Positions 1-64,000 of a stretch of 64,000 nt of DNA are shown piece by piece. The translations under genes and the position numbers were made by a program. The notes beneath the pieces were generated by a model. That model saw only the letters and a list, made by a program, of their open reading frames with translations, made no database searches and had not been told where the DNA came from. Every line of letters starts with the position of its first letter. Within the stretch, counting starts at the first letter, position 1. The DNA is from Fodinibius salipaludis. GTDB lineage: Bacteria; Bacteroidota; Rhodothermia; Balneolales; Balneolaceae. The stretch is from NCBI RefSeq assembly GCF_002287075.1, contig NZ_NSKE01000002.1:1-64000 (forward strand). The letters run 5' to 3'.

Positions 1-966
1 GGCCGCCATTCCGCTGACGGATTTGCTGGCCACTTGCGTGTTGTCGGTGCGATCCCGGAGAGTTACCGTAAATCCATCGGTCGCATCCTTGTTGCCGGTA
101 TTACCCACCGTTACCGAAACGTCCACCTGATCTCCCCGAGTAACCTCCGTGGGAGCCTCCATGGCGCTCACTGCAATGTCGGCAACCGGGGTTTCGTTGA
201 TATTCACGCTGGTCGTTCGGGAATCGTTGGCTGTGTTCTCGTCGTCAAAGTCGTGGCGGGCCTCCAGCTCGTGGCCTCCCAGCGACAATCCCTGGGTATC
301 CCAGCTAAAGATCAGGGTGGTAGAATCTCCTTTTGCGAATTCGCCTTCAATTTCTTGGGTACCTAAGGCCTCCCCATCAGTTAAGTCATTTAACGTGATA
401 GTAATTGATTCATCTACGTCCTGACTTCCAACATTTTTTACATCAACTTCAACGTCAACAACTTTACCTTTTTCTATCATATCCGGGAGTCTGACATCAG
501 AAACAGCGATATCAGTACTATCCAACTCACTTACTGTAACAGTCGTTGCCAACGAGTCATTAGCGGCATTATCATCCTCAAAGGTATGTTTTGCAACAAG
601 AATATGCTCTCCTATGGTAACATCCCCCGTATCCCAACTATAACTGACTTGAATAGAATCCTCGGGAGCCAAACTGGAAGCTATGGTCTTGTTACCAATT
701 ATAACTTCCTGGCTCTGATTATTAAGTGATATTTCAAATTCTTCATCTACGGTACTTATACCAGAATTCGTAACAATAACATCAACAGTTACTGTTTCTC
801 CCTGTTTCACCAATGGTGTTGTTTCAATGGCTAAAATAGAAATATCGTTATCGGGGCCAACCACATCAGAAACTGAATCAGAAAATGAATCAGAATCTTT
901 ACCCCCCAAAAGGTCGCAGGATGCAATTGCCAAAGTAGCGAATAGTATAAAAATGATTTTTTTCAT
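1..966 (-). CDS. CARDB-repeat surface lipoprotein, N-terminal part (runs off the window)
   Basis: The open frame starts at the ATG complementary to 964-966 and stays open to base 1 (322 codons), so the C-terminus lies outside the window. Residues 1-17 form a lipoprotein signal with lipobox ending IASC (Cys17), followed by a Ser/Asp-rich linker. From about residue 35 there are three CARDB-like beta-sandwich repeats of roughly 95-100 residues. Each has a VDVxVxVxNxG-type strand, and the first two end in a WDT...GxH...DxNxANDS segment. Such repeats are usually extracellular adhesion or scaffold modules, so an outer-surface protein is inferred. No clear Shine-Dalgarno site precedes the start. The third repeat (bases 1-360) is visibly GC-richer than the first two. 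The partner or ligand is unknown. Confidence 0.8.
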   Translation of the reverse strand, partial: MKKIIFILFATLAIASCDLLGGKDSDSFSDSVSDVVGPDNDISILAIETTPLVKQGETVTVDVIVTNSGISTVDEEFEISLNNQSQEVIIGNKTIASSLAPEDSIQVSYSWDTGDVTIGEHILVAKHTFEDDNAANDSLATTVTVSELDSTDIAVSDVRLPDMIEKGKVVDVEVDVKNVGSQDVDESITITLNDLTDGEALGTQEIEGEFAKGDSTTLIFSWDTQGLSLGGHELEARHDFDDENTANDSRTTSVNINETPVADIAVSAMEAPTEVTRGDQVDVSVTVGNTGNKDATDGFTVTLRDRTDNTQVASKSVSGMAA

Positions 967-1772
967 CAATGCTTCGAATAAAAATTATACTGTCATTTCG
1001 ATATCAAATGGGTGTAGTTTTTAGATACTTTTACCGCTTTCCCCATTTATTCTCTTGTCTTTTGCATGATGACTGCTACATTTTTGATTACAAACCAGAA
1101 ACAATCTTTATCATTGGATACTTGTTTGAAATCAAATTATATGAACACACTACCTTTGGTAGTATAATTGTTGAAAAGGAACTTTTAGACTTCCTCTCTC
1201 ATATTCATCCCAGTGTTATTCAGCGCTATTCAACAAGTATTTAAATCTACATTTATTATATAGATTTTGCTTTAAACTGCACTCAGTTGGTAACTCTTAG
1301 TTACCTTTAAGATCAGTACTATTAACCGGATAAGTGTTATATAATGACATGAAATTGTTACAAATTTTACAGATAAATAGACCTCAAAGAAGCACATCAA
1401 AATAAATTTGCAATAACTTATATTACTGGCGCTTACATATTTATCAGAATAGAAGTAGACATCTAAGGGAGGCTTAATTAGAAACCGTAAAATATGTAAA
1501 CTAATTTGAGTGATCTGTAATGCTATTCATGTCTCAATTAGTAAGATTTGTTTAGAAACATTTTTTCAGAAATAACCTTAGGATTAATAAAACGGAACCA
1601 TCATCAAACATAATGAGTGGTCTTAATGATGCTATCAAAGCAGCTAAAAAAGGTTGGATTAACATAATTGATTTGTAACTGTTGGTAATGCGTATGATTG
1701 TATTTCCAACAGTACCATTTAGCTATCAATTTTTTGCCACATTCATCGTAAAACAGAGGAATAAGCACTGGT
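967..1772. other. Intergenic region, about 800 bases, no convincing gene
   Basis: This AT-rich stretch lies between two divergent genes. It holds a perfect 7-bp hairpin at 1289-1305 (GGTAACT, 3-base loop, AGTTACC). It also holds a 21-codon open frame at 1612-1677 whose short lysine-rich product I do not recognise. A longer open frame of about 90 codons at 969-1244 has no ribosome site and unnatural composition, so I do not accept it. Confidence 0.5.
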
Positions 1773-2930
1773 TTGAGTTCTTCATTTGATTACTACAAAG
1801 GGTTGCTTGAACAAACGCTCGGCATTCCATTTACGTCGGGCAATAACATTCAGGTGTTAAAAAACGGCGACGAGATCTTTCCCGCCATGCTGGAGGCAAT
1901 ACATCAGGCAGAGGAAAGGGTCGAGTTTCTTACATTCGTATACTGGACTGGCAACATCGCCCAAAAATTCGCCAAAGCACTAGCCCAAAAAGCAGAAGAA
2001 GGGGTTGAGGTATTTGTGATCTTGGATAGTTTTGGGGCTGCAGAAATGCCACAAGAACTCTTGCAATTGATGAAAGAAAAAGGGGTTCAGGTTGAATTCT
2101 TCCGTCCGCTGACGCAATGGAAGATCTGGAAAATGGATAACCGGACCCATCGAAAAGTACTCATTTGCGACGGGGAGATAGCATTTACGGGCGGGGTTGG
2201 AATTGCCAGCGAGTGGGAAGGCGATGCCAGAAATGAAAATGAATGGAGAGATACACACTTTCTCATAAAAGGACCGGCAGTATTTGGTCTTCAAGCTGCA
2301 TTTCTGGAAAACTGGATTGAGGTGGGACGTCCGCTCAAATTTGATCACACGATTAAAGGGGAAGCTGACCCAAATCAAGAAGTGGCTGTTCAGGTAATTC
2401 GCACATCAGTGTCGGTTCGGTGGAGTGATATTGTGATGCTATATCAGACACTGATTAAGATGGCACGAGACAGCATCCGCATCACAACCGCCTACTTTAA
2501 TCCGAATTCGGTTATCATTGACCTATTGAAAGACGCAGCCGGTCGGGGAGTGAACATCCAGATCATGATGCCCGGAAAGACGACCGATATGGAAATTGCG
2601 AAAATTGCAGGAGATGAGTCCTTCGATACACTGTTAGACGCCGGAATCGATCTGTTTTACTATCAAAAAACGATGCTTCATGCCAAAGTCATCACCATAG
2701 ATGGAATACTAAGCTGTATAGGTTCGGCCAATTTCAATCACCGATCAATGCTCAAAGATGATGAGATCAATGTTGTCATTCTTGATGAAGGGGTAACCGG
2801 AGAACTAAATAACCACTTTGTGGAGGATCTTGAACACTGTGAAAAAATAAAAAAAGGACAGTGGGAAAAGAGAAGTCTCCTAAAAAGAGCCTCGGAAAAA
2901 GTTACGAATCTTTTTGATGATGAGATATAA
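1773..2930 (+). CDS. Phospholipase D-family protein, cardiolipin synthase-like
   Basis: The product (385 residues) has two HxKxxxxD catalytic motifs: H126-K128-D133 (HRKVLICD) and H303-K305-D310 (HAKVITID), each followed by a GG or GSAN turn as in the PLD superfamily. It has no N-terminal membrane helices, so it resembles ClsB-type cardiolipin synthases more than the longer ClsA type. The likely role is phosphatidyl transfer on membrane lipids, but a phosphodiesterase of another specificity cannot be excluded. The only plausible start is a TTG at 1773, 12 bases after an AGAGGA ribosome site at 1755-1760. Its last codons overlap the DUF421 relic that follows. Confidence 0.85.
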   Translation: MSSSFDYYKGLLEQTLGIPFTSGNNIQVLKNGDEIFPAMLEAIHQAEERVEFLTFVYWTGNIAQKFAKALAQKAEEGVEVFVILDSFGAAEMPQELLQLMKEKGVQVEFFRPLTQWKIWKMDNRTHRKVLICDGEIAFTGGVGIASEWEGDARNENEWRDTHFLIKGPAVFGLQAAFLENWIEVGRPLKFDHTIKGEADPNQEVAVQVIRTSVSVRWSDIVMLYQTLIKMARDSIRITTAYFNPNSVIIDLLKDAAGRGVNIQIMMPGKTTDMEIAKIAGDESFDTLLDAGIDLFYYQKTMLHAKVITIDGILSCIGSANFNHRSMLKDDEINVVILDEGVTGELNNHFVEDLEHCEKIKKGQWEKRSLLKRASEKVTNLFDDEI

Positions 2931-3087
2931 ATTAAGGGAAACAAGTGTGTCGGACTTAAACCAGATAAAAGCTGTGATTATGGAAACCACCGGTGACATA
3001 TCGGTTCTTCACAGTAATAACTCTTCACAAAATCTTGATGATTTTTTACTATCCGATGTAAAGGGTTGGAACGTAGAACAAAGGTGA
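2917..3087 (+). pseudogene. C-terminal relic of a DUF421 (YetF-like) membrane protein
   Basis: A 56-codon frame beginning inside the end of the preceding gene encodes KLRETSVSDLNQIKAV followed by METTGDISVL. This matches the usual C-terminal pattern of DUF421/YetF proteins (LRexGv..l..V..a.lE.nG.isVl). The transmembrane part and the rest of the cytoplasmic domain are missing, and no sequence upstream in this frame supplies them. It is most simply the tail of a gene lost by deletion. Expression of the short peptide is possible but unsupported. Confidence 0.6.
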
Positions 3088-3151
3088 TAATACATTGCAC
3101 AATGTTTCTTAATTACCGGTCTAAGCACATAATATCAATAATTAAAAAATC

Positions 3152-4072
3152 ATGAAATTACCTGCAATAGCTATTCACGGTGGATCAGGGACAATAGCTT
3201 TCGATACCGAAGATTCTGAACAAAAGAAACAATACCTGGAAGCTCTGAACAATGCATTAGACGAGGGTTTTTACATGTTGACGGAAGGGTATCCGGCTAT
3301 AGAATGTGTATCTAAAGCGGTAACGGTATTGGAAGACTGCGACCTGTTCAACGCAGGAAAGGGATCGGTATTTACAGCAAAGGGTCAGCATGAGATGGAT
3401 GCAGCCATCATGGATGGAAAGACTCTTGAAGCGGGGGCAGTCACGGGACTGCGGGGGGTCAAAAATCCGGTTTTAGTGGCTTACGATGTTCTTCAAAACA
3501 CCCCTTTTGTTATGATTGCAGGAGAGGAAGCCATAGAATATGCGCGCCAAAAAGAGTTCAAATTTGAGACGGATTCCTATTTCTTTACACAGCTCCGGTA
3601 CGATCAGTGGCAGGAAATCAAGGGAGATGATGAGATGAAGCTGGACCATTCCGGGGAAGGAGCAAAATTTGGTACGGTGGGAGCTGTTGCCGTGGATAAG
3701 GAAGGAAATGTAGCCGCTGCAACATCAACAGGTGGAATGACAAACAAAGCTTGGGGGCGGGTGGGCGACAGTCCCCTTATTGGAGCTGGAACCTATGCAA
3801 ACAACAAAACCTGCGCGATATCCTGTACGGGCCACGGTGAGTATTTTATTCGCGGAGTAGTTGCCTATGACGTCTCCTGCTTGATGGAATATGGCGGCAA
3901 GAACCTTAAGCAGGCTGCGAATAAAGTCATACATAAAAAAATGAAAGGGATGGGTGGTAAAGGTGGATTAATCGCTATTGATTCCTCAGGAGATATCTGT
4001 ATGCCTTTTAATACCGAAGGGATGTACAGAGGCATGAAAAATAAAAGGAATACGATTACCCGGATTCTTTGA
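3152..4072 (+). CDS. iaaA: Isoaspartyl peptidase / plant-type L-asparaginase
   Basis: This 306-residue Ntn-hydrolase should self-cleave between Gly174 and Thr175 (KFG/TVGAVA), freeing Thr175 as nucleophile. The TSTGGMTNK segment (about 191-199) and the GRVGDSPLIGAGTYA substrate loop (about 202-216) are typical of the IaaA/ASRGL1 family. Family members hydrolyse beta-aspartyl dipeptides and asparagine. Next to cyanophycinase and cyanophycin synthetase, the inferred job is splitting beta-Asp-Arg, the cyanophycinase product, into aspartate and arginine. No signal peptide is present, so it is cytoplasmic. Its 3' end overlaps the convergent cyanophycinase gene by 17 bases. Confidence 0.9.
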   Translation: MKLPAIAIHGGSGTIAFDTEDSEQKKQYLEALNNALDEGFYMLTEGYPAIECVSKAVTVLEDCDLFNAGKGSVFTAKGQHEMDAAIMDGKTLEAGAVTGLRGVKNPVLVAYDVLQNTPFVMIAGEEAIEYARQKEFKFETDSYFFTQLRYDQWQEIKGDDEMKLDHSGEGAKFGTVGAVAVDKEGNVAAATSTGGMTNKAWGRVGDSPLIGAGTYANNKTCAISCTGHGEYFIRGVVAYDVSCLMEYGGKNLKQAANKVIHKKMKGMGGKGGLIAIDSSGDICMPFNTEGMYRGMKNKRNTITRIL

Positions 4073-4940
4073 CTTCAGATTTATGATGTCTTGTATCATA
4101 GTGAATCTCAGCAACCTTCTCCCGAATGTTATATCTGTCCTGAGTGGCCAGGATATGTACTGTTAAATTGGCAAGAGAGATCGGAATCCTATTTCTCAAT
4201 TTTTCATATTGATTATATATGAGGTTACTACCGTCAAAAATTACAACTATTCCCGACCCAATAATTTCTAAAATATTTCCTTCTCTAACTATAACAGCCG
4301 TATCTTCGCCCAACCCCACTCCCAGTTTATCGGGATGCAGGGCAGCAGCCTCTGAAAGCCTGCCAAATCGTTGTCGTTTAATGAAATGGCTGTCGAAAAT
4401 AATCTCACTGATCAGCCCAAGTCCTTTCCCCATTTTAAGATCATTCTTTCTTATAATGGTGCCATTTCGCCCGCCGGAAATCATCTCCTCAGACATAACA
4501 ACGGCCCCGGCGCTGGTTCCCGCTATGGTAAACTCTTCATTGTGATAGCGTTCACAGAGCAATTGATGAGCCAATGTATCTTTTAAAATTCGGCTGAGCT
4601 TACGCTGATCTCCCCCTGAAAAAAGGATGATATCCGAACTGCCTATCCGATCAAGGATGGAAGATTTATCTGCTTCATCACGATCACGGATATCTAAAAT
4701 GCCTACATTATCCACACCAAGCCTTAAAAAGGATTCTTTATACTTTTCCCCAACGATCATAGGTATTTCAGAGGCACTGGTGATCACCTCTATTCGCGGT
4801 TCAGAAACTTCGGAATTGTTAATGATATCCTGAAGGATGAATCCCTCCCCAAAATCAGGTTGAAAACGCTCATCTGTTTTTTTAAATCTCTTTTGCTCAT
4901 TGCCGCCAATAGCAATCAGCGTTCCTTTTGGTGTCTTCAT
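4056..4940 (-). CDS. cphB: Cyanophycinase
   Basis: The 294-residue product is a peptidase S51-family serine hydrolase. The nucleophile is Ser143 in TIAGTSAGAVVM, and the family signature FSGGDQRKL lies at 107-115. Cyanophycinase degrades cyanophycin granules exolytically to beta-Asp-Arg. There is no signal peptide, as expected of the intracellular form. It runs toward the isoaspartyl peptidase gene (17-base tail overlap) and is divergent from cphA. The set can therefore both make and break down cyanophycin. Confidence 0.92.
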   Translation of the reverse strand: MKTPKGTLIAIGGNEQKRFKKTDERFQPDFGEGFILQDIINNSEVSEPRIEVITSASEIPMIVGEKYKESFLRLGVDNVGILDIRDRDEADKSSILDRIGSSDIILFSGGDQRKLSRILKDTLAHQLLCERYHNEEFTIAGTSAGAVVMSEEMISGGRNGTIIRKNDLKMGKGLGLISEIIFDSHFIKRQRFGRLSEAAALHPDKLGVGLGEDTAVIVREGNILEIIGSGIVVIFDGSNLIYNQYEKLRNRIPISLANLTVHILATQDRYNIREKVAEIHYDTRHHKSEVKESG

Positions 4941-5094
4941 TTGAATGGGGTGTACATGATTTGATCACAATAGTACAAGGTAACTAACTTTTGCTTAGCA
5001 AATTACCCTTTGTTTGATACCTCATTCTATAAATGACCCAAGCAGCCGACCTTTTTACAATCTAAAGAGGGCTTAAAAACCAAGGAGTTTGTTA

Positions 5095-5208
5095 ATGCCA
5101 AATCAGAGAGAAGTAAAAAAAACACAGTATAAAGCCTCATGTACATATTTTGCCCCATTTATAGCTCCAGCTTTTGGTGAGAGGCCGATTTTGAAAAGTC
5201 CGCCTTGA
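5095..5208 (+). CDS. Possible 37-residue small protein in the cphB-cphA intergenic region
   Basis: The 4941-5341 gap between divergent cphB and cphA contains an ATG at 5095 with an excellent AAGGAG ribosome site at 5082-5087, 7 bases away, and a 37-codon frame ending at 5208. The peptide starts MPNQREVKKTQYK and is otherwise unremarkable. I do not recognise it, and codon evidence is too short to judge. The rest of the gap shows no gene; the divergent promoters for cphB and cphA must lie here, but I could not fix them. Confidence 0.2.
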   Translation: MPNQREVKKTQYKASCTYFAPFIAPAFGERPILKSPP

Positions 5209-5341
5209 AACTATTTGGCATGAGTGAGGTAGTAAGATATATGTAACAATAAGTTGTCTTTCTGTAACTTCAAATCACCGTCTGTTTAATAAATTAAGCA
5301 TTCAACATATTGTGAGAATAAAATTTCAAAATTGAACTCTG

Positions 5342-8005
5342 ATGAACACCCTGAATATTAATGTCACGTGTGGTCCCAATAAATGGTCTGTAAAAAGACA
5401 CCGGCTTGTAGTAATGCAGCTGGATATTGGAGATCTGGAATATCAGCCTACAAATGAAATAGAAGGGTTTTATGACCGTATAACTGAACTCATTCCCAGC
5501 CTTTACGAGCACCACTGTTCGGAAGGGAAGCCGGGCGGTTTTTTTGCCCGGGTAAAGGATGGAACTTGGATGGGGCACGTCATAGAGCATATTGCAATAG
5601 AATTGCAGGCTTTGGCCGGTATAGAGTCAGGCTTTGGCCGAACCCGCGGAACCGGTGAAAAGGGGCACTATTATGTGGTGTTTGATTGTGGAGATGAAGA
5701 GTCCGGCCGACTTGTCGCTGAAAAAGCTGTTTTAATAGCACAAAACCTGGTTGATGGAGCTGAAACAGATATAAATCAGCATGTTGAAGAGATCAGAATA
5801 ACCCATGCTGAAAATACTCCCGGCCCCAGTACTGCATCGATTCTAAGGGAGACTGCAGAACGTGATATTCCAACTATTAAACTTGAAGACAACTCTTCCT
5901 GGCAATTGGGCTATGGTTGTAATCAAAAAAGAATTGCGGCTACAATTACCTCTTCAACCAGCCATACTGCTGTTGAAACAGCGTGTAATAAAGAGCATTG
6001 CCGTGATCTTTTAGAGAGCATGTCGGTGCCTATTGCCGATGGTACGGCCATAGATTCATTAGATAAACTAAAAGATTCCATTGATTCCTTGGGGTTTCCC
6101 CTCGTCATTAAACCGGCAGATGGTAACCAGGGACGTGGAGTGACAACAAATATCACAACATTTGAGCAAGCCAAGAAAGCCTTCCAGTTTGCATCAACTG
6201 TTTGTGAGCGGGTTATCGTTGAAAGATATATTCCCGGTTTCGACTACCGTCTTCTTATGGTTGATGGAAAATTAGCCGCTGCCGCCAAACGTACACCGCC
6301 CCATGTGGTTGGTGATGGTGAGTCATCTATTCAGCAATTAATTAATGAAGTAAATCGCGATCCCAACCGGGGCGAAGGTCATGAGAACGTTCTTACAAAA
6401 ATTCAAGTAGGGCCTACTGCGAAGTCCATACTATCCCAAAAAAACTACCCCCTTAACACCGTCCTGAAAAACGAGGAAACACTTTATTTAGATTATGCGG
6501 CCAACCTTAGCAAAGGAGGAACTGCAGAAGATGTGACCGATAACGTCCATCCGGATGTGGTAAAAGTAGCCGAAAGAGTAAGTAAAATAACAGGACTCGA
6601 TATTTGTGGTATTGACCTGATGGCTCAAACTTTAAAAAAACCTCTTGTTGAAACAGGAGGCGTGGTGCTGGAGGTGAATGCCGCACCAGGATTTCGAATG
6701 CACCTTGCTCCCTCAAAAGGAAAACCCCGGAATGTAGCCTCACCCGTAATAGATATGTTATTCCCAGAGAATAAGAGCCCCCGGATCCCCATCTTTGCTG
6801 TAACAGGCACCAATGGAAAAACAACCACAACAAGATTGATTTCACATATCATGAAAGAGGCTGGGCGCCGGGTAGGATACACTTCAACAGATGGGGTTTA
6901 TGTAAACGATGAACGACTTATGAAAGGAGACTGCGGGGGACCCAAAAGTGCTCAACTTATTTTGAAAGATCCTACCGTAGACACCGCTGTACTTGAGTGT
7001 GCAAGAGGTGGGATTCTGCGGGCCGGACTCGGGTTTGATCGATGTGATGTTGCTGTTGTTACGAATGTAACTGCCGACCACCTTGGAATGAAAGGAATCA
7101 ATACTCTCGATCAGATGGCACACGTGAAATCAGTGGTACCGGAAAGCGTACATCCCGGAGGGTATGCCATCCTCAATGCCGACGATGACAGAGTATACGC
7201 GATGCGGAAAAATGTTAGTTGCACGCTGGTACTCTTCTCAACAAAAGATGACAGTACGCGACTGAATAAGCACCGTGAAGCCGGTGGCATATGTGCAGTT
7301 TATACGGACAATACCGTTACCATCTGGGACGGACCGGAGACACACACCATCGAACATATTGAGAATATACCACTCAGCTTTGGCGGACGGGCCGGTTTTA
7401 TGATTGAGAACATACTGGCAGCTGTTGCAACGGTTTATACACAAAAGATATCTCCTGAAGTAATTCGCAGATCACTAAGAAGTTTTATGCCTTCACCGGA
7501 ACATACCCCCGGCAGGATGAACCTGTTTCAATTTGAAGACTACGATGTTCTGGTAGACTACTGTCATAATCCTGCGGGTCTGGTTGCCATCAAAGAATTT
7601 ATAGATAACTCTTCCTACGAATATAAAACGGGCATCATAGCTGGCATCGGAGATCGAAGAGAAGAAGATAGTTTTGAGATTGGCCGGATCTCGGCGGAAA
7701 TATTTTACAAAATTATAATACGCGAAGATGCCGACTTGAGGGGGAAAGACGCCGGAGAGTCATCAGCAATCGTAAAACGAGGTATTAATAGTTCCTGCTT
7801 TAATCCGCCCGTAGCGTATATTTCAGATGAAAAACAGGCACTGCTATTTGCGATGGAAAATGCACTGCCGGGCACCCTTGTTATGCTCTGTGTAGAAAAA
7901 ATAGAAGAGGTGATCAGCATGCTAAAATTGATGCAGTCGCGAGAGAGACAAAAACAGACCAAGCCGACCAGCAAGGTTATGCTTATGAAAAAAAAATCTT
8001 TCTGA
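5342..8005 (+). CDS. cphA: Cyanophycin synthetase
   Basis: The 887-residue enzyme makes the Asp-Arg polymer cyanophycin from aspartate and arginine using ATP. Three parts are visible. The N-terminal domain (1 to about 165) contains RHRLVVMQLDIGDL and GHVIEHIAIELQALAG. An ATP-grasp domain (about 200-480) has VIKPADGNQGRGV. A Mur-ligase-like domain has P-loop TGTNGKTTTTR near residue 490, NVTADHLG, and HTPGRMN plus DYCHNPAG near 720-745. The length matches the family (about 870-900). The start ATG at 5342 gives the usual N-terminus. Genes for both degradation steps lie just upstream. Confidence 0.95.
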   Translation: MNTLNINVTCGPNKWSVKRHRLVVMQLDIGDLEYQPTNEIEGFYDRITELIPSLYEHHCSEGKPGGFFARVKDGTWMGHVIEHIAIELQALAGIESGFGRTRGTGEKGHYYVVFDCGDEESGRLVAEKAVLIAQNLVDGAETDINQHVEEIRITHAENTPGPSTASILRETAERDIPTIKLEDNSSWQLGYGCNQKRIAATITSSTSHTAVETACNKEHCRDLLESMSVPIADGTAIDSLDKLKDSIDSLGFPLVIKPADGNQGRGVTTNITTFEQAKKAFQFASTVCERVIVERYIPGFDYRLLMVDGKLAAAAKRTPPHVVGDGESSIQQLINEVNRDPNRGEGHENVLTKIQVGPTAKSILSQKNYPLNTVLKNEETLYLDYAANLSKGGTAEDVTDNVHPDVVKVAERVSKITGLDICGIDLMAQTLKKPLVETGGVVLEVNAAPGFRMHLAPSKGKPRNVASPVIDMLFPENKSPRIPIFAVTGTNGKTTTTRLISHIMKEAGRRVGYTSTDGVYVNDERLMKGDCGGPKSAQLILKDPTVDTAVLECARGGILRAGLGFDRCDVAVVTNVTADHLGMKGINTLDQMAHVKSVVPESVHPGGYAILNADDDRVYAMRKNVSCTLVLFSTKDDSTRLNKHREAGGICAVYTDNTVTIWDGPETHTIEHIENIPLSFGGRAGFMIENILAAVATVYTQKISPEVIRRSLRSFMPSPEHTPGRMNLFQFEDYDVLVDYCHNPAGLVAIKEFIDNSSYEYKTGIIAGIGDRREEDSFEIGRISAEIFYKIIIREDADLRGKDAGESSAIVKRGINSSCFNPPVAYISDEKQALLFAMENALPGTLVMLCVEKIEEVISMLKLMQSRERQKQTKPTSKVMLMKKKSF

Positions 8006-8158
8006 AGAGATGGATTTTTTGCAAGAGTAAAACCATAAAACGAATGCTTCCGGTTTCCGTGTTATGATTTCTATAGATATAACAAGATGCACCGGGCTGA
8101 CTTATGTTAATCACCAGGTTAATATCTAACATCTTCCAAAAAAATTAAAAAAGACACC

Positions 8159-8650
8159 ATGGAATATGATATGATTTGGATTCCTATACTGAATGTGGTT
8201 TACTCCATGTTTTTAGGAGGGGTAATTGGTTTCGAAAGAGAGCTGGCCGAGAAACCGGCCGGACTTCGCACACATATGTTAGTTGCCGGATCTGCCACCT
8301 TGCTAATTATATTGGGTGACATCATGATAAATAATTACAGCGGTGGAGCTGTCTCGGATATCATACAGGCTGACCCAATCCGTATTATGGAAGCTATTAT
8401 CACAGGTATTAGCTTTCTCGGAGCAGGTACAATAATTTTCAAAAATCAGGAGGAAACTGTAGAAGGATTAACCACAGCAGCTTCTATTTTATTTGCATCA
8501 GCGATCGGTATTGCGGTGGCTATACATCAATATCTTTTTAGTGGCATTCTTACGTTTATGGCTATCTTAATATTGCTCGGAGTTGGCTATGTTGAACGGT
8601 TTATTATATGGGTACGACCTTATATATATGATAAAAAAACAGATGGTTAG
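8159..8650 (+). CDS. MgtC/SapB family membrane protein
   Basis: The 163-residue protein has four to five hydrophobic segments. It shows the family core GGVIGFERELAEKPAGLRTH (about 20-39) and the later ITGISFLGAGTI and GLTTAASILFASAIG segments. MgtC-like proteins sit in the inner membrane and are linked to low-magnesium growth and ATP-synthase or cation control, but the biochemical role of environmental homologues is unknown. It lacks the C-terminal ACT-like domain of longer members. It stands alone, 153 bases after cphA. Confidence 0.85.
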   Translation: MEYDMIWIPILNVVYSMFLGGVIGFERELAEKPAGLRTHMLVAGSATLLIILGDIMINNYSGGAVSDIIQADPIRIMEAIITGISFLGAGTIIFKNQEETVEGLTTAASILFASAIGIAVAIHQYLFSGILTFMAILILLGVGYVERFIIWVRPYIYDKKTDG

Positions 8651-8867
8651 AGAAAAACACCCATACAGTCTCTAACAGGTTATCAAGCTACTTCAAAACA
8701 GCTATAATTGACAAAACCCACAACATTGAAAGAAGAAGACATCAAGAAATTTGGGAAAGATAGGGCAATTCAAGACTTCTTGAAATAATTTTAGGTTTCG
8801 TAGTTAAAGAAACTATTTGGCCCACAACAAGTTAGAATAGCAATGTGAACTATAAAGCATAATCATC

Positions 8868-9110
8868 ATGAATGATAACACAGTAAAAAAATTAATCGCA
8901 GCCAGTGCCTCAGTCATCGTTGGATATACCTTAAAACAGTTAGCACAAAAAAAGTGGAAGGATGTATATGATGAAGAACCACCCACAACTCATCCATCCG
9001 AAGAGATTAATTGGAAAAAGGTTATTATTTGGAGCGTAGTTACCGGTACCGTTATTAGCTCTGCCAAACTGGCTACCAAGCGGTACCTTACCCACAAGTT
9101 GGATGCCTGA
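8868..9110 (+). CDS. DUF4235-like small membrane protein
   Basis: The 80-residue protein has an N-terminal hydrophobic helix (about 8-27) and a second one near 52-67. They are separated by an acidic and proline-rich stretch (DEEPPTTHPSEE). The arrangement, with a closing helix ending KRYLTHKL, fits DUF4235, whose function is unknown. The 217 bases upstream hold no gene. It converges on the four-helix membrane protein at 9144-9716. Confidence 0.55.
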   Translation: MNDNTVKKLIAASASVIVGYTLKQLAQKKWKDVYDEEPPTTHPSEEINWKKVIIWSVVTGTVISSAKLATKRYLTHKLDA

Positions 9111-9143
9111 ACGTGATGGCATGGGGTAATTACTTGTCCCGCT

Positions 9144-9716
9144 TTACTCTTCCTCTTCGGCACGAATGATTTGGCTTTCTTTTTCTGGACCAACAGCATA
9201 AATAATATTACGAACCGCATTATACAGCATGAGTACAATAGCAATAACTGCTCCCGCCAGTATAGAAGAAATGATCAACGCCGCATAATAAAGATTATAG
9301 AACCATTGAAGGGTCCCGGAATCTGTTTCCTGAACGGGCACATTTAACAGTAAGTAAAAAAGTACGGCTGCAATAAATGTAACCATATCAACGAGGGCAA
9401 TTTGTTTAATACGTTCATAATGGATCCATTTGAGTTGAGTTGTACTAGAAGAGCTCAAACCCAACAAGGTAAGCATCAGTGCAAGTACAGTTGCAAGTGC
9501 GAGCATCAGTGTGCCACTAAAGGATCGTACGTTAGGTAAAACTGTTTCCAATAAATACCGAGCTTCCGAACCACTAATTTGACCCATCATCCAGCTCCCG
9601 CCCATAATGGTTAGAGCTGCTAAGAATCCACCTATTGCAGCACGGCGGCTATCTGCCTTAAAGGCTTCTCTTTGCAGTTTATCGCTGGATTCTTTTTTCT
9701 CACTTATTTCGTTCAT
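9144..9716 (-). CDS. Four-helix integral membrane protein of unknown function
   Basis: The 190-residue product starts with a charged cytoplasmic stretch (about 1-25). Four hydrophobic helices follow, near residues 26-46, 66-88, 108-126 and 143-168, and the tail is acidic (AEEEE). I see no recognisable catalytic or binding motif, and I do not assign a family. Start and length are supported by the charged N-terminus and by the regular alternation of loops and helices. Confidence 0.6.
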   Translation of the reverse strand: MNEISEKKESSDKLQREAFKADSRRAAIGGFLAALTIMGGSWMMGQISGSEARYLLETVLPNVRSFSGTLMLALATVLALMLTLLGLSSSSTTQLKWIHYERIKQIALVDMVTFIAAVLFYLLLNVPVQETDSGTLQWFYNLYYAALIISSILAGAVIAIVLMLYNAVRNIIYAVGPEKESQIIRAEEEE

Positions 9717-10219
9717 TTATAAAAACTTTGGAGATGATAAGTAAATGAATTATCAATTTTGTATTCATCAAAATGATTCGCACTTGCACTAATACAATCG
9801 ATACCTATCGACACGACAAAGTCAAAACGCTAAATCTTTGAGAATGCCCGGATACCTAACAACTTATATCAACATTCACCTCATCACCCGGTGTTGGTTC
9901 TTGTTAAAATAACGAATGCTTTTGTCTCAGGATCGTCAATAGTGCCTATAACTGTTCAATGCCGCAAGCAGTTAAGCTTTGAAAAGATGCTTTCAAAAGA
10001 ATGTTCATTTGCTCGCATACTAACTTTTAATTAGCTGATGTAACTATCACGTCTTTAATCTGTATATAAATTGAATGAGAATCGTTACAACTTCTTGGTT
10101 ATGAGTTACAGATATCACTGAAGCTGAATACACATATTATTCCTGACTTCGATAAAAACACCCTTCAGACCCTTTAAAAGAAATAACGATCCGATATTTT
10201 CTAACCAAAAAACAGATAG

Positions 10220-10324
10220 GGAGAAATAACTGTTTTTGATGATCGGGCTGATGAATATGACCAATGGTCTGAAGAACACCCAGATTGGTCCAATCGGAGG
10301 TACCCCCCCCTCATATCAAGTTAA
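10220..10324 (+). pseudogene. Relic of the 5' end of a SAM-dependent methyltransferase
   Basis: The frame reads TVFDDRADEYDQW followed by SEEHPDW and then a stop at 10322-10324. The phrase FDxRAxEYDxWFEEH is the usual N-terminus of UbiE-like class I methyltransferases. No in-frame ATG precedes it, since a TAG lies directly upstream at 10217-10219. No SAM-binding motif follows: the sequence runs into a C-tract (10303-10310) and stops. It is best read as a truncated gene remnant. Confidence 0.4.
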
Positions 10325-10509
10325 TTTTTCTTCTTCATCCCTTATAAACTGTGCAAGTGTCAAAGCTGAAAGTTAGTCATAACTGCTCATCCGAATTAGG
10401 AGCCTTAATTTTTTCAGTTTTAATAGTTTTTATCTCCCCTCTCTCCTTTTGATTAACAAGTATTCTCATTACAAATAAAAGCCCCATATTTTTCCTAAAA
10501 CTTCAACCT

Positions 10510-10544
10510 TTTAAGCTTAATTTAAGCAAGGTGCTCTATATTTC
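10510..10544 (+). promoter_or_regulatory. Copper-island direct repeat and promoter, copy 1 (PII gene)
   Basis: TTTAAGC at 10510-10516, spacer ttaa, and TTTAAGC again at 10521-10527 form a direct repeat with an 11-base period. The -7-like element TATATTTC at 10537-10544 follows after 9 bases. It lies 46 bases before the PII-like gene. The geometry fits an OmpR-family activator bound over the -33 region. Confidence 0.65.
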
Positions 10545-10573
10545 ATTCAAACTAAAATTAAGCAGAGGTTCGC

Positions 10574-10915
10574 ATGAAACTTGTCAAAGCTTATATCAGA
10601 CCCATGGTGCTTGAAGATGTTTATACAGAACTTCGAAACAAAGGTCATACCTCAATGACGGTCTTTGAGGGCGAAGGAACAGGTCAATATACTGATCCAA
10701 AGAATAAACATGGCTCTCTGAATTTCCCCGCTATGCATACTCATGTAGTAAAATTAGAAATAGCTGCAGAATCAGAAGATATTGAGTCAATAGTTCAAAC
10801 CATCCAAAAACACGCGCATACCAGACGAAAAGGAGACGGTATTATTTTTGTGACGCCCATTGAACAGGCTATCCGAATACGAGATGGTGAACAGGGATCA
10901 GATATTCTCAATTAA
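10574..10915 (+). CDS. Divergent PII-family signalling protein in the copper island
   Basis: The 113-residue product aligns end to end with GlnB/GlnK without gaps: K60-x-E62, the B-loop KGDGIIFV (86-93) and R101/R103 are in place. The functional residues of nitrogen-sensing PII are changed. Position 51, the uridylylated Tyr, is Phe; Gln39, a Mg-ATP/2-oxoglutarate ligand, is Tyr; Lys58 is Val and Lys90 is Ile. The T-loop instead has His46, His55 and His57. I infer a PII homologue that no longer reads 2-oxoglutarate and may sense metal or regulate metal transport. It has a good ribosome site (AGAGG) and a copper-island direct repeat upstream. Confidence 0.85.
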   Translation: MKLVKAYIRPMVLEDVYTELRNKGHTSMTVFEGEGTGQYTDPKNKHGSLNFPAMHTHVVKLEIAAESEDIESIVQTIQKHAHTRRKGDGIIFVTPIEQAIRIRDGEQGSDILN

Positions 10916-10924
10916 CGGCAACAA

Positions 10925-10959
10925 TTTAAGCTTGCTTTAAGTAAGGTATCATTACATTG
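10925..10959 (+). promoter_or_regulatory. Copper-island direct repeat and promoter, copy 2 (Met-rich protein)
   Basis: TTTAAGC at 10925-10931, spacer ttgc, and TTTAAGT at 10936-10942 repeat with the same 11-base period. A TACATTG -7-like element at 10953-10959 follows after 10 bases. It lies 58 bases ahead of the Met-rich protein and just after the PII stop codon, so the Met-rich gene has its own promoter. Confidence 0.65.
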
Positions 10960-11017
10960 AGAACAGACAAATTCAATCAGTGTTAATTTAATTAACAGAA
11001 AATTCAAGGTGGCTACT

Positions 11018-11500
11018 ATGAAACGTTTAATCCTTACGCTCTCAATTACTCTTTTAATCGCCGGAATAACATTTGCCCAGCAAAAGCAAGGAAATATGGG
11101 TGAGAAGAAACAGCAGATGCAGGAGATGATGCAAGATTCCACCATGCGAACCATGATGATGAAACACATGGCACAGAATCCCCAAATGCGCAAGCAAATG
11201 ATGCAACACATGATGAAGTCCGGAAACATGGACCACTCCAAGATGAAAGAGAATATGAAAAAGATGATGGATAATCCCCAGATGAAAGAACGCATGCAAA
11301 AGCATATGGAGATGATGCAATCCATGATGGAGGATGGAAAAATGAATCATTCCAAAATGATGGAGATGGCCGGCGACTCTTCTATGATGAAAATGCACAT
11401 GACTTGTATGCAGATGATGCAGGAAGACATGATGAATCAAAAGGGAATGATGAACAAAGAATCAAAAAAAGGAAATAAGCATCAACAGCATCATAATTAA
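11018..11500 (+). CDS. Secreted Met/His-rich copper-binding protein
   Basis: ATG at 11018 is preferred over the in-frame GTG at 11009, because an AAGGTGG ribosome site (11006-11012) lies 5 bases before it. The 160-residue product has a Sec signal peptide (about 1-19, cleaved after ITFA). The mature part is dominated by MM, MxxM and HxxM motifs and runs such as MDHSKMKENMKKMMDNP repeated with variation. One Cys lies near residue 130, and the tail is KHQQHH. Methionine-rich periplasmic proteins of this kind bind Cu(I), so copper sequestration is inferred. It follows copper-island repeat copy 2. Confidence 0.8.
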   Translation: MKRLILTLSITLLIAGITFAQQKQGNMGEKKQQMQEMMQDSTMRTMMMKHMAQNPQMRKQMMQHMMKSGNMDHSKMKENMKKMMDNPQMKERMQKHMEMMQSMMEDGKMNHSKMMEMAGDSSMMKMHMTCMQMMQEDMMNQKGMMNKESKKGNKHQQHHN

Positions 11501-11535
11501 TGATGCCCAAATATTGACTGCAAAATATCAGAACC

Positions 11536-11757
11536 ATGTTTTATGATCACCACTTTATCGGAATGCACTGGGTCTGGTGGATCGTTATAACGTTGACCAT
11601 ATTATTTCTTGTATTTAATACCCTGCCTTTTCGTTTTTCTTCTAATTCCCGTGAAGGTCCTCTGGATATCCTGGAAAAAAGATTTGCGCGAGGGGAAATT
11701 GAAAAGGAAGAGTATCAAGAACGGAAACGCATTATTGAGGATGCTCACCAGTCCTGA
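11536..11757 (+). CDS. Small membrane protein with SHOCT domain (first of two)
   Basis: The 73-residue product has a His/Trp-rich start (MFYDHHFIGMHWVWW), one transmembrane helix (about 12-30) and a C-terminal SHOCT motif, DILEKRFARGEIEKEEYQER. SHOCT domains are short helical oligomerisation modules; their partners are usually unknown. It lies 35 bases after the Met-rich copper protein and probably shares its transcript. A second copy of this layout occurs at 19933-20148. Confidence 0.75.
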   Translation: MFYDHHFIGMHWVWWIVITLTILFLVFNTLPFRFSSNSREGPLDILEKRFARGEIEKEEYQERKRIIEDAHQS

Positions 11758-11854
11758 CAACTAATTCTAATAGCTATAAAACCACCTTATGGCCCGGAGA
11801 GGGAAACAGCACACGCGTAGTTGATACGATTTTATAGCTCCTCTCTATAACGTC

Positions 11855-12421
11855 ATGGAGTGGCCTATTGAACAGCTGCTTCTCAAGCGCTGGCGAAAGG
11901 AGCTTTGGGATCAGATAACGGGCCCACAGGTTCTTGAAATTGGAGTGGGGACAGGCAAAAATATCCCCTACTATCCCGAAATAATTGAATTAACGGGTAT
12001 TGACCTTTCCCCGGGCATGCTTAAACGTGCAAAACAACAGTTGCCCAAAAGCAAACAGGATCGTGTTGCCCTTAAAGAAATGGATGCCCAGGACATGGAT
12101 TTTCCCGACAACCATTTTGAGGATGTGATTGCCACGTTCGTATTTTGCTCGGTTCCCAATCCCGTATTGGGATTAAAAGAAGCCTTACGTGTTACCCAGC
12201 CCGGTGGTAAACTGCATCTATTAGAACATATGCGTGCTAATTTTCCGGCATTAGCATCCGCAATGGATAAATTAGATAATCCCATCCATTATCTGAGTGG
12301 TGTTCATATTGCTCGCAGAACAGTTTCAAATGTCGAAAAAGCAGGATGGAATATCGAAGCCGTTCAAGACTTAACCTCCGGTGGAATTGTCAAAAAGATT
12401 GAGGCGACAAAGCCCCATTAA
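11855..12421 (+). CDS. Class I SAM-dependent methyltransferase, possibly interrupted by a nonsense codon
   Basis: From ATG 11855 the frame gives 188 residues with the SAM-binding motif VLEIGVGTGKN (about 26-36), GIDLSPGMLKRA (about 48-59) and the later LHLLEHMR strand. The family N-terminus continues upstream in the same frame: codons 11825-11854 read YDFIAPLYNV, the usual start of such enzymes. An in-frame TGA at 11822-11824 separates this from an ATG at 11789 (MARRGKQHTRS). A CGA-to-TGA change would explain this. ATG 11855 has no ribosome site. The gene may be a pseudogene, a truncated active form or a sequencing error. Its substrate is unknown. Confidence 0.7.
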   Translation: MEWPIEQLLLKRWRKELWDQITGPQVLEIGVGTGKNIPYYPEIIELTGIDLSPGMLKRAKQQLPKSKQDRVALKEMDAQDMDFPDNHFEDVIATFVFCSVPNPVLGLKEALRVTQPGGKLHLLEHMRANFPALASAMDKLDNPIHYLSGVHIARRTVSNVEKAGWNIEAVQDLTSGGIVKKIEATKPH

Positions 12422-12503
12422 CTTTGGATTTTTCTGTCCATAGCGGGGCCGTTTAATAAAATTATTATGTCTTTAATCTCAATATTAAATCAAAAACTAT
12501 GCT

Positions 12504-13013
12504 TTACTGTTTGGGGAGTAATAAATCTTCAAGAAAAAAGGCGGACAACTCAGAACGACCCAATAGACCAGACTTTGTATATATTGCATTGGTTTGAGTA
12601 CGAACGGTTTGTACGCTTGTATCTCTGACCTCCGCTATTTCTTTATTACTAAGCCCTTTTAATAACAAAAATGTGACATCTTTTTCTGCTTTGGTCAGAC
12701 CCCAGCGATCTAACTGATTATCAATCTCGACACTCAGACCTTCCATATATTTTTTTGACACGCGCCTCCATTTCTGAGCCTCGACCTGAAGGTCCTTTGA
12801 AAACTGTTGCTCCCTGGCCAATGTACGTTGTAGCCTGAATCGCCCTCTAATTAAATAAAAAACTCCTGCCAGTGCTACCAATCCTACGATAGCTTCAATA
12901 GAAATATGCCATGTAGCAACCCCTTCAAAAAAGTCGTTGTAGATATCTACCGATGCCAAAACTGCTATTAAAAAAAGGATTGTGGCAATAACCCATCGTT
13001 CGTTGTTGTTCAT
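12504..13013 (-). CDS. Membrane-anchored LuxR-type DNA-binding regulator
   Basis: The 169-residue product has two N-terminal membrane helices (about 8-28 and 36-56), a short coiled region (about 60-90) and a LuxR/GerE helix-turn-helix near 102-165. The latter is visible as LTKAEKDVTFLLLKGLSNKEIA and VQTVRTQTNAIYTKSGL. It has no receiver or ligand domain. It starts 10 bases after the cytochrome b gene stops, so the two are co-transcribed. A role in reading membrane or redox state through that cytochrome is possible but inferred. Confidence 0.8.
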   Translation of the reverse strand: MNNNERWVIATILFLIAVLASVDIYNDFFEGVATWHISIEAIVGLVALAGVFYLIRGRFRLQRTLAREQQFSKDLQVEAQKWRRVSKKYMEGLSVEIDNQLDRWGLTKAEKDVTFLLLKGLSNKEIAEVRDTSVQTVRTQTNAIYTKSGLLGRSELSAFFLEDLLLPKQ

Positions 13014-13023
13014 TTTTTAGTTC

Positions 13024-13761
13024 TTAATCATTTTCCTGTTCGTGGTCTTCGTCTTCCAAAACTGACAGTGACTCGTGCTCTTCCTCACCAAGTGTTAGTT
13101 CCGTGCCAAATAAATCCAGCGTTTGGGTATTTCTATCGTACTGAGCACCCAGATAACCGAACCATAATAAAGTAACAATAATAAATAATATCCCGGCTAC
13201 CGGTTTCATATTGGTGATACCAACTTTGTCCGGCAGTGCCTTCTTCTTTCCATCCATCATGCTCGACCACAGCGCATCTCTATGCTTGAGATGATGAAAA
13301 ACAATACCCACTAAGTGAGTAATAACTGCAACCAAGAATACATTAGCTAATATCTCATGAGTTTCTTCATAAAAATCTGTTTCCGAACCCGATGTCATTA
13401 ATACACCTGTAACGGCCAACCCAATAGCACTGATAAACATGAGTAAAGCGGCATAACTGGAAGCCGGATTATGACCCAAATACCGTTTCGTTTTTGCCAT
13501 AACAGCATCCTTAACATATTTAAATAATTCTGCCGGTTTTAACTTAAAGGATGAAAATCGAGCATACGTTGATCCAATAAATCCCCATACAATTCTAAGG
13601 ATTATCAAAAATACGATCGTCAAACCGGCCAGCATGTGATAAGAGAAAAGCGAGCTGTCGTCATCAACGGTTTCACCAATAATAAAAGCTGCCAGAAACA
13701 GAAAAGCGAAAAGCCAGTGAAAGAGTCTCGTTGGCCAATCGTAAACAGATGTCTTTTTCAT
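13024..13761 (-). CDS. Cytochrome b561-type (cytochrome b/b6 domain) membrane protein
   Basis: The start at 13761 is supported by a GGAGA ribosome site 8 bases upstream; an upstream in-frame ATG at 13800 lacks one. The 245-residue product begins SVYDWPTRLFHWLFAF, the classic first haem-binding helix of the nickel hydrogenase/cytochrome b family. It has four core helices, with histidines also in SYHMLAG and THLVGIVFHHLKH, and an extra C-terminal helix (LFIIVTLLWFGYLGA) with an acidic tail. Dihaem electron transfer across the inner membrane is expected. The electron partner is not encoded nearby. Confidence 0.82.
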   Translation of the reverse strand: MKKTSVYDWPTRLFHWLFAFLFLAAFIIGETVDDDSSLFSYHMLAGLTIVFLIILRIVWGFIGSTYARFSSFKLKPAELFKYVKDAVMAKTKRYLGHNPASSYAALLMFISAIGLAVTGVLMTSGSETDFYEETHEILANVFLVAVITHLVGIVFHHLKHRDALWSSMMDGKKKALPDKVGITNMKPVAGILFIIVTLLWFGYLGAQYDRNTQTLDLFGTELTLGEEEHESLSVLEDEDHEQEND

Positions 13762-13773
13762 GATAATTCTCCA

Positions 13774-13820
13774 TAAGGTGAATATTGATTTCTGCCTCAA
13801 TATTCTAAATTCACCTTAAC
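13774..13820. promoter_or_regulatory. Inverted repeat upstream of the cytochrome b gene
   Basis: TAAGGTGAAT at 13774-13783 is matched by its exact complement ATTCACCTTA at 13809-13818, a 10-bp perfect inverted repeat with a 25-base spacer. Read on the minus strand, 13820-13803 also resembles a weak copper-island repeat (GTTAAGG, tgaa, TTTAGAA; 5 of 7 matches in each half). No -7-like element lies at the expected distance, so its role in the copper regulon is doubtful. Confidence 0.35.
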
Positions 13821-13978
13821 TGCGCATCAAACAAATGATGTATAAAACACTCTTTATCTCACTGAGTAGAACAAGAAAAGATTGTTTCAGTGCATGAATT
13901 GGTAAAAAGGTTCTCGCTGTGGGAATCGGGAAACATCCATAACCGCTGATAACTGATAATTACTTAACTCAATAAAAT

Positions 13979-15427
13979 TTACGTTCTTTTCTCCTCAACA
14001 AGTGGCAGCTCTACGACAAATGTACCCCCCTCCCCTTGGCCGTCGCTATACGCCCGAATCTTTCCATCGTACAGCTCGACAATAGCTTTCACCAAAGGTA
14101 ATCCCAATCCACTCCCGGGACTTCCCTGGACATCTTGTGTATTAGCACGATAAAAACGTTCAAAGAGATGTTTTTGGGTTTCCTCATCAAATCCAATACC
14201 TGTATCACTAAGGTGGAGCACGGCCTTACTGCTGGATCGTTGCAACTGTAATTCTACGTTTCCTCCTTCCGGAGTGTATTTCAAGGCATTCTCCAAGAGA
14301 TTATTGACGACTTCCTTGATATAAGTATGATGTGCGCGAATTTGTAAATTCGGGGTAATATCTACTTCCATAGCAATATCTTTATCCCGAGCCTTCTGTT
14401 GATGCTCACCTATTACCACCTCAGTAATTTGACTGATATTTACGCGTTCAGCTTCAGCCCGATGCACCGATTCTACTCTTGACAGCTGAAGCAGAAGATG
14501 CACCATCTCGCTCATGCGGCGTGTTTCTGTTAGCATCCGCTGGATGGTTTCACGATACTCTTCCTTGGACCGAGGTTTCCTAAGCATAATTTCTGCATCG
14601 CTTCGCAGAGATGAAAGTGGTGTCATAAGTTCGTGAGCTGCATCAGAGGTGAAACGCTTTTCCCGCTCAAATCCTTTTTGCAACCGATTGAGCATCATAT
14701 TAAACGTTTCCGCCAGGTCGGTAAGCTCGTCCCTAACCTGATAGTTTACGGGGATGCGTTTATCAAGATCTGTGGTCGTAATTGATTTGGCAGCGTCAAT
14801 AATCGAAGATACCGGGGACAATGCTCTTCGGGAAAGCCAGTATCCTCCGAGAATAGAAAATGCCACACTTATTGCTATAAGAAACAACAAATATCGTCTG
14901 AATCGACTCAGTTCGTCGTGCAGCGTCCATTCGAATCCGGTTACTTCCAGCCAGCCGTTGAGTTTCTCATTATCATCCATAATTGGATAAAACAGCGTAC
15001 GTGCAGGCAGATCTTGCCACTGACTACTAAACGAGTACTCTTCCTCAACATCTGGGATATCAGTTTCCAGTGGCTGATCGGTGTCGGTAAAGTTCGGGCT
15101 CTTATACATGAGGTGTCCTTCCCTATCATATAACCGAACATAGGTTCCGTATTCTACGCCACTTTTGAGCGCTGCACTGCGACTATATTCTGACAAGTCA
15201 ATAGCCAGTGTATCCCCGTCGGTATCGATATGCGGAAGCAACTGCTCAGCCTCGAACCGCAGATGGCGATCATAGTTGTGATGGATCGATTGATGAAATG
15301 ATTCATACAAAAAATAGCCGAACAGGCTAAGCATCACGAATAGGCTTAGCCCATACCAAAATGCGAGTTTTTTAGAGATAGAAAGGCGATCAAAAAAGCT
15401 CGTCAAACTGCTCACAATCTTATTCAT
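13979..15427 (-). CDS. Heavy-metal-type sensor histidine kinase (CusS-like)
   Basis: The 482-residue product has two membrane helices (about 21-41 and 178-198) flanking a periplasmic sensor domain of about 135 residues. A HAMP linker (about 200-252) follows, then a HisKA domain with phospho-acceptor His265 in AAHELMTPLSSL, then an HATPase domain with N box NLLENALKYTP and G boxes DTGIGF and GSGLGLPL. The layout is that of CusS-type kinases. Its start overlaps the response-regulator gene by 8 bases (translational coupling). Its place between copper genes suggests periplasmic copper as the signal (inferred). Confidence 0.88.
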   Translation of the reverse strand: MNKIVSSLTSFFDRLSISKKLAFWYGLSLFVMLSLFGYFLYESFHQSIHHNYDRHLRFEAEQLLPHIDTDGDTLAIDLSEYSRSAALKSGVEYGTYVRLYDREGHLMYKSPNFTDTDQPLETDIPDVEEEYSFSSQWQDLPARTLFYPIMDDNEKLNGWLEVTGFEWTLHDELSRFRRYLLFLIAISVAFSILGGYWLSRRALSPVSSIIDAAKSITTTDLDKRIPVNYQVRDELTDLAETFNMMLNRLQKGFEREKRFTSDAAHELMTPLSSLRSDAEIMLRKPRSKEEYRETIQRMLTETRRMSEMVHLLLQLSRVESVHRAEAERVNISQITEVVIGEHQQKARDKDIAMEVDITPNLQIRAHHTYIKEVVNNLLENALKYTPEGGNVELQLQRSSSKAVLHLSDTGIGFDEETQKHLFERFYRANTQDVQGSPGSGLGLPLVKAIVELYDGKIRAYSDGQGEGGTFVVELPLVEEKRT

Positions 15428-16142
15428 TTTCGTTCATCAGTTCATTGTTAAGTCGATATCCTGCGCCTCGTATCGTTTCAATAACTTGAGAGTGGTCATC
15501 TAAAAATGCTTTCCCACACTCTTCAAATGATTCGGCCAGCTTTTGTCGCAGTGTTGAAATCGTAGCCTCAATCGTATTATCGCTCACGTGGTAAGCCGAT
15601 CCCCACACCCGCTCTGCCAACTGGGTCTTAGAGAACACCGTTTCCGGCTCGCTCAGCAACAGTTCTAACAAAATAAACTCCTTAGGCCGAAGCGATCGCT
15701 CAATTTCACATACTTTAACCCGGTGCTTGCGCGAATCCAATTCGATTGGTCCAACGGAAACAGCTTCATCATTATGCATCTCCGATGATCGCCGTCCCAA
15801 CGCCCGAACGCGGGCCAGCAGTTCTTCAAACGAAAAGGGCTTGCCCATGTAATCATCGGCGCCCGCATCAAGGCCCGACACTTTGTGATCCAGGTCCCCA
15901 AGCGCCGTCAGCATAAGAACCGGGAACGTCCGATCTTCGTCGCGCCAGTGCTCCAGAATTTGCTTACCATCACGATTGGGCAGCCGCCAGTCCAGGATCA
16001 CCAGATCATAATCATTCACCAACCCCTGCAGCTCCGCCTCTTCCCCATCATGCATCACTTCCACTACGTGACCTTCCTCTTCCAGTCCCCGCTTCAAATT
16101 GTTGGCCAATTGCTTTTCATCTTCCACTAAAAATATCCACAT
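15420..16142 (-). CDS. OmpR-family response regulator (CusR-like)
   Basis: The 240-residue protein has a receiver domain with acceptor Asp51 (VILDWRLP), Thr79 and Lys101 (GKPFSFEELLARVRAL). The C-terminal winged-helix OmpR domain (about 130-235) contains LRPKEFILLELLL and VSDNTIEATISTLRQKL. OmpR-type regulators bind direct repeats with about 11-base periodicity. The TTTAAGC-N4-TTTAAG repeats found at four copper-island promoters fit this exactly. One copy (16211-16228) lies 69 bases upstream of this gene and could also control it. Confidence 0.88.
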   Translation of the reverse strand: MWIFLVEDEKQLANNLKRGLEEEGHVVEVMHDGEEAELQGLVNDYDLVILDWRLPNRDGKQILEHWRDEDRTFPVLMLTALGDLDHKVSGLDAGADDYMGKPFSFEELLARVRALGRRSSEMHNDEAVSVGPIELDSRKHRVKVCEIERSLRPKEFILLELLLSEPETVFSKTQLAERVWGSAYHVSDNTIEATISTLRQKLAESFEECGKAFLDDHSQVIETIRGAGYRLNNELMNENE

Positions 16143-16210
16143 AAAAACAGATTATTTGCACCTATTCATCAAATAGCAAACGTAAGATAACAGACTCTGA
16201 TCATTAATGT

Positions 16211-16245
16211 TTTAAGCTTGATTTAAGGTTTCAATACGTAAATTC
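16211..16245 (+). promoter_or_regulatory. Copper-island direct repeat and promoter, copy 3
   Basis: TTTAAGC at 16211-16217, spacer ttga, and TTTAAGG at 16222-16228 form the repeat. TAAATTC at 16239-16245 follows after 10 bases as the -7-like element. It sits in the divergent gap between the response-regulator gene (minus) and the Asp-rich lipoprotein gene (plus), so it may serve both. Confidence 0.6.
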
Positions 16246-16312
16246 AGTTAATCATGATTTAAGAGTTTAACATCTTCATATTACAATCAATCCACCATTC
16301 AGCTATTCTATC

Positions 16313-16933
16313 ATGAAACATACCTACCTACTTATTCTCATTATACTAAGTACCATACTACTTTTATCAGGTTGTAAAACTTCTACGGAATCTGAAGAGC
16401 CAGCCCCTGTCTTTCCGATGTATGTAGATGACAACGGTAATGACATCAATGATTATGTCGAGCAAGAAACCCATGAATCGGGTCCCGATATTTCTACCTC
16501 CACAACCGGCCCCTCCTCTACTCCGGGTGGTGCTCCGGGCCACTCTTTTATCGATTCTGATGATGACGGTATATGCGACTATGCCCAAGATGGCACTCCA
16601 ACTTGGCACAGCCCCGGATTTATCGATGATAATGATAACGGTATTTGTGACTTCTGGGATGAATCCCATCCCATGCATAGCCGGCATGATGGAATGCGTT
16701 TCCATGATGAGAATGGTAATCACATAAACGACTACTTTGAAGAAGAACCCCATCGATCAGGAGATCATGACTTTATTGATGAGAAGGAAGACGGCATTTG
16801 TGACTATGCTCAGGATGGTAGCCCCAGCTGGCATGGACCCGGCTTTATTGATAGAAACCAGAACGGGATGAGCGACCACTGGGAAAATGGAGGCCGCGGG
16901 CACGGCGGAATGATGGGGGGCGGCCATCATTAA
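16313..16933 (+). CDS. Asp/His-rich lipoprotein with six EF-hand-like metal-binding loops
   Basis: The 206-residue product is a lipoprotein (lipobox LLLSGC, Cys21). It contains six Asp-rich loops of the type [FY]-x-D-x-[ND]-x-[ND]-G-x-x-D, resembling dockerin or thrombospondin-3 calcium loops. Two three-loop blocks are evident. VDDNGNDINDY, FIDSDDDGICDY and FIDDNDNGICDF form the first. HDENGNHINDY, FIDEKEDGICDY and FIDRNQNGMSDHW form the second. The block was therefore duplicated. The tail is Gly/Met/His-rich (HGGMMGGGHH). A copper-island repeat precedes it, so a metal-binding envelope role is inferred. I recognise no named family. Confidence 0.75.
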   Translation: MKHTYLLILIILSTILLLSGCKTSTESEEPAPVFPMYVDDNGNDINDYVEQETHESGPDISTSTTGPSSTPGGAPGHSFIDSDDDGICDYAQDGTPTWHSPGFIDDNDNGICDFWDESHPMHSRHDGMRFHDENGNHINDYFEEEPHRSGDHDFIDEKEDGICDYAQDGSPSWHGPGFIDRNQNGMSDHWENGGRGHGGMMGGGHH

Positions 16934-16997
16934 TGAAAGGAGTATCCGAATGCACTGACAACTCCTGTTAATAGCAAGTGACTAAAATATGGAATTC

Positions 16998-17032
16998 TTT
17001 AAGCTTTATTTAAGGTTCTCCTGTTATATTTC
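16998..17032 (+). promoter_or_regulatory. Copper-island direct repeat and promoter, copy 4 (multicopper oxidase)
   Basis: TTTAAGC at 16998-17004, spacer ttta, and TTTAAGG at 17009-17015 form the repeat, with -7-like TATATTTC at 17025-17032 after 9 bases. It lies 56 bases before the CopA-like multicopper oxidase start. Confidence 0.65.
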
Positions 17033-17087
17033 GGTTCTATTTTGAAATCAGATTTTTAAAGCTGATAAAAGAGGATAACAACCGGCT

Positions 17088-18875
17088 ATGAGTGAAGATA
17101 ATAACAACAATATGACGCGCCGCCGATTTCTACGATATACCGCTTCCATGGCGGCTATGGCAGGCATAAGTTCCGTTCTGCCAACGTATGCTTTTGCAGG
17201 ATTTAATGATCGCGAAGTACTGACTCCCAAAGGACACGACAATATCATCGATCTGACTATTGGCAAAATGCCTCACAAGATTGATGGCCAAAAAGGAGAA
17301 GCCATCGGTATCAATGGCAGCGTACCCGGCCCCCTCATTCGCCTGCAAGAGGGACAAGACGTGATGCTGCGAGTAACGAATGAATTAGAAGAAACAACTT
17401 CTATTCACTGGCATGGAATCCTCCTGCCTTTCCAGATGGATGGCGTGCCCGGGGTCAGCTTTGACGGCATAGCTCCCGGTGAAACCTTTGAATACCAGTA
17501 CCCAGTGCGACAAAACGGGACTTATTGGTATCACAGTCACTCGGGCCTGCAGGAACAGCTCGGCCACTATGGCCCCATGATCATTGATCCGGCCGAGGAA
17601 GATCCGGTCGAATATGACCGCGAATACCCGATCGTTCTTTCTGACTGGACGTTTGAAGATCCCCATGACGTGCTGGACAATGTTATATCACTGGATGCCT
17701 ACTACAATTATCAACAGCGTACGCTTGGAGAGTTTTTTAAGGATATAAAAGAGAAAGGATTTGGAGATGCCGTTAAGGACTACCACTCCTTTGGAAAGAT
17801 GCGTATGAAGGCAACCGACCTATTGGATATAACCGGTGCCACCTACACCTATCTGATGAATGGTCGCGACCCCGACTCCAACTGGAACGCCCTGTTCAAG
17901 AAAGGTGAAAAAGTGCGACTGCGATTTATCAATGCTTCGGCGGGTACTACGGCTTTTGACGTTCGCATTCCCGGCCTCGAAATGACGGTCGTTCAAGCTG
18001 ATGGCCAAAATGTGGAGCCAGTACCCATCGATGAGTTCCGTATTGGTATTGCTGAAACCTATGATGTGATCGTAGAACCCAAAGAAGAAAAACCCTATAC
18101 CATTTTTGCCGAATCCCTGGACCGCAGCGGTTATGCCCGCGGCACATTGGCTCCGCGCGAAGGAATGTCGGCCGAAGTACCTGATCTTCGTCCCCGTCCC
18201 AAGCGCGACATGAAAGACATGGGTATGGCAATGGACATGGACAATATGGATATGGAAGGCATGGACCATGGAGAAATGGATCACGGCAGCATGGAGATGT
18301 CCGACAACAGCTCTGAACCTGTCAAGCATGGGCCCGACAAGCACGGTATAGGTGCAGCAGCCATCGCCCAAAACCAGTTTAATCGACTTGATGAACCCGG
18401 CATCGGTCTTGGTAACGACGGACGCAAAGTGCTGGTGTACAATGACCTTAAAAGCCTGCGCCCCAATAAAGACACCCGTGATGCTCAGCGAGACGTAGAA
18501 CTGCACCTGACCGGAAATATGGAGCGCTACATGTGGTCGTTCGACGGCAAGCAGTTTCACGAAGTGGACGGTCCAATTGAGTTCACACACAACGAGCGGC
18601 TCCGGTTGACGCTGGTAAACGACACCATGATGGAGCACCCCATCCACCTGCACGGTATGTGGATGGAGCTGGAAAACGGAAATGGACAGTATAATCCCCG
18701 ACAACATACTCTGCTCGTGCAGCCGGCCCAGAGGATTTCAGCCCTTGTTACACCACGTGACAAAGGACGTTGGGCCTTCCACTGCCATATCCTGTATCAC
18801 ATGGAACGCGGCATGTTCCGCGTCGTCCAGGTAGCTGATGAGGACGGTAGTATTTATGGACAGGACTACTCGTAA
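17088..18875 (+). CDS. copA: CopA-type multicopper oxidase, Tat-exported
   Basis: The 595-residue protein begins with a twin-arginine signal (TRRRFLRY, about 10-17, cleaved near AFA37). The four copper-ligand segments of multicopper oxidases are present: IHWHG (106-110), WYHSHSG (147-153), HPIHLHG (about 516-522) and HCHILYHMERGMF (about 564-576). A Met-rich insertion near 370-400, with repeats such as MDMDNMDMEGMDHGEMDHG, is typical of PcoA/CopA. It oxidises or sequesters periplasmic copper. Repeat copy 4 precedes it. Its GC content looks higher than that of flanking genes. This is the periplasmic oxidase CopA, not the P-type ATPase of the same name. Confidence 0.92.
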   Translation: MSEDNNNNMTRRRFLRYTASMAAMAGISSVLPTYAFAGFNDREVLTPKGHDNIIDLTIGKMPHKIDGQKGEAIGINGSVPGPLIRLQEGQDVMLRVTNELEETTSIHWHGILLPFQMDGVPGVSFDGIAPGETFEYQYPVRQNGTYWYHSHSGLQEQLGHYGPMIIDPAEEDPVEYDREYPIVLSDWTFEDPHDVLDNVISLDAYYNYQQRTLGEFFKDIKEKGFGDAVKDYHSFGKMRMKATDLLDITGATYTYLMNGRDPDSNWNALFKKGEKVRLRFINASAGTTAFDVRIPGLEMTVVQADGQNVEPVPIDEFRIGIAETYDVIVEPKEEKPYTIFAESLDRSGYARGTLAPREGMSAEVPDLRPRPKRDMKDMGMAMDMDNMDMEGMDHGEMDHGSMEMSDNSSEPVKHGPDKHGIGAAAIAQNQFNRLDEPGIGLGNDGRKVLVYNDLKSLRPNKDTRDAQRDVELHLTGNMERYMWSFDGKQFHEVDGPIEFTHNERLRLTLVNDTMMEHPIHLHGMWMELENGNGQYNPRQHTLLVQPAQRISALVTPRDKGRWAFHCHILYHMERGMFRVVQVADEDGSIYGQDYS

Positions 18876-18930
18876 ATAGATTTTCGTAGTCAAATATATT
18901 TCAAATAATCTAAATCGTAGCTCATGGATA

Positions 18931-19025
18931 TCAATAATCAATCCTCCTGTCCTCCTTTTCTAAGGAGGAACTCATTGATTAAAATATTGACCACTATTAA
19001 GTCCCTCTTGGAGAAGAGGGATTTA
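18931..19025. repeat. Compound palindromic intergenic element (REP-like)
   Basis: Two hairpins lie in tandem. In the first, CCTCCTT (18951-18957) pairs with AAGGAGG (18962-18968), nested inside longer complementary ends (TCAATAATCAAT at 18931-18942; ATTGATT and TATTGA at 18974-18990). In the second, TCCCTCTT (19002-19009) pairs with AAGAGGGA (19014-19021). The style resembles short dispersed palindromic elements of Bacteroidota genomes. It separates the multicopper oxidase gene from copB and could also terminate transcription. Confidence 0.5.
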
Positions 19026-19117
19026 GGGAGATTGAAAAACATGGTTTGTAGCCAATAATCTATTTTAAGTCATAAGAGTATTTACAAAAGAATTCTGATA
19101 TTTAAATTTCCATTAAA

Positions 19118-19879
19118 ATGAATTCGATTAAACGCACGTCAATATTCATTCTCACTGCTTTTGTTATCATTGCAATCGGCGGCAGTTCAGCCTTTGCCCA
19201 AAAAGCACCCGAGTTCAACAACGACCTGATGATGGGCGATAAAACCTACGCCTACCTGATTGCCGACAAACTGGAGTACCGCAGCATCAATGGTTCAAAT
19301 CCTGTCATGTGGGATATCAAAGGTTATATAGGCAAAGATCTGGGCAAGTTCTGGTTCAAGTCCCACGGGGAAGCGGTCCCGACCGAAAGTCAGGCACATA
19401 TGGAGTTCCAGGGGTTATACAGCCGAGCCATCAGCCCCTATCTTGACGTCACCGGCGGCCTTCGTTATGATCTGGCTTATGAACATGGCAATAAATCCCG
19501 GGGATTTGCCACGGTCGGCCTTCAGGGCAAGGCACCCTATTTCATTCATTTTGAAAGCGGAATATATGTTAGTGAGGCCGGTAATATTTCTGCCGATCTG
19601 GAAGCTGAATACGATCTGCTATTTACTCAGCGACTTATCGGTCAGCCGATTTTCGAAACCAGCATTGCCCTACAGGATGTTCCCGAGTGGGGCGTCGGAT
19701 CCGGATTCAATAACATCGGACTTGGCTTCCGGCTCCGCTATGAGTTCGTGCGAGAATTTGCGCCCTACATCGGCATCAATTGGGAACGTCAGCTGGGCGA
19801 AACCGCCGACATGGCTCGCGCCGGTGGCGGACATATCAGCAACTTTAGTATGCTCGGTGGGGTTCGCATGTGGTTTTAG
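19118..19879 (+). CDS. copB: CopB-type outer-membrane copper resistance protein
   Basis: The 253-residue product has a Sec signal peptide (about 1-27, cleaved after AFA). The body is predicted as an amphipathic beta-barrel. Family segments are visible: WDIKGYIGKDLGKFWFKSHGE, PYLDVTGGLRYDL, YFIHFESGIYVSEAGNIS and the C-terminal YIGINWERQLG ending in an aromatic (GGVRMWF). It lacks the Met-rich N-terminal extension seen in some CopB proteins. CopB acts with CopA in copper resistance. No copper-island repeat is visible directly upstream; it may be read from the multicopper oxidase promoter. Confidence 0.88.
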   Translation: MNSIKRTSIFILTAFVIIAIGGSSAFAQKAPEFNNDLMMGDKTYAYLIADKLEYRSINGSNPVMWDIKGYIGKDLGKFWFKSHGEAVPTESQAHMEFQGLYSRAISPYLDVTGGLRYDLAYEHGNKSRGFATVGLQGKAPYFIHFESGIYVSEAGNISADLEAEYDLLFTQRLIGQPIFETSIALQDVPEWGVGSGFNNIGLGFRLRYEFVREFAPYIGINWERQLGETADMARAGGGHISNFSMLGGVRMWF

Positions 19880-19932
19880 TGGTTTATTCTACTACATTTA
19901 CTAATATCAACCAACACTATGGTGAGAGTCTT

Positions 19933-20148
19933 ATGCATGATTTTAATTTCTCTGGAGGTGGGTGGATGATGTTTTTCTGGTTGTTCATAATTATCGTACT
20001 GGTTCTTTTTGTCATGCAAGCTCTAAAAAACTCCGGTCAAAACAATCAGAACAAAGAAACACCCATGGAAATCCTTAAACGTAGGTATGCCAATGGTGAA
20101 ATTGATGAAGAAGAGTTCAACAAACGAAAAAAGGAATTACTTAAATAG
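19933..20148 (+). CDS. Small membrane protein with SHOCT domain (second of two)
   Basis: ATG 19933 is preferred, with GGTGAG at 19921-19926 as ribosome site; an in-frame GTG at 19870 lies inside copB. The 71-residue product has one membrane helix (about 12-35) and a C-terminal SHOCT motif (MEILKRRYANGEIDEEEFNKRK). It has the same architecture as 11536-11757. It ends 6 bases before the second multicopper oxidase and is clearly in its operon. Confidence 0.75.
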   Translation: MHDFNFSGGGWMMFFWLFIIIVLVLFVMQALKNSGQNNQNKETPMEILKRRYANGEIDEEEFNKRKKELLK

Positions 20149-20154
20149 CGAATA

Positions 20155-21621
20155 ATGGACCGGAAAACCTTCTTAAAGTATACGGGAGCCAGTGCTGGTT
20201 TCTTATTGGCTCCTTCTGTTATCACTTCTTGCTTGAATGCCGGTACTAATAATTCGGATATCTATCGCTATCCACTACAGCTACCTGATACCCTGAACAG
20301 TGATCAGCTGCGGGCGTCTCGCGATAACCTTACAATTGCTGAACAATATACATTAGAGGCCCTGCAGTTTAACGGAAGCCTGCCGGGACCAACCATCCGC
20401 ATGAAAAGAGGAGAGCAATTTCAGGTTCAATTCCATAACGACATTGGGCAGGAAAGCATTATCCACTGGCACGGCATGATTGTACCACCTGATATGGACG
20501 GACACCCCAAGGATGTCATTTCGGAAGGAAGTTACTCTTATGATTTTAAAATCAATCAACGAGCCGGAACCTATTGGTATCATCCGCATCCACACAGAAT
20601 CACAGGTCCGCAGGTTTATCGAGGCTTAGCGGGATTTTTTATCGTAACCGACGATGAAGAAGAGGCGTTAAACTTGCCTTCCGGAGATTACGAACTGCCG
20701 CTGGTCATTCAGGACCGCAAAATAGACGATTCCGGCAATATCTACTATGATCCCTCTATGCCGGAGCGCATGATGACGGGCTATTTGGGTGAGCATATTT
20801 TGGTGAACGGAGTGCCCAATCCTTATCACGAAGTACAGCCCCGCCCCTACCGGTTGCGATTGCTGAACGGTTCCAATGCCCGAATCTATAATATCGCTTT
20901 CCGCGACGATAATTCGTTTACGGTGATTGGTTCCGATGGCGGACTTTTACCTCAACCCGTTGAAACAACCGAACTCTTGCTGGCTCCCGGAGAACGTGCT
21001 GACATATTGGTGGATTTCTCCAATGGATTCAGTAATAACTCTGCAGAATTAATCAGTAAGACATTTTCCGTGCCTTCAAACGGTGGAATGATGGGAAACA
21101 TGTCTCAAATGATGGGACAAGGCAGTCCGGAGCAAGGCAGCGAATTCCCACTAATGGAGTTTCGGATAGGCAATGAAATCAACTCATCCAATTTTGTAGA
21201 TCTCCCTCAACAACTCTCCGAAGTCAATTTCCCCATCGAAGATAACGCTGTACGCACTCGAAGTATTGAACTGAATATGGAGATGATGACAGGTCACACC
21301 ATAAATGGCCGTTTATTTGAAATGCTTCGCGTTGATGAAAAAATAACACAGGGAGATACAGAGATATGGGAATTTATCAATAATTCTGCAGTCCCTCATC
21401 CCATGCATATCCATGCTGTCCAATTTAAGGTGCTAAGCCGCAACGGAAACCGCGATCTTATTCCTACGGAAACCGGTTGGAAGGATACTGTTTTGGTGAT
21501 GCCGGGTGAACGAGTTCGTGTGATTGTTACTTTCGACGCCCTAAAAGGATTATATGTATTTCACTGTCATAATCTTGAACACGAAGATGCGGGCATGATG
21601 GCAAACTTGGAAATCACTTAG
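20155..21621 (+). CDS. Second multicopper oxidase (CueO/CotA-like), probable lipoprotein
   Basis: The 488-residue product has an N-terminal signal with RKTFLKY and a lipobox ending ITSC (Cys26), so it could be a Tat-type lipoprotein with a weakened RK motif. Copper-ligand segments are IHWHGM (about 102-107), TYWYHPHPH (about 140-148), HPMHIH (about 417-422) and FHCHNLEHEDAGMM near the C-terminus. A short Met-rich insertion (GGMMGNMSQMMGQG) lies near residue 305-318. It is a Cu(I)-oxidase-like enzyme distinct from the CopA type upstream. Confidence 0.9.
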   Translation: MDRKTFLKYTGASAGFLLAPSVITSCLNAGTNNSDIYRYPLQLPDTLNSDQLRASRDNLTIAEQYTLEALQFNGSLPGPTIRMKRGEQFQVQFHNDIGQESIIHWHGMIVPPDMDGHPKDVISEGSYSYDFKINQRAGTYWYHPHPHRITGPQVYRGLAGFFIVTDDEEEALNLPSGDYELPLVIQDRKIDDSGNIYYDPSMPERMMTGYLGEHILVNGVPNPYHEVQPRPYRLRLLNGSNARIYNIAFRDDNSFTVIGSDGGLLPQPVETTELLLAPGERADILVDFSNGFSNNSAELISKTFSVPSNGGMMGNMSQMMGQGSPEQGSEFPLMEFRIGNEINSSNFVDLPQQLSEVNFPIEDNAVRTRSIELNMEMMTGHTINGRLFEMLRVDEKITQGDTEIWEFINNSAVPHPMHIHAVQFKVLSRNGNRDLIPTETGWKDTVLVMPGERVRVIVTFDALKGLYVFHCHNLEHEDAGMMANLEIT

Positions 21622-21695
21622 GAAACCAAAACCGGTCTCAACCACCATTTATAGTTCATAATCTCAATCATCAACTATAATACTAATAGTCCAAA

Positions 21696-22904
21696 ATGGA
21701 AACCTTTGTTGAATCTTTTGGTGAATCGGCTAAAACAGCACTGGGATTTTTCTGGAAGTCCGGCTGGGCATTTATACTTGGCTATTTTGTCAGCGGGATG
21801 ATCCAGGCCTTTGTCCCCAAAAAAGAGCTCACTAAATACATGGGGGACGCCGATTTCAAAAGTATTTCGCTGTCCACCTTCTTTGGCGCAGCTTCTTCAT
21901 CCTGTTCGTTTGCTGCCTTGGCCGCTGCCCGTTCCCTTGTCAAAAAGGGAGCCCATTTTGTAGCGGCGGTAGCTTTTATGTTCGCCTCTACCAACCTGGT
22001 TATTGAGCTGGGGATTTTGATTCTCATCTTTCTGGGTTGGCAATTCCTTGCCGCTGAACTTATTGGTGGACTCGTGCTCATTACCATTAGCAGCCTGCTC
22101 ATCAAATGGACCTATCCGGAAAGCTGGTTGCAGGCGGCCCGTGAAAAAGTAGAACAGGAAGACGATGGCCTTACGGAAGATTTTGATTGGAAAGAGCGCA
22201 TCAAAAGTAAAGAAGGTTGGCAGCTGGTTGGACACAAATTCGTCAATGACTGGAAGATGGCCTGGGAAGATATCCTGATTGGATTTACCGTCGCCGGATT
22301 TGTGGCCGTACTGGTTCCCGAGTCATTTTGGACCACCCTTTTCCTTGCTGACGCCCAGCACCTGCCCGGCTGGCTGGTGACTTTAGAGAATGCCATTGTA
22401 GCTCCATTTGTAGCTGCTTTTACCTTTATCGGATCGATGGGTAATATTCCCCTGGCTACGGTTCTCAATCAAAACGGCGTGCTCTTTGCCGGGATTATGG
22501 GATTCATCTACTCTGACCTGATGGTTCCCCCACTGGTCCATATCAACGCTAAATACTACGGTTGGCGGGTGGCGCTGTATATTGCCGGAGTAATGTTTGT
22601 CAGTATCGTTCTCACGGCTTTAATTTTGAACGGCATATTCTCCTTTCTGGATATTATCCCGGAAAGTCGGCGGGTTGTATCGGAGATCACACAATTTAAA
22701 ATTGACTATACCTTCTGGATGAATCTGGTTTTCGTCTGGATCGCCGGAACACTGATATGGTTGCATAAGAAATACATGCAAACCCACGAGATGAAAATGA
22801 TGGATATGGAAAGCGGTGGCAAGATTAAGAACATTGCTGTCGCAATATTTATTATCATTAATGTCTTGGGATTATCAGCATTCGTTTATACCCAACTATT
22901 TTAA
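21696..22904 (+). CDS. DUF318/UPF0718 family permease
   Basis: The 402-residue integral membrane protein has about 9-10 helices and a charged central cytoplasmic loop (about 145-190). The family signature GAASSSCSFAALAAARSL (about 65-82) carries a conserved Cys in the membrane, and a related half-site TFIGSMGNIPLATVL lies in the second half. DUF318 includes ArsP-type permeases. In this copper operon, transport of copper or a metal complex is a reasonable inference. It follows the second oxidase by 74 bases. Confidence 0.8.
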   Translation: METFVESFGESAKTALGFFWKSGWAFILGYFVSGMIQAFVPKKELTKYMGDADFKSISLSTFFGAASSSCSFAALAAARSLVKKGAHFVAAVAFMFASTNLVIELGILILIFLGWQFLAAELIGGLVLITISSLLIKWTYPESWLQAAREKVEQEDDGLTEDFDWKERIKSKEGWQLVGHKFVNDWKMAWEDILIGFTVAGFVAVLVPESFWTTLFLADAQHLPGWLVTLENAIVAPFVAAFTFIGSMGNIPLATVLNQNGVLFAGIMGFIYSDLMVPPLVHINAKYYGWRVALYIAGVMFVSIVLTALILNGIFSFLDIIPESRRVVSEITQFKIDYTFWMNLVFVWIAGTLIWLHKKYMQTHEMKMMDMESGGKIKNIAVAIFIIINVLGLSAFVYTQLF

Positions 22905-23069
22905 CTAAATGGTTTCTGTCTATGGATCGGGAACCTAAGCGAAACACAGTGATAAAAATCGCGCTGAATGGAGTGTATATCTACCCTTCTGTTAGCATGA
23001 AACTTAATTCAGTCTTATCAGCTATAAAATGATTAATAATCTTAATATCAGGAGTTGAGGATTTTTATT

Positions 23070-23609
23070 ATGGAAAATAATAACAGCAGTTCTGCAAACT
23101 ATTTTAGATTTTGCGCAATGATTCTAACCGCAATGGTTGCGATGTTCTTCCTTATGTATACAAACTCCTATCAAATTTTAGATCACGCGTGGTTTAGCGA
23201 AGAGCGGTTCTTTATGACCTTAGTTATGGGCGGCTCGATGATGATTATCATGCTGGCATTTATGCTTAAAATGTATAAAGACAGTAAGATAAATATTGCT
23301 ATCTTCATCGGTGGTGCTTTATTGCTGATAGGATCAATCTGGCTGTCACGCAGTCAGATAACAATTGACGACGTTGACTATATGAAGGGCATGATACCAC
23401 ATCACTCAATCGCTATTCTAACCAGCGAGCGTGCCGATATTGAAGATCCCCGAGTGCAAAAACTGGCGAAGGAGATTATGGATGCACAGCGTGTAGAAAT
23501 TAAAGAGATGGAATGGCTGATCAATGATATCAGAGAGAATGGTATCGCAGAAACGGAAAAAGAAGTAAAAGCACGACCGATCCCAAAATTTGCACCAACA
23601 CCCGAATAA
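23070..23609 (+). CDS. DUF305 membrane protein
   Basis: ATG 23070 is preferred over an in-frame TTG at 23055, because TTGAGG acts as its ribosome site. The 179-residue product has three membrane helices (about 12-33, 48-68 and 75-93). They are followed by a DUF305 helical domain with the hallmark DYMKGMIPHHSIAILTSERA. DUF305 proteins carry His/Met metal-site residues and are often found in copper or redox gene clusters. A periplasm-facing metal-handling role is inferred. Confidence 0.82.
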   Translation: MENNNSSSANYFRFCAMILTAMVAMFFLMYTNSYQILDHAWFSEERFFMTLVMGGSMMIIMLAFMLKMYKDSKINIAIFIGGALLLIGSIWLSRSQITIDDVDYMKGMIPHHSIAILTSERADIEDPRVQKLAKEIMDAQRVEIKEMEWLINDIRENGIAETEKEVKARPIPKFAPTPE

Positions 23610-23644
23610 ATTAGATTAAATTTTAAGAAACTGATCATACATCT

Positions 23645-24715
23645 ATGGAATTAATTCCCGAATGGGCTCCTAACATACATCCGATTCTTGTTCACTTTCC
23701 CATTGCCATTATATTGCTGGCAGTTCTAATGGATTTGATGAACTTCTTTTTGCCTGATGATTGGTGGGATGATCTAAAATCCACTATTCTTTATGGAGTT
23801 GGGGCTATCTCAGCTATTGCGGCCTACTACTCCGGCACTTGGGCAGCCGACAGCGTCTTTCTACCATCGCAGGCACAAAACGTTTTAAATAGTCATTCCG
23901 ACTGGGCTCTCTGGACTGTATGGTTCTTTGTAGGTTACGTTGTCCTGCGAATCGGGCTTCACTGGTATAAAACCTTTGATCAAATAAGCGTCAGGATGGC
24001 TGCATTTATTCTTGCCCTACCCGGGGTATTTCTACTATATGAAACCGGTGACCACGGAGCTGAATTGGTTTTTGGATATGGGGCCGGAACGGGACAGCTG
24101 CTTCAGCAAGAAGAAACGACGATTCCCGGAGATAGCCTTTCTACACAGTCAAATACTACGTTCGAGGTAACCGACAGCGGCAACTGGTCATGGGAGATCG
24201 GCCCCAATGGAGTCAGTACGCTTTTATCTCGGTTTCAATGGTTGGAGGGATCTGTCCAAGACGTGGAGCCTGTAGTTATCAATAGAGGAGAAAACCATCT
24301 TCTGAAGTTGACTGCTAATTCAACATCTAACTTCTTTGTGCAAAAACGTACTGCTCAAAACGTACAGGTCGATTACTACATGGATCTCTCTGAGTTCAGT
24401 GGAGAGGTTTCTCTTGTCAACCATGTGCAGGATGCCGAAAATTATGATTTTGTGACCTTATCCTCCGACGGCACCATATCCCAGGGACGGGTCAGTGATG
24501 GTAATCGTGAAGTCTTAGCTGAGGAATCCTACTCATCCTCCGGCATGCTATTTATCCGCACCGTTGGAAACGAAACTCATTTCCGAGCCTATATCAACAA
24601 AGAGATGGCGGTTCATGGCCACGGAAATGCCCCGGAGGCCGGCAACGTAGGACTTAAAATCGATGGAAACGGAACCATACTTATTGATAGCATTTCCTTA
24701 ACACAACTCAATTAA
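23645..24715 (+). CDS. DUF2231 membrane domain fused to a beta-sandwich domain
   Basis: The 356-residue protein starts with a four-helix DUF2231 domain (about 10-150) marked by NIHPILVHFPIAIILLAV and a later ETGDHGAELVFGYG. DUF2231 has conserved histidines and is suspected of haem or metal binding. The C-terminal 190 residues are hydrophilic and rich in beta-strands (for example HLLKLTANSTSNFFVQ and VGLKIDGNGTILIDSI). This resembles a concanavalin-like/DUF1080 fold that would face the periplasm. The gene follows DUF305 by 35 bases, so they form one unit. Confidence 0.75.
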   Translation: MELIPEWAPNIHPILVHFPIAIILLAVLMDLMNFFLPDDWWDDLKSTILYGVGAISAIAAYYSGTWAADSVFLPSQAQNVLNSHSDWALWTVWFFVGYVVLRIGLHWYKTFDQISVRMAAFILALPGVFLLYETGDHGAELVFGYGAGTGQLLQQEETTIPGDSLSTQSNTTFEVTDSGNWSWEIGPNGVSTLLSRFQWLEGSVQDVEPVVINRGENHLLKLTANSTSNFFVQKRTAQNVQVDYYMDLSEFSGEVSLVNHVQDAENYDFVTLSSDGTISQGRVSDGNREVLAEESYSSSGMLFIRTVGNETHFRAYINKEMAVHGHGNAPEAGNVGLKIDGNGTILIDSISLTQLN

Positions 24716-24748
24716 TCCCATAAAAACTTAATCTATATTGTTATTGCT

Positions 24749-25201
24749 ATAAATATTTGGAAAACGTTTTTAACAGTATTACTCGTATTACTTGGAACCA
24801 CTCTTTCTTTCGGGCAGCAGACCTCGCAAGAAAAAGCCGTAATAAATGCACTTAATTCATTTCATCAGACCATTGTGGAAAACGACGTTACCAAAGCAAG
24901 GCAACTATTATCTGATTCCGCTCGAATTCTTGAGGGAGGCAATATTGAAACTAAGGAACAGTACCTGTCTCACCATTTCCATTCAGATGGCAAGTTTTTA
25001 AGTGCCATGAATCAAGAAGTTGATTCTCAAACTATTACATTTAAAGACAATACAGCTTGGGTATCAACGCAAACACACACTTGGGGTACGTACAATGATA
25101 GAAAATTGGATCTCAACAGCCTGGAACTGGCTGTCCTTCAAAAGATAGACGGAAGTTGGAAACTTTCCGCATTACATTGGTCATCTGCCAGTCGAAATTG
25201 A
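24749..25201 (+). CDS. Secreted SnoaL/DUF4440-like protein lacking a standard start codon
   Basis: From GTG 24875 the frame gives only 108 residues, but the same frame is open upstream and encodes a good Sec signal peptide (WKTFLTVLLVLLGTTLSFGQQ). Reading from the ATA at 24749 gives 150 residues; there is no ATG, GTG or TTG ahead of the signal peptide. The mature part has the NTF2-like pattern of DUF4440/SnoaL proteins (SFHQTIVENDVTKARQLL, then strands ending GSWKLSALHWS). Either a start codon was lost (ATG to ATA) or a rare start codon is used. The function is unknown; it may bind a small ligand. Confidence 0.55.
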   Translation: MNIWKTFLTVLLVLLGTTLSFGQQTSQEKAVINALNSFHQTIVENDVTKARQLLSDSARILEGGNIETKEQYLSHHFHSDGKFLSAMNQEVDSQTITFKDNTAWVSTQTHTWGTYNDRKLDLNSLELAVLQKIDGSWKLSALHWSSASRN

Positions 25202-25386
25202 TAAAATTCCTTAGAAAATCAACGGTACATTAAGGAAACTGATATCGCTAAAATGCGTAGATTAGAGCGGGAAAATTATGGGGAAGCCTCTTTCAAGGAA
25301 TAAATCACTGTCGGATTGTATCCCGGAGTCTTTTTTTGTAAAAGGAATATCATTCAAAATAGGATTGAAACCGGAATGAATGCAGA

Positions 25387-25688
25387 TTAGTTCAAAGGGA
25401 AATGAAATGTGAATGTACTCCCGGTTTTATCCTCAATATCCATTTCTGCTTCAAGTTGAGATAAAACCGTATTAATAAGCAGCGATCCCAGGCTGTCAGT
25501 TCTGGCATCAAAATCATCGGGTAATCCAGGGCCGTTATCTGATATAATAAGAGTTGCTTGATCTTGTTTTTTGTTGAGCTGCACTTCCAATATGCCCGAG
25601 TCCTTGGAATTAAAAGCATGTTTAAATGCATTGATAACCAGCTCGTTGACCAGCAATCCACAGGTTGGGTTTCAAGAGATACCTTAAT
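25387..25688 (-). pseudogene. Decayed HisKA_2-type histidine kinase, ATPase domain only
   Basis: The minus-strand frame encodes LLVNELVINAFKHAF (N box), SDNGPGLPDDF (G1 box), SLGSLLINTVLSQL and STFTFHFPL. That is the C-terminal ATPase half of a kinase like those at 26958-30173 and 31430-32578. The upstream part of the domain is displaced: the adjoining segment reads IKVSLETQP only in another frame, and a stop (TGA) interrupts the frame just before the ATPase part. PAS, dimerisation and phospho-acceptor regions are absent. It is a truncated relic of a paralogue. Confidence 0.7.
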
Positions 25689-25848
25689 TTAAAACCACCC
25701 ATAATCATATAGCTCAATGTACTTCTAATACATTATTTGAGTAGCCAAATAAATATGTAACGATTGGTCTTTTCGCTCGTCCTATGCTTGGAAAAATACA
25801 GGACAGATACCAAAAGAAACTCAACCCAATCTTGAAATAACTAATAAT

Positions 25849-26661
25849 ATGATACTAAAAAGAATTACTCTTATTCCATTTGCACTACTCATAGGCCTAT
25901 CAATTCTTTTCGTTGGTTGTGGTACAGATTCAGATACTGGATCCGGTACAATGACCGTTGAAATGGCTGATGCCCCAATAGATTCTGCCGATGCTGTAAA
26001 CGTATTCATCGAAAGCGTTGAAGTTAACAGAGAAGGCAGCTCGGATGGCTGGGTCACGCTAAACGAACCCCAGCAGGAGTATGACCTGTTAGAACTTACG
26101 AACGGAGCAACAACCATTATTGGAAGTTCTGAACTTGAAGCCGGTACTTACCAACAAATTCGCTTGATCTTAAGTCAAGACGGTCATAGCGTAGAAGTTG
26201 ACGGCCGATCTTACGATATGAAGGTACCCAGCGGACCAGAAACCGGCATTAAGCTTAATATAAACGCAGAAATTCAGGAAGATATAGAATATGTCTTATT
26301 GCTGGATTTTGATGCCAGCCGTTCTGTTGTAAAAGCCGGACAGAACAATCCTGCTGTTCAGTATTTATTAAAACCTGTTATTAGTGCTACAGAAAAAGCT
26401 ATAACCGGTAATATTGAAGGTACAGTCGATCCCTTTGAAGCTCAACCTGTAGTATATGCAATTGCCGGATCCGATACACTTACATCAACAATTGCCGATA
26501 CTTCTGACGGATATTTCAAGCTCATTGGCTTGGAAGAAGGGACATATGATGTCTCAGTAAATCCTCGAAATGATACCTATAGCGAAAAAACAGTTACTGA
26601 TGTAGATGTAACTGTTGAAAATACCAGTGAGTTAGGAACGATTGAGTTACCCCAAAACTAA
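25849..26661 (+). CDS. DUF4382 lipoprotein with C-terminal carboxypeptidase-regulatory-like domain
   Basis: The 270-residue product has a lipoprotein signal (lipobox LFVGC, Cys24). A DUF4382 domain (about 34-180) is recognisable from MTVEMADAPIDSADAVNVFIESVEV and AGTYQQIRLIL. A small beta-sandwich of the carboxypeptidase-regulatory type (about 188-268; GNIEGTVDPF, GYFKLIGLEEGTYDVSV) follows. These are envelope proteins of unknown function in Bacteroidota and archaea. It is a single-gene unit with a strong terminator just after it. Confidence 0.8.
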   Translation: MILKRITLIPFALLIGLSILFVGCGTDSDTGSGTMTVEMADAPIDSADAVNVFIESVEVNREGSSDGWVTLNEPQQEYDLLELTNGATTIIGSSELEAGTYQQIRLILSQDGHSVEVDGRSYDMKVPSGPETGIKLNINAEIQEDIEYVLLLDFDASRSVVKAGQNNPAVQYLLKPVISATEKAITGNIEGTVDPFEAQPVVYAIAGSDTLTSTIADTSDGYFKLIGLEEGTYDVSVNPRNDTYSEKTVTDVDVTVENTSELGTIELPQN

Positions 26662-26703
26662 AGCTGCTTCTTCTATAGAAGCTGTTTTAGCCCTCAAGGA
26701 AAG

Positions 26704-26731
26704 GCCTGCAAGTAATATTGCAGGCTTTTTT
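26704..26731 (+). terminator. Rho-independent terminator after the DUF4382 gene
   Basis: GCCTGCAA (26704-26711) pairs perfectly with TTGCAGGC (26718-26725) across a 6-base loop and is followed by six T residues. It closes the 25849-26661 transcript. Confidence 0.9.
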
Positions 26732-26957
26732 AATTAACAGATATTTGTACTTATAACCTTTCTCTTTTCAACCGGCCATTATTCCCACCACATAAAACAC
26801 AAACAAATATAAACGCAAATTATAATGGTCTATTAATGGTTATTCTATGCCCAACCATTGGATTTAAAGACTAAATCTGTTATGGTACAAGTACATAATG
26901 GTAAATAGATATAATTTCTATTTTAGGGGAAATTGCTATTTTAAATAGAAGGATTTT

Positions 26958-29900
26958 ATGGATGAGGTGCACAAAAAACAAGCCTATCAACTGGCTAATA
27001 TTGGTCATTGGGAACTTGACGTTCTGAACAATGAGCTCCACTGGTCTGATCAACTAAAACGTCTCCATGAAGTTGAACTGGATTATGAACCAAATTTAGA
27101 AGCGGCCCTTTCTTTTTATGTGGAAGGTGAACCTCGCTCAAAAATTCAACAGGCTGTTAATGAAGCTATTGAAGAGGGTGAACCGTTTACCGTTGAGTCC
27201 CAAATTGTTACAGCCAAAGATAATTTACGGTGGATTAAAGCCATTGGTGAACCCAAAATAGAAAATGGAAAATGTATTCGGGTGTTCGGTAGTACACAAG
27301 ATATCACCGATAGGAAAGAGGCGGAACAACAAAACAAAAAAATACAGCAACAATTAAAAGGTATCGTAGAACATAGCCCTATTATGTTCTACCGTCACGA
27401 TACCAACCATAAACTATCATATGTTAGTCCGCAGTCGCAACATTTTTTGGGATGTTCCCCTGAACAAGCCAAACAGAAATGGACCGATTTTATTACTGAT
27501 CATCCAAAGAACAAGAAGGGACTGCAAAAAACAAAAAAAGCTATTGAAACGGGCCAGACACAACCCTCATATGAGTTACAGCTGGAGCGGAAAGACGGTA
27601 CAAAAATTTGGGTTCAGGTAAATGAATCCCCTGTTAAAAAAAATGGTGAAACAAAAGAGATCGTAGGCTCCTTAACAGATATTACTACCCTAAAAGATAA
27701 GCAGCAAGAAATAGAAAACCTTTCCCGGGTCGCCCAGAAAACGCAGAACATGGTTATTATTACCGATCCGAATGAAAATATCGAGTGGGTCAACGATGCC
27801 TTTGTAGAAGTTACGGGTTATCAGCGGGAAGAGGTAATGGGCAAAAAACCCGGCGCCCTACTTCAAGGTCCAAATACTGATCCAAAAACAGTACGGCAGA
27901 TTTCTCGAAAAATAGAAGATCAGCAAACCTTTTCGGAAGAGATACTCAATTACACAAAAGAGGGAGAGCCCTACTGGTTGAAACTCGATGTTACTCCCAT
28001 TACGAACGAAAATGGAGACATTATACAGTTCTTCTCTATACAGGAAGACATCACCGAGCAAATTGAAACAGAACAACAGCTGAAACACGAGCGCGATCGG
28101 CTTGATGAAGCTCAAAAGATCGGGAAAATTGGGGATTGGTTTTTTGATATTGAAACAAACAGCGTGACGTGGTCTCCTACATTGTTTTCTATCATGGAGC
28201 GTGATCCCGAAAAGGGTGAGCCGCCATATCAAAAGCTAATGGATTTATACAGCTCGGAGGAGAGTACTCTGTTTGAAAAAGTAGAGATGGCCATTAATGA
28301 TAACATCGCCTACCGTTATGATACCTGGATTCAAACCGAAAAAGGAAATAACAAATATGTTCATATAAAGGGCATCCCCAAAACCGATAACAGCGGAGAG
28401 GTCAAGCAACTGCATGGTATTGTCCAGGATATTACTGAACAAAAGAAGGCAGAAGAAGAAAAATCCCGTATTCTTAAACGCATTGATGATGGCTTCTTTG
28501 CAATGGATAAAAACTGGGTCGTCACTTATTGGAATACCAAAGCCGAACAGATTCTTGATACGCCCGAAAAAGATATTGTTGGAGAAGTTCTTTGGGATGT
28601 ATTTGAAGAAGCCACAGAGTTAGATTTCTACGACCAATATCATAAAGCCGTAGATCAACAAGTAACTGTACACTTTGAGGCATTTTATCCGCCCCAGCAG
28701 ATGTGGCTCGATGTAAGTGCCTATCCTTCTGAAGGAGGCCTCTCAGTATATTTCAAGGATGTCACCCAACGAAAAAAAACACAGCAAGAACTTCAGGAAA
28801 AAGAGGCCCAGCTGCGTAATATCGCTAATAATATCGATGGGCTGGTCCATCGATACAGACTGTATCCTGATGGCAGCGATGAGTTCGTTTATGTGAGCGA
28901 AGGCGTTGAGGATTTACATGAAGTAACTCCTCAACAGGTAATGGAATCGTCAGACTTATTGTGGTCCCAAATTATTGATGACCATATTGATAAGGTAAGA
29001 CAATCGGTTCAACAATCGGCCGAACAGCTGGCTCCCTGGGATCAAAAATGGAAAATAAACACACCCAGCGGTCAACAGAAATGGATTCATGGACGAGGAA
29101 CCCCTATTCAACTTGAGGATGGGAGTGTGCAGTGGGATACCATTTTATTGGATGTTACCGAACAGAAAGAGCTGGAGGAGAATGTTAGCCGCCAGGTAAC
29201 ACTGTTGAATCATATTCTGGATAGCATTCCAGGCCTATTTTATATGGTTGGAAAAGACTTATCGTTTGCCCGAACCAATAAGAATGTAGAACGACTTTTT
29301 GACTTAACCGCAAAGGAGTTACAAGAGATTAACGCTCTAACATTAGTGGTTCCCCGGGAACGCAGTAAGGCCAAAAGACTCATCGGGAAAGCCTTTCAGG
29401 AAGGTTACGCTGATCTTGAAACCGTATTAATTGGTGGTGATGGTGAAGAGCATCACTATTTTATGAATGGAAGTCTTGTCAAACTGGATGGGAACCACTA
29501 TGTAATCGGAAGTGGAATTAATATTACAGATCGCGTAGAAGCAGAAAAAGAAAATACGGTATTGCTTCAAGAGATCCATCACCGAGTAAAGAATAATTTA
29601 GCTATCATTTCAGGTATTCTCACTCTGGAGTTGGAAGAGTTACCCAGCGAAGACTTCTACCGACTTCCCTTAGAAAGAAGTATAAACCGTATTCATTCTA
29701 TCGCTAAAGTCCATGAACTATTATACCAGACCTCCAGCTTTTCGAAGGTTAACGTCAAAGAATATATTTCAGATCTTGCTACTACCATTACTGGTACTTT
29801 ACAGGCAGAAGATGATATTCAAATACGGTTGGATATAGATGAAATCGAAATGAATATAAATGAGATTATTCCTCTTGGAATGCTGCTGAACGAACTTCTT

Positions 29901-30173
29901 ACCAATTCCATAAAATATGCTTTCCCGGCTAAAAAGGGAGGACTCATAAAATTAGAAATCACCCGTTTTTCCAAGGGCTATAAAATAAAATACAGCGATA
30001 ATGGAAAAGGGTTCGATCAAGATGATTTTGACAATTCAAAAACTCTTGGTTTTACCATTGTAAATATGCTACTCAAGCAACTGCAGGCAGATTATAAGAT
30101 AAATACTGAGAATAAGTTCGAACTATTCTTCACCTTTAAGCAAAAAACGACAGGATCTCATTCTAATATGTAA
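26958..30173 (+). CDS. Multi-PAS sensor histidine kinase (HisKA_2 family), soluble
   Basis: The 1071-residue protein has no membrane helix. I count seven PAS repeats, each ending in a DIT-type linker (DITDRKEAEQQ, DITTLKDKQQ, DITEQIETEQQ, DITEQKKAEEE, DVTQRKKTQQE, DVTEQKELEE, NITDRVEAEKE). A HisKA_2 domain with phospho-acceptor HHRVKNNLAIISG (near residue 873) and an ATPase domain (LLNELLTNSIKYAF, DNGKGFDQ) follow. PAS3 resembles a LOV domain (LLQGPNTD) but lacks the photoactive Cys. No response regulator is adjacent. Cytoplasmic multi-signal sensing is inferred; its partner is unknown. Confidence 0.88.
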   Translation: MDEVHKKQAYQLANIGHWELDVLNNELHWSDQLKRLHEVELDYEPNLEAALSFYVEGEPRSKIQQAVNEAIEEGEPFTVESQIVTAKDNLRWIKAIGEPKIENGKCIRVFGSTQDITDRKEAEQQNKKIQQQLKGIVEHSPIMFYRHDTNHKLSYVSPQSQHFLGCSPEQAKQKWTDFITDHPKNKKGLQKTKKAIETGQTQPSYELQLERKDGTKIWVQVNESPVKKNGETKEIVGSLTDITTLKDKQQEIENLSRVAQKTQNMVIITDPNENIEWVNDAFVEVTGYQREEVMGKKPGALLQGPNTDPKTVRQISRKIEDQQTFSEEILNYTKEGEPYWLKLDVTPITNENGDIIQFFSIQEDITEQIETEQQLKHERDRLDEAQKIGKIGDWFFDIETNSVTWSPTLFSIMERDPEKGEPPYQKLMDLYSSEESTLFEKVEMAINDNIAYRYDTWIQTEKGNNKYVHIKGIPKTDNSGEVKQLHGIVQDITEQKKAEEEKSRILKRIDDGFFAMDKNWVVTYWNTKAEQILDTPEKDIVGEVLWDVFEEATELDFYDQYHKAVDQQVTVHFEAFYPPQQMWLDVSAYPSEGGLSVYFKDVTQRKKTQQELQEKEAQLRNIANNIDGLVHRYRLYPDGSDEFVYVSEGVEDLHEVTPQQVMESSDLLWSQIIDDHIDKVRQSVQQSAEQLAPWDQKWKINTPSGQQKWIHGRGTPIQLEDGSVQWDTILLDVTEQKELEENVSRQVTLLNHILDSIPGLFYMVGKDLSFARTNKNVERLFDLTAKELQEINALTLVVPRERSKAKRLIGKAFQEGYADLETVLIGGDGEEHHYFMNGSLVKLDGNHYVIGSGINITDRVEAEKENTVLLQEIHHRVKNNLAIISGILTLELEELPSEDFYRLPLERSINRIHSIAKVHELLYQTSSFSKVNVKEYISDLATTITGTLQAEDDIQIRLDIDEIEMNINEIIPLGMLLNELLTNSIKYAFPAKKGGLIKLEITRFSKGYKIKYSDNGKGFDQDDFDNSKTLGFTIVNMLLKQLQADYKINTENKFELFFTFKQKTTGSHSNM

Positions 30174-30313
30174 ACGGTTCAAACCTCAATAATTTATAGC
30201 TCTTCATTTCCTTACAAATGGATATATAATTATGTGAGATTTTTCTTGACTCTTGACCGACGATATTTTAAAAACTTGATAAATGGTACAAGGCCAGGTT
30301 CAAAAATGAATAA

Positions 30314-30344
30314 AAAAGTCCGACGTTCCTTCCGCCGGACTTTT
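30314..30344. terminator. Bidirectional terminator between convergent genes
   Basis: AAAAGTCCG (30314-30322) faces CGGACTTTT (30336-30344), with a partly paired CG-rich interior. There is an A-run on the left and a T-run on the right, so it can stop both the PAS kinase (plus) and the oxidoreductase (minus). Confidence 0.85.
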
Positions 30345-30364
30345 CTACTCAATAATCTTATTAT

Positions 30365-31303
30365 TTAAGGAGTAATAACCGTTTTACCCCGGGTGTACAA
30401 TGATTCTATTTCTTGCAAAGCAGTTTCCACTTCATCCAAATCATATGTCTTGGAAACCGGTACTTGAACCTTCCCCTCATCAGCCAGCTGTTGAATATGC
30501 TTTAGCTGTTTAGCATTGGGCTCAACAAATACATACTGGAAGTTAATATCTTCAGGAATTTCCGGATCACTATTGGTAATCGATATTAACTGCCCGCCAC
30601 TTTTTAATGTGCCTATACTTTGTTCCAGCGAATTACCGCGCGAACAGTGGAAAATAAAATCCACTTCATCGGGAGCCACTTCTTTCACTGCTTCACCTAC
30701 ATCGCCTGCGCTGTAATCAATCGTTTCATCGGCACCCAGCTCTACCATATAGTCTTGATTATTATCACTGGCAACGCCAATAACTTTCGCGCCAACCGTT
30801 TTAGCCAGCTGTATAGCCATCGTGCCTACCCCTCCGGATCCACCGAGAATAAGCAGTGTATCTCCTTTTTTAAGATTTCCAAACTGAAACAGCGACTGAT
30901 ATGCCGTCAATCCTACCAATGGAATTCCACCGGACGCCTCCATCGAAATCTGCTGCGGACGCTTGGCAAGATAGCTTTCGGGAATGCAAATATATTCGGC
31001 AAACGTTCCCTGCTGTACGGTAGGTCGACGCGCATAGGCATACACCTCGTCACCTTCCTCAAAACGTCGTGCTGCATAGCCGCATTCTTCAACAACGCCG
31101 GCCATATCCCAGCCTGGAATAGCCGGAAATTCAGCGGGAATAACTTCATTCAACATGCCTCGGGCCACGGCGGCATCCACAGGATTAACCCCAGCTGCTT
31201 TTATACGAACCAACACTTCCCCTTCGCCAGGTTCGGGACGTTCAAGCGTACCAGCTTGAATATTATCCAGTTCTCCAAACTCTTCGAAATAGGATGCTTT
31301 CAT
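30365..31303 (-). CDS. Zinc-independent medium-chain dehydrogenase/quinone reductase family oxidoreductase
   Basis: The 312-residue protein has the N-terminal GroES-like domain (AAGVNPVDAAVARG, FPAIPGWDMAGVVEE) and a Rossmann domain with LILGGSGGVGTMAIQLAK (about 149-166), typical of NADPH-dependent QOR/enoyl-reductase members. The catalytic zinc ligands of alcohol dehydrogenases are absent. The likely reaction is NADPH-dependent reduction of a quinone or activated enone; the substrate is unknown. It is a monocistronic gene. Confidence 0.85.
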   Translation of the reverse strand: MKASYFEEFGELDNIQAGTLERPEPGEGEVLVRIKAAGVNPVDAAVARGMLNEVIPAEFPAIPGWDMAGVVEECGYAARRFEEGDEVYAYARRPTVQQGTFAEYICIPESYLAKRPQQISMEASGGIPLVGLTAYQSLFQFGNLKKGDTLLILGGSGGVGTMAIQLAKTVGAKVIGVASDNNQDYMVELGADETIDYSAGDVGEAVKEVAPDEVDFIFHCSRGNSLEQSIGTLKSGGQLISITNSDPEIPEDINFQYVFVEPNAKQLKHIQQLADEGKVQVPVSKTYDLDEVETALQEIESLYTRGKTVITP

Positions 31304-31429
31304 AAATAATCTTATAAAACCTTTTTGATAATTTCACTGTGTAAATTCTATAACGTCAATTATCAACTGTACGTTTCAGATAAACATCCACATCTTATCT
31401 TGAGACTATCTGCTAAATTGAAATACCAG

Positions 31430-32578
31430 TTATACAGCCTTGCAATAATCTGCATCCATGCTAAATGCAATCGTAAACGTGGTTCCACTTTCATCCGACC
31501 GAAATGTATAGTCACCTTGCAGCTGATTATTTAAGGTTTTAATTAATCTAACACCCAATGAACCTTGCATCTCGTCAAAATTATCCGGTAATCCCTTACC
31601 ATTATCAGCAACCCTCAACACCACTTTATTATTCTCTTTTAGTAAATCAATAGTGATTACACCCCCTTTCTGATCTTGAAAAGCATGTTTTAAAACATTT
31701 GTAACGAGTTCATTGACAATTAACGAACAAGGCAATATACGTTCAAAATCTAAATAGACCTCATCACAATTTGTCTTAAGCTCAACCTTTACATCCTGTT
31801 GCATCGTTTTAATTAAATCCTTGGCCAGTTTTTCCAGATTTTCTCCTAATGCTACATTAGCAAAACTATCCGACTGGTACAGATGCTGATGAATGCCCGC
31901 AATAGTTCTAATTCGTGTTGCGCTATCTTGCAGCTTTTCGGTAACAACCGGATCGTCTTCCTGTAACCACTGCAACTGAAGTAAGCCCGCTACCACGGCA
32001 AGGTTATTTTTTACCCGGTGATGGATCTCATCCAAAATAACCTGATTCGATTCCAGCGCTTTCTCAATCTCCTGCTTTTCAATTTCGTGTGTTGTAATAT
32101 TTTGATTTGTTCCGATAGTAAGTACTGGCTTTCCATCTTTATGGAAATGAACAGCATGCGCTTCCACAAATTTTATCTTTCCATCAGGAAAAAGAAGGCG
32201 GTAAATAATATGATACTCGGAATTTTTTTCCAGCGACTGTTTAAATTTCTTTCGTACTTTATCCCGATCTTCCGGATGAATACGCTCCATAAAAATGGCA
32301 TCAGAAGGAACGATTTCATCGGGTTCATATCCCCAAATTCGAAACGTTTCATCTGACCACATAAGTTCATTATTTTTAATATCATACTCCCATAGTCCTA
32401 TATCAGCTACCTCTTGCGAGAGTCCAACCCAGGTTTGTAACTTATCAAATGCACTCTTTGTTGATCTAAGTTGTGTCGCAAGCTTCTTTTTTACTTCCTC
32501 AGTCATCGGACCATCAGTTTGTAAGGTCCGAATCGTTGTTTCAAGTTTTTCTTCTATTCCGTTTTGTATCGTTCTCAT
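31430..32578 (-). CDS. PAS-domain sensor histidine kinase (HisKA_2 family)
   Basis: The 382-residue soluble kinase has an N-terminal helical stretch (1-45) and one PAS domain (about 50-165; DIGLWEYDIKNNELMWSDE, EDRDKVRKKF). A HisKA_2 segment, EIHHRVKNNLAVVAGLLQLQ, lies near residue 187. The ATPase domain has PCSLIVNELVTNVLKHAF and DNGKGLPDNF. It lacks a receiver and any membrane anchor. It is the closest intact relative in the window of the decayed kinase at 25387-25688. Its signal and partner are unknown. Confidence 0.88.
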   Translation of the reverse strand: MRTIQNGIEEKLETTIRTLQTDGPMTEEVKKKLATQLRSTKSAFDKLQTWVGLSQEVADIGLWEYDIKNNELMWSDETFRIWGYEPDEIVPSDAIFMERIHPEDRDKVRKKFKQSLEKNSEYHIIYRLLFPDGKIKFVEAHAVHFHKDGKPVLTIGTNQNITTHEIEKQEIEKALESNQVILDEIHHRVKNNLAVVAGLLQLQWLQEDDPVVTEKLQDSATRIRTIAGIHQHLYQSDSFANVALGENLEKLAKDLIKTMQQDVKVELKTNCDEVYLDFERILPCSLIVNELVTNVLKHAFQDQKGGVITIDLLKENNKVVLRVADNGKGLPDNFDEMQGSLGVRLIKTLNNQLQGDYTFRSDESGTTFTIAFSMDADYCKAV

Positions 32579-32763
32579 ATTCCCAAAGCAGTTTTAATTA
32601 TTGAATGGGTTTTAACTTCGCACTATTGAATCCACGTAGATTATGTTACTACCTTTGTTGTCACAACAAGCATGCCAACAATTTGTGAAGCCACATCCCA
32701 CCGCTAATTCACTTCTCATTATTGGGTATCATACTCCCTACTCTTTATTGATCCCAATTGTAT

Positions 32764-33046
32764 ATGCCAATCACTATTAATCTGCCTAAACCCGGGGGAA
32801 CGAAAAATTCCAGCCATTTTATTATTATAGGATGGGCAACAACTCTAAAAACGATCCGCAGTAAAGAAATATAGCATCACTCTACAGCCTAAAAATCCTG
32901 GCTATGATCCCATTTATATTACTCCTATCGAATGGCAAAAGGCTCATATTTTTAGCAAACTTATTAGATAGGCTTCGAAAAAATGGGGATTGGGGCATCC
33001 TATTCCAAATGAAATAAGATCGTATGCTAATCCGGGAAACAAATAA
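32764..33046 (+). pseudogene. Possible decayed gene, unrecognised
   Basis: In the 32579-33046 gap, two short frames look protein-like. A 36-codon frame at 32764-32874 starts MPITINLPKPGG and contains SSHFIIIGW. A second frame, 32885-33046, encodes QPKNPGYDPIYITPIEWQKA and, after an in-frame TAG, KKWGLGHPIPNEIRSYANPG. The composition suggests a once-coding sequence broken by a frameshift and a stop, but I do not recognise it. The rest of the gap shows nothing. Confidence 0.25.
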
Positions 33047-33532
33047 TCAGCCCTCATCGGAACAGCTTTTTTTATAGGTCTCTATTGATTCAGGAAAGTG
33101 CTCGGTAACAAAAGCATAGAAATCATGCATCTCATTTAATCGATCAATATCTGTATCATCCTCAACCTTCAACTCCTCTTTATATTTTGCCGAAATATCT
33201 CGCAATTGCTTCATCTTTTCGAGATGACGCTCCATAACCTTACACCACGCATGGTCAACAAGCTTAAAACAGGTCTGCCGTTCACCCGGCTTACGCACTT
33301 TCTCAATAAATCCCGACTGTAAAAGTAAGCGTGTCATATTGCTTATGGAAGCCTTGCTAACATTCAGGTGCTCCACCAAATCACTAAATGATTGTGCTTC
33401 GGGCTCGCAAACATGCAACCAAGCCAACACCTGTCCACTTATTCGCGAATGGCCCTGTTCCTCAAAAATAAGGCTCGCCTCTTCTACAAATTCCTTTTTC
33501 TTTTTATAAATTTCTTCCTCAACCGCCTTCAT
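33047..33532 (-). CDS. GbsR/MarR-family transcriptional regulator
   Basis: The 161-residue protein has an N-terminal helix, a winged helix-turn-helix (about 30-100; ISGQVLAWLHVCEPEAQSFSDLVEHLNVSKASISNMTRLLLQSGFIE) and a C-terminal helical region, matching the GbsR-type subfamily. It is the last gene of the operon that begins at 40421, 34 bases after the phosphoesterase gene. GbsR-type proteins bind AT-rich inverted repeats, so the perfect palindrome at 40457-40500, just upstream of the operon, is its likely operator (autoregulation inferred). Confidence 0.85.
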   Translation of the reverse strand: MKAVEEEIYKKKKEFVEEASLIFEEQGHSRISGQVLAWLHVCEPEAQSFSDLVEHLNVSKASISNMTRLLLQSGFIEKVRKPGERQTCFKLVDHAWCKVMERHLEKMKQLRDISAKYKEELKVEDDTDIDRLNEMHDFYAFVTEHFPESIETYKKSCSDEG

Positions 33533-33566
33533 ATTGCTATCCCTATATTATTTATTTTTCTAATCG

Positions 33567-34706
33567 TTATTCTTTGGGTAAATCAGATAACTTCTGTTCA
33601 AATAACCGTGTACCGTCTTCATTCCAGAACTCAACCCAAATGCCCGTTTTGTAATAATGCACTACCGAAAATCCTCTTTGCTGAATACCAAAACCGGGCC
33701 GATCAGGGTTTTTAACAAAGCTGGTAACCGATACTGACCCGCTTACAATATAATATTGGTTACGTCGCTCATCCCCAAAAGTGAGGTACTGCAAATTGTG
33801 ATCATGTCCTGATGCGTAAATAATCGGTTCCCGCTCTGTAAAAACGGTGGTCAACTGATCTTTGAGCTTACTATACTTTCGCGAAGCAATATCCTGCGAA
33901 GTGCCCCAAATATTACGATACAAAACGTAAAGCGATCCCCCGACCGGAGGCAGCAGATGTGTTTTGAGCGGGAATTTCCCTCCGTTATTGCCATTCGAAT
34001 ACATGGGATGATGCCCCACTACCAGTACCTGATCGGCCTTCTCGTCGGTCACCGCCTCGCGCACCTGTTCAAAAGCCTGATCACTCGTAGCATTGAAGGC
34101 ACTATCGGTTTCGGCGCCCGGCTTGTTATAGGGATGTAGCCACCACTGTGTGTTCAACGCAACAATCGACAAATTTACCTCCTCATTACCTGCATTTACC
34201 ACGGCCGGGCCGGGTAATCCGTCATCAGGGAGAAATACATTCCCTCGATTTAGCGACTCCTCTATAAAGCATTCTTGTCGCTGTACATATTCTAATCCAT
34301 TCTCTCCACTCGAATTCCAATCATGATTTCCCGCTACAAATACCACTTTGCCCTCATAATCTTCTACCGTCTTGAACTGGGCCTGTAGATATTTCTCAGC
34401 TTTGGATCGGCTTTTGTGATTTTCGGGAGGTAATCCATCCGGATAAATGTTATCTCCCAAAAAGATCACAGCACTCTGTTCCCCGGCCTGATGCAGCTGT
34501 TTTTTTAATACCGATAAACTCGGCTCCAGCGGATCAAGCGACGCATACCCGGCATCCCCCGCCAAAAACACCGAATAAATTCGCTCGCTTTCATCCGGCT
34601 GACTACTATTTTCTACCACCGGAATTTCATCAGGCGACGGCCCCTTAGAAGAAACACATCCCGAAATAATCACTGGGATTAATAATATGGTCAATAACTT
34701 CTTCAT
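33567..34706 (-). CDS. Calcineurin-like metallophosphoesterase lipoprotein
   Basis: The 379-residue product has a lipobox (VIISGC, Cys17). The five metallophosphoesterase motifs are visible: D51 in LAGDAG, GDNIYP (84-89), GNHDW (126-130), VVGHHPMY and GHDHN. The overall layout resembles purple-acid-phosphatase-like exported enzymes. It should remove phosphate from an extracytoplasmic substrate. It follows the kinase-like lipoprotein gene by 11 bases, suggesting that it could be the opposing phosphatase of that protein (inferred). Confidence 0.85.
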   Translation of the reverse strand: MKKLLTILLIPVIISGCVSSKGPSPDEIPVVENSSQPDESERIYSVFLAGDAGYASLDPLEPSLSVLKKQLHQAGEQSAVIFLGDNIYPDGLPPENHKSRSKAEKYLQAQFKTVEDYEGKVVFVAGNHDWNSSGENGLEYVQRQECFIEESLNRGNVFLPDDGLPGPAVVNAGNEEVNLSIVALNTQWWLHPYNKPGAETDSAFNATSDQAFEQVREAVTDEKADQVLVVGHHPMYSNGNNGGKFPLKTHLLPPVGGSLYVLYRNIWGTSQDIASRKYSKLKDQLTTVFTEREPIIYASGHDHNLQYLTFGDERRNQYYIVSGSVSVTSFVKNPDRPGFGIQQRGFSVVHYYKTGIWVEFWNEDGTRLFEQKLSDLPKE

Positions 34707-34717
34707 CTATATCCTAT

Positions 34718-36403
34718 TTACTCTTCGCGCCGAACTCTCACCACTCGGCTGTTATTATCATTCACCTCAATGTATACCATTACCATTTTACCGGCGCCGG
34801 AATATTCACTGCCAATCGTTTTGATATCAAATCGCAGAACATCATTTAAAAGCTTTTCGTCTTGTAATTCTACAGATAATTGAGGCTCATTTATTTCTCG
34901 ATCTCCTGACAGAACCTTGCTTTCTGATTCAATTTCGACTCGATACTTATGATTTGAAGCCGATACCAATCCACTATTCACACTTAAATCCGTAAACGTT
35001 AGCAAAAGAGTCTTATTCTCAATTTCAGCATCAAATTTATCAAGCGGATTTATTTTTGCAAACCAATGGCGACCTATCTTATCCCGGCGCTCTATCAGGG
35101 TTCGAACGATGTATTCCTCTGCTTTGGGATTGGAATATTGCCCCGTTTCAACGATAGTACGAATATCTTCATCCGAAAAACTCATGACATGTTTGGCACC
35201 CCAAAACGCATCGCGAAGCGTCATATTCTCAAAGGGCGGCAGCGGATGCGTAGGAACCCATCGTCCCGGTTTAAAAACATCTGATCGAAAATAGCCCACT
35301 GAAGGATAGGGCACCTCGGGCTCAACCGTTTCCCACGGCGTAATATATCCGCCCAGCGAAACAGCCGACACCAACATATAACGCGGATCAATCAGGTAAG
35401 CCTGTCCCTGTATGGGTTTGTGACTCGACATACCGTTGGCACCCAGTGTATTCCCAAAATCCTGCACGTAATGACCAATGTAACCTTCATTGTTATAAAC
35501 CGCCATCGTGTTGGCATCACGCCGGTCGGTATCATTGAGCCAGGAACTAATCACCCGCATGCCGCGCAGCTCACGGCGATGTTCATGTGCCACCCGATCG
35601 TTTGGATCGCCTTTTAGCGTTCCTTCAAAATTCCAAGGTCCAAGGGGAACTCCATCTACAAATTTACTAGCCAGCGCTCGAACTTTCCCATCCGCATTCT
35701 GTGGACGATTTTTCACGATCTCCTGATAATCGGTCACCGTCATGGCACGTTTCTCCCCACCCTCTTCTACCGTAACACCTTCGGCAATAGTTACGTTACC
35801 GGGATCAAAATAAGTAATTTCGGATTCGGGAACGGTGTAGCCGGCTGCGTAGAAAACCTTCGTCCCGATTACTTCTGCAGCAGTCGTTAACTCAGGGTAA
35901 TCATAGCCATCAAACTTTATCAAGTAGCGGTTTCCATTTTCATCCTCTATAAAAAAACCGGAATTTGCTCCTTCAAGTTTCGCTTTAAAAATGGTCCACT
36001 CTCCCTTCGTATCGGGTGCCTTTGTATTAGGTCCGGCCGCCAACTCTTTCGGCGACATCTCATCGTAATAATGGCGATATGTGTACCAGCTCGATTCGGG
36101 AACCTCATCGAGCTTGTTAATATTATCGGCCTGACGTTTATCGCTTATTCCTAAACCTTGTCCCAACCAGCGTCCCGTTCGGTTCAGGTTCAACGGTTTT
36201 TCAAGCTGATGGAAAATAGTATTATCGATGCGATCCCAGTACTGGTATTGCGGCTTTTCTTCGGGCTTCTCGATGCGCGCCGTATCGGGATCAAACGTTT
36301 TTACAGGGCCCTTGGTATAAGGTTTTGTGGTTGAACAGCCCTGTAGAAAAACAATAGCTGACAGTACCGCAACCCCGATACTATGTATGTAATTAATCTT
36401 CAT
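34718..36403 (-). CDS. Lipoprotein with a protein-kinase-like (HipA/FAM20-like) core
   Basis: The 561-residue product is a lipoprotein (lipobox FLQGC, Cys23). The middle part has residues placed as in kinase folds. K163 in RYLIKFDGYDYPE is a candidate ATP-binding lysine, with E177 in a following helix. D293-x4-N298 in WLNDTDRRDANT matches the catalytic-loop Asp and Asn spacing, and D315-F-G in HYVQDFGNTLG matches the metal-binding DFG. The C-terminal 100 residues look beta-rich. I infer an extracytoplasmic kinase or pseudokinase; no named family is recognised. It lies between a barrel gene (6-base gap) and a phosphatase gene (11-base gap). Confidence 0.6.
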   Translation of the reverse strand: MKINYIHSIGVAVLSAIVFLQGCSTTKPYTKGPVKTFDPDTARIEKPEEKPQYQYWDRIDNTIFHQLEKPLNLNRTGRWLGQGLGISDKRQADNINKLDEVPESSWYTYRHYYDEMSPKELAAGPNTKAPDTKGEWTIFKAKLEGANSGFFIEDENGNRYLIKFDGYDYPELTTAAEVIGTKVFYAAGYTVPESEITYFDPGNVTIAEGVTVEEGGEKRAMTVTDYQEIVKNRPQNADGKVRALASKFVDGVPLGPWNFEGTLKGDPNDRVAHEHRRELRGMRVISSWLNDTDRRDANTMAVYNNEGYIGHYVQDFGNTLGANGMSSHKPIQGQAYLIDPRYMLVSAVSLGGYITPWETVEPEVPYPSVGYFRSDVFKPGRWVPTHPLPPFENMTLRDAFWGAKHVMSFSDEDIRTIVETGQYSNPKAEEYIVRTLIERRDKIGRHWFAKINPLDKFDAEIENKTLLLTFTDLSVNSGLVSASNHKYRVEIESESKVLSGDREINEPQLSVELQDEKLLNDVLRFDIKTIGSEYSGAGKMVMVYIEVNDNNSRVVRVRREE

Positions 36404-36409
36404 CGTACA

Positions 36410-37687
36410 CTAAAAGTTTGGCGTTATACTGATGATAAATCGTCCGCCCTCGTTGCTGAACGCAAATTCTGAACGAAAGGCCAATCCTTTTTGGGATAAC
36501 AGGTGAAAACCGAACCCATAAGAAGAACGGAAGGCGTCCAGCGAGATATCGCTATAGTCATTAAACGGTTGACCCTGATCGGCAAAAAGAACTATATCCA
36601 AAAAGTCCCAGATTGGATAGCGATATTCGGCCGTGAACAGTACAGTACCGTGAGCACGAAAACGGTTACTGGGAAAGCCACGAAGATTGCGACTCCCACC
36701 AAGCGAACGTAACTCATAAAAAGGAATATTGGTCGAACCAATATTCCTTTGTTTTTGTAACTCCATCTTAATACCCAGTCGGCGCGTTTCAGGCAAAATA
36801 GGGACCGGCACAAAGTGGTGGATGGCTCCCCGGTATTCTAAGTATTTCAAATTAGGATTGTTGGTTGACTGTGCCCACCCGACCCCCACCTTATATTGTG
36901 TGCCACTTAGGGTTCGCTTGCGTCCATTTTTGTAATTGAACGTCCAGTTGTTAGCCACTGAAAACAGCTTTGTATTTCCGAGCAATGACACAGGAACCTG
37001 TTCATTAATGTCATCCTCATACCGGCTCGTTTTGATGGTTCGATCCCAAAATCCTGTAGTAATTTGAGTATGTAACCAGCTATTTACCTGCTGATTGTAA
37101 TTAACCTGGATATTTCCAAATTCGCTGGCGTAACTTAGATCCTCACTCGTATTGTCTAAATAAAAAGAGCGCTCAGGAGCATTTTCGTACTCTCCCGCGA
37201 AGGTAAGACTGCTATTGGGAACTCCCTTAATGGGAATCTGGTATTGCAGATCAAATTCGTTATATACTTGCGAACCGAATAAAATTTCTGCCCGTGCCCG
37301 GTGATCCTCAAAAAAGAGGTGATCATGATACAAGAGCGCTCCCGCGGCAAAACCTTCTTCACCCCCTATTTCTATCAGCGGTAAAAATCCGTATGGTCCG
37401 CGTTCCCCCTCAAACCAGTGCGGAAATTTGTCTTCGGCATATTTTACCCCGTAGCCCACCGGACGGCTTACCCAATGCAACAGATACGATGGAGCGGCCA
37501 GAATATGGTAGCCAATGCTACGATCCGTTTCATAAGGCACTGTATTGGGATGTACGTGTTTTGCTTTCAAAGAGTCCGCGGATTGTGAAAAAACCATTGC
37601 CGGATACAGCATGCCCATAACAAGCAAAAGGACTATAATCCATAACTTGTTGTATGCAAAATCAGATATTTCGTTTTGAAATTGCAT
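36410..37687 (-). CDS. BamA/TamA-family outer-membrane beta-barrel protein
   Basis: The ATG at 37687 directly follows the stop of the upstream gene with one base between them and is the likely start; an open extension to 37822 is part of that upstream gene. The 425-residue product has a signal peptide (about 1-35, ending VFSQ) and then an all-beta barrel of the bacterial surface antigen type. The conserved loop RSLGGSRNLRGFPSNR and the final strand ending in Phe (ISITPNF) are present. There are no POTRA domains, so a general Bam role is unlikely. It may pass or anchor the lipoproteins encoded downstream. Confidence 0.8.
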   Translation of the reverse strand: MQFQNEISDFAYNKLWIIVLLLVMGMLYPAMVFSQSADSLKAKHVHPNTVPYETDRSIGYHILAAPSYLLHWVSRPVGYGVKYAEDKFPHWFEGERGPYGFLPLIEIGGEEGFAAGALLYHDHLFFEDHRARAEILFGSQVYNEFDLQYQIPIKGVPNSSLTFAGEYENAPERSFYLDNTSEDLSYASEFGNIQVNYNQQVNSWLHTQITTGFWDRTIKTSRYEDDINEQVPVSLLGNTKLFSVANNWTFNYKNGRKRTLSGTQYKVGVGWAQSTNNPNLKYLEYRGAIHHFVPVPILPETRRLGIKMELQKQRNIGSTNIPFYELRSLGGSRNLRGFPSNRFRAHGTVLFTAEYRYPIWDFLDIVLFADQGQPFNDYSDISLDAFRSSYGFGFHLLSQKGLAFRSEFAFSNEGGRFIISITPNF

Positions 37688-37688
37688 A

Positions 37689-40421
37689 CTATTCCCCAAC
37701 CTCAACATTTGCTTTCTGTGCCAGCTGGCGTTGCCGTTCTGTTTCTTGCTCATCCTCAAGGTTGGGAGCCAACTTTTCCTCAAGTTCTGCGTGGCAGATT
37801 CCTTTAAGGAAAAAGAGCACATCTTCGGTATCCGAAAGTGCGCTGGTAAAGCTATTAGGGGGTAAACGGTCGGTGTGATACGTTTCCAAAATTGGAATCA
37901 ACAGTTTCCGAACCTCCCAGTTAATAAGGTTTTCAATAAATTCAATTGCATCCGATCGTAATCGCGGATTGTCACCCACTATGGCTTTGTAAGCGTTATC
38001 AATATCCTCGATATCATTATTCAAGCTCAATAACCTGAATATATTTTCGAACGTTTGCTCGATCTCATACTCTAAAATCTCATCTGCTTCATCTGAAAGT
38101 TTAACCTTGCCACTCTGGTAAAACGTAAGGGCTTTTTTAAGTTTTGAATATCGGTCAATCTCTCGCTCAATATTTTGAGCAATCACTTCATCCGATACCC
38201 GAAATATCGGACGCTCTTTTCGCATTCGTAGCAATGCCTTGACAATACCATGCCGGATGGGAATGGAGCAGAACTTCAGACTCATCTTAAGGATTTCCCA
38301 AGAATCTTCACTCACAGTCTGAGAAAATAGCCATGGGATATACCGGCGCGTTGACACCGGTAAATGGGAATCAGTCATGTGATCATACATGGTTCCGTAT
38401 ATCCGACTACCGTACTCTCTTAGTGCCTTTTCTACTGCTTTGCGATAAATACCACTACCCATCAACAGCAGCAAGTCGTGCACAAATCGTCGATCCTGTG
38501 TTTTAGCCGTACTTTCAATCGCTTGCTTAACCACGGAGGGATTTTCATCATTAAGTAACTCCTTTAACAGGTGCGCATAACGATTTTCATACATTTCCCC
38601 CAACAACTTTGCCGATTGTTTGCGAAGTTCATGTCCATATTCTCCATAAAAATGTACGGCCTCATCTAATAATTTATCTGTTATCAGCTTCTTCTCTTCT
38701 TCAATCCCTTCTTCAGCAATAAGAGCCATCGCTACCGCCTGTACCCGAGCATCGTCGTGATGTAAGCCTACAGTAAGTTTTTCCCGGCGATCTCCTTCAT
38801 AAAACTGATAGACATATCGGATGGCTTCCATACGCACATCGGCATCTTCATCATAGGCTAAATCCATCACCTCATCCACCCAGTCACCAAGCTCACGTTT
38901 CCGTAATAGTCGTACGATATTAATGCGAACTTTACAGCTTGAATGCTTTAGATTTCTGATGAGTAAGTTAGAATCTACATCAAAATCTTTTTCTCGCATT
39001 ACATTCAAAGCCCAAAGTACATCTGATTCCTCATCGCTCTTTAACAGCTTCTGTATACTCTCTTCATTGGCCTCCTCAAACCGGCTACTATTTTCAGTAC
39101 TTTTATCCCAATCGCCTTTCATTTTCCGTTTCAACGTATTACGGAAAACATCCACATACGAGTTTCCCGCCATCTTTGCGATTACTACCCAGGCAACAAG
39201 TAACGTAATCACCACAACGGATATCTCCTGCACATCGAGATTTAATCCAAATGTCAATCCGAGCAGTAACAATCCCGTAAGTCCCTGGGCTCCGTGATCC
39301 ACAAAAAGATCAATAAATACCTTAACCCGATTTTTTAACTCTTCCGGAAGTGGTACGAAAAGTAATTCGCGTCCGGTACGATCAATAGAGTGTTTGAGCG
39401 TTTGGTCAATACCGCGACTGATGGTACCGGCCACCAATCCCGGGATAAGTAGCATTCCACCAGCACTTATCAACAATGCAAGAGGTAACAATAGTAACGC
39501 ACCGGATACCCCATACTTTTTAGTAAAAATAGTCCCGATAAAAAGCTGAATAATCAGTGCTATCAGACTGACGCGACCATAAAATCTCCCCATAAAGCTG
39601 GTTAATCCAGCTTCGGTTGTATAGGCAGCCTCAGCCACTGTCTTAAACTGATAGTCAATGAGCGTTGTGACCATTACAGTAACTGCGATAAGGGCTGTGA
39701 TTAAAAGCAGATGGTTGTGAGACAAAATCTCTTTTAACGGATTCGAAGGAATGGCTTGATCCGCTTTTCTATACTCCTTTTTGTCTACCGATGATAAATT
39801 CGACTTGCCATTCTTTCTTAGAATTAACCACACCAGCGGAGCTGTTGCTGCGATAATTATTGCTGATATCAACAGCAGAGATTCGGGCTGTAACGAAAGC
39901 TGATTTACAAATATAGCAGTAAGCTCTCCGCCAGAAACACCACCCGCAATTGCTCCAAGGCTTAAAAACCCAAATATCTTTTTCGACTGTACCGAATTAA
40001 ATATCGTGTTGGCAAACAACCAGAACTGTGAAGTAATCAATACACTGTAAATGCTGACCCAAACATAAAATCCGTAGTACAGCCAGACTTTATTCATTTC
40101 TATAAAGAACCAGATCACAAACAGATTGGCTGCCAGAAAGAGCGTTATGGCTGAAACCACCCATCCCACAGAGTGGCGTTTAGAAAGCTTGGAGTACCCA
40201 ATAGATATCGGGATAACAGCAATAGCCGTCAAAATAAAGACAAACGGCAAATTATAGGCTCCAACCTGCTCCAGAAACAAGCTATCGCGTACCGGCTTTA
40301 GCAAGTACAGCGTATTAAGCAGCACGAAATTATACGCAAACATCAAAAAAGCCTGCGTTTTTATTTCAGGTTCGAGCGTAAAAAGGGCCCTAAAATCTTT
40401 CCCAACGTTTCTGATATCCAT
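37689..40421 (-). CDS. ATP/ADP-translocase-like (Npt/NTT family) transporter fused to HEAT repeats
   Basis: The 910-residue protein starts with about 11-12 membrane helices (20 to about 425). Segments such as NTLYLLKPVRDSLFLEQVG (36-54) and SRGIDQTLKHSIDRTGRELLFVPLPEELKNR are the hallmarks of the NTT nucleotide transporter family known from rickettsiae, chlamydiae and plastids. Residues about 440-900 are cytoplasmic helical HEAT-type repeats (for example SCKVRINIVRLLRKRELGDW, DADVRMEAIRYV). It heads a five-gene operon. The substrate is unproven; nucleotide movement across the inner membrane is inferred from the family. Confidence 0.8.
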   Translation of the reverse strand: MDIRNVGKDFRALFTLEPEIKTQAFLMFAYNFVLLNTLYLLKPVRDSLFLEQVGAYNLPFVFILTAIAVIPISIGYSKLSKRHSVGWVVSAITLFLAANLFVIWFFIEMNKVWLYYGFYVWVSIYSVLITSQFWLFANTIFNSVQSKKIFGFLSLGAIAGGVSGGELTAIFVNQLSLQPESLLLISAIIIAATAPLVWLILRKNGKSNLSSVDKKEYRKADQAIPSNPLKEILSHNHLLLITALIAVTVMVTTLIDYQFKTVAEAAYTTEAGLTSFMGRFYGRVSLIALIIQLFIGTIFTKKYGVSGALLLLPLALLISAGGMLLIPGLVAGTISRGIDQTLKHSIDRTGRELLFVPLPEELKNRVKVFIDLFVDHGAQGLTGLLLLGLTFGLNLDVQEISVVVITLLVAWVVIAKMAGNSYVDVFRNTLKRKMKGDWDKSTENSSRFEEANEESIQKLLKSDEESDVLWALNVMREKDFDVDSNLLIRNLKHSSCKVRINIVRLLRKRELGDWVDEVMDLAYDEDADVRMEAIRYVYQFYEGDRREKLTVGLHHDDARVQAVAMALIAEEGIEEEKKLITDKLLDEAVHFYGEYGHELRKQSAKLLGEMYENRYAHLLKELLNDENPSVVKQAIESTAKTQDRRFVHDLLLLMGSGIYRKAVEKALREYGSRIYGTMYDHMTDSHLPVSTRRYIPWLFSQTVSEDSWEILKMSLKFCSIPIRHGIVKALLRMRKERPIFRVSDEVIAQNIEREIDRYSKLKKALTFYQSGKVKLSDEADEILEYEIEQTFENIFRLLSLNNDIEDIDNAYKAIVGDNPRLRSDAIEFIENLINWEVRKLLIPILETYHTDRLPPNSFTSALSDTEDVLFFLKGICHAELEEKLAPNLEDEQETERQRQLAQKANVEVGE

Positions 40422-40456
40422 ATCAAATTTTGTACCTCTTATTTTATAGAGCCCAA

Positions 40457-40500
40457 AACTATTAACTTTGTTTATAAATTACTAAACAAAGTTAATAGTT
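40457..40500. promoter_or_regulatory. Perfect 18-bp inverted repeat, probable operator of the five-gene operon
   Basis: AACTATTAACTTTGTTTA (40457-40474) is repeated as its exact complement at 40483-40500, with an 8-base centre. It lies 36 bases upstream of the 40421 start. The inner part (TTTGTTTA, 8 bases, TAAACAAA) resembles GbsR/MarR-type operators, and the operon ends with a GbsR-type gene. Confidence 0.7.
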
Positions 40501-40536
40501 AATTCCTATACCGTTCGTTTACCACATCTATGACAT

Positions 40537-40571
40537 AAAAAAGGCTCCACCTAAGAGTATTAGATGGAGCC
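40537..40571 (-). terminator. Rho-independent terminator after the CoA-transferase gene
   Basis: On the minus strand GGCTCCA (complement of 40565-40571) pairs with TGGAGCC (complement of 40543-40549), with further pairing inside (CTAA/TTAG). It is followed by a run of six T (complement of 40537-40542). It ends the 40611-41894 transcript. Confidence 0.9.
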
Positions 40572-40610
40572 CAGCTTTAATGTATTACCTAATTTTCTAA
40601 AAAAGGGATA

Positions 40611-41894
40611 TCAGACGTGCTTAAATCGATCACGCACTGCTTTTTCTATACTTTCACGGTGATCGGGGTGGGCAATGCTGATGAGCGCTTTAGCACGATC
40701 TCGCATGTTTTTACCATAAAGATTAGCAACGCCATACTCTGTTACTACATAGTGAACGTGCGCACGTGTAGTTACCACACCGGCTCCCTTCTTAAGATTT
40801 GGCACTATTTTGCTTTCGCCCCGGCTTGTAGTCGATGGCAGTGCAATAATCGGCTTACCTCCTTCGCTTAATGAGGCTCCGCGAATAAAGTCCATCTGGC
40901 CGCCTACCCCCGAATAGTGATAGGTTCCGATAGAATCGGCGCAAACCTGTCCGGTAATATCAACTTCTACCGCACTATTTATAGCCGTCACTTTAGGATT
41001 TCGACGAATCACGGCGGTATCATTTACATACTCCACATCAAGCATGGCAATCATTGGATTATCGTCTACAAAGTCATAGAGCTTGCGACTCCCCATCACA
41101 AAACTTCCAACAATCTTTTCGGGATGGGTGGCTTTATTTTTTCCGTTGATTACCCCTTTTTCAACGAGATCCATAACGCCATCCGAAAACATTTCGGTAT
41201 GAATTCCCAGATCTTTATGACCATCGAGCGCATCAAGTACAGCGTTAGGTATAGCACCAATTCCCATCTGCAGCGTAGCACCATTCTCAACAAGCTCTGC
41301 ACAATTTTGCCCAATTTTCTTTTCTGTCTCATCAGGCTCCAGCATGTTGAGTTCGTGAAGCGGTTCATCCGACTTCACCAAAGCATTAAAACGACTGGCA
41401 TGAAATATACCGTCTCCATGTGTCCGCGGCATATTGGGATTTACCAGAGCGATAGCTCGCTTTGCCTCCTGAAGGGCAGCGCGAGAAGCATCTACAGAAA
41501 CACCCAGCGAGCAATAACCATGTTTGTCAGGTGGAGAAACCTGAACGAGCGCGATATCAATTGGCATAATATCTTGACGAAAAAGTCCGGGCACTTCACT
41601 CAGGAAAATAGGCAAATAGTCGGCACTACCTTCGTTGACAGCCTTGCGAACGTTGGCTCCCACAAAAAAGGCATCCGTATGAAACGTATCACTGTATTCA
41701 GGTTTAACATACGGGGCTTCGCCCTCAGTATGGAGGTGAACGACTTCAACATTTTCGAGCTCGGGTGCTCGCGCCGTCATCGCATTAATCAGGGGCTGGG
41801 GCGCTGCCGCCACACTGTGAATAAAAACGCGGTCTCCTGAGTTAATAATTTTTACAGCTTCTTCTGCAGTAGTATACTTGTCTTTATAAGACAT
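40611..41894 (-). CDS. Acetyl-CoA hydrolase/transferase family CoA-transferase
   Basis: The 427-residue protein belongs to the family that includes 4-hydroxybutyrate CoA-transferase and acetate-succinate CoA-transferases. It contains VSPPDKHGYCSLGVSVD (120-136), the catalytic Glu234 in LGIHTEMFSDG, and GVGGQMDFIRGA near the C-terminus. It transfers CoA between acetate and another acyl group through a glutamyl-CoA intermediate. With the KAS III-like enzyme and nearby acyl-CoA genes, a short-chain acyl-CoA role is inferred. It is monocistronic with its own terminator. Confidence 0.88.
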   Translation of the reverse strand: MSYKDKYTTAEEAVKIINSGDRVFIHSVAAAPQPLINAMTARAPELENVEVVHLHTEGEAPYVKPEYSDTFHTDAFFVGANVRKAVNEGSADYLPIFLSEVPGLFRQDIMPIDIALVQVSPPDKHGYCSLGVSVDASRAALQEAKRAIALVNPNMPRTHGDGIFHASRFNALVKSDEPLHELNMLEPDETEKKIGQNCAELVENGATLQMGIGAIPNAVLDALDGHKDLGIHTEMFSDGVMDLVEKGVINGKNKATHPEKIVGSFVMGSRKLYDFVDDNPMIAMLDVEYVNDTAVIRRNPKVTAINSAVEVDITGQVCADSIGTYHYSGVGGQMDFIRGASLSEGGKPIIALPSTTSRGESKIVPNLKKGAGVVTTRAHVHYVVTEYGVANLYGKNMRDRAKALISIAHPDHRESIEKAVRDRFKHV

Positions 41895-42193
41895 ATAATT
41901 GGGGTCTTAAAACAATTAAATAGTTGTCAATTTTGTGATTTTTGAATCTCTTTTAAATACAAACATATCAACGCGTACCATAATGTAAAAACTCTCAAAA
42001 TCACCTCGAAATAATCACTCTAATATGTATTCGATATGAAGATTACATAAAAAAAGACATTTTTATATTAATTCCGGAAATTTATAGATTTTGGCTCTTT
42101 TCTTTTTGCAGTTCGACAAAATTATAAGCACCATACAGCACCAATGATCAAAGGACATTTTCAATACTTGCACTACTTCTATAATCTGATATT

Positions 42194-43276
42194 ATGGTTC
42201 ATAACAATCGCTCAATAATAACCGGCACCGGTTCTTATATTCCACCAAACAAGGTTCCAAACGAACATTTCCTGGATCGAACTTTTTTAAATGCCGATGG
42301 TTCTTCTTTTGATAAAACGAATGAAGAAATCATTCAGAAATTTGAAGAAATTACCGGTATTAAAGAGCGACGTTATGCGGCTGATGATGTACTCGCTTCC
42401 GATATGGGTGCAAAGGCTGCAGAAAAGGCACTTGAAGATGCCGGACTTGAGCCTGAAGAACTGGACTATATTATCGTAGCTCATAACTTTGGGGATGTCC
42501 GCGCTGATAATCCCGTAACCGATATGGTACCCAGTTTGGCATCACGGGTAAAGCAAAAGCTAAAAATTGACAACCCCTACTGTGTGGCATACGACCTTCC
42601 TTTTGGATGTCCGGGCTGGACACAGGGCATTATACAGTCAAACTATTACCTGCAAAGTGGAGATGCATCAAGTTGCCTCGTAATCGGTACGGAAACCCTT
42701 TCACGTATTTGCGACCCAAATGATCGCGACAGCATGATTTATGCGGATGGAGCGGGAGCTACGGTTTTAGAATCTCGGAAAACTGATGAGGATATCGGAA
42801 TTTTGAGTCATGCCGCTCGGACAGACGCCAAAGAGGAAGCATACTTTTTGCGGATGGAGCCTCCTTTTGATTCCGATTCGGCTGAAGCCCCCCTCTACAT
42901 GCATATGGATGGCAGAAAATTGTATCAGTATGCGCTTACCAATGTGCCCGATCTTGTGAAATCAAGTCTGGAAAAGGCCGACCTTGATTTCGAAGATGTT
43001 CACAAAGTGCTCATCCATCAGGCCAACGCCAAAATGGATGCAGCTATTTTAAAACGCCTTGGCAAGCTGTACGACAACCAAGAAGTTTCCGACGGCTTGA
43101 TGCCTATGACGATATCATGGCTTGGTAACACTTCTGTTGCCACCATACCCACCCTCCTTGATCTTATTCGCAAAAACAAAATGGAGGATCACCAAATCGA
43201 ATCAGGCGACAGCCTTGTTTTTTCATCTGTCGGTGCAGGCATGAATATTAACTCAGTGGTTTACCAAACGCCATAA
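42194..43276 (+). CDS. 3-oxoacyl-ACP synthase III (KAS III)-like condensing enzyme
   Basis: The 360-residue thiolase-fold enzyme has the catalytic triad of KAS III: Cys139 in DLPFGCPGW, His in VLIHQANAKM (near residue 275) and Asn in SWLGNTSVATIP (near residue 315). It is longer than standard FabH (about 320), with insertions near 30-45 and 100-125, so it is probably a specialised paralogue rather than the housekeeping FabH. No acyl-carrier protein gene is adjacent. The 300-base divergent gap upstream (41895-42193) shows nothing definite. Confidence 0.85.
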   Translation: MVHNNRSIITGTGSYIPPNKVPNEHFLDRTFLNADGSSFDKTNEEIIQKFEEITGIKERRYAADDVLASDMGAKAAEKALEDAGLEPEELDYIIVAHNFGDVRADNPVTDMVPSLASRVKQKLKIDNPYCVAYDLPFGCPGWTQGIIQSNYYLQSGDASSCLVIGTETLSRICDPNDRDSMIYADGAGATVLESRKTDEDIGILSHAARTDAKEEAYFLRMEPPFDSDSAEAPLYMHMDGRKLYQYALTNVPDLVKSSLEKADLDFEDVHKVLIHQANAKMDAAILKRLGKLYDNQEVSDGLMPMTISWLGNTSVATIPTLLDLIRKNKMEDHQIESGDSLVFSSVGAGMNINSVVYQTP

Positions 43277-43289
43277 CCTGAAGTCGAAT

Positions 43290-43676
43290 CTATAGGTTAT
43301 TGATTACTTTTTTCAGCAGATCCCGAACCTGTTGTGCTACCTCCCCAAGCTCATCATTTTCAATGGCCTGCATAGAAGCAACGGGATCAACAGCTGAAAC
43401 TTCAACATCCCCGTTTTCATGCTCCTGCACAATCACGTTACAGGGCAGCATCAATCCGATATGATCTTCTGAGGTCAGCGCTTTATGAGCCAGCGGCGGA
43501 TTACAGGCACCCAAAATCTGATATTTTTTGAAATCTACATCCAGCTTCTTTTTAAGCGTAGCCTTAATATCAATTTCGGTAAGTACACCAAATCCTTCCT
43601 CTTTAAGCGCTTCTGTTGTTTTCTCTATGGCATCTTCGAAAGTAGTGTCCAATGTTTTGCTAAAATGATACGACAT
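43290..43676 (-). CDS. DUF302 domain protein
   Basis: The 128-residue protein matches DUF302: the N-terminal SKTLDTTFEDAIEKTTEALKEEGFGVL, then QILGACNPPLAHKAL and IGLMLPCNVIVQE. The two Cys residues (ACNPP, LPCNV) are conserved in the family. DUF302 proteins are small alpha/beta proteins often found with oxidative-stress and thiol genes; the activity is unknown. It is the last gene downstream of Dps (105-base gap). Confidence 0.85.
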   Translation of the reverse strand: MSYHFSKTLDTTFEDAIEKTTEALKEEGFGVLTEIDIKATLKKKLDVDFKKYQILGACNPPLAHKALTSEDHIGLMLPCNVIVQEHENGDVEVSAVDPVASMQAIENDELGEVAQQVRDLLKKVINNL

Positions 43677-43781
43677 AATAGGAATAGTTAAATTTTTTAT
43701 ACATTAATTAAGACTCTAAAAGCCGAAGAAAAAGGCATCCATGAGTTACCATAAAAGCCTTTTCCCTATCTGCGTTCCATT

Positions 43782-44261
43782 TTATTTGTCATCAACGTAC
43801 GATGAATACATCCATACCTCTTTTTCCTGCTCGCGGATATAGTCACTCATCAAGGCGTTGGTTCCCTCGTCACCGGCTTCATCCGACAGCTCCAATATTT
43901 CTCGCTGCAGCGTAATAATAGCTTTAAATGCCTCTAAAATCTCTCGCACCGCTGTTTTACCGTTGGAAACCTGACTACTTTCCGGAATTTCAGACTTCTC
44001 AATGTAACCGGAATAACGGTGGTTGGGAGAATGGTCTAACGTTAAAATACGCTCGGCCACTTCATCAATTTTTACCAGCAAATCGTTATACAACTCTTCA
44101 AACTTCACGTGCAGCTCAAAAAAATCATCACCCTTAATATTCCAATGATATCCACGCGTGTTTTGGTAGAAAATTGAATAGTTTGCTAAAAGCTCATTCA
44201 GTTTTCCCGCCAGCTCTTTTGACTCGGCTTTCTCTAAGCCAATATTATTTAAATCACTCAT
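43782..44261 (-). CDS. dps: Dps-family ferritin-like DNA-protection protein
   Basis: The 159-residue protein is a four-helix bundle with the Dps ferroxidase residues in YHWNIKGDDFFELHVKFEELY (38-58) and KIDEVAER (64-71). It stores iron and uses up hydrogen peroxide in a dodecameric shell. It lacks a Lys-rich N-terminal tail, so direct DNA binding is doubtful. It lies downstream of the OsmC and thioredoxin genes, making an oxidative-stress cluster. Confidence 0.92.
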   Translation of the reverse strand: MSDLNNIGLEKAESKELAGKLNELLANYSIFYQNTRGYHWNIKGDDFFELHVKFEELYNDLLVKIDEVAERILTLDHSPNHRYSGYIEKSEIPESSQVSNGKTAVREILEAFKAIITLQREILELSDEAGDEGTNALMSDYIREQEKEVWMYSSYVDDK

Positions 44262-44328
44262 AATTATGTTTTCTTAGGTTAGATAGAATAGAATTCTGTT
44301 ATTTTGATTAATGCGTTTTATTCGAATC

Positions 44329-44778
44329 TTAATTCAGCGCTCCAATTGTTACTTTGGGTTCAAAATGAATTTTCGTTTTGATCGATCGGGTAATCAGACA
44401 AGCTTCTTCGGCCTTTTCCATGATGCGTTTAGCTTTGTCGGCAAACTTCTCTTCAGCTATTGTAAGCTCCGGCTGCAAAGTAATCTCTGAAACCACAAAT
44501 TTTCCGTTTTCCTTATCGAGCTTACCGGTAGCATGTACCTCCAAATTTTCAAACTTCAGCTTTGAATACTGCGCAATCGCCACAAAGGTCGTCATAAAAC
44601 AGCTGCTCACCGAGGATACAAAAAGATGCTCCGGCGACCAGACGCCTTCCACACCGCCCTCGAACGGCGGGGGCGTAGCCACTTCAATCTGTTCATCTAA
44701 TTCGGGAGAACTCAACATACCGGTGCGATCCTCTTTCCAATTTAAATCTACGTTATACTCATGCTTTTTGTCACTCAT
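44329..44778 (-). CDS. OsmC-family peroxidase
   Basis: The 149-residue product has the OsmC fold with one catalytic Cys in LFVSSVSSCFMTTFVAIA (about 52-69) and the second in EEACLITRSIK (about 126-136). OsmC-type proteins reduce organic hydroperoxides with dithiol donors. The thioredoxin gene begins its reading frame directly upstream (2-base gap), so co-production of reductant and peroxidase is likely. Confidence 0.88.
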   Translation of the reverse strand: MSDKKHEYNVDLNWKEDRTGMLSSPELDEQIEVATPPPFEGGVEGVWSPEHLFVSSVSSCFMTTFVAIAQYSKLKFENLEVHATGKLDKENGKFVVSEITLQPELTIAEEKFADKAKRIMEKAEEACLITRSIKTKIHFEPKVTIGALN

Positions 44779-44780
44779 AA

Positions 44781-45101
44781 TTATCTTACTTTTTTATTGA
44801 TAATCTGTTCCAGCTGCTTGGCCTGTACCACTCCGGACTGCTGCCAGAGAATCTGACCGTCTTGAAAGAGTATAAGCGTTGGTACGCCGCGCACGTTATA
44901 CTTGATGGCAGCGTCGGCATTCTTTTCCGCATCAACCTTGATAATATTGATGGCGTCTCCCATCTTCTTTTTCAGATCTTTTAAAATGGGATTCATCATT
45001 TTGCAGGGACCGCACCAGTCGGCATAAAAATCTACCAGCACCGGCTTTTCCCCGTTAATAATATCGTTAAATGTCGTTTTTCTTTTCGTTGTCTCAGCCA
45101 T
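44781..45101 (-). CDS. trxA: Thioredoxin
   Basis: The 106-residue protein has the WCGPC redox site in VDFYADWCGPCKMMNP (23-38) and the cis-proline segment VRGVPTLILFQDGQ. It has no signal peptide, so it is cytoplasmic. It lies between a DUF2892-like membrane protein gene (1-base gap) and OsmC (2-base gap), and probably feeds electrons to the peroxidase. Confidence 0.92.
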   Translation of the reverse strand: MAETTKRKTTFNDIINGEKPVLVDFYADWCGPCKMMNPILKDLKKKMGDAINIIKVDAEKNADAAIKYNVRGVPTLILFQDGQILWQQSGVVQAKQLEQIINKKVR

Positions 45102-45102
45102 A

Positions 45103-45363
45103 TCACTCTTCTTTTATTTCTGTAAACTCTACGTCGTCAATATTCCTGCCCGCCTCATCCGTTACCTGAGCCGGCACCGAACAATTCCTGCATAAGCACC
45201 CGGTATTCGTTGCTGCCTGGAACAGAAAAAATCCGCCCAGTATCACCGATACAAGATCTGCATGCCAAGCGCCCATGGCGGCAAATGAAACACCGGCAAC
45301 AAGGGCAACCCAGCGCATCGGGTACCAGTTATTTAACAACGTCTGTTTCATCGTTTTATTCAT
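45103..45363 (-). CDS. Small membrane protein with DUF2892-like helices and a Cys motif
   Basis: The 86-residue product has two hydrophobic helices (about 16-33 and 35-50) followed by NTGCLCRNCSVP, a Cys-x-Cys-x-x-Cys group, and an acidic tail. This resembles the membrane part of YgaP-type (DUF2892) proteins, which often accompany rhodanese or thioredoxin. The first gene of the thioredoxin-OsmC transcript, it may handle sulfane sulfur (inferred). A Crp-type site precedes it. Confidence 0.7.
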   Translation of the reverse strand: MNKTMKQTLLNNWYPMRWVALVAGVSFAAMGAWHADLVSVILGGFFLFQAATNTGCLCRNCSVPAQVTDEAGRNIDDVEFTEIKEE

Positions 45364-45422
45364 TAATATTTAATCTCTTTTTCAATTTGAATACCATAAT
45401 AGCTGTCTGCCTAACCAATGTC

Positions 45423-45438
45423 AGTGACTTTGATCACA
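45423..45438. promoter_or_regulatory. Candidate Crp/Fnr-family operator
   Basis: AGTGA, ctttga, TCACA (45423-45438) matches the Crp/Fnr palindrome TGTGA-N6-TCACA at 9 of 10 positions. It lies 59 bases upstream of the DUF2892-thioredoxin-OsmC operon start. It overlaps the end of the Crp/Fnr-type gene itself. Confidence 0.5.
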
Positions 45439-46057
45439 TAAGGGTGATCTTATTTCTTCCCAGCCGAACCAATCCTTTCTCTTCCATCTTTTTTAGTAGT
45501 CGGGATATCACCTCGCGCGCTGTCCCCAACTCCTGCGCCAGCTGATCATGCGTCATAGCCAATGTATCAGTTTCCATCACTTCACAGCGTTTTTGCAAAA
45601 ACTGTAACAGCCGCTCATCCATCTTTTTAAACGCGACCGCATCCACAACGCTTAACAACTCAATAAATCGTTTGTGATAAATCCGGAAAATATAGTTCAG
45701 CCACTCGGGATGCTCTCGAATCAAATCGTGAATTTTATCCACAGGAATAAACAACACCTCAGAATCCTCTTCGGCCACCGCTTTCACTTTACTGGCATCG
45801 TGATACAAACCGGATAAAAACGACATTATACATGTTTCTCCGGGTTGCAGATAATACAGAACCATCTCCTTGTAGGTATCATCTGATTGCATCACTTTAA
45901 CACTTCCGGCCGTTACAATCGGAATAGATCGCACTGGGGCATTTTCACTGACGATGGTTTCTCCAGATTTAAAATGCTTGGTGATTCCCAGATCCGACAG
46001 GTTCATGTTCTCTTCCAGGGTAGATGTCAGCGAAGATAGATCAGTTGAGGGCTTCAT
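45434..46057 (-). CDS. Crp/Fnr-family transcriptional regulator
   Basis: The 207-residue protein has an N-terminal cyclic-nucleotide-type sensor domain (about 15-130; FKSGETIVSENAPVRSIPIVTAGSVKV, PGETCIMSFLSG) and a C-terminal winged helix (about 140-205; MTHDQLAQELGTAREVISRLLKKMEEKGLV). The N-terminal Cys cluster of FNR is absent, so oxygen sensing by an iron-sulfur cluster is unlikely; the ligand is unknown. It lies between the CoA-transferase gene and the thioredoxin operon, which it probably controls. Confidence 0.88.
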   Translation of the reverse strand: MKPSTDLSSLTSTLEENMNLSDLGITKHFKSGETIVSENAPVRSIPIVTAGSVKVMQSDDTYKEMVLYYLQPGETCIMSFLSGLYHDASKVKAVAEEDSEVLFIPVDKIHDLIREHPEWLNYIFRIYHKRFIELLSVVDAVAFKKMDERLLQFLQKRCEVMETDTLAMTHDQLAQELGTAREVISRLLKKMEEKGLVRLGRNKITLM

Positions 46058-46074
46058 AACCAGTTATAAAAATT

Positions 46075-46116
46075 GACGACTCACCTGAAATATAAGAAAT
46101 AAAAGAGTGAGTTGTC
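46075..46116. promoter_or_regulatory. Inverted repeat upstream of the Crp/Fnr gene
   Basis: GACGACTCAC (46075-46084) and GTGAGTTGTC (46107-46116) are complementary at 9 of 10 positions across a 22-base AT-rich spacer, 18 bases before the regulator start. It could be an operator or a hairpin; there is no T-run, so a terminator is unlikely. Confidence 0.35.
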
Positions 46117-46166
46117 CTAAATATGCTTTTTACTCCTTGACAAATCTAATCCCTCTCCAACCAATA

Positions 46167-47240
46167 CTACGATTGGATAGTAAACACCGTCGTTTTAGGC
46201 CGGATGGTTTGGCGTCCCTCTTTATGTTCTCTCAATAATAATTTTTGGGCTTTGGGAGATTCAAAAACCTGCTGCAAGTTTTTAACTTCAGCTGCCGGCA
46301 CAAAATGATTGTGACATTCTTCCAAAAAGGAATTAGCTTGAAACGCTCCTATCTGTTCCTTCAATTTTTGGGACAGCTCTTTACGGTTCTCCACTCTCGT
46401 TTCATTATGCTGATACTCGGGCTTCCCGGCTAATTCCGGAACTCCCAAAATAATACACAAATCTTTGAACTGTCGGTCACTACCGATAGCAAGCGTTATC
46501 AAGCGATTATCGCCAGTAGTAAAAATCTCACCGTACGGCGCAATATTGGGATGCAGCGACCCGATGCGCTCGGGTACTTTTCTGTTCATCAGCCAATTGG
46601 TAGCTTGGTTAATTAGCGATGATATAGCACTATCATACAGGCTGACATCCACACGAAAGGGCTGCTCCGGATGCTCTTTCTGTTTAAGCAGCGCACATAA
46701 AATGCCCTCTTTCAACTGATGGGCTGCCAACACATCTATCAGGGCCAGCGGTAGTTTCGTGGGAGGGCTGTCGGGCTGACCGTTCATTGACATAAAGCCG
46801 GTTTCGGCCTGTAAAATAAGGTCATAGGCAAGACGATCACTTTCTGTTCCAAAACCGGAAATATGTCCCTGTATTACACTTGAATTTATAGCTTTCAAAT
46901 CCTCAAACGTCAGATCAAATTTTTTGTCATCTCCTTTTTTAAAATTGGTGATAACAATATCCGCCTTTTCAATAAGTGCATCCGCTTGCCGTTTATCATC
47001 GACATCTCCGAGATCCAAAAGCAGGGAATTCTTATTCCAGTTAACCGAAGAAAAGTAGGCCGACGGTCCCTCCGATTGTTCCCCCGGCTGACGCCACTGA
47101 CGGGTTACATCACCGCCATTGCGCTTGTTCTCGACCTTGATGACTTCTGCACCCAGCTCCGAAAAGAAATTCCCAACGGCAGGACCGGCCAGAACCCCGG
47201 CAAACTCAACAACGGTAAGATCTTCAAAAATGGATTCCAT
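46167..47240 (-). CDS. CaiB/BaiF family (class III) CoA-transferase
   Basis: The 357-residue protein starts FEDLTVVEFAGVLAGPAVG and ELGAEVIKVEN, the standard N-terminus of class III CoA-transferases. Later family segments are VITNFKKGDDKKFDLTFEDL and LAYDLILQAETGFMSMNG. The family exchanges CoA between carboxylic acids; specificity cannot be read from sequence. It starts 11 bases after the lipoate ligase gene ends, so the two form an operon. Confidence 0.88.
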   Translation of the reverse strand: MESIFEDLTVVEFAGVLAGPAVGNFFSELGAEVIKVENKRNGGDVTRQWRQPGEQSEGPSAYFSSVNWNKNSLLLDLGDVDDKRQADALIEKADIVITNFKKGDDKKFDLTFEDLKAINSSVIQGHISGFGTESDRLAYDLILQAETGFMSMNGQPDSPPTKLPLALIDVLAAHQLKEGILCALLKQKEHPEQPFRVDVSLYDSAISSLINQATNWLMNRKVPERIGSLHPNIAPYGEIFTTGDNRLITLAIGSDRQFKDLCIILGVPELAGKPEYQHNETRVENRKELSQKLKEQIGAFQANSFLEECHNHFVPAAEVKNLQQVFESPKAQKLLLREHKEGRQTIRPKTTVFTIQS

Positions 47241-47251
47241 AATGAAATAGA

Positions 47252-48253
47252 TTATGCATCTGCGCCGTATACCAGCTCGATAAACTCGGATTTAGGCACT
47301 GCACCAAAATATTGCTCGATATTTATGGGCTCAACCTTGTTCTCAACTTCTTGTCGATCATAACGAACACCTTGCAGATACTCTTCGAGTTGCGCTACCG
47401 GCTCCTTGCCAAAGAAATCACCGTATATTTTTACGTTATCAATATGACCTTCGTCTACATCGAGGCGAAGATCAATCTCACCGGCATCAAACCGACGGCT
47501 CCGCTGGATGTTAAACTTGGGCGACTTGCCGAAATTCCAATCCCACTGACCGTATTTTTCATCTTTCAGGGCATGTACTTCCTTCCACTCAGATTCCGTA
47601 AGATGATAGGTCTCAAACTCCTCGCGATCTTTGTATAACCCTTCCAATAGCCTTTTTCGAAATGTCTGAGTGTCTATCGGCTCATCCATAAACTCACTGA
47701 TATTGGCCACGCGGCTACGAACTGATTTATGCCCCTTTGATTCGATTTTGCTCATCTTCACATCAAGTGCATTTGTCACCTCATCCAGATCACTATCAAA
47801 AAGTAGCGTTCCGTGACTAAACATCCGATCTACACTCGAAAACTGGGCATTGCCCGATATCTTACGCCCCTCAACCTGTAGATCATTACGTCCGCTCAGT
47901 TCGGCATCAATTCCCATCGTATTGAGCACACGCACAATTGGAGCCGTAAACTTCTTGAAATTATTAAGACTCTTCTTATCGTAATCTGTAATAAAACTGA
48001 AATTCAGATTACCAACATCGTGATATACCGCTCCGCCACCGGAAATTCGTCGGACAACATGAATACCCTTTTCCTCTACATATTCATGGTTAATCTCTTC
48101 GAGCGTATTCTGGTTGCGCCCGATAATGATAGACGGCTCATTAATATAGAAGAGCAAGTAATCGTGATCATAATCGAAATTACGCAGCGCATATTCTTCA
48201 AGCGCCAGGTTTATATGGGGATCAGTAATACCTTCGTTATGGATAAAAATCAT
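47252..48253 (-). CDS. lplA: Lipoate-protein ligase A
   Basis: The 333-residue protein has the ligase hallmark RRISGGGAVYHDVGNLNFSFI (about 70-90), the conserved Lys in GRKISGNAQ (about 128-136) and SHGTLLFDSDL. It has a C-terminal accessory domain (about 255-333), as in full-length LplA. It activates lipoate with ATP and attaches it to the E2 and H proteins of 2-oxoacid dehydrogenase and glycine-cleavage complexes. An Rrf2-type regulator gene lies upstream. Confidence 0.9.
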   Translation of the reverse strand: MIFIHNEGITDPHINLALEEYALRNFDYDHDYLLFYINEPSIIIGRNQNTLEEINHEYVEEKGIHVVRRISGGGAVYHDVGNLNFSFITDYDKKSLNNFKKFTAPIVRVLNTMGIDAELSGRNDLQVEGRKISGNAQFSSVDRMFSHGTLLFDSDLDEVTNALDVKMSKIESKGHKSVRSRVANISEFMDEPIDTQTFRKRLLEGLYKDREEFETYHLTESEWKEVHALKDEKYGQWDWNFGKSPKFNIQRSRRFDAGEIDLRLDVDEGHIDNVKIYGDFFGKEPVAQLEEYLQGVRYDRQEVENKVEPINIEQYFGAVPKSEFIELVYGADA

Positions 48254-48367
48254 AATGCCACTATTAAGACCTTAAAAATAGTTGTCTGCAATAGTAGTCC
48301 ACTACTTTGAAAGGAATATGAAGATGAGCGAAGTTTTGTATGGACGACCCATCTCCGGATTATAGAG

Positions 48368-48820
48368 CTAAGCCCATTTAAAATTACCGTCTGCCGTAAT
48401 ACGCAGATTCCCGGACTTCCCCTCGTCAACCAACTCCTGCAGGGAAGTATCTGATAACATTTTTCGTATTTCGTCACGTGTATCAGCCCACTTTTCATGA
48501 ATTGGACAAGGCTTCTCTGTACCACATCCCGGCAGGCCCAATGCACACTCTGTTAAAATATCCATCCCGTCAATAGCTGCAACAATCTCGAGCAAGGTTA
48601 GATCATCGGTGGGATGTGTCAAACGCACCCCACCTTTCGGCCCCTTCATAGACTCCATCAAATTGGCATTGGTAAGCTGTTGTAAAACCTTGGTTAAAAA
48701 GTGGTGCGAAATATCAAGGTCTTCACTGATTTTCTTTATAGAAACATACGAGTCATCCGAAACCGCAGCCAAATAGACTGAAGCTCGTAACCCATATACG
48801 CAAGCATTTGATAATAACAT
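48368..48820 (-). CDS. Rrf2-family regulator with a probable iron-sulfur site
   Basis: The 150-residue protein has the Rrf2 winged helix (ISEDLDISHHFLTKVLQQLTNANLM, then SMKGPKGGVRL) and three Cys in ECALGLPGCGTEKPCPIHEKW, spaced C-x6-C-x5-C, close to the cluster-binding patterns of IscR and NsrR. It probably senses iron-sulfur status, nitric oxide or oxygen. It is 114 bases upstream of lplA. The 297-base gap above it (48821-49117) shows no gene. Confidence 0.88.
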   Translation of the reverse strand: MLLSNACVYGLRASVYLAAVSDDSYVSIKKISEDLDISHHFLTKVLQQLTNANLMESMKGPKGGVRLTHPTDDLTLLEIVAAIDGMDILTECALGLPGCGTEKPCPIHEKWADTRDEIRKMLSDTSLQELVDEGKSGNLRITADGNFKWA

Positions 48821-49117
48821 ATATAAAAGATCGGATTTATTGTCCTCTATTTTCCAGCTGAAAAAAGTGTGAGCTGATCATTTTATTTAAGCACAGATCA
48901 ATCAACATTGTTTCTAAGAATTATCTGATATACTATCCTTTATTTAGATCCCCTGTGGTAATCAGATATCTTATGGTAACCCCAAAAATAATTTATTAAG
49001 ACATCAAAAAACAGTTAAAATATGATACCGAAGGTAATGTTAATGGAGTGAAATGACTAACAGATTTTTTACCTTTGACTACAACTCGTTAAACAACGTA
49101 ACTGAGTAGAACACGCT

Positions 49118-49774
49118 ATGGAAATATGGACTGCGTTGGCAATAGGCTTTTTCGGCAGCTTCCATTGTATTGGTATGTGTGGTCCTATTGCTTTGGCCTT
49201 GCCCGGGAAAAATGACTCAACAGCCTCACTTATCTGGGGACGACTCCTCTATAATATCGGTCGGGTAGTAACTTATACATTCTTGGGGGTCATCTTTGGC
49301 ATTATTGGTCATTCTATTGCTCTTGCCGGATTTCAACAATCGATTTCAGTACTTCTGGGAGCTATCATTCTTGCAGCTGCACTATTTCAGTTTAACTCTG
49401 TTGACGGATTAAAGAAAAAAATCGGACTCAATACATTATTTAATCGCCTTGAAAAACTTATGCTCTCTCAGTTTAAAAAGGGTGGTACTATCACTTTGTT
49501 TACCATTGGCCTCTTAAATGGATTGTTGCCCTGTGGTTTTGTTTATGTGGGATTAGCCGGGTCCATAACAACCGGCTCTGTTTTGCAAGGCAGTTTATTT
49601 ATGACTTTGTTTGGAATCGGCACAATACCCACAATGATGGTGATGGCGTTAGCCCCCGGCTTTGTGAGCCTTGAATGGCGTCAGCGCATTAATAAATTTA
49701 TACCGTACTTTGCTGCCGCATTTGGAATCTATCTCATCTACAGAGGTATTGTGATAGGAGATATGCTATATTAA
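49118..49774 (+). CDS. Sulfite exporter TauE/SafE-type (PF13386) membrane protein
   Basis: The 218-residue membrane protein has six helices and the motif GSFHCIGMCGPIALALPG (14-31) in the first helix, with a matching second-half motif LLNGLLPCGFVYVGLAGS (about 133-150). This subfamily is linked to cytochrome oxidase assembly and copper or thiol handling in Bacteroidota and Proteobacteria, not to true sulfite export. Cys19, Cys23 and Cys140 may bind metal. It is followed by the RsbW-GNAT gene after 27 bases. Confidence 0.82.
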   Translation: MEIWTALAIGFFGSFHCIGMCGPIALALPGKNDSTASLIWGRLLYNIGRVVTYTFLGVIFGIIGHSIALAGFQQSISVLLGAIILAAALFQFNSVDGLKKKIGLNTLFNRLEKLMLSQFKKGGTITLFTIGLLNGLLPCGFVYVGLAGSITTGSVLQGSLFMTLFGIGTIPTMMVMALAPGFVSLEWRQRINKFIPYFAAAFGIYLIYRGIVIGDMLY

Positions 49775-49801
49775 ATAAAATGTTCACGAAAGAGCACATC
49801 A

Positions 49802-51271
49802 ATGGATATTCAATTTCAAATGTCAACTGATGAGCAGGTTATCAATCCAGTTTGTGATTTTACCTATAGCTGGTGCCTAAATGGTGGCCTTTCTGAACAA
49901 GAAGCGACGAAGTTTACCATTGCTGTCAGCGAACTTATCAGTGATATTATTCTCTTTGCCTACCCCAACAGAAGCACAGGCTTTTTTGACCTCACCTACC
50001 GGCAGACCCTTTCGAATATTGAGCTTATTGCCAGTGAGGTTGGCGAACCGTTCGATCCCGATAAACACAAATATGATCCGCAAAAAGCAATACAAGAGGG
50101 AGAGTTTGAAGGAGCGGGATTGCGAATTATCCGTCGATTTACAGACGATTTCCTGTTCATAAATAGAGGTAAAGAGGGCAAAGAGTTCCGCTTACAAAAG
50201 ACCATTGATATACATGATATTGATGAACTCCTGGAGCTATCGAGAGCAAAAAAACCCGAAGAGCCGAAAGAACAAGCATCAAAGGTATCCTACAGTATTC
50301 ACCAAATTACGCCCGGCGATGCCGAAGATATTGCCAAGCTTATTTATCGGACCTACGAATACTCCTACACAAAAGAGGAGCTCTACTTTCCAAAAAAGAT
50401 CGAACATACACTAACGAGTAAAGAAAAGCTTGGCGTTATTACCCGAAGCGATGAGGGCGAAGCACTGGGATATTTTGCTATTCTAAAGAAAAGCGACTCC
50501 AATATTGCCGAAGTTGGTGAAGCTGTTGTTTCTCCTCGCTATCGCCGGCAAGGTATTATGAGCGGCATGATGGAACACCTTATCAAAGTGGCACACGATC
50601 ATAACTTTGCAACACTGTTTGGCAAAGCTGTAACGATTCATCCGGTAAGCCAGCGGGTAAACCAAAAATTTGGGTTCATTACAACCGGACTTATGCTATT
50701 GGAAACTCCAAATGTAGTATTTAAAGGATTTGATGAGGAATATCCGCAACCGGTCTCTGTCGTAATTGATGTACTACCAATTCAACCTATACCTTCAAAA
50801 GAACTATATCTACCGGATAGATACCGTAACATTCTGGTGGAAACCTATAATTTGCTGGATATTCCTATTACTCCAAAAGAACCGGAACATTACAAAATGG
50901 CTGACAAGTCGGACGTCGAACTAAAAATTAATTACGCAGATTCTACATCGCTTATCATTGTCAAAAAATACGGGCCTGACTTCCGTTCAGTACTTCGTGA
51001 AATGTTGAATAGCTTAAGAAAGCAAGAAGATCCCAATGCCATTTATATAGATTTGCCCCTCGAAAATTCAGCCACACCAGACCTCTTAGCTCAACTTGAG
51101 GGTTTAGACTTTATCTATTGTGGACTGGCTCCCTATTTTCATAATGAATCAGATTACCTGCGACTACAAAAAATTTGTACTCCCTTTGATTTTGATCTTG
51201 TCGATGTTCACTCTGATTTTGGTCAACGCATAAAATCTTTTATCACTGATGAGTATTCCCAACATACATAG
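49802..51271 (+). CDS. RsbW-like ATPase domain fused to a GNAT acetyltransferase domain
   Basis: The 489-residue protein begins with an anti-sigma-factor kinase-like HATPase domain (1 to about 140). It has an altered N box (SELISDIILFAYPN, Asp in place of Asn), a changed G1 box (ASEVGEPFDP) and a clear G2 region (EGAGLRIIRRF). A GNAT domain follows (about 165-310), with acetyl-CoA loop SPRYRRQGIMSGMM. The C-terminal 180 residues are unassigned. Altered ATPase boxes suggest weak or no kinase activity. A STAS protein gene overlaps its end by 23 bases, as in partner-switching modules. Confidence 0.8.
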   Translation: MDIQFQMSTDEQVINPVCDFTYSWCLNGGLSEQEATKFTIAVSELISDIILFAYPNRSTGFFDLTYRQTLSNIELIASEVGEPFDPDKHKYDPQKAIQEGEFEGAGLRIIRRFTDDFLFINRGKEGKEFRLQKTIDIHDIDELLELSRAKKPEEPKEQASKVSYSIHQITPGDAEDIAKLIYRTYEYSYTKEELYFPKKIEHTLTSKEKLGVITRSDEGEALGYFAILKKSDSNIAEVGEAVVSPRYRRQGIMSGMMEHLIKVAHDHNFATLFGKAVTIHPVSQRVNQKFGFITTGLMLLETPNVVFKGFDEEYPQPVSVVIDVLPIQPIPSKELYLPDRYRNILVETYNLLDIPITPKEPEHYKMADKSDVELKINYADSTSLIIVKKYGPDFRSVLREMLNSLRKQEDPNAIYIDLPLENSATPDLLAQLEGLDFIYCGLAPYFHNESDYLRLQKICTPFDFDLVDVHSDFGQRIKSFITDEYSQHT

Positions 51272-51557
51272 AGAAGGCACAACGCTTAATATTGAAATAC
51301 AAGGCGGGTTCAACTTGTGGGTGAAAAATATGATTTTAAATCATATCAATAATTATACACACGCACTTAAAATTGACCTTACCGAGTGTAAATTTATCGA
51401 CAGCGAAGGCATTATTTTTTTGCATCAATGGCAACAAAAAGGAAAGGATCTACAACTTATTAATCCGCCGGATGTATTTTTTGAGATACTCGAGATCCTG
51501 GAACTTGATGACAGCTGGCAACCCAATATTACAAATACAAATGAGGAATCGCTATGA
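51249..51557 (+). CDS. STAS-domain protein (anti-anti-sigma-like)
   Basis: The 102-residue protein has the STAS pattern LKIDLTECKFIDSEGIIFLHQWQQKG, with the phosphorylatable Ser at DSEG (about residue 51) as in RsbV and SpoIIAA. It starts inside the end of the RsbW-GNAT gene (23-base overlap) and overlaps the flavin reductase gene by 4 bases, so translation is coupled. It should be the partner of the upstream ATPase domain. Confidence 0.82.
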   Translation: MSIPNIHREGTTLNIEIQGGFNLWVKNMILNHINNYTHALKIDLTECKFIDSEGIIFLHQWQQKGKDLQLINPPDVFFEILEILELDDSWQPNITNTNEESL

Positions 51558-52168
51558 CTGATGAAACCAATACGAACATGGTAGAACTTGATGTTGAAAA
51601 GGATGTCTGGAACCGTGGCTATACGGTACATTCCCTACTCATCATTGGCAGTAAAGAAGAGGACGGAAACTACAATTTTGCTCCCAAGCATATGGCCATG
51701 CCCCTGGGTTTCAGCAATCACTTTGGATTCATCGGCACGCCGCGCAAAAGTACGTATCGAAATATTCAGCGCGAAAAAGTATTTACGGTAAGCTATCCCA
51801 AACCAAGTCAACTTACTGTTTCGAGTTTAGCCGCCACCCAACGCGAAGATGACGATTCCAAACCTGTACTCGATCAAATTCCCACCACTCCGGCACAAAA
51901 AATTGATGGTTACTTTGTCGAGGACTCCTATTTCCAGTTAGAATGTAAACTAACAGAATGCCTTGGAAAATTTGATGAATGGGAACTGGTTGTCGGCGAA
52001 ATTGTAGCGGGTCGAATCGATAAAAAGATGAGTAGAAAAGTTGGTAACGGTGTTGACGAGGGACAACTGATCTACGATAATCCTTTGCTGGCTTATTTAC
52101 ATCCCAACCGATTTAGTGTCATTAAAGAAAGCAACGTCTTTCCATTCCCAAAAGAATTGAAAAGGTAA
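51554..52168 (+). CDS. Flavin-reductase-like FMN-binding protein
   Basis: The 204-residue product has the split-barrel flavin-reductase fold: FAPKHMAMPLGFSNHFGFI, TPRKSTYRNIQREKVFTVSY and FQLECKLTECLGKFDEWELVVGEIV. It should bind FMN and reduce it or a substrate with NAD(P)H. It is translationally coupled to the STAS gene (ATGA overlap) and to the M20 peptidase gene (one-base overlap). Confidence 0.82.
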   Translation: MTDETNTNMVELDVEKDVWNRGYTVHSLLIIGSKEEDGNYNFAPKHMAMPLGFSNHFGFIGTPRKSTYRNIQREKVFTVSYPKPSQLTVSSLAATQREDDDSKPVLDQIPTTPAQKIDGYFVEDSYFQLECKLTECLGKFDEWELVVGEIVAGRIDKKMSRKVGNGVDEGQLIYDNPLLAYLHPNRFSVIKESNVFPFPKELKR

Positions 52169-53334
52169 TGACCATGACCGATCGAGCCCGATTGATACGT
52201 GAATATATTGGGGAACACAAAGCGGATTTTCTTTCCCTGCTTCAATCACTGGTTGAAATTGAAACTCCCTCCGATCAGCCGGAAACATTTTCGACTTTAT
52301 GGAATATTTTATCCGAACAATTTGAAAATCTCGAATTTACAGCTAAACACTTTGAGGGAGCCAAAACTGCCGGACAGTTGCTCTGCAAACCCAATGATTT
52401 TGCCCCTTCCAAACCCACTCAATTAATTCTTGGCCACTGCGATACTGTTTGGGATATCGGGACCCTTGATGAAATGCCGTTTAATATAGAGAATGACTTC
52501 GTAAGTGGACCCGGAGTGTATGATATGAAAGCAGGACTTGCCATGATGATTTTCGGGATACAGACTATTCACAGCTTGGGTAAAAATCTCAATGTGCAGC
52601 CCATATTTCTTATTAACTCAGATGAGGAAATCGGGAGCAATGAGTCCAAAGAACGTATTATTGAGCATGCCAAATTAGCAGAACGAACATTCGTCTTGGA
52701 ACCTTCGCTCGATAAGGATGGCAAAATAAAGACCAGCCGCAAAGGGGTCGGAGATTTTGAAGTGACGATTAGCGGAAAACCCTCACATGCAGGTTTAGCC
52801 CCCGAGGAAGGTGTTAGTGCTATTTTAGGTCTTTCACATATTGTACAACAGCTGTTCAAACTAAATGATCCTGCCAATGGAGTTACCGTTAATGTTGGAA
52901 CTATCGAAGGAGGAGAACGCTCAAATGTTGTAGCAGCTAAGAGCAAAGCTGTTGTCGATGTACGTGTGCCCACACAGGAAGACGGCAAACGAATAAAAGA
53001 ACAACTATACAATCTACAGCCCGAAATTGATGGAATTCAATTAGAAGTAACCGGTGATATCAATCGTCCCCCATTAGAAAAGAGAGAACCTAATAAAAAG
53101 CTCTGGAATCTAACAAAGAAGCTCGGCGGTGAACTCGATTTGGAATTACAAGAGGGAATGTCCGGCGGAGCATCTGACGGCAATTTTACTAATTTACATT
53201 CGCCTACTATAGACGGACTTGGTGCCGTGGGCGAAGGTGCACACGCCTATCATGAAAAAATATTTTTAGACCAAACATTAGACCGCCTCGCGCTCTTTAT
53301 ACTCCTACTGTTAGAACCTCCACTATTCGATTAA
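52168..53334 (+). CDS. M20-family metallopeptidase (carboxypeptidase G2-like)
   Basis: The 388-residue zinc enzyme has the M20 ligands: LGHCDTVWD (His and catalytic Asp), GVYDMKAGLAMMI (bridging Asp), NSDEEIGSNES (general-base Glu and Glu ligand), and a final His in GEGAHAYHE. The dimerisation domain carries SGKPSHAGLAPEEGVSA. Carboxypeptidase G2-type enzymes release C-terminal glutamate or related amino acids. It lacks a signal peptide. The 3' end overlaps the convergent GIY-YIG gene by 4 bases. Confidence 0.88.
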   Translation: MTMTDRARLIREYIGEHKADFLSLLQSLVEIETPSDQPETFSTLWNILSEQFENLEFTAKHFEGAKTAGQLLCKPNDFAPSKPTQLILGHCDTVWDIGTLDEMPFNIENDFVSGPGVYDMKAGLAMMIFGIQTIHSLGKNLNVQPIFLINSDEEIGSNESKERIIEHAKLAERTFVLEPSLDKDGKIKTSRKGVGDFEVTISGKPSHAGLAPEEGVSAILGLSHIVQQLFKLNDPANGVTVNVGTIEGGERSNVVAAKSKAVVDVRVPTQEDGKRIKEQLYNLQPEIDGIQLEVTGDINRPPLEKREPNKKLWNLTKKLGGELDLELQEGMSGGASDGNFTNLHSPTIDGLGAVGEGAHAYHEKIFLDQTLDRLALFILLLLEPPLFD

Positions 53335-54206
53335 TCCTTTTTCCTTTCAAAAACCCACTCGATAAGATAGTCATCCAATTTTTCTTGAGGAATCAATGGG
53401 GAATCTAACACCAAATGTTGACTGATCTGATAATTTCTGGATGAACACCGTTTGTAAAACCATTTCAGCGAATCCAGATCGTCCAAGATCATAGCTCCGG
53501 CGAATGACTCCAGTAATCCACGGGCTTTACATAATGCTATAACCCGATCGATGAGAAGCGTGCTTTGTCCTTTCACAAATTCTAACAGGGTTTCCCATAG
53601 GCTAACCATCACCACCCCGTCAGGATCAACCGGCAAATCATATTGCATGGGTGTTAGCTTTTGAGTTAAAAGCCTGGGTAAATGAAAGGCAGAAGAAACA
53701 TCATGTTCCAAAATATACAGCATCCGGATAATGCCGCCCATCGATTTGCGTACCAACCGATGACCTTTAAAAGCCCCGAATACATAATCCGCTTGGGGTT
53801 GATTCATTTGAAGGCTAAAACTAATATTTTGCTCTTCATTATTTAGTCCTATAAAGTAATATGTTTCCGGTTTCTTTTTAGCACGGTTCAATTCAGGCTG
53901 GTGGTTACGAATAAGTTCATTTTCCAGCAGCAGTGCTTCCTTTTCCGACTCACAGATCTCGATGTCAATGTTGTGCGTCATCCGTATCAAACGAATCGTC
54001 TTTCGCGGGGTTGTGCCCATTTTTGCACGGCGATAGGTAAATAATCGATTCCTGAGGTTTTTGGCCTTACCCACATATAGCAGATCCCCCAATTCACTAT
54101 ACATTTTATAGACTCCCGGCTTTGGGGGAAGCCCCTCAAAAAACGACTTCCCCACCCTATTTTCTATGGGATTATAGTGCTCAAATAGTCGCTGTTGCTC
54201 AGTCAT
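53331..54206 (-). CDS. GIY-YIG nuclease-domain protein
   Basis: The 291-residue protein has a UvrC-type GIY-YIG domain (about 24-105): KPGVYKMYSELGDLLYVGKAKNLRNRL, with the family Tyr, Gly and Arg residues, and ESEKEALLLENELIRNHQPELN. The remaining 185 residues are not UvrC-like in any way I can see, and the UvrB-binding and helix-hairpin-helix parts of UvrC are missing. It resembles the short Cho-like class in length. A DNA repair or structure-specific nuclease role is inferred. Confidence 0.8.
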   Translation of the reverse strand: MTEQQRLFEHYNPIENRVGKSFFEGLPPKPGVYKMYSELGDLLYVGKAKNLRNRLFTYRRAKMGTTPRKTIRLIRMTHNIDIEICESEKEALLLENELIRNHQPELNRAKKKPETYYFIGLNNEEQNISFSLQMNQPQADYVFGAFKGHRLVRKSMGGIIRMLYILEHDVSSAFHLPRLLTQKLTPMQYDLPVDPDGVVMVSLWETLLEFVKGQSTLLIDRVIALCKARGLLESFAGAMILDDLDSLKWFYKRCSSRNYQISQHLVLDSPLIPQEKLDDYLIEWVFERKKD

Positions 54207-54398
54207 TTTTGTTTAGATTCCAGCGGTTTAAAGTATATTTGTATGAATATCAAAAAATTGAGACACAAAATTTTACATATAGTAGGGAATCCCCAAAAAA
54301 TATACTATACTTAGGCTCTTAAGCGCCATTTATTGCGTTAGCAAGGCGTTATTAAACATTTAAGTAGCACAAGAAGTAAAAATTTTCGGAGATTTATC

Positions 54399-54608
54399 AT
54401 GGCAGAACGTGAAGTAGGAACTGTTAAATGGTTCCATAACGGCAAAGGTTACGGATTCATTACCAGAGAAGAAGGCGAAGATATATTCGTTCATTTCAGT
54501 GAAATCGAAATGGAAGGCTATAAAAAGTTAGAAGAAGGCCAAGAAGTGGAATTCACTGTTGCAGAAGGCGAAAAAGGACTACAAGCACAAGAGGTGATTC
54601 CATTATAA
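54399..54608 (+). CDS. cspA: Cold-shock-domain protein
   Basis: The 69-residue product is a single cold-shock domain with RNP1 GYGFITREE (18-26) and RNP2 DIFVHFSEI (28-36), preceded by [11 protein letters not shown]. It binds single-stranded RNA and DNA. A GGAG ribosome site lies ahead of the ATG. The 190-base leader upstream (54207-54398) may hold a structured cold-responsive 5' UTR, but I could not define it. A terminator follows. Confidence 0.92.
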
Positions 54609-54634
54609 TATAATTTGTCAGATATCATTATTTT

Positions 54635-54669
54635 TAAAAAAGCGCTGCCTTACCGGTGGCGCTTTTTTT
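54635..54669 (+). terminator. Rho-independent terminator after the cold-shock gene
   Basis: AAGCGC (54640-54645) pairs with GCGCTT (54659-54664), with CC/GG pairing inside. It is flanked by an A-run and followed by seven T. Confidence 0.88.
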
Positions 54670-54725
54670 ATTGCTGGAAGTTCCTATATATTACGAAAAA
54701 TCAACTGTTATAAAATTTTATTCCA

Positions 54726-54935
54726 ATGGAAAACCATACCTATAAAAGTATTGAGTTAACAGGTACTTCTGATAAATCGCTTGAGGAAGCTGTTGAAAAT
54801 GCCATAGAAAAAGCTTCACAAACTGTAGACGATATGCAATGGTTTGAGGTTATTGAAACACGGGGTTCTATTGAGAATGGCACCGTTGCCCAATGGCAGG
54901 TTATCATAAAAGTAGGATTCACGCTAAAAGCGTAA
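54726..54935 (+). CDS. Dodecin family flavin-storage protein
   Basis: The 69-residue protein fits dodecin: YKSIELTGTSDKSLEEAVENAIEKASQTVDDMQWFEV and the C-terminal QWQVIIKVGFTL. Dodecins form dodecamers that hold flavin pairs, stacked by the conserved Trp of the DxxWF segment. It converges on the hybrid kinase gene, with only 6 bases between them. Confidence 0.9.
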   Translation: MENHTYKSIELTGTSDKSLEEAVENAIEKASQTVDDMQWFEVIETRGSIENGTVAQWQVIIKVGFTLKA

Positions 54936-54941
54936 CGCTAC

Positions 54942-56780
54942 CTACGCATTATTCAAAATATAAAACTCCAGCTTCTTCTTAAGGTCAGGTGGGTTAAAAG
55001 GTTTTGTCAAATAGTCATTCATCCCCGAAGCAAAAACCTTCTCCTTAACCTCTTGTAAAGCTGCTGCCGTAAGAGCAATTATAGGCACATTGGATTTATA
55101 CTTATTTTCCAAACCTCGAATTCTCTGCGTTGCTTCATAGCCATCCATTTCCGGCATCTGAAGATCCATCAGTACTAAATTGATAGTTGAATTTTCTTTC
55201 ATTTTTTCAACTGCCTCGTATCCATTCTCGGCAAGTACAACCTCTATATCCCACTTTTCCAGGAATCGAATCATTACTTTCTGGTTGATGGCATTGTCTT
55301 CAACCAACATTATTCTTGTCCCGTGTAACGACTCTGGTATTTTTTCCTCATTCTTCCGCAGGCTGGATCGCTGCTCATCGGCATGTTCTTTGGTTTTAAA
55401 GGGTAATTCTATATAGAACGTACTCCCTTTACCTTTTTCACTTTCCAAATCAATACTACCACCTTGTAGATCAATCAATTTTTTACTGATAGTAAGCCCC
55501 AATCCAGTGCCACCAAAAACACGAGAAGTTTCGCTTCGTTCTTGGGTAAAACTTTCAAAAATCTCCTCCTGTTTATCTTCGGATATCCCGATACCGGTAT
55601 CAGTAATAGTGAATTGAATGTTCAATTTACCCTCGTTGCGTTCTTTTAGCTCCACAACAACCCCTACACTCCCTTCCTCGGTAAATTTTACTGCATTACT
55701 GACGAGATTATTTAATATCTGGGTTAGTCGATTCGGGTCACCGGCAATAGTTTCTGGCAATTTATCATCAAAATCCAGATACAGCGGCACATCTTTCTTT
55801 TCGGCTGTAAAACGGAAACTCTCTAATACTCCATTTAATAAATCCCTAAGGTTAAAGGCTACGTTTTCAAACTCAATTTTCCCGGATTCAATTTTTGTAA
55901 AGTCAAGCACATCGTTAATTAAGGAGAGCAAGGTTTTAGCCGAAAAATCTAATATCTCGAGCTGCTCAAGCTGATCTTCGCGCGGATTATCTTTCTCCAA
56001 TAAATTGGTCATTCCAATAATCGCATTCATGGGAGTGCGAATTTCGTGACTCATCGTAGACAAAAACTCAGACTTTGCCTTTGATCCCTCCTCCACTTTT
56101 TGCTTTGCCTTTTCGAGCTGTTCAACATTCTCTTCCAACTGCTGTTTCTTTTCAATCAGCTCCTTGTTAAGCGATTGTGTTTTTTTAAGTAGTTTTTGAG
56201 TTTCTTCCTCAGCCAGTTCTTTTGATTCCGAAAATTTATTAAACGTTAGCCAAGTGGTTATAAATGCCGCTCCCAAAATACTCCCTCTTATAATGGCTCC
56301 TTCATCGGCGGAAAGGTGGATCTGATCAAAAATCACATAATCAAGTACAATATAGCATGCTACCGCCATACCTATCCCAATATTACGCAATTTCTGATGG
56401 TCTTTATCAAATAACAAAATAGCTAAACCACAGGCAGGGAGGTAAAAAGCCTGTATTAACATCTCTTTGCCAAATACAGAACTTAAGATAAGTATGCAAA
56501 CATTTATATAAGCTAACAGAAGAAATTTGGCCGTATTTTCAAACCCTTTACGTGCCAATACGGGAATGAGCACAAATGCCACACTAATGCTCATAAAAAA
56601 CCACGACAGCGAAACAGATTCATTCAAACGAAACGCAATTAAGAATAGAATAGCTACTGCCGCCAGCGAAAACGACACATTGTGCATTACAATAATGCCA
56701 GTCTTATTAATCTGCTCAATCTTATCTTGAACCAGATCTCTGGCAAAGGCAATATTTTTAATGCTCGACAATGAATACAT
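54942..56780 (-). CDS. Hybrid sensor histidine kinase with receiver domain
   Basis: The 612-residue protein has about six N-terminal membrane helices (about 28-185) and a coiled coil (about 190-235). A HisKA domain with FLSTMSHEIRTPMNAIIGM follows near residue 247, then the HATPase domain (NLVSNAVKFT, DTGIGISEDKQ, GTGLGLTIS) and a receiver domain (about 490-605) with Asp in LVLMDLQMPEMDG. It is a membrane-sensing hybrid kinase. No phosphotransfer or output protein is adjacent. Confidence 0.9.
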   Translation of the reverse strand: MYSLSSIKNIAFARDLVQDKIEQINKTGIIVMHNVSFSLAAVAILFLIAFRLNESVSLSWFFMSISVAFVLIPVLARKGFENTAKFLLLAYINVCILILSSVFGKEMLIQAFYLPACGLAILLFDKDHQKLRNIGIGMAVACYIVLDYVIFDQIHLSADEGAIIRGSILGAAFITTWLTFNKFSESKELAEEETQKLLKKTQSLNKELIEKKQQLEENVEQLEKAKQKVEEGSKAKSEFLSTMSHEIRTPMNAIIGMTNLLEKDNPREDQLEQLEILDFSAKTLLSLINDVLDFTKIESGKIEFENVAFNLRDLLNGVLESFRFTAEKKDVPLYLDFDDKLPETIAGDPNRLTQILNNLVSNAVKFTEEGSVGVVVELKERNEGKLNIQFTITDTGIGISEDKQEEIFESFTQERSETSRVFGGTGLGLTISKKLIDLQGGSIDLESEKGKGSTFYIELPFKTKEHADEQRSSLRKNEEKIPESLHGTRIMLVEDNAINQKVMIRFLEKWDIEVVLAENGYEAVEKMKENSTINLVLMDLQMPEMDGYEATQRIRGLENKYKSNVPIIALTAAALQEVKEKVFASGMNDYLTKPFNPPDLKKKLEFYILNNA

Positions 56781-56886
56781 GCGGTGTAACAGCTATTTAT
56801 AATAATGCAACAAGCGAATAATCAACAATAATAAAACGAAAACAGCTATATAATGATATTAAAAGAACCTAACAAAAAATACTGAT

Positions 56887-57333
56887 TTAAGCCTTTGCTT
56901 TCCCTTTTTGCATCTTGGTTTTATAAGCCATAGCATAAATTTTCATCTGCTTAACCATTGAGGCCAAACCATTTGAACGGGTAGGTGACAAATGTTGTTC
57001 CATCCCAATTTTTTTAATAAAGGTAGGATCGGTATTTATAATGTCTTCGGGGGTCTGACCAGAATAGAAGCGGACCATCAGTGCTACAAGACCTTTTGTA
57101 ATTGCAGCATCACTGTCAGCCTCAAAGATTACTTTTCCATCTTCAAGCTCAGTATGTAGCCAAACCTGGGATTGACACCCACGTACTAAGTTTTCTTCAA
57201 CCTTATGTTCTTCATCCAGCGACCCTAAATTTTGGCCCTGCTTAATGATATGCTTATAGCGTTCGGTCCAATCGCTTAATGCTTTAAACTCATCAATTAT
57301 TTGTTGTTGTATTTCGTGGATATCAGCCATCAT
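56887..57333 (-). CDS. sufE: SufE-family sulfur acceptor
   Basis: The 148-residue protein has the SufE active-site Cys in ENLVRGCQSQVWLH (about 47-60) and the family end TRSNGLASMVKQMK. SufE accepts persulfide sulfur from the SufS desulfurase for iron-sulfur cluster assembly. The rest of the suf operon is not in the window. Two adjacent ATG codons are possible starts. Confidence 0.92.
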   Translation of the reverse strand: MMADIHEIQQQIIDEFKALSDWTERYKHIIKQGQNLGSLDEEHKVEENLVRGCQSQVWLHTELEDGKVIFEADSDAAITKGLVALMVRFYSGQTPEDIINTDPTFIKKIGMEQHLSPTRSNGLASMVKQMKIYAMAYKTKMQKGKAKA

Positions 57334-57393
57334 TCAATATTTATCATTATAGGCAACATCACTAAAATACAAATAACTATAGTAAATATAAGG

Positions 57394-58659
57394 TTATACT
57401 TTTGACTTCTCGTAGGCCGGATCGACCGAAACGGCACAACATACCGTTACCACATTCTTATTCTCTTGATCCCATTCAGGCTTGCCATAATCTAAAACCT
57501 TAACAAATTCCCCCTTATTATTCTTGAGACGATATTCACAAGTCGATTCCTTTCCCTTGAAAACTTTTTGCAGATGAGAGTTAAACTTTTCAAGGTCATC
57601 CTGATGAATAAAATTACCGGCATCGGTCTTTCCAATAACCGCATCAGCAGAGAGCCCTGTTACTTCCGGAAATTCTTCCGAAACTGTTTTAAAAACAGGT
57701 TTTTCATCTTTAAGCCCAACTTTATATGAAAACTCAGAGGCCTGACGTACCACCCGGCCAAAGTATTTATTTCGCTTTTTTAGCGTATCCATAATCCGCT
57801 TCTTAAGCGAAATATTTTCAATCTCTGCCCGAATCAATTTTTGATCCTTAAGATCTAAAATTGACGTCGTTCCCTTAACTTGGATTGGAAATCCGTTTTT
57901 ATGATTGATAATACCCTTAAATTCTTGATCATTGAAGTAGGCATCCTCATCTTCCTTATCAAAACGCCCCTTTATTGAGCTCATATATTTATCAGGAAGA
58001 AGATCCCAAATCTTAATCTGTTTTAGTTCATTTTTGCCATAGCCAACAAGTTCACGGAATGCCTTATTTGCCATCACAATATTACCCTGCACATCAATAT
58101 CTACTACAGTACGCTTTGATTCTTCGCGTAGCTTATCAAATTCCACTTTCTGATCAACAAGCTGCTCTTCGGCACGCTTACGTTTGGTAATATCATGCTG
58201 ATAGGAAACCCAGTGCGTTATATTGCCCTCTTTGTCAGTCAATGGATGAATATCCCACTGGTTAACAAATTCCGATCCGTCTTTGCGATAATTAATAGCC
58301 TGACCAAAAAAGGATTTTCCCTCCTTCAATCGCCGCTTTAATTTATCCAGCACATCACGATCGGTTTTAGGTCCCTGGAGAATACGCGGAGTTTTTCCAA
58401 TGACTTCTTCCTTAGAGTAACCTGTCATCTCACAAAACCCATCATTTACATATACAATTCTGGGTCCCGGTTTTTCAAGAGTAAGTTCTGTAATCAATAT
58501 GGAATCGTAGTCACTGCGTATGGCCGATTCAAGGAGACCTAATCTCTTCTCCAGTTCATTGCCTTCCTCGACAATATTTTCTACCAATGATTTAACCTTT
58601 TTGAATGACTCTTCATCCTTGCACCATTTTTTGAGTGCATTAGTATCTGGTGATTCCAT
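57394..58659 (-). CDS. Three-PAS-domain protein without an output domain
   Basis: The 421-residue soluble protein has an N-terminal helical segment and three PAS domains (about 50-165, 180-295 and 305-415). There is no kinase, cyclase, HTH or receiver. PAS1 resembles a LOV domain (MTGYSKEEVIGKTPRILQGPKTD), but the flavin-adduct Cys is replaced by Pro. PAS proteins of this kind may act as sensory partners of separately encoded kinases. The 45 residues before PAS1 are predicted helical and could mediate that contact. Confidence 0.8.
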   Translation of the reverse strand: MESPDTNALKKWCKDEESFKKVKSLVENIVEEGNELEKRLGLLESAIRSDYDSILITELTLEKPGPRIVYVNDGFCEMTGYSKEEVIGKTPRILQGPKTDRDVLDKLKRRLKEGKSFFGQAINYRKDGSEFVNQWDIHPLTDKEGNITHWVSYQHDITKRKRAEEQLVDQKVEFDKLREESKRTVVDIDVQGNIVMANKAFRELVGYGKNELKQIKIWDLLPDKYMSSIKGRFDKEDEDAYFNDQEFKGIINHKNGFPIQVKGTTSILDLKDQKLIRAEIENISLKKRIMDTLKKRNKYFGRVVRQASEFSYKVGLKDEKPVFKTVSEEFPEVTGLSADAVIGKTDAGNFIHQDDLEKFNSHLQKVFKGKESTCEYRLKNNKGEFVKVLDYGKPEWDQENKNVVTVCCAVSVDPAYEKSKV

Positions 58660-58845
58660 ATTAAAAAATTTACTTAATCCTTGTTTAATAGATGATAATG
58701 GGCGATTTATGTGCCAACCTTGCTTTTAATACTTCTAATCAACAAGAATACAAATCCCAATCATTCCGAAAAATTCCACTTTTCTTAAAGAATTTTAGCT
58801 AAAAAGTACTTTAACATTAAAATAAACTGGATTTACTGCCGATCA

Positions 58846-58882
58846 TAAAAAAACCTTAGGAAGCCAAAACCCCCCAAGGTTT
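58846..58882 (-). terminator. Rho-independent terminator after the acyl-CoA dehydrogenase gene
   Basis: On the minus strand AAACCTTgGG pairs with CCtAAGGTTT across an AT-rich loop, and a run of T (complement of the A-run at 58846-58853) follows. Confidence 0.85.
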
Positions 58883-58906
58883 ACATAAAGAGAGCCTCAA
58901 CAGCTC

Positions 58907-60070
58907 CTATTTTAGCAACAGTTTAGCAATAGTATTCAGCTGCATATTGGAAGTACCTTCATAAATCTTTCCGATCTTCGCATCACGGTAATACTTTTCA
59001 ACAGGATATTCTTTCACATAACCATATCCCCCAAACAGATCTACAGCTTGAGAAGTTACATTCTCAGCAACTTCGGATGCATGGTACTTGGCCATAGCCG
59101 CTTCTTTCAGAAATTTATTGCCATTTTCTTTAATCCGTGCAGCATTATAAACCAACAATCGAGCCGTTTCAATATCCGTTGCCATTTTTGCCAGTTGAAA
59201 TTGCACACCCTGGAAGTCAGAAATCGCTTTCCCAAACTGTTCGCGCTCCTGAGTATACTCCAGCGCTGCATCAAGCGCTCCCTGGGCAACACCAATCATC
59301 TGTGCCCCAATGCCAATCCTACCCTCGTTCAACGTTTCCATTGCAACCTTATAGCCTTTTCCGACTTCACCCAACACATTTTCCTTCGGAACCTTGCAGT
59401 TTTCCAGCAAAATTTCGCAGGTTGAGCTCGCACGAATACCCAGCTTATTTTCTTTTTTTGATACCGAAAATCCTTCGAAATCACGCTCAACAATAAATGC
59501 TGTTATCCCTTTATATCCGGCACCGGGATCTACCGTTGCAAATACTAAAAAGATATCGGCCTCATTAGCATTGGTAATCCACAGTTTAGAACCGTTCAGT
59601 ACATAATGATCCCCCTCCTCTTTGGCCGAGGTCTTCAATGCAAAAGCATCACTGCCCGAACCGGCCTCCGACAAACAATAAGCACCTACCTTTTCGGTAG
59701 CCAATTGTGGCAGATAACGCTCCTTTATATCATCACCTCCGAAGTTTAGAAAAGCATTATTGACCAATGTATTTTGCACATCCATAAAAACACCCGCCGA
59801 AGCATCCACGCGAGAAATTTGCTCAATCGCTACAATCGACATGAAAAAAGATCCGCCGCCCCCGCTATAACTTTCGGGAATTTCTATTCCCATCAATCCC
59901 ATATCAAAAAATTGCTGCACCAGTTCGGGATCCAGTTTCGCCTTCTCATCCATCTCCTGTACTTTGGGCTTAATTGCGCTCTCAGCAAAATCTCGTGCCG
60001 CATCCTGCAGCATCTTTTCATCTTCAGTTAGCGTTGTTAGTGCGGGCATCTGTTGGTCTACATTTTCCAT
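58907..60070 (-). CDS. Acyl-CoA dehydrogenase (short/branched-chain type)
   Basis: The 387-residue FAD enzyme has the family signatures YCLSEAGSGSDAFALKTSA (about 130-148), KLWITNANEADIFLVFA and RIGIGAQMIGVAQGALDAAL. The catalytic Glu is in KIYEGTSNMQLNTIA at the C-terminus, the position used by butyryl-CoA-type enzymes. It oxidises an acyl-CoA to the enoyl-CoA and passes electrons to ETF. It is divergent from the methylmalonyl-CoA mutase genes, fitting odd-chain or branched amino-acid breakdown feeding propionyl-CoA. Confidence 0.92.
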   Translation of the reverse strand: MENVDQQMPALTTLTEDEKMLQDAARDFAESAIKPKVQEMDEKAKLDPELVQQFFDMGLMGIEIPESYSGGGGSFFMSIVAIEQISRVDASAGVFMDVQNTLVNNAFLNFGGDDIKERYLPQLATEKVGAYCLSEAGSGSDAFALKTSAKEEGDHYVLNGSKLWITNANEADIFLVFATVDPGAGYKGITAFIVERDFEGFSVSKKENKLGIRASSTCEILLENCKVPKENVLGEVGKGYKVAMETLNEGRIGIGAQMIGVAQGALDAALEYTQEREQFGKAISDFQGVQFQLAKMATDIETARLLVYNAARIKENGNKFLKEAAMAKYHASEVAENVTSQAVDLFGGYGYVKEYPVEKYYRDAKIGKIYEGTSNMQLNTIAKLLLK

Positions 60071-60240
60071 GGAACAGCTTCTTTATATTCAATTGGGTTC
60101 AAAATTTCAGTCTTAATATAGCGATTCGTTTTTAAAAATTCGGCCCTAAATTGAAACCGGTTACATTTCCTGACGCATATTAGTAAAGTAACCACAACCT
60201 CATTATTTTCAAGCGTTATAATCAAGACGAAATCCGTATT

Positions 60241-62274
60241 ATGAGCAACTCCGATACAACCAAGCAGTCTCTTTTCGATGAGTTCCCTCCCGTATCAACC
60301 GAGGAATGGGAAGAAGTAATTAAGCAGGATTTAAAAGGCGCCGACTATAAAGAAAAACTCCGGTGGGAAACCGGCGAAGGCGTTGAACCACTTCCGTTTT
60401 ACCGACGTGAGGATATTTCTGATCTCGACCGTACAGCTCCAATTCCAAAATCATATTCGCGCACCGGGGCCAACAGCTGGGAGATACGCGAACCCATTTA
60501 CGAGGATAATATCCCCCAAGCTAATAAAGCGGCTCGCAATGCACTCGATCGCGGGGCTAATGCCCTGCAGTTTCAAATAAATATTCGGCGTACAGAAGGG
60601 ATGCTCGGCGGCGATATCCAGGGATTACCTATTCAAAACCAATCCGACTTCACAACACTTTTAGACAAAATTTCCTTAGAAAATACGCCTCTACATTTTG
60701 ATGCGGGCATAGCTTCACCTTCCCTACTGTCTATGCTTTGGAATGAAGTTCGGACTCAGAATATCGATCCCAAAAAAGTCCGGGCAACCTTCAGCTACGA
60801 TCCGTTTGTATACCTTCTTCAACACGGACAATATTCAAAAAAACGGAAAGAGGTTGAGCGCGACATTTTCCATATTGCCCAATTTTCGGCAGAACATATG
60901 CCCGCTATTCGGCCGCTGGGCGTTAACGCACGATTTTTTCACAACAGCGGTGCTACCATTGCACAGGAATTGGGATATGCTATAGCTTCCGCATCAGAAT
61001 ATTTAGCGATACTATCCGATAGTGAAATAAATCTGGATGATGCCGTACAGTCATTGTCCGTTAGCTTATCAATCGGCTCAAATTATTTTCTGGAAATTTC
61101 CAAATTCCGTGCTGCCCGGCTGCTTTGGAAGAATCTTATTGAAGCTTACGGTGTAGACCCGGAAGAGAATCCAGCTTATTTGCACGGAGAAACCTCGCGC
61201 TGGAATAAAACACTTTACGATCCATATACCAATATGCTTCGTACCTCCACCGAGGGTATGTCCGGCGCTATTGCGGGATGCGACTCCTTAACAGTCTTGC
61301 CATTCGATGAGCACTTCCGTCAGCCCGATGAGTTTTCACAGCGCATTGCCCGCAATCAGCAGCTAATTCTAAGTGAGGAAGCCTATTTTAATAAAGTTGA
61401 AGATCCGGCTGCCGGCTCGTATTACATCGAAACGTTGACTGAAGAAATTGCTGAAAAGGCCTGGGAAAATTTTCAAGATATTGAAACGGAAGGCGGACTA
61501 TTTACAGCCATTGAAAACGGAACGGTGCAATCAGCTATTCAGCAATCGCAAGAACAGCGCAATCAGTCCATTGCCAAACGAGGACGTACATTTGTGGGTA
61601 CGAACCAGTACACTAATGCTGACGAAAACAGGAGCGATGATATCGGCGGAACCCAACAAACAAGAGCCCTCCGCGAATCCGAAGACATTAGCATAGAAAG
61701 TGATTCTGAAAACCTTGTAGAATATCTGGGTGATGCTTTTTCACAACAAGCTAACATTGCAGATATCATTAACAAGCTATTTGACTTAGGCCGTCAGCAA
61801 TACCGAACGGTGGCACCCTATAGAGGTCCCCAAGCTTTTGAAGAGCTTCGCCTGGCTACTGAAAACCACCAGTCTACACCCAAGGTTTTAAATTTGCCGC
61901 TGGGTAATAAAAAATGGCGCAAGGGACGTGCAACATTCTCTTCCAATTTCTTCGGCTGTGCCGGCTATGATATCGAAGACCCTATTGGCTTTGGGGATGT
62001 GGATGAAGCTATTGATGCCATTAAAAAAGAACAACCTGATATTGCGGTGATCTGTAGCTCGGATAAGGAATACAAGGAACTCGTCCCGGCTATTGCGGAT
62101 GCGGTTTCTAACCTTGATGATCCACCGATTTTAGTGCTCGCGGGATATCCGGAAGAAGATATTAAGAAGTATAAAGAAGCCGGCATTGATGAGTTTATTT
62201 ACTCGAAGTGCAATGTGATTGAAACACTGACCCGATTTCAACAAAAACTTGGGATAATTTTAAATGAAAAATGA
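60241..62274 (+). CDS. mutA: Methylmalonyl-CoA mutase small (beta) subunit
   Basis: The 677-residue protein is homologous along its length to the mutase barrel (FPPVSTEEWEEVIKQDLKGADY, GVNARFFHNSGATIAQELGYA, RTSTEGMSGAIAGCDSLTVLPFDE, VEDPAAGSYYIE). Its C-terminal flavodoxin-like domain (FFGCAGYDIEDPIGFG) lacks the DxHxxG cobalamin motif, as expected of the non-catalytic subunit. The large subunit follows after 58 bases. The pair converts methylmalonyl-CoA and succinyl-CoA into each other. Confidence 0.95.
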   Translation: MSNSDTTKQSLFDEFPPVSTEEWEEVIKQDLKGADYKEKLRWETGEGVEPLPFYRREDISDLDRTAPIPKSYSRTGANSWEIREPIYEDNIPQANKAARNALDRGANALQFQINIRRTEGMLGGDIQGLPIQNQSDFTTLLDKISLENTPLHFDAGIASPSLLSMLWNEVRTQNIDPKKVRATFSYDPFVYLLQHGQYSKKRKEVERDIFHIAQFSAEHMPAIRPLGVNARFFHNSGATIAQELGYAIASASEYLAILSDSEINLDDAVQSLSVSLSIGSNYFLEISKFRAARLLWKNLIEAYGVDPEENPAYLHGETSRWNKTLYDPYTNMLRTSTEGMSGAIAGCDSLTVLPFDEHFRQPDEFSQRIARNQQLILSEEAYFNKVEDPAAGSYYIETLTEEIAEKAWENFQDIETEGGLFTAIENGTVQSAIQQSQEQRNQSIAKRGRTFVGTNQYTNADENRSDDIGGTQQTRALRESEDISIESDSENLVEYLGDAFSQQANIADIINKLFDLGRQQYRTVAPYRGPQAFEELRLATENHQSTPKVLNLPLGNKKWRKGRATFSSNFFGCAGYDIEDPIGFGDVDEAIDAIKKEQPDIAVICSSDKEYKELVPAIADAVSNLDDPPILVLAGYPEEDIKKYKEAGIDEFIYSKCNVIETLTRFQQKLGIILNEK

Positions 62275-62312
62275 AAAATTAAATTGGGATTACCCCATTC
62301 TTAATTTTTCAT
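62271..62312. repeat. Inverted repeat between mutA and mutB
   Basis: ATGAAAAATTAA (62271-62282) and its exact complement TTAATTTTTCAT (62301-62312) flank an 18-base loop that can pair further (TTGGG with CCCCA). It includes the mutA stop codon and fills the 58-base gap. It lacks a T-run, so it is probably not a full terminator. Confidence 0.45.
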
Positions 62313-62332
62313 TCTTAATTCCTAATTGAACT

Positions 62333-64000
62333 ATGAGACCTGATTTTTCTGACATAGATTTCGATGCTTCGATTTCTGCCGATCAAAAAGGAAATGACAA
62401 CGAATCGTGGCAAACAGCTGAGCAAATTCCCGTTAAGCCGCAGTTCACTAAGGCTGATATCGAAAATCTTGAGCACCTTGACTATGCAGCCGGGATCCCG
62501 CCGTATTTACGTGGACCGTACTCCACCATGTACTGCTTTCGTCCGTGGACAATACGCCAATACGCCGGATTTTCGACCGCTGAAGAATCTAATGAATTTT
62601 ATCGCAAGGCACTGGCTCAGGGACAAAAAGGGCTTTCCGTAGCCTTTGACTTAGCTACACACCGGGGCTATGACTCCGATCATCCGCGCGTTTCCGGGGA
62701 TATTGGAAAGGCCGGGGTCGCTATCGATTCCATCTTGGATATGAAAGTACTGTTCGACCAGATTCCGCTGGATGAGATGTCGGTTTCCATGACCATGAAC
62801 GGGGCTGTCATCCCAATCATGGCGTTTTATATTGTAACGGCAGAGGAACAGGGCGTATCCAAAGAGAAGCTCTCAGGTACCATACAAAATGATATCCTTA
62901 AAGAATTTATGGTGCGCAACACCTACATCTATCCGCCCAAGCCGTCGATGCGCATAGTGGGCGATATCTTTGAGTATACCTCTCAGCACATGCCGAAATT
63001 CAATTCCATTTCGGTGTCCGGCTATCACATGCAGGAGGCCGGTGCTACCTCTGATATTGAGTTGGCCTATACCCTTGCTGACGGACTCGAATATCTGCGA
63101 ACTGGAATCGAAGCCGGACTCGATGTAGATAAATTCGCTCCCCGCATCTCGTTTTTCTGGGCTATTGGGATGAATCACTTTATGGAGGTTGCCAAGATGC
63201 GTGCCGCCCGCATGCTTTGGGCAAAGCTGGTAAAACAATTTGATCCCAAAAATCCCAAGTCAATGTCACTACGTACCCACAGTCAAACATCGGGATGGAG
63301 CCTCACCAAGCAGGATCCGTACAACAACGTAGCACGTACAACCATTGAGGCTATGGCCGCGGCACTCGGACACACACAATCGATGCATACCAATGCCCTC
63401 GATGAAGCCATTGCCTTGCCTTCTGATTTCTCCTCCCGTATTGCCCGCAACACACAGACGTATCTTCAGGAAGAAACTGGCATCACTAAAGCCGTTGATC
63501 CCTGGGCAGGATCATACTATGTGGAATACCTGACTGACCGCATTGCACGTCGTGCATGGGAGCTGATCGAAGAAGTGGAAGAGCTTGGGGGTATGGCTAA
63601 AGCCATTGAAACCGGTGTGCCGAAGATGAGGATCGAGGAAGCAGCTGCCAAAAAGCAGGCCCGTATCGATTCCGGCAAAGAAACTATTGTAGGCGTTAAC
63701 AAATATCAGCTTGACAAAGAAGAGCCGATTGACATTCTTGAGGTTGATAATGAGAAAGTCCGAAAGGCGCAGTTAGATCGGCTCGAAAAGCTGCGAGCAG
63801 AACGCAATGAAGAAGAAGTACAATCAGCGCTTGACGCTATTACAAAAGTGGCAGATACCGGTGACGGTAATCTACTCGATATGGCAGTTAAAGCAGCTCG
63901 CAAGCGTGCAACATTGGGCGAAATTTCCGATGCTATGGAGAAAGCGTTCGGACGTTATACCGCAACCGTTAGATCCGTATCAGGTGTGTATTCTTCAGAG
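62333..64000 (+). CDS. mutB: Methylmalonyl-CoA mutase large (alpha) subunit, N-terminal part
   Basis: The frame is open from ATG 62333 to the window end (556 codons); the usual length is about 700-740, so the C-terminal cobalamin domain is outside. Hallmarks of the catalytic subunit are [14 protein letters not shown] and [18 protein letters not shown], then [51 protein letters not shown] and [12 protein letters not shown]. It forms a heterodimer with the MutA product and needs adenosylcobalamin. It feeds propionyl-CoA carbon into the citric acid cycle. Confidence 0.96.

Follow-up and report, generated by a model that had tools for sequence, protein, structure and literature searches.

A nucleotide carrier of the NTT type, an Omp85-type barrel and a lipoprotein with kinase-like residues, referred to below as NTT, OMP and KIN, are the conserved core of a gene neighborhood found in Fodinibius salipaludis and its relatives. 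NTT accompanies KIN proteins with intact kinase residues and is missing in a single clade in which these residues are lost. The three proteins are very probably functionally linked. Specifically, we favor, with a probability of roughly 0.5, the reading in which the carrier provides an envelope kinase with ATP, so that the operon would be an envelope phosphorylation module.

The window, that is, the whole stretch of DNA that was analyzed, spans 64,000 nucleotides (positions 1 to 64,000 of contig NZ_NSKE01000002.1, assembly GCF_002287075.1; genome size, 3.58 Mb). Fodinibius and Aliifodinibius records are among the relatives of this genome; the f12 genomes we take to be probably Salinibacter and its kin. 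An earlier note on this DNA had described five minus-strand genes separated by gaps of 1, 6, 11 and 34 bases, and the open reading frames reproduce this layout exactly. The features are as follows.

33047..33532, minus strand: GbsR/MarR-type winged-helix regulator (Pfam MarR)
33567..34706, minus strand: MPE, metallophosphoesterase lipoprotein (Pfam, metal-binding motifs)
34718..36403, minus strand: KIN, lipoprotein whose kinase core resembles HipA/FAM20 and whose C-terminal domain is FN3-like (motifs, low-confidence models)
36410..37687, minus strand: OMP, Omp85 barrel of 425 amino acids (aa) with no POTRA match (Pfam, loci compared)
37689..40421, minus strand: NTT, TLC-family nucleotide carrier with C-terminal HEAT repeats, 910 aa (Pfam)
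40457..40500, no strand: candidate operator, an 18-bp perfect inverted repeat with an 8-bp center, some 35 bp upstream of the NTT start
40542..40572, minus strand: terminator-like stem-loop downstream of the acetyl-CoA hydrolase/transferase gene that precedes the operon (consensus match)

The order upstream of NTT is thus an acetyl-CoA hydrolase/transferase gene, the terminator-like match, the palindrome and NTT; terminator-like consensus matches in the region number 9 against 7.2 expected by chance, which is not above chance. The ATG of OMP lies one base past the NTT stop codon, and a further, earlier ATG of the OMP frame lies within NTT. Identity as a defense system was considered and rejected, the PADLOC matches being weak and confined to the regulator and the HEAT repeats.

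The fusion of an NTT-type carrier to HEAT repeats was recovered by Pfam matches to TLC (3e-16) and HEAT_2 (1.6e-15); with 59.7 bits against a curated cutoff of 21 for TLC, the protein is by profile a carrier of the TLC/NTT type. A profile of NTT (A3) matched the solved ADP,ATP carriers 9j3n (4e-15) and 9j3j (4e-14), and NTT has 12 hydrophobic peaks, overlapping in part. The charged, putatively transport-related residues R45-D46, D256, K260 and R351-E352 are invariant in alignment A3 and align by eye with charges of 9j3j; one glutamate of the carrier aligns to Ser123, and the alignment of the R45-D46 stretch to the solved carriers is below significance. The partner gene, previously read as a BamA/TamA-type barrel without POTRA domains, encodes a protein whose sole Pfam match is Omp85 (5.9e-13; 49.5 bits against a cutoff of 24 for this superfamily profile), and since there is no other Pfam match, the search found no POTRA domain in OMP.

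The lipoprotein carries the kinase-like residues where they had been described, namely, K163, D293-x4-N298 and D315-F-G317. K163, D293, N298 and D315 are invariant in a 16-row alignment, in the places of the catalytic lysine, the catalytic-loop aspartate and asparagine and the metal-binding aspartate, respectively. A lipobox cysteine is recognizable by eye (LQGC); the kinase core covers approximately residues 128 to 450, and the FN3-like C-terminal domain approximately residues 455 to 550. In Pfam, the HipA_C match in KIN is below threshold (E value, 0.25; 11.4 bits against a cutoff of 30.5), and a KIN profile gave no match below an E value of 0.99 against the PDB. In NCBIfam, neither LsoB_effector (20.3 bits against a cutoff of 60; residues 11 to 31, covering the signal peptide only) nor FlxJ (10.5 bits against a cutoff of 560) was matched. 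KIN has no curated-profile match and is therefore not filed in either the HipA/CtkA or the FAM20 family.

AlphaFold was run twice on 16 sequences, once for whole KIN (mean pLDDT, 59.4; pTM, 0.49) and once for the KIN core (mean pLDDT, 58.4; pTM, 0.67), both models being of low confidence. The modeled secondary structure follows kinase order: strands, the strand with K163, the helix with E177, the hinge, a helix, the catalytic loop and the DxG strand. For the whole-KIN model, the best structural rows were CtkA (Z score, 10.4 over 209 residues) and FAM20 (9.7 over 229), and residues 455 to 550 matched FN3-type domains in the structural alignment of this low-confidence model. For the equally uncertain core model, kinases made up all of the best 50 structural rows, led by CtkA (Z score, 8.0) and FAM20A (7.4) and followed by FAM20C, PI4K-II-alpha, HipA and HipT, although Z scores near 8 can be ordinary according to the tool's own note. 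Foldseek gave no match at an E value of ≤0.001 with either model. The comparison with HipA and FAM20 structures that the earlier note had called for thus supports a kinase fold in low-confidence models, and on these predictions KIN is quite probably a kinase-fold protein; the claim is made because the match list is consistent, not because of any single Z score.

The fourth gene was correctly read as a metallophosphoesterase lipoprotein: MPE matches Pfam Metallophos (1.9e-8; 35.4 bits against a cutoff of 21.5), has the lipobox ISGC by eye and carries the metal motifs GDxG, GDxxY, GNHD, HH and GHxH, presumably a set of the purple acid phosphatase type. The reading of the fifth gene as a GbsR-type regulator stands in part. 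A MarR winged helix is matched (1.1e-7; 32.1 bits against a cutoff of 24.6), but the GbsR label is unconfirmed by profile, NCBIfam CudC scoring 18.9 bits against a cutoff of 218, and is kept here as the earlier label and our own assumption.

The palindrome before NTT is kept in the two regulator-carrying relatives, genomes G002 and G008, with arms of 16 and 15 bp and differing flanks, and precedes 3/3 operons that include the regulator gene; the whole genome contains a single exact copy of its inner 30-bp pattern. A shorter, imperfect variant lies before the OMP of a second operon in G008, where the regulator gene is about 0.5 kb upstream of that OMP. The palindrome sequence does not occur in the 220-bp stretch preceding the first gene in 8 other loci, nor before OMP in locus L078, where a contig end cuts NTT; an imperfect repeat in locus L019 is unrelated to it. 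Palindrome and regulator fit a local, self-contained switch, with the palindrome as the candidate operator. When each palindrome arm (40457 to 40500) is read on its own strand from the outer end toward the center, it includes TAACTTTG, a sequence that we take to resemble a Bacteroidota-type -7 promoter element; the candidate operator may therefore overlap a promoter.

KIN was found in 41/244 Rhodothermia genomes by a class-wide search and in 7/296 genomes of a phylum-wide sample, all 7 within Rhodothermia; outside the class, named matches came from KSB1 and Calditrichota. Comparison of two KINs with plasmids by tblastn gave no match. The 54 KIN loci compared comprise 40 intact copies (K163, D293 and N298 kept where readable), 12 degenerate copies (all three lost) and 2 fragments that could not be scored; among the intact copies, the fragmentary one in genome G013 was counted from K163 alone, and the KIN of genome G356 was read from two pieces. 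Intact copies vary at other positions: E177D in L012, E177A and R295K in L105, R295K and G317A in one copy of L031, D315E in L101, and G317S or G317T in L091, L092, L101 and L103. In all 52 scorable loci (40/40 intact and 12/12 degenerate), the gene immediately upstream of KIN is OMP; negative OMP-KIN gaps in the loci table are an artifact of open reading frames counted from the first start codon.

The earlier note had named two outcomes that would refute its reading, a neighborhood not conserved in relatives and a predicted lipoprotein structure without a kinase fold; neither came about, the second being judged on low-confidence models. What recurs is the set of NTT, OMP and KIN, across numerous genomes and beyond a single phylum, and therefore more than by chance; among the loci compared, all five families occur together in only three genomes (G000, G002 and G008), all from a single genus, so MPE and the regulator are accessories rather than core. 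The five genes as an obligate unit were accordingly rejected: MPE is near just 7/40 intact KIN loci (in one case on the opposite strand 4 kb away and in another belonging to an interrupted fusion), and regulator genes go with just 4 operons, spread over 3 genomes. The placement of NTT varies among KIN loci, upstream or downstream, short or HEAT fused, including in KSB1 (L031 and L034). The pairing of NTT and KIN therefore survives rearrangement.

The KIN-OMP gene pair occurs in some salt-loving and other bacteria, usually adjoined by an ATP/ADP-type carrier gene, and several loci show arrangements of their own. In G008 (L013:15625-19901, L014:1-8033), the second OMP-KIN operon lies about 9 kb from the first and has its own regulator and a broken short NTT, with an additional NTT-HEAT and MPE on the opposite strand. 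In KSB1, L031:3702-13143 contains three successive Omp85-like genes (the first weak, at 30 bits), two KIN genes as well as a short NTT, so that the OMP-KIN pair seems to have been expanded in tandem. In G356 (L094:9151-10855, G356:C18:136212-137211), KIN is split by a frameshift and a neighboring phosphatase-kinase-Omp85 fusion is interrupted by TAG, a picture that would fit decay or misassembly of the entire locus.

The association of the carrier with kinase residues was examined at the level of loci, genomes and the tree. When the comparison is restricted to KINs flanked by 4 kb or more on each side, an NTT is present within 6 kb of 27/28 intact KINs versus 0/11 degenerate ones, Fisher comparisons of this kind treating related copies as independent. 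One of the 27, the second operon of G008, was counted via its broken short NTT and the opposite-strand NTT-HEAT 5.6 kb off; the single exception, G021, has its NTT elsewhere in the genome. Adding shorter contigs on which NTT was found gives NTT near 32/33 intact KINs, a count that omits seven intact loci near contig ends with no NTT seen, among them L101 of G399 with at least 3.2 kb on both sides without NTT. Per genome, NTT is present in 30/33 genomes with intact KIN, 0/6 with degenerate KIN only (four of these being at least 93% complete), 0/2 with KIN fragments and 10/203 without KIN. Three genomes in which intact KIN but no NTT was found, G348, G399 and G423, are 91, 77 and 56% complete, respectively. 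In each of six genomes (G233, G237, G433, G415, G417 and G418), an intact KIN has NTT alongside and a second, degenerate KIN lacks it, the degenerate KIN of G418 being on a 4-kb contig.

The degenerate KINs form one clade (12 rows; SH-aLRT, 100), so the loss of the residues and the loss of NTT coincide once, as one evolutionary event; counted on the tree, the residues change once and NTT adjacency twice, giving one independent pair. Degenerate copies also differ from intact ones in other respects, and a lipobox is found in 0/12 of them. Of the intact KINs in the larger clade that holds the degenerate ones (n = 6), 4 lack a lipobox and 2 are doubtful; lipid anchoring is therefore a trait of the other KIN clade, which includes the window KIN. 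The lipobox count among intact copies (28/40) is too low because the search term missed the LQGC type, for example, in the window KIN.

In the proposed mechanism, NTT would exchange cytoplasmic ATP for the ADP left by KIN in the periplasm, the ADP returning via the same carrier. The bacterial periplasm is generally held to be without an ATP source, and such an exchange could therefore support phosphorylation in a compartment that has none of its own. Its lipid and the OMP barrel would hold KIN at the outer membrane, where it would phosphorylate a component of the envelope. This substrate may be the barrel itself, cargo in transit through the barrel, or a glycan or lipid of the envelope; the first two are the most straightforward candidates, since OMP and KIN were always found as a pair. 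Where present, MPE may reverse the phosphorylation of the substrate or recycle or dephosphorylate nucleotide, and the GbsR-type protein may switch the operon. The specific step, ATP export by NTT that feeds KIN, we regard as evenly poised; if the transport inference fails, the module would be a new variant of an Omp85-lipoprotein pair.

The direction of transport is what a scavenging reading, in our view unlikely, would reverse: the barrel would admit extracellular nucleotides, MPE would trim them and NTT would import them, while KIN would be a periplasmic kinase that handles nucleotides or nucleosides, or else a scaffold that binds ATP. Purple acid phosphatases include nucleotide hydrolases, in line with the motif set of MPE, and NTT is found away from KIN too. 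The NTTs characterized so far are also mainly importers, serving parasites and plastids, in the passages devoted to them by Major et al. 2017 (PMC5381601). Yet the residue-loss clade keeps the barrel and loses NTT, the opposite of a barrel-NTT uptake pair, and the scarcity of MPE at intact loci likewise argues against this reading.

Another reading changes the chemistry: NTT would supply a cofactor other than ATP (SAM, NAD or some further nucleotide, for example) to a kinase-fold enzyme that catalyzes, for example, AMP transfer. We consider this improbable. Kinase-fold enzymes with non-kinase chemistry exist, and SidJ appears at rank 29 (E value, 0.76) in the structure search with the KIN core. 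Relatives of NTT with other cargo, a SAM carrier of Amoebophilus and NAD transport by Npt1, are named in titles that PMC5381601 cites; however, the solved carriers matched by the NTT profile are ADP,ATP carriers, and KIN keeps the K, D-x4-N and DxG set of phosphotransferring kinases. Finally, OMP and KIN are hardly likely to be an outer membrane biogenesis accessory that assembles or exports envelope material, with KIN structural and NTT a hitchhiker through operon inheritance: the pair does persist without kinase residues (12/12), the degenerate state is a single clade and a role in membrane protein biogenesis is suggested for POTRA-less Omp85s in a passage of PMC4104836, but hitchhiking predicts neither the varied position and type of NTT (HEAT fused or not) nor its strong genome-wide co-occurrence with intact KIN.

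In some relatives, a single chain next to NTT combines a phosphatase, a kinase-like region and a barrel. In four genomes (L121, L122, L124 and L026/L081), NTT lies beside a protein of about 1,170 to 1,260 aa with Metallophos near the N terminus and Omp85 at the C terminus; its middle region contains K, GDWDRH and DRDN motifs (GDWDRH...DRDNAF) in kinase order and is, in our reading of the sequence, kinase-like. An NTT-adjacent fusion without the phosphoesterase is present in G336 (L115). When KIN was compared with the fused region by hhalign, a short C-terminal match was obtained (probability, 1%; E value, 0.054 to 0.055), which with more rows reached E values of 0.0006 to 0.0025 and probabilities of 12 to 28%, which is no more than suggestive of homology between the two. 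The fusion family occurs in 67/244 genomes, and the K/D residues are kept in the 30 loci examined. No NTT was found in 49 of these 67 genomes, so not every kinase-like Omp85 partner needs NTT, and the notion that any kinase-like Omp85 depends on the carrier is weakened, fused relatives keeping their residues without it. Of the 18 genomes with both, 6 have fusion and NTT as neighbors and 12 have them on different contigs; a large share of these assemblies is fragmented.

Other genes also adjoin NTT-HEAT. A gene for a 143-aa protein directly follows it in L026:13639-14067, L121:12726-13157 and L124:10951-11382; the L026 protein matches Pfam cNMP_binding (6e-12), and those of L121 and L124 are similar by eye. 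In L113:8598-15718 (G005) and L114:8114-15202 (G021), NTT-HEAT lies beside a protein of 970 to 973 aa with a PPDK/PEP-synthase ATP-binding domain (Pfam, 1e-24) and, by eye, a signal-peptide-like start, together with two beta-lactamase-family proteins. Strong homologs of this PEP-synthase-like protein (E value below 1e-100) occur in 10 genomes: NTT is adjacent in G005 and G021 only, about 350 kb away in G221 and on different contigs in G237 and G449, and 5 have no NTT found. The exported protein as an NTT partner is thus a weakened candidate.

A wider generalization is more tentative, namely, that free-living bacteria run periplasmic ATP-dependent phosphorylation by means of ATP export through NTTs, with NTT-OMP-KIN, the NTT-linked fusions and maybe the PEP-synthase-like protein as versions. 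If true, periplasmic ATP export would explain why "parasite-type" ATP carriers are found in many free-living bacteria. The module makes periplasmic ATP and the role of NTT-HEAT in free-living bacteria testable in culturable halophiles such as Fodinibius.

Several known systems resemble parts of the module, and no description of the NTT-OMP-KIN set or of the five-gene set was found in searches of open-license PMC papers. NTT-HEAT carriers with the same domains as the window NTT are treated in PMC5381601, in whose passages on them the function of the fusion is stated as unknown, a neighboring cNBD gene resembles the 143-aa gene of some loci here and neither a kinase-like lipoprotein nor an Omp85 partner is mentioned; the word "periplasm" is absent from its main text. 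POTRA-less barrels like OMP were described as the Omp85 subgroup "noNterm" in the part of Heinz and Lithgow 2014 (PMC4104836) concerned with such subgroups, and the "Metallo" group of the same source, to judge from its name, looks like the long MPE-Omp85 fusions beside NTTs; "kinase" is absent from its main text, and the kinase-like region and the NTT link are added here. The atypical kinases CtkA/HipA and FAM20 share with KIN the core fold (in a low-confidence model) and the K, D-x4-N and DxG layout, whereas KIN differs from them in having no accepted profile match and in being a lipoprotein with an FN3-like tail and an Omp85 barrel partner. HipA is a cytoplasmic enzyme, and FAM20 works in the secretory pathway of animals. 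The parts of the system are known with the exception of the kinase-like family, which has no accepted profile. The closest likeness in principle is AXER/SLC35B1 of the endoplasmic reticulum, which brings ATP into a compartment unable to make it (PMC6113206, PMC12267056), although it is eukaryotic and belongs to the nucleotide sugar transporter family rather than to the NTTs. If the proposed ATP supply is real, the module would parallel, in bacteria, the secretory pathway of eukaryotes, whose lumenal enzymes receive their ATP through a carrier.
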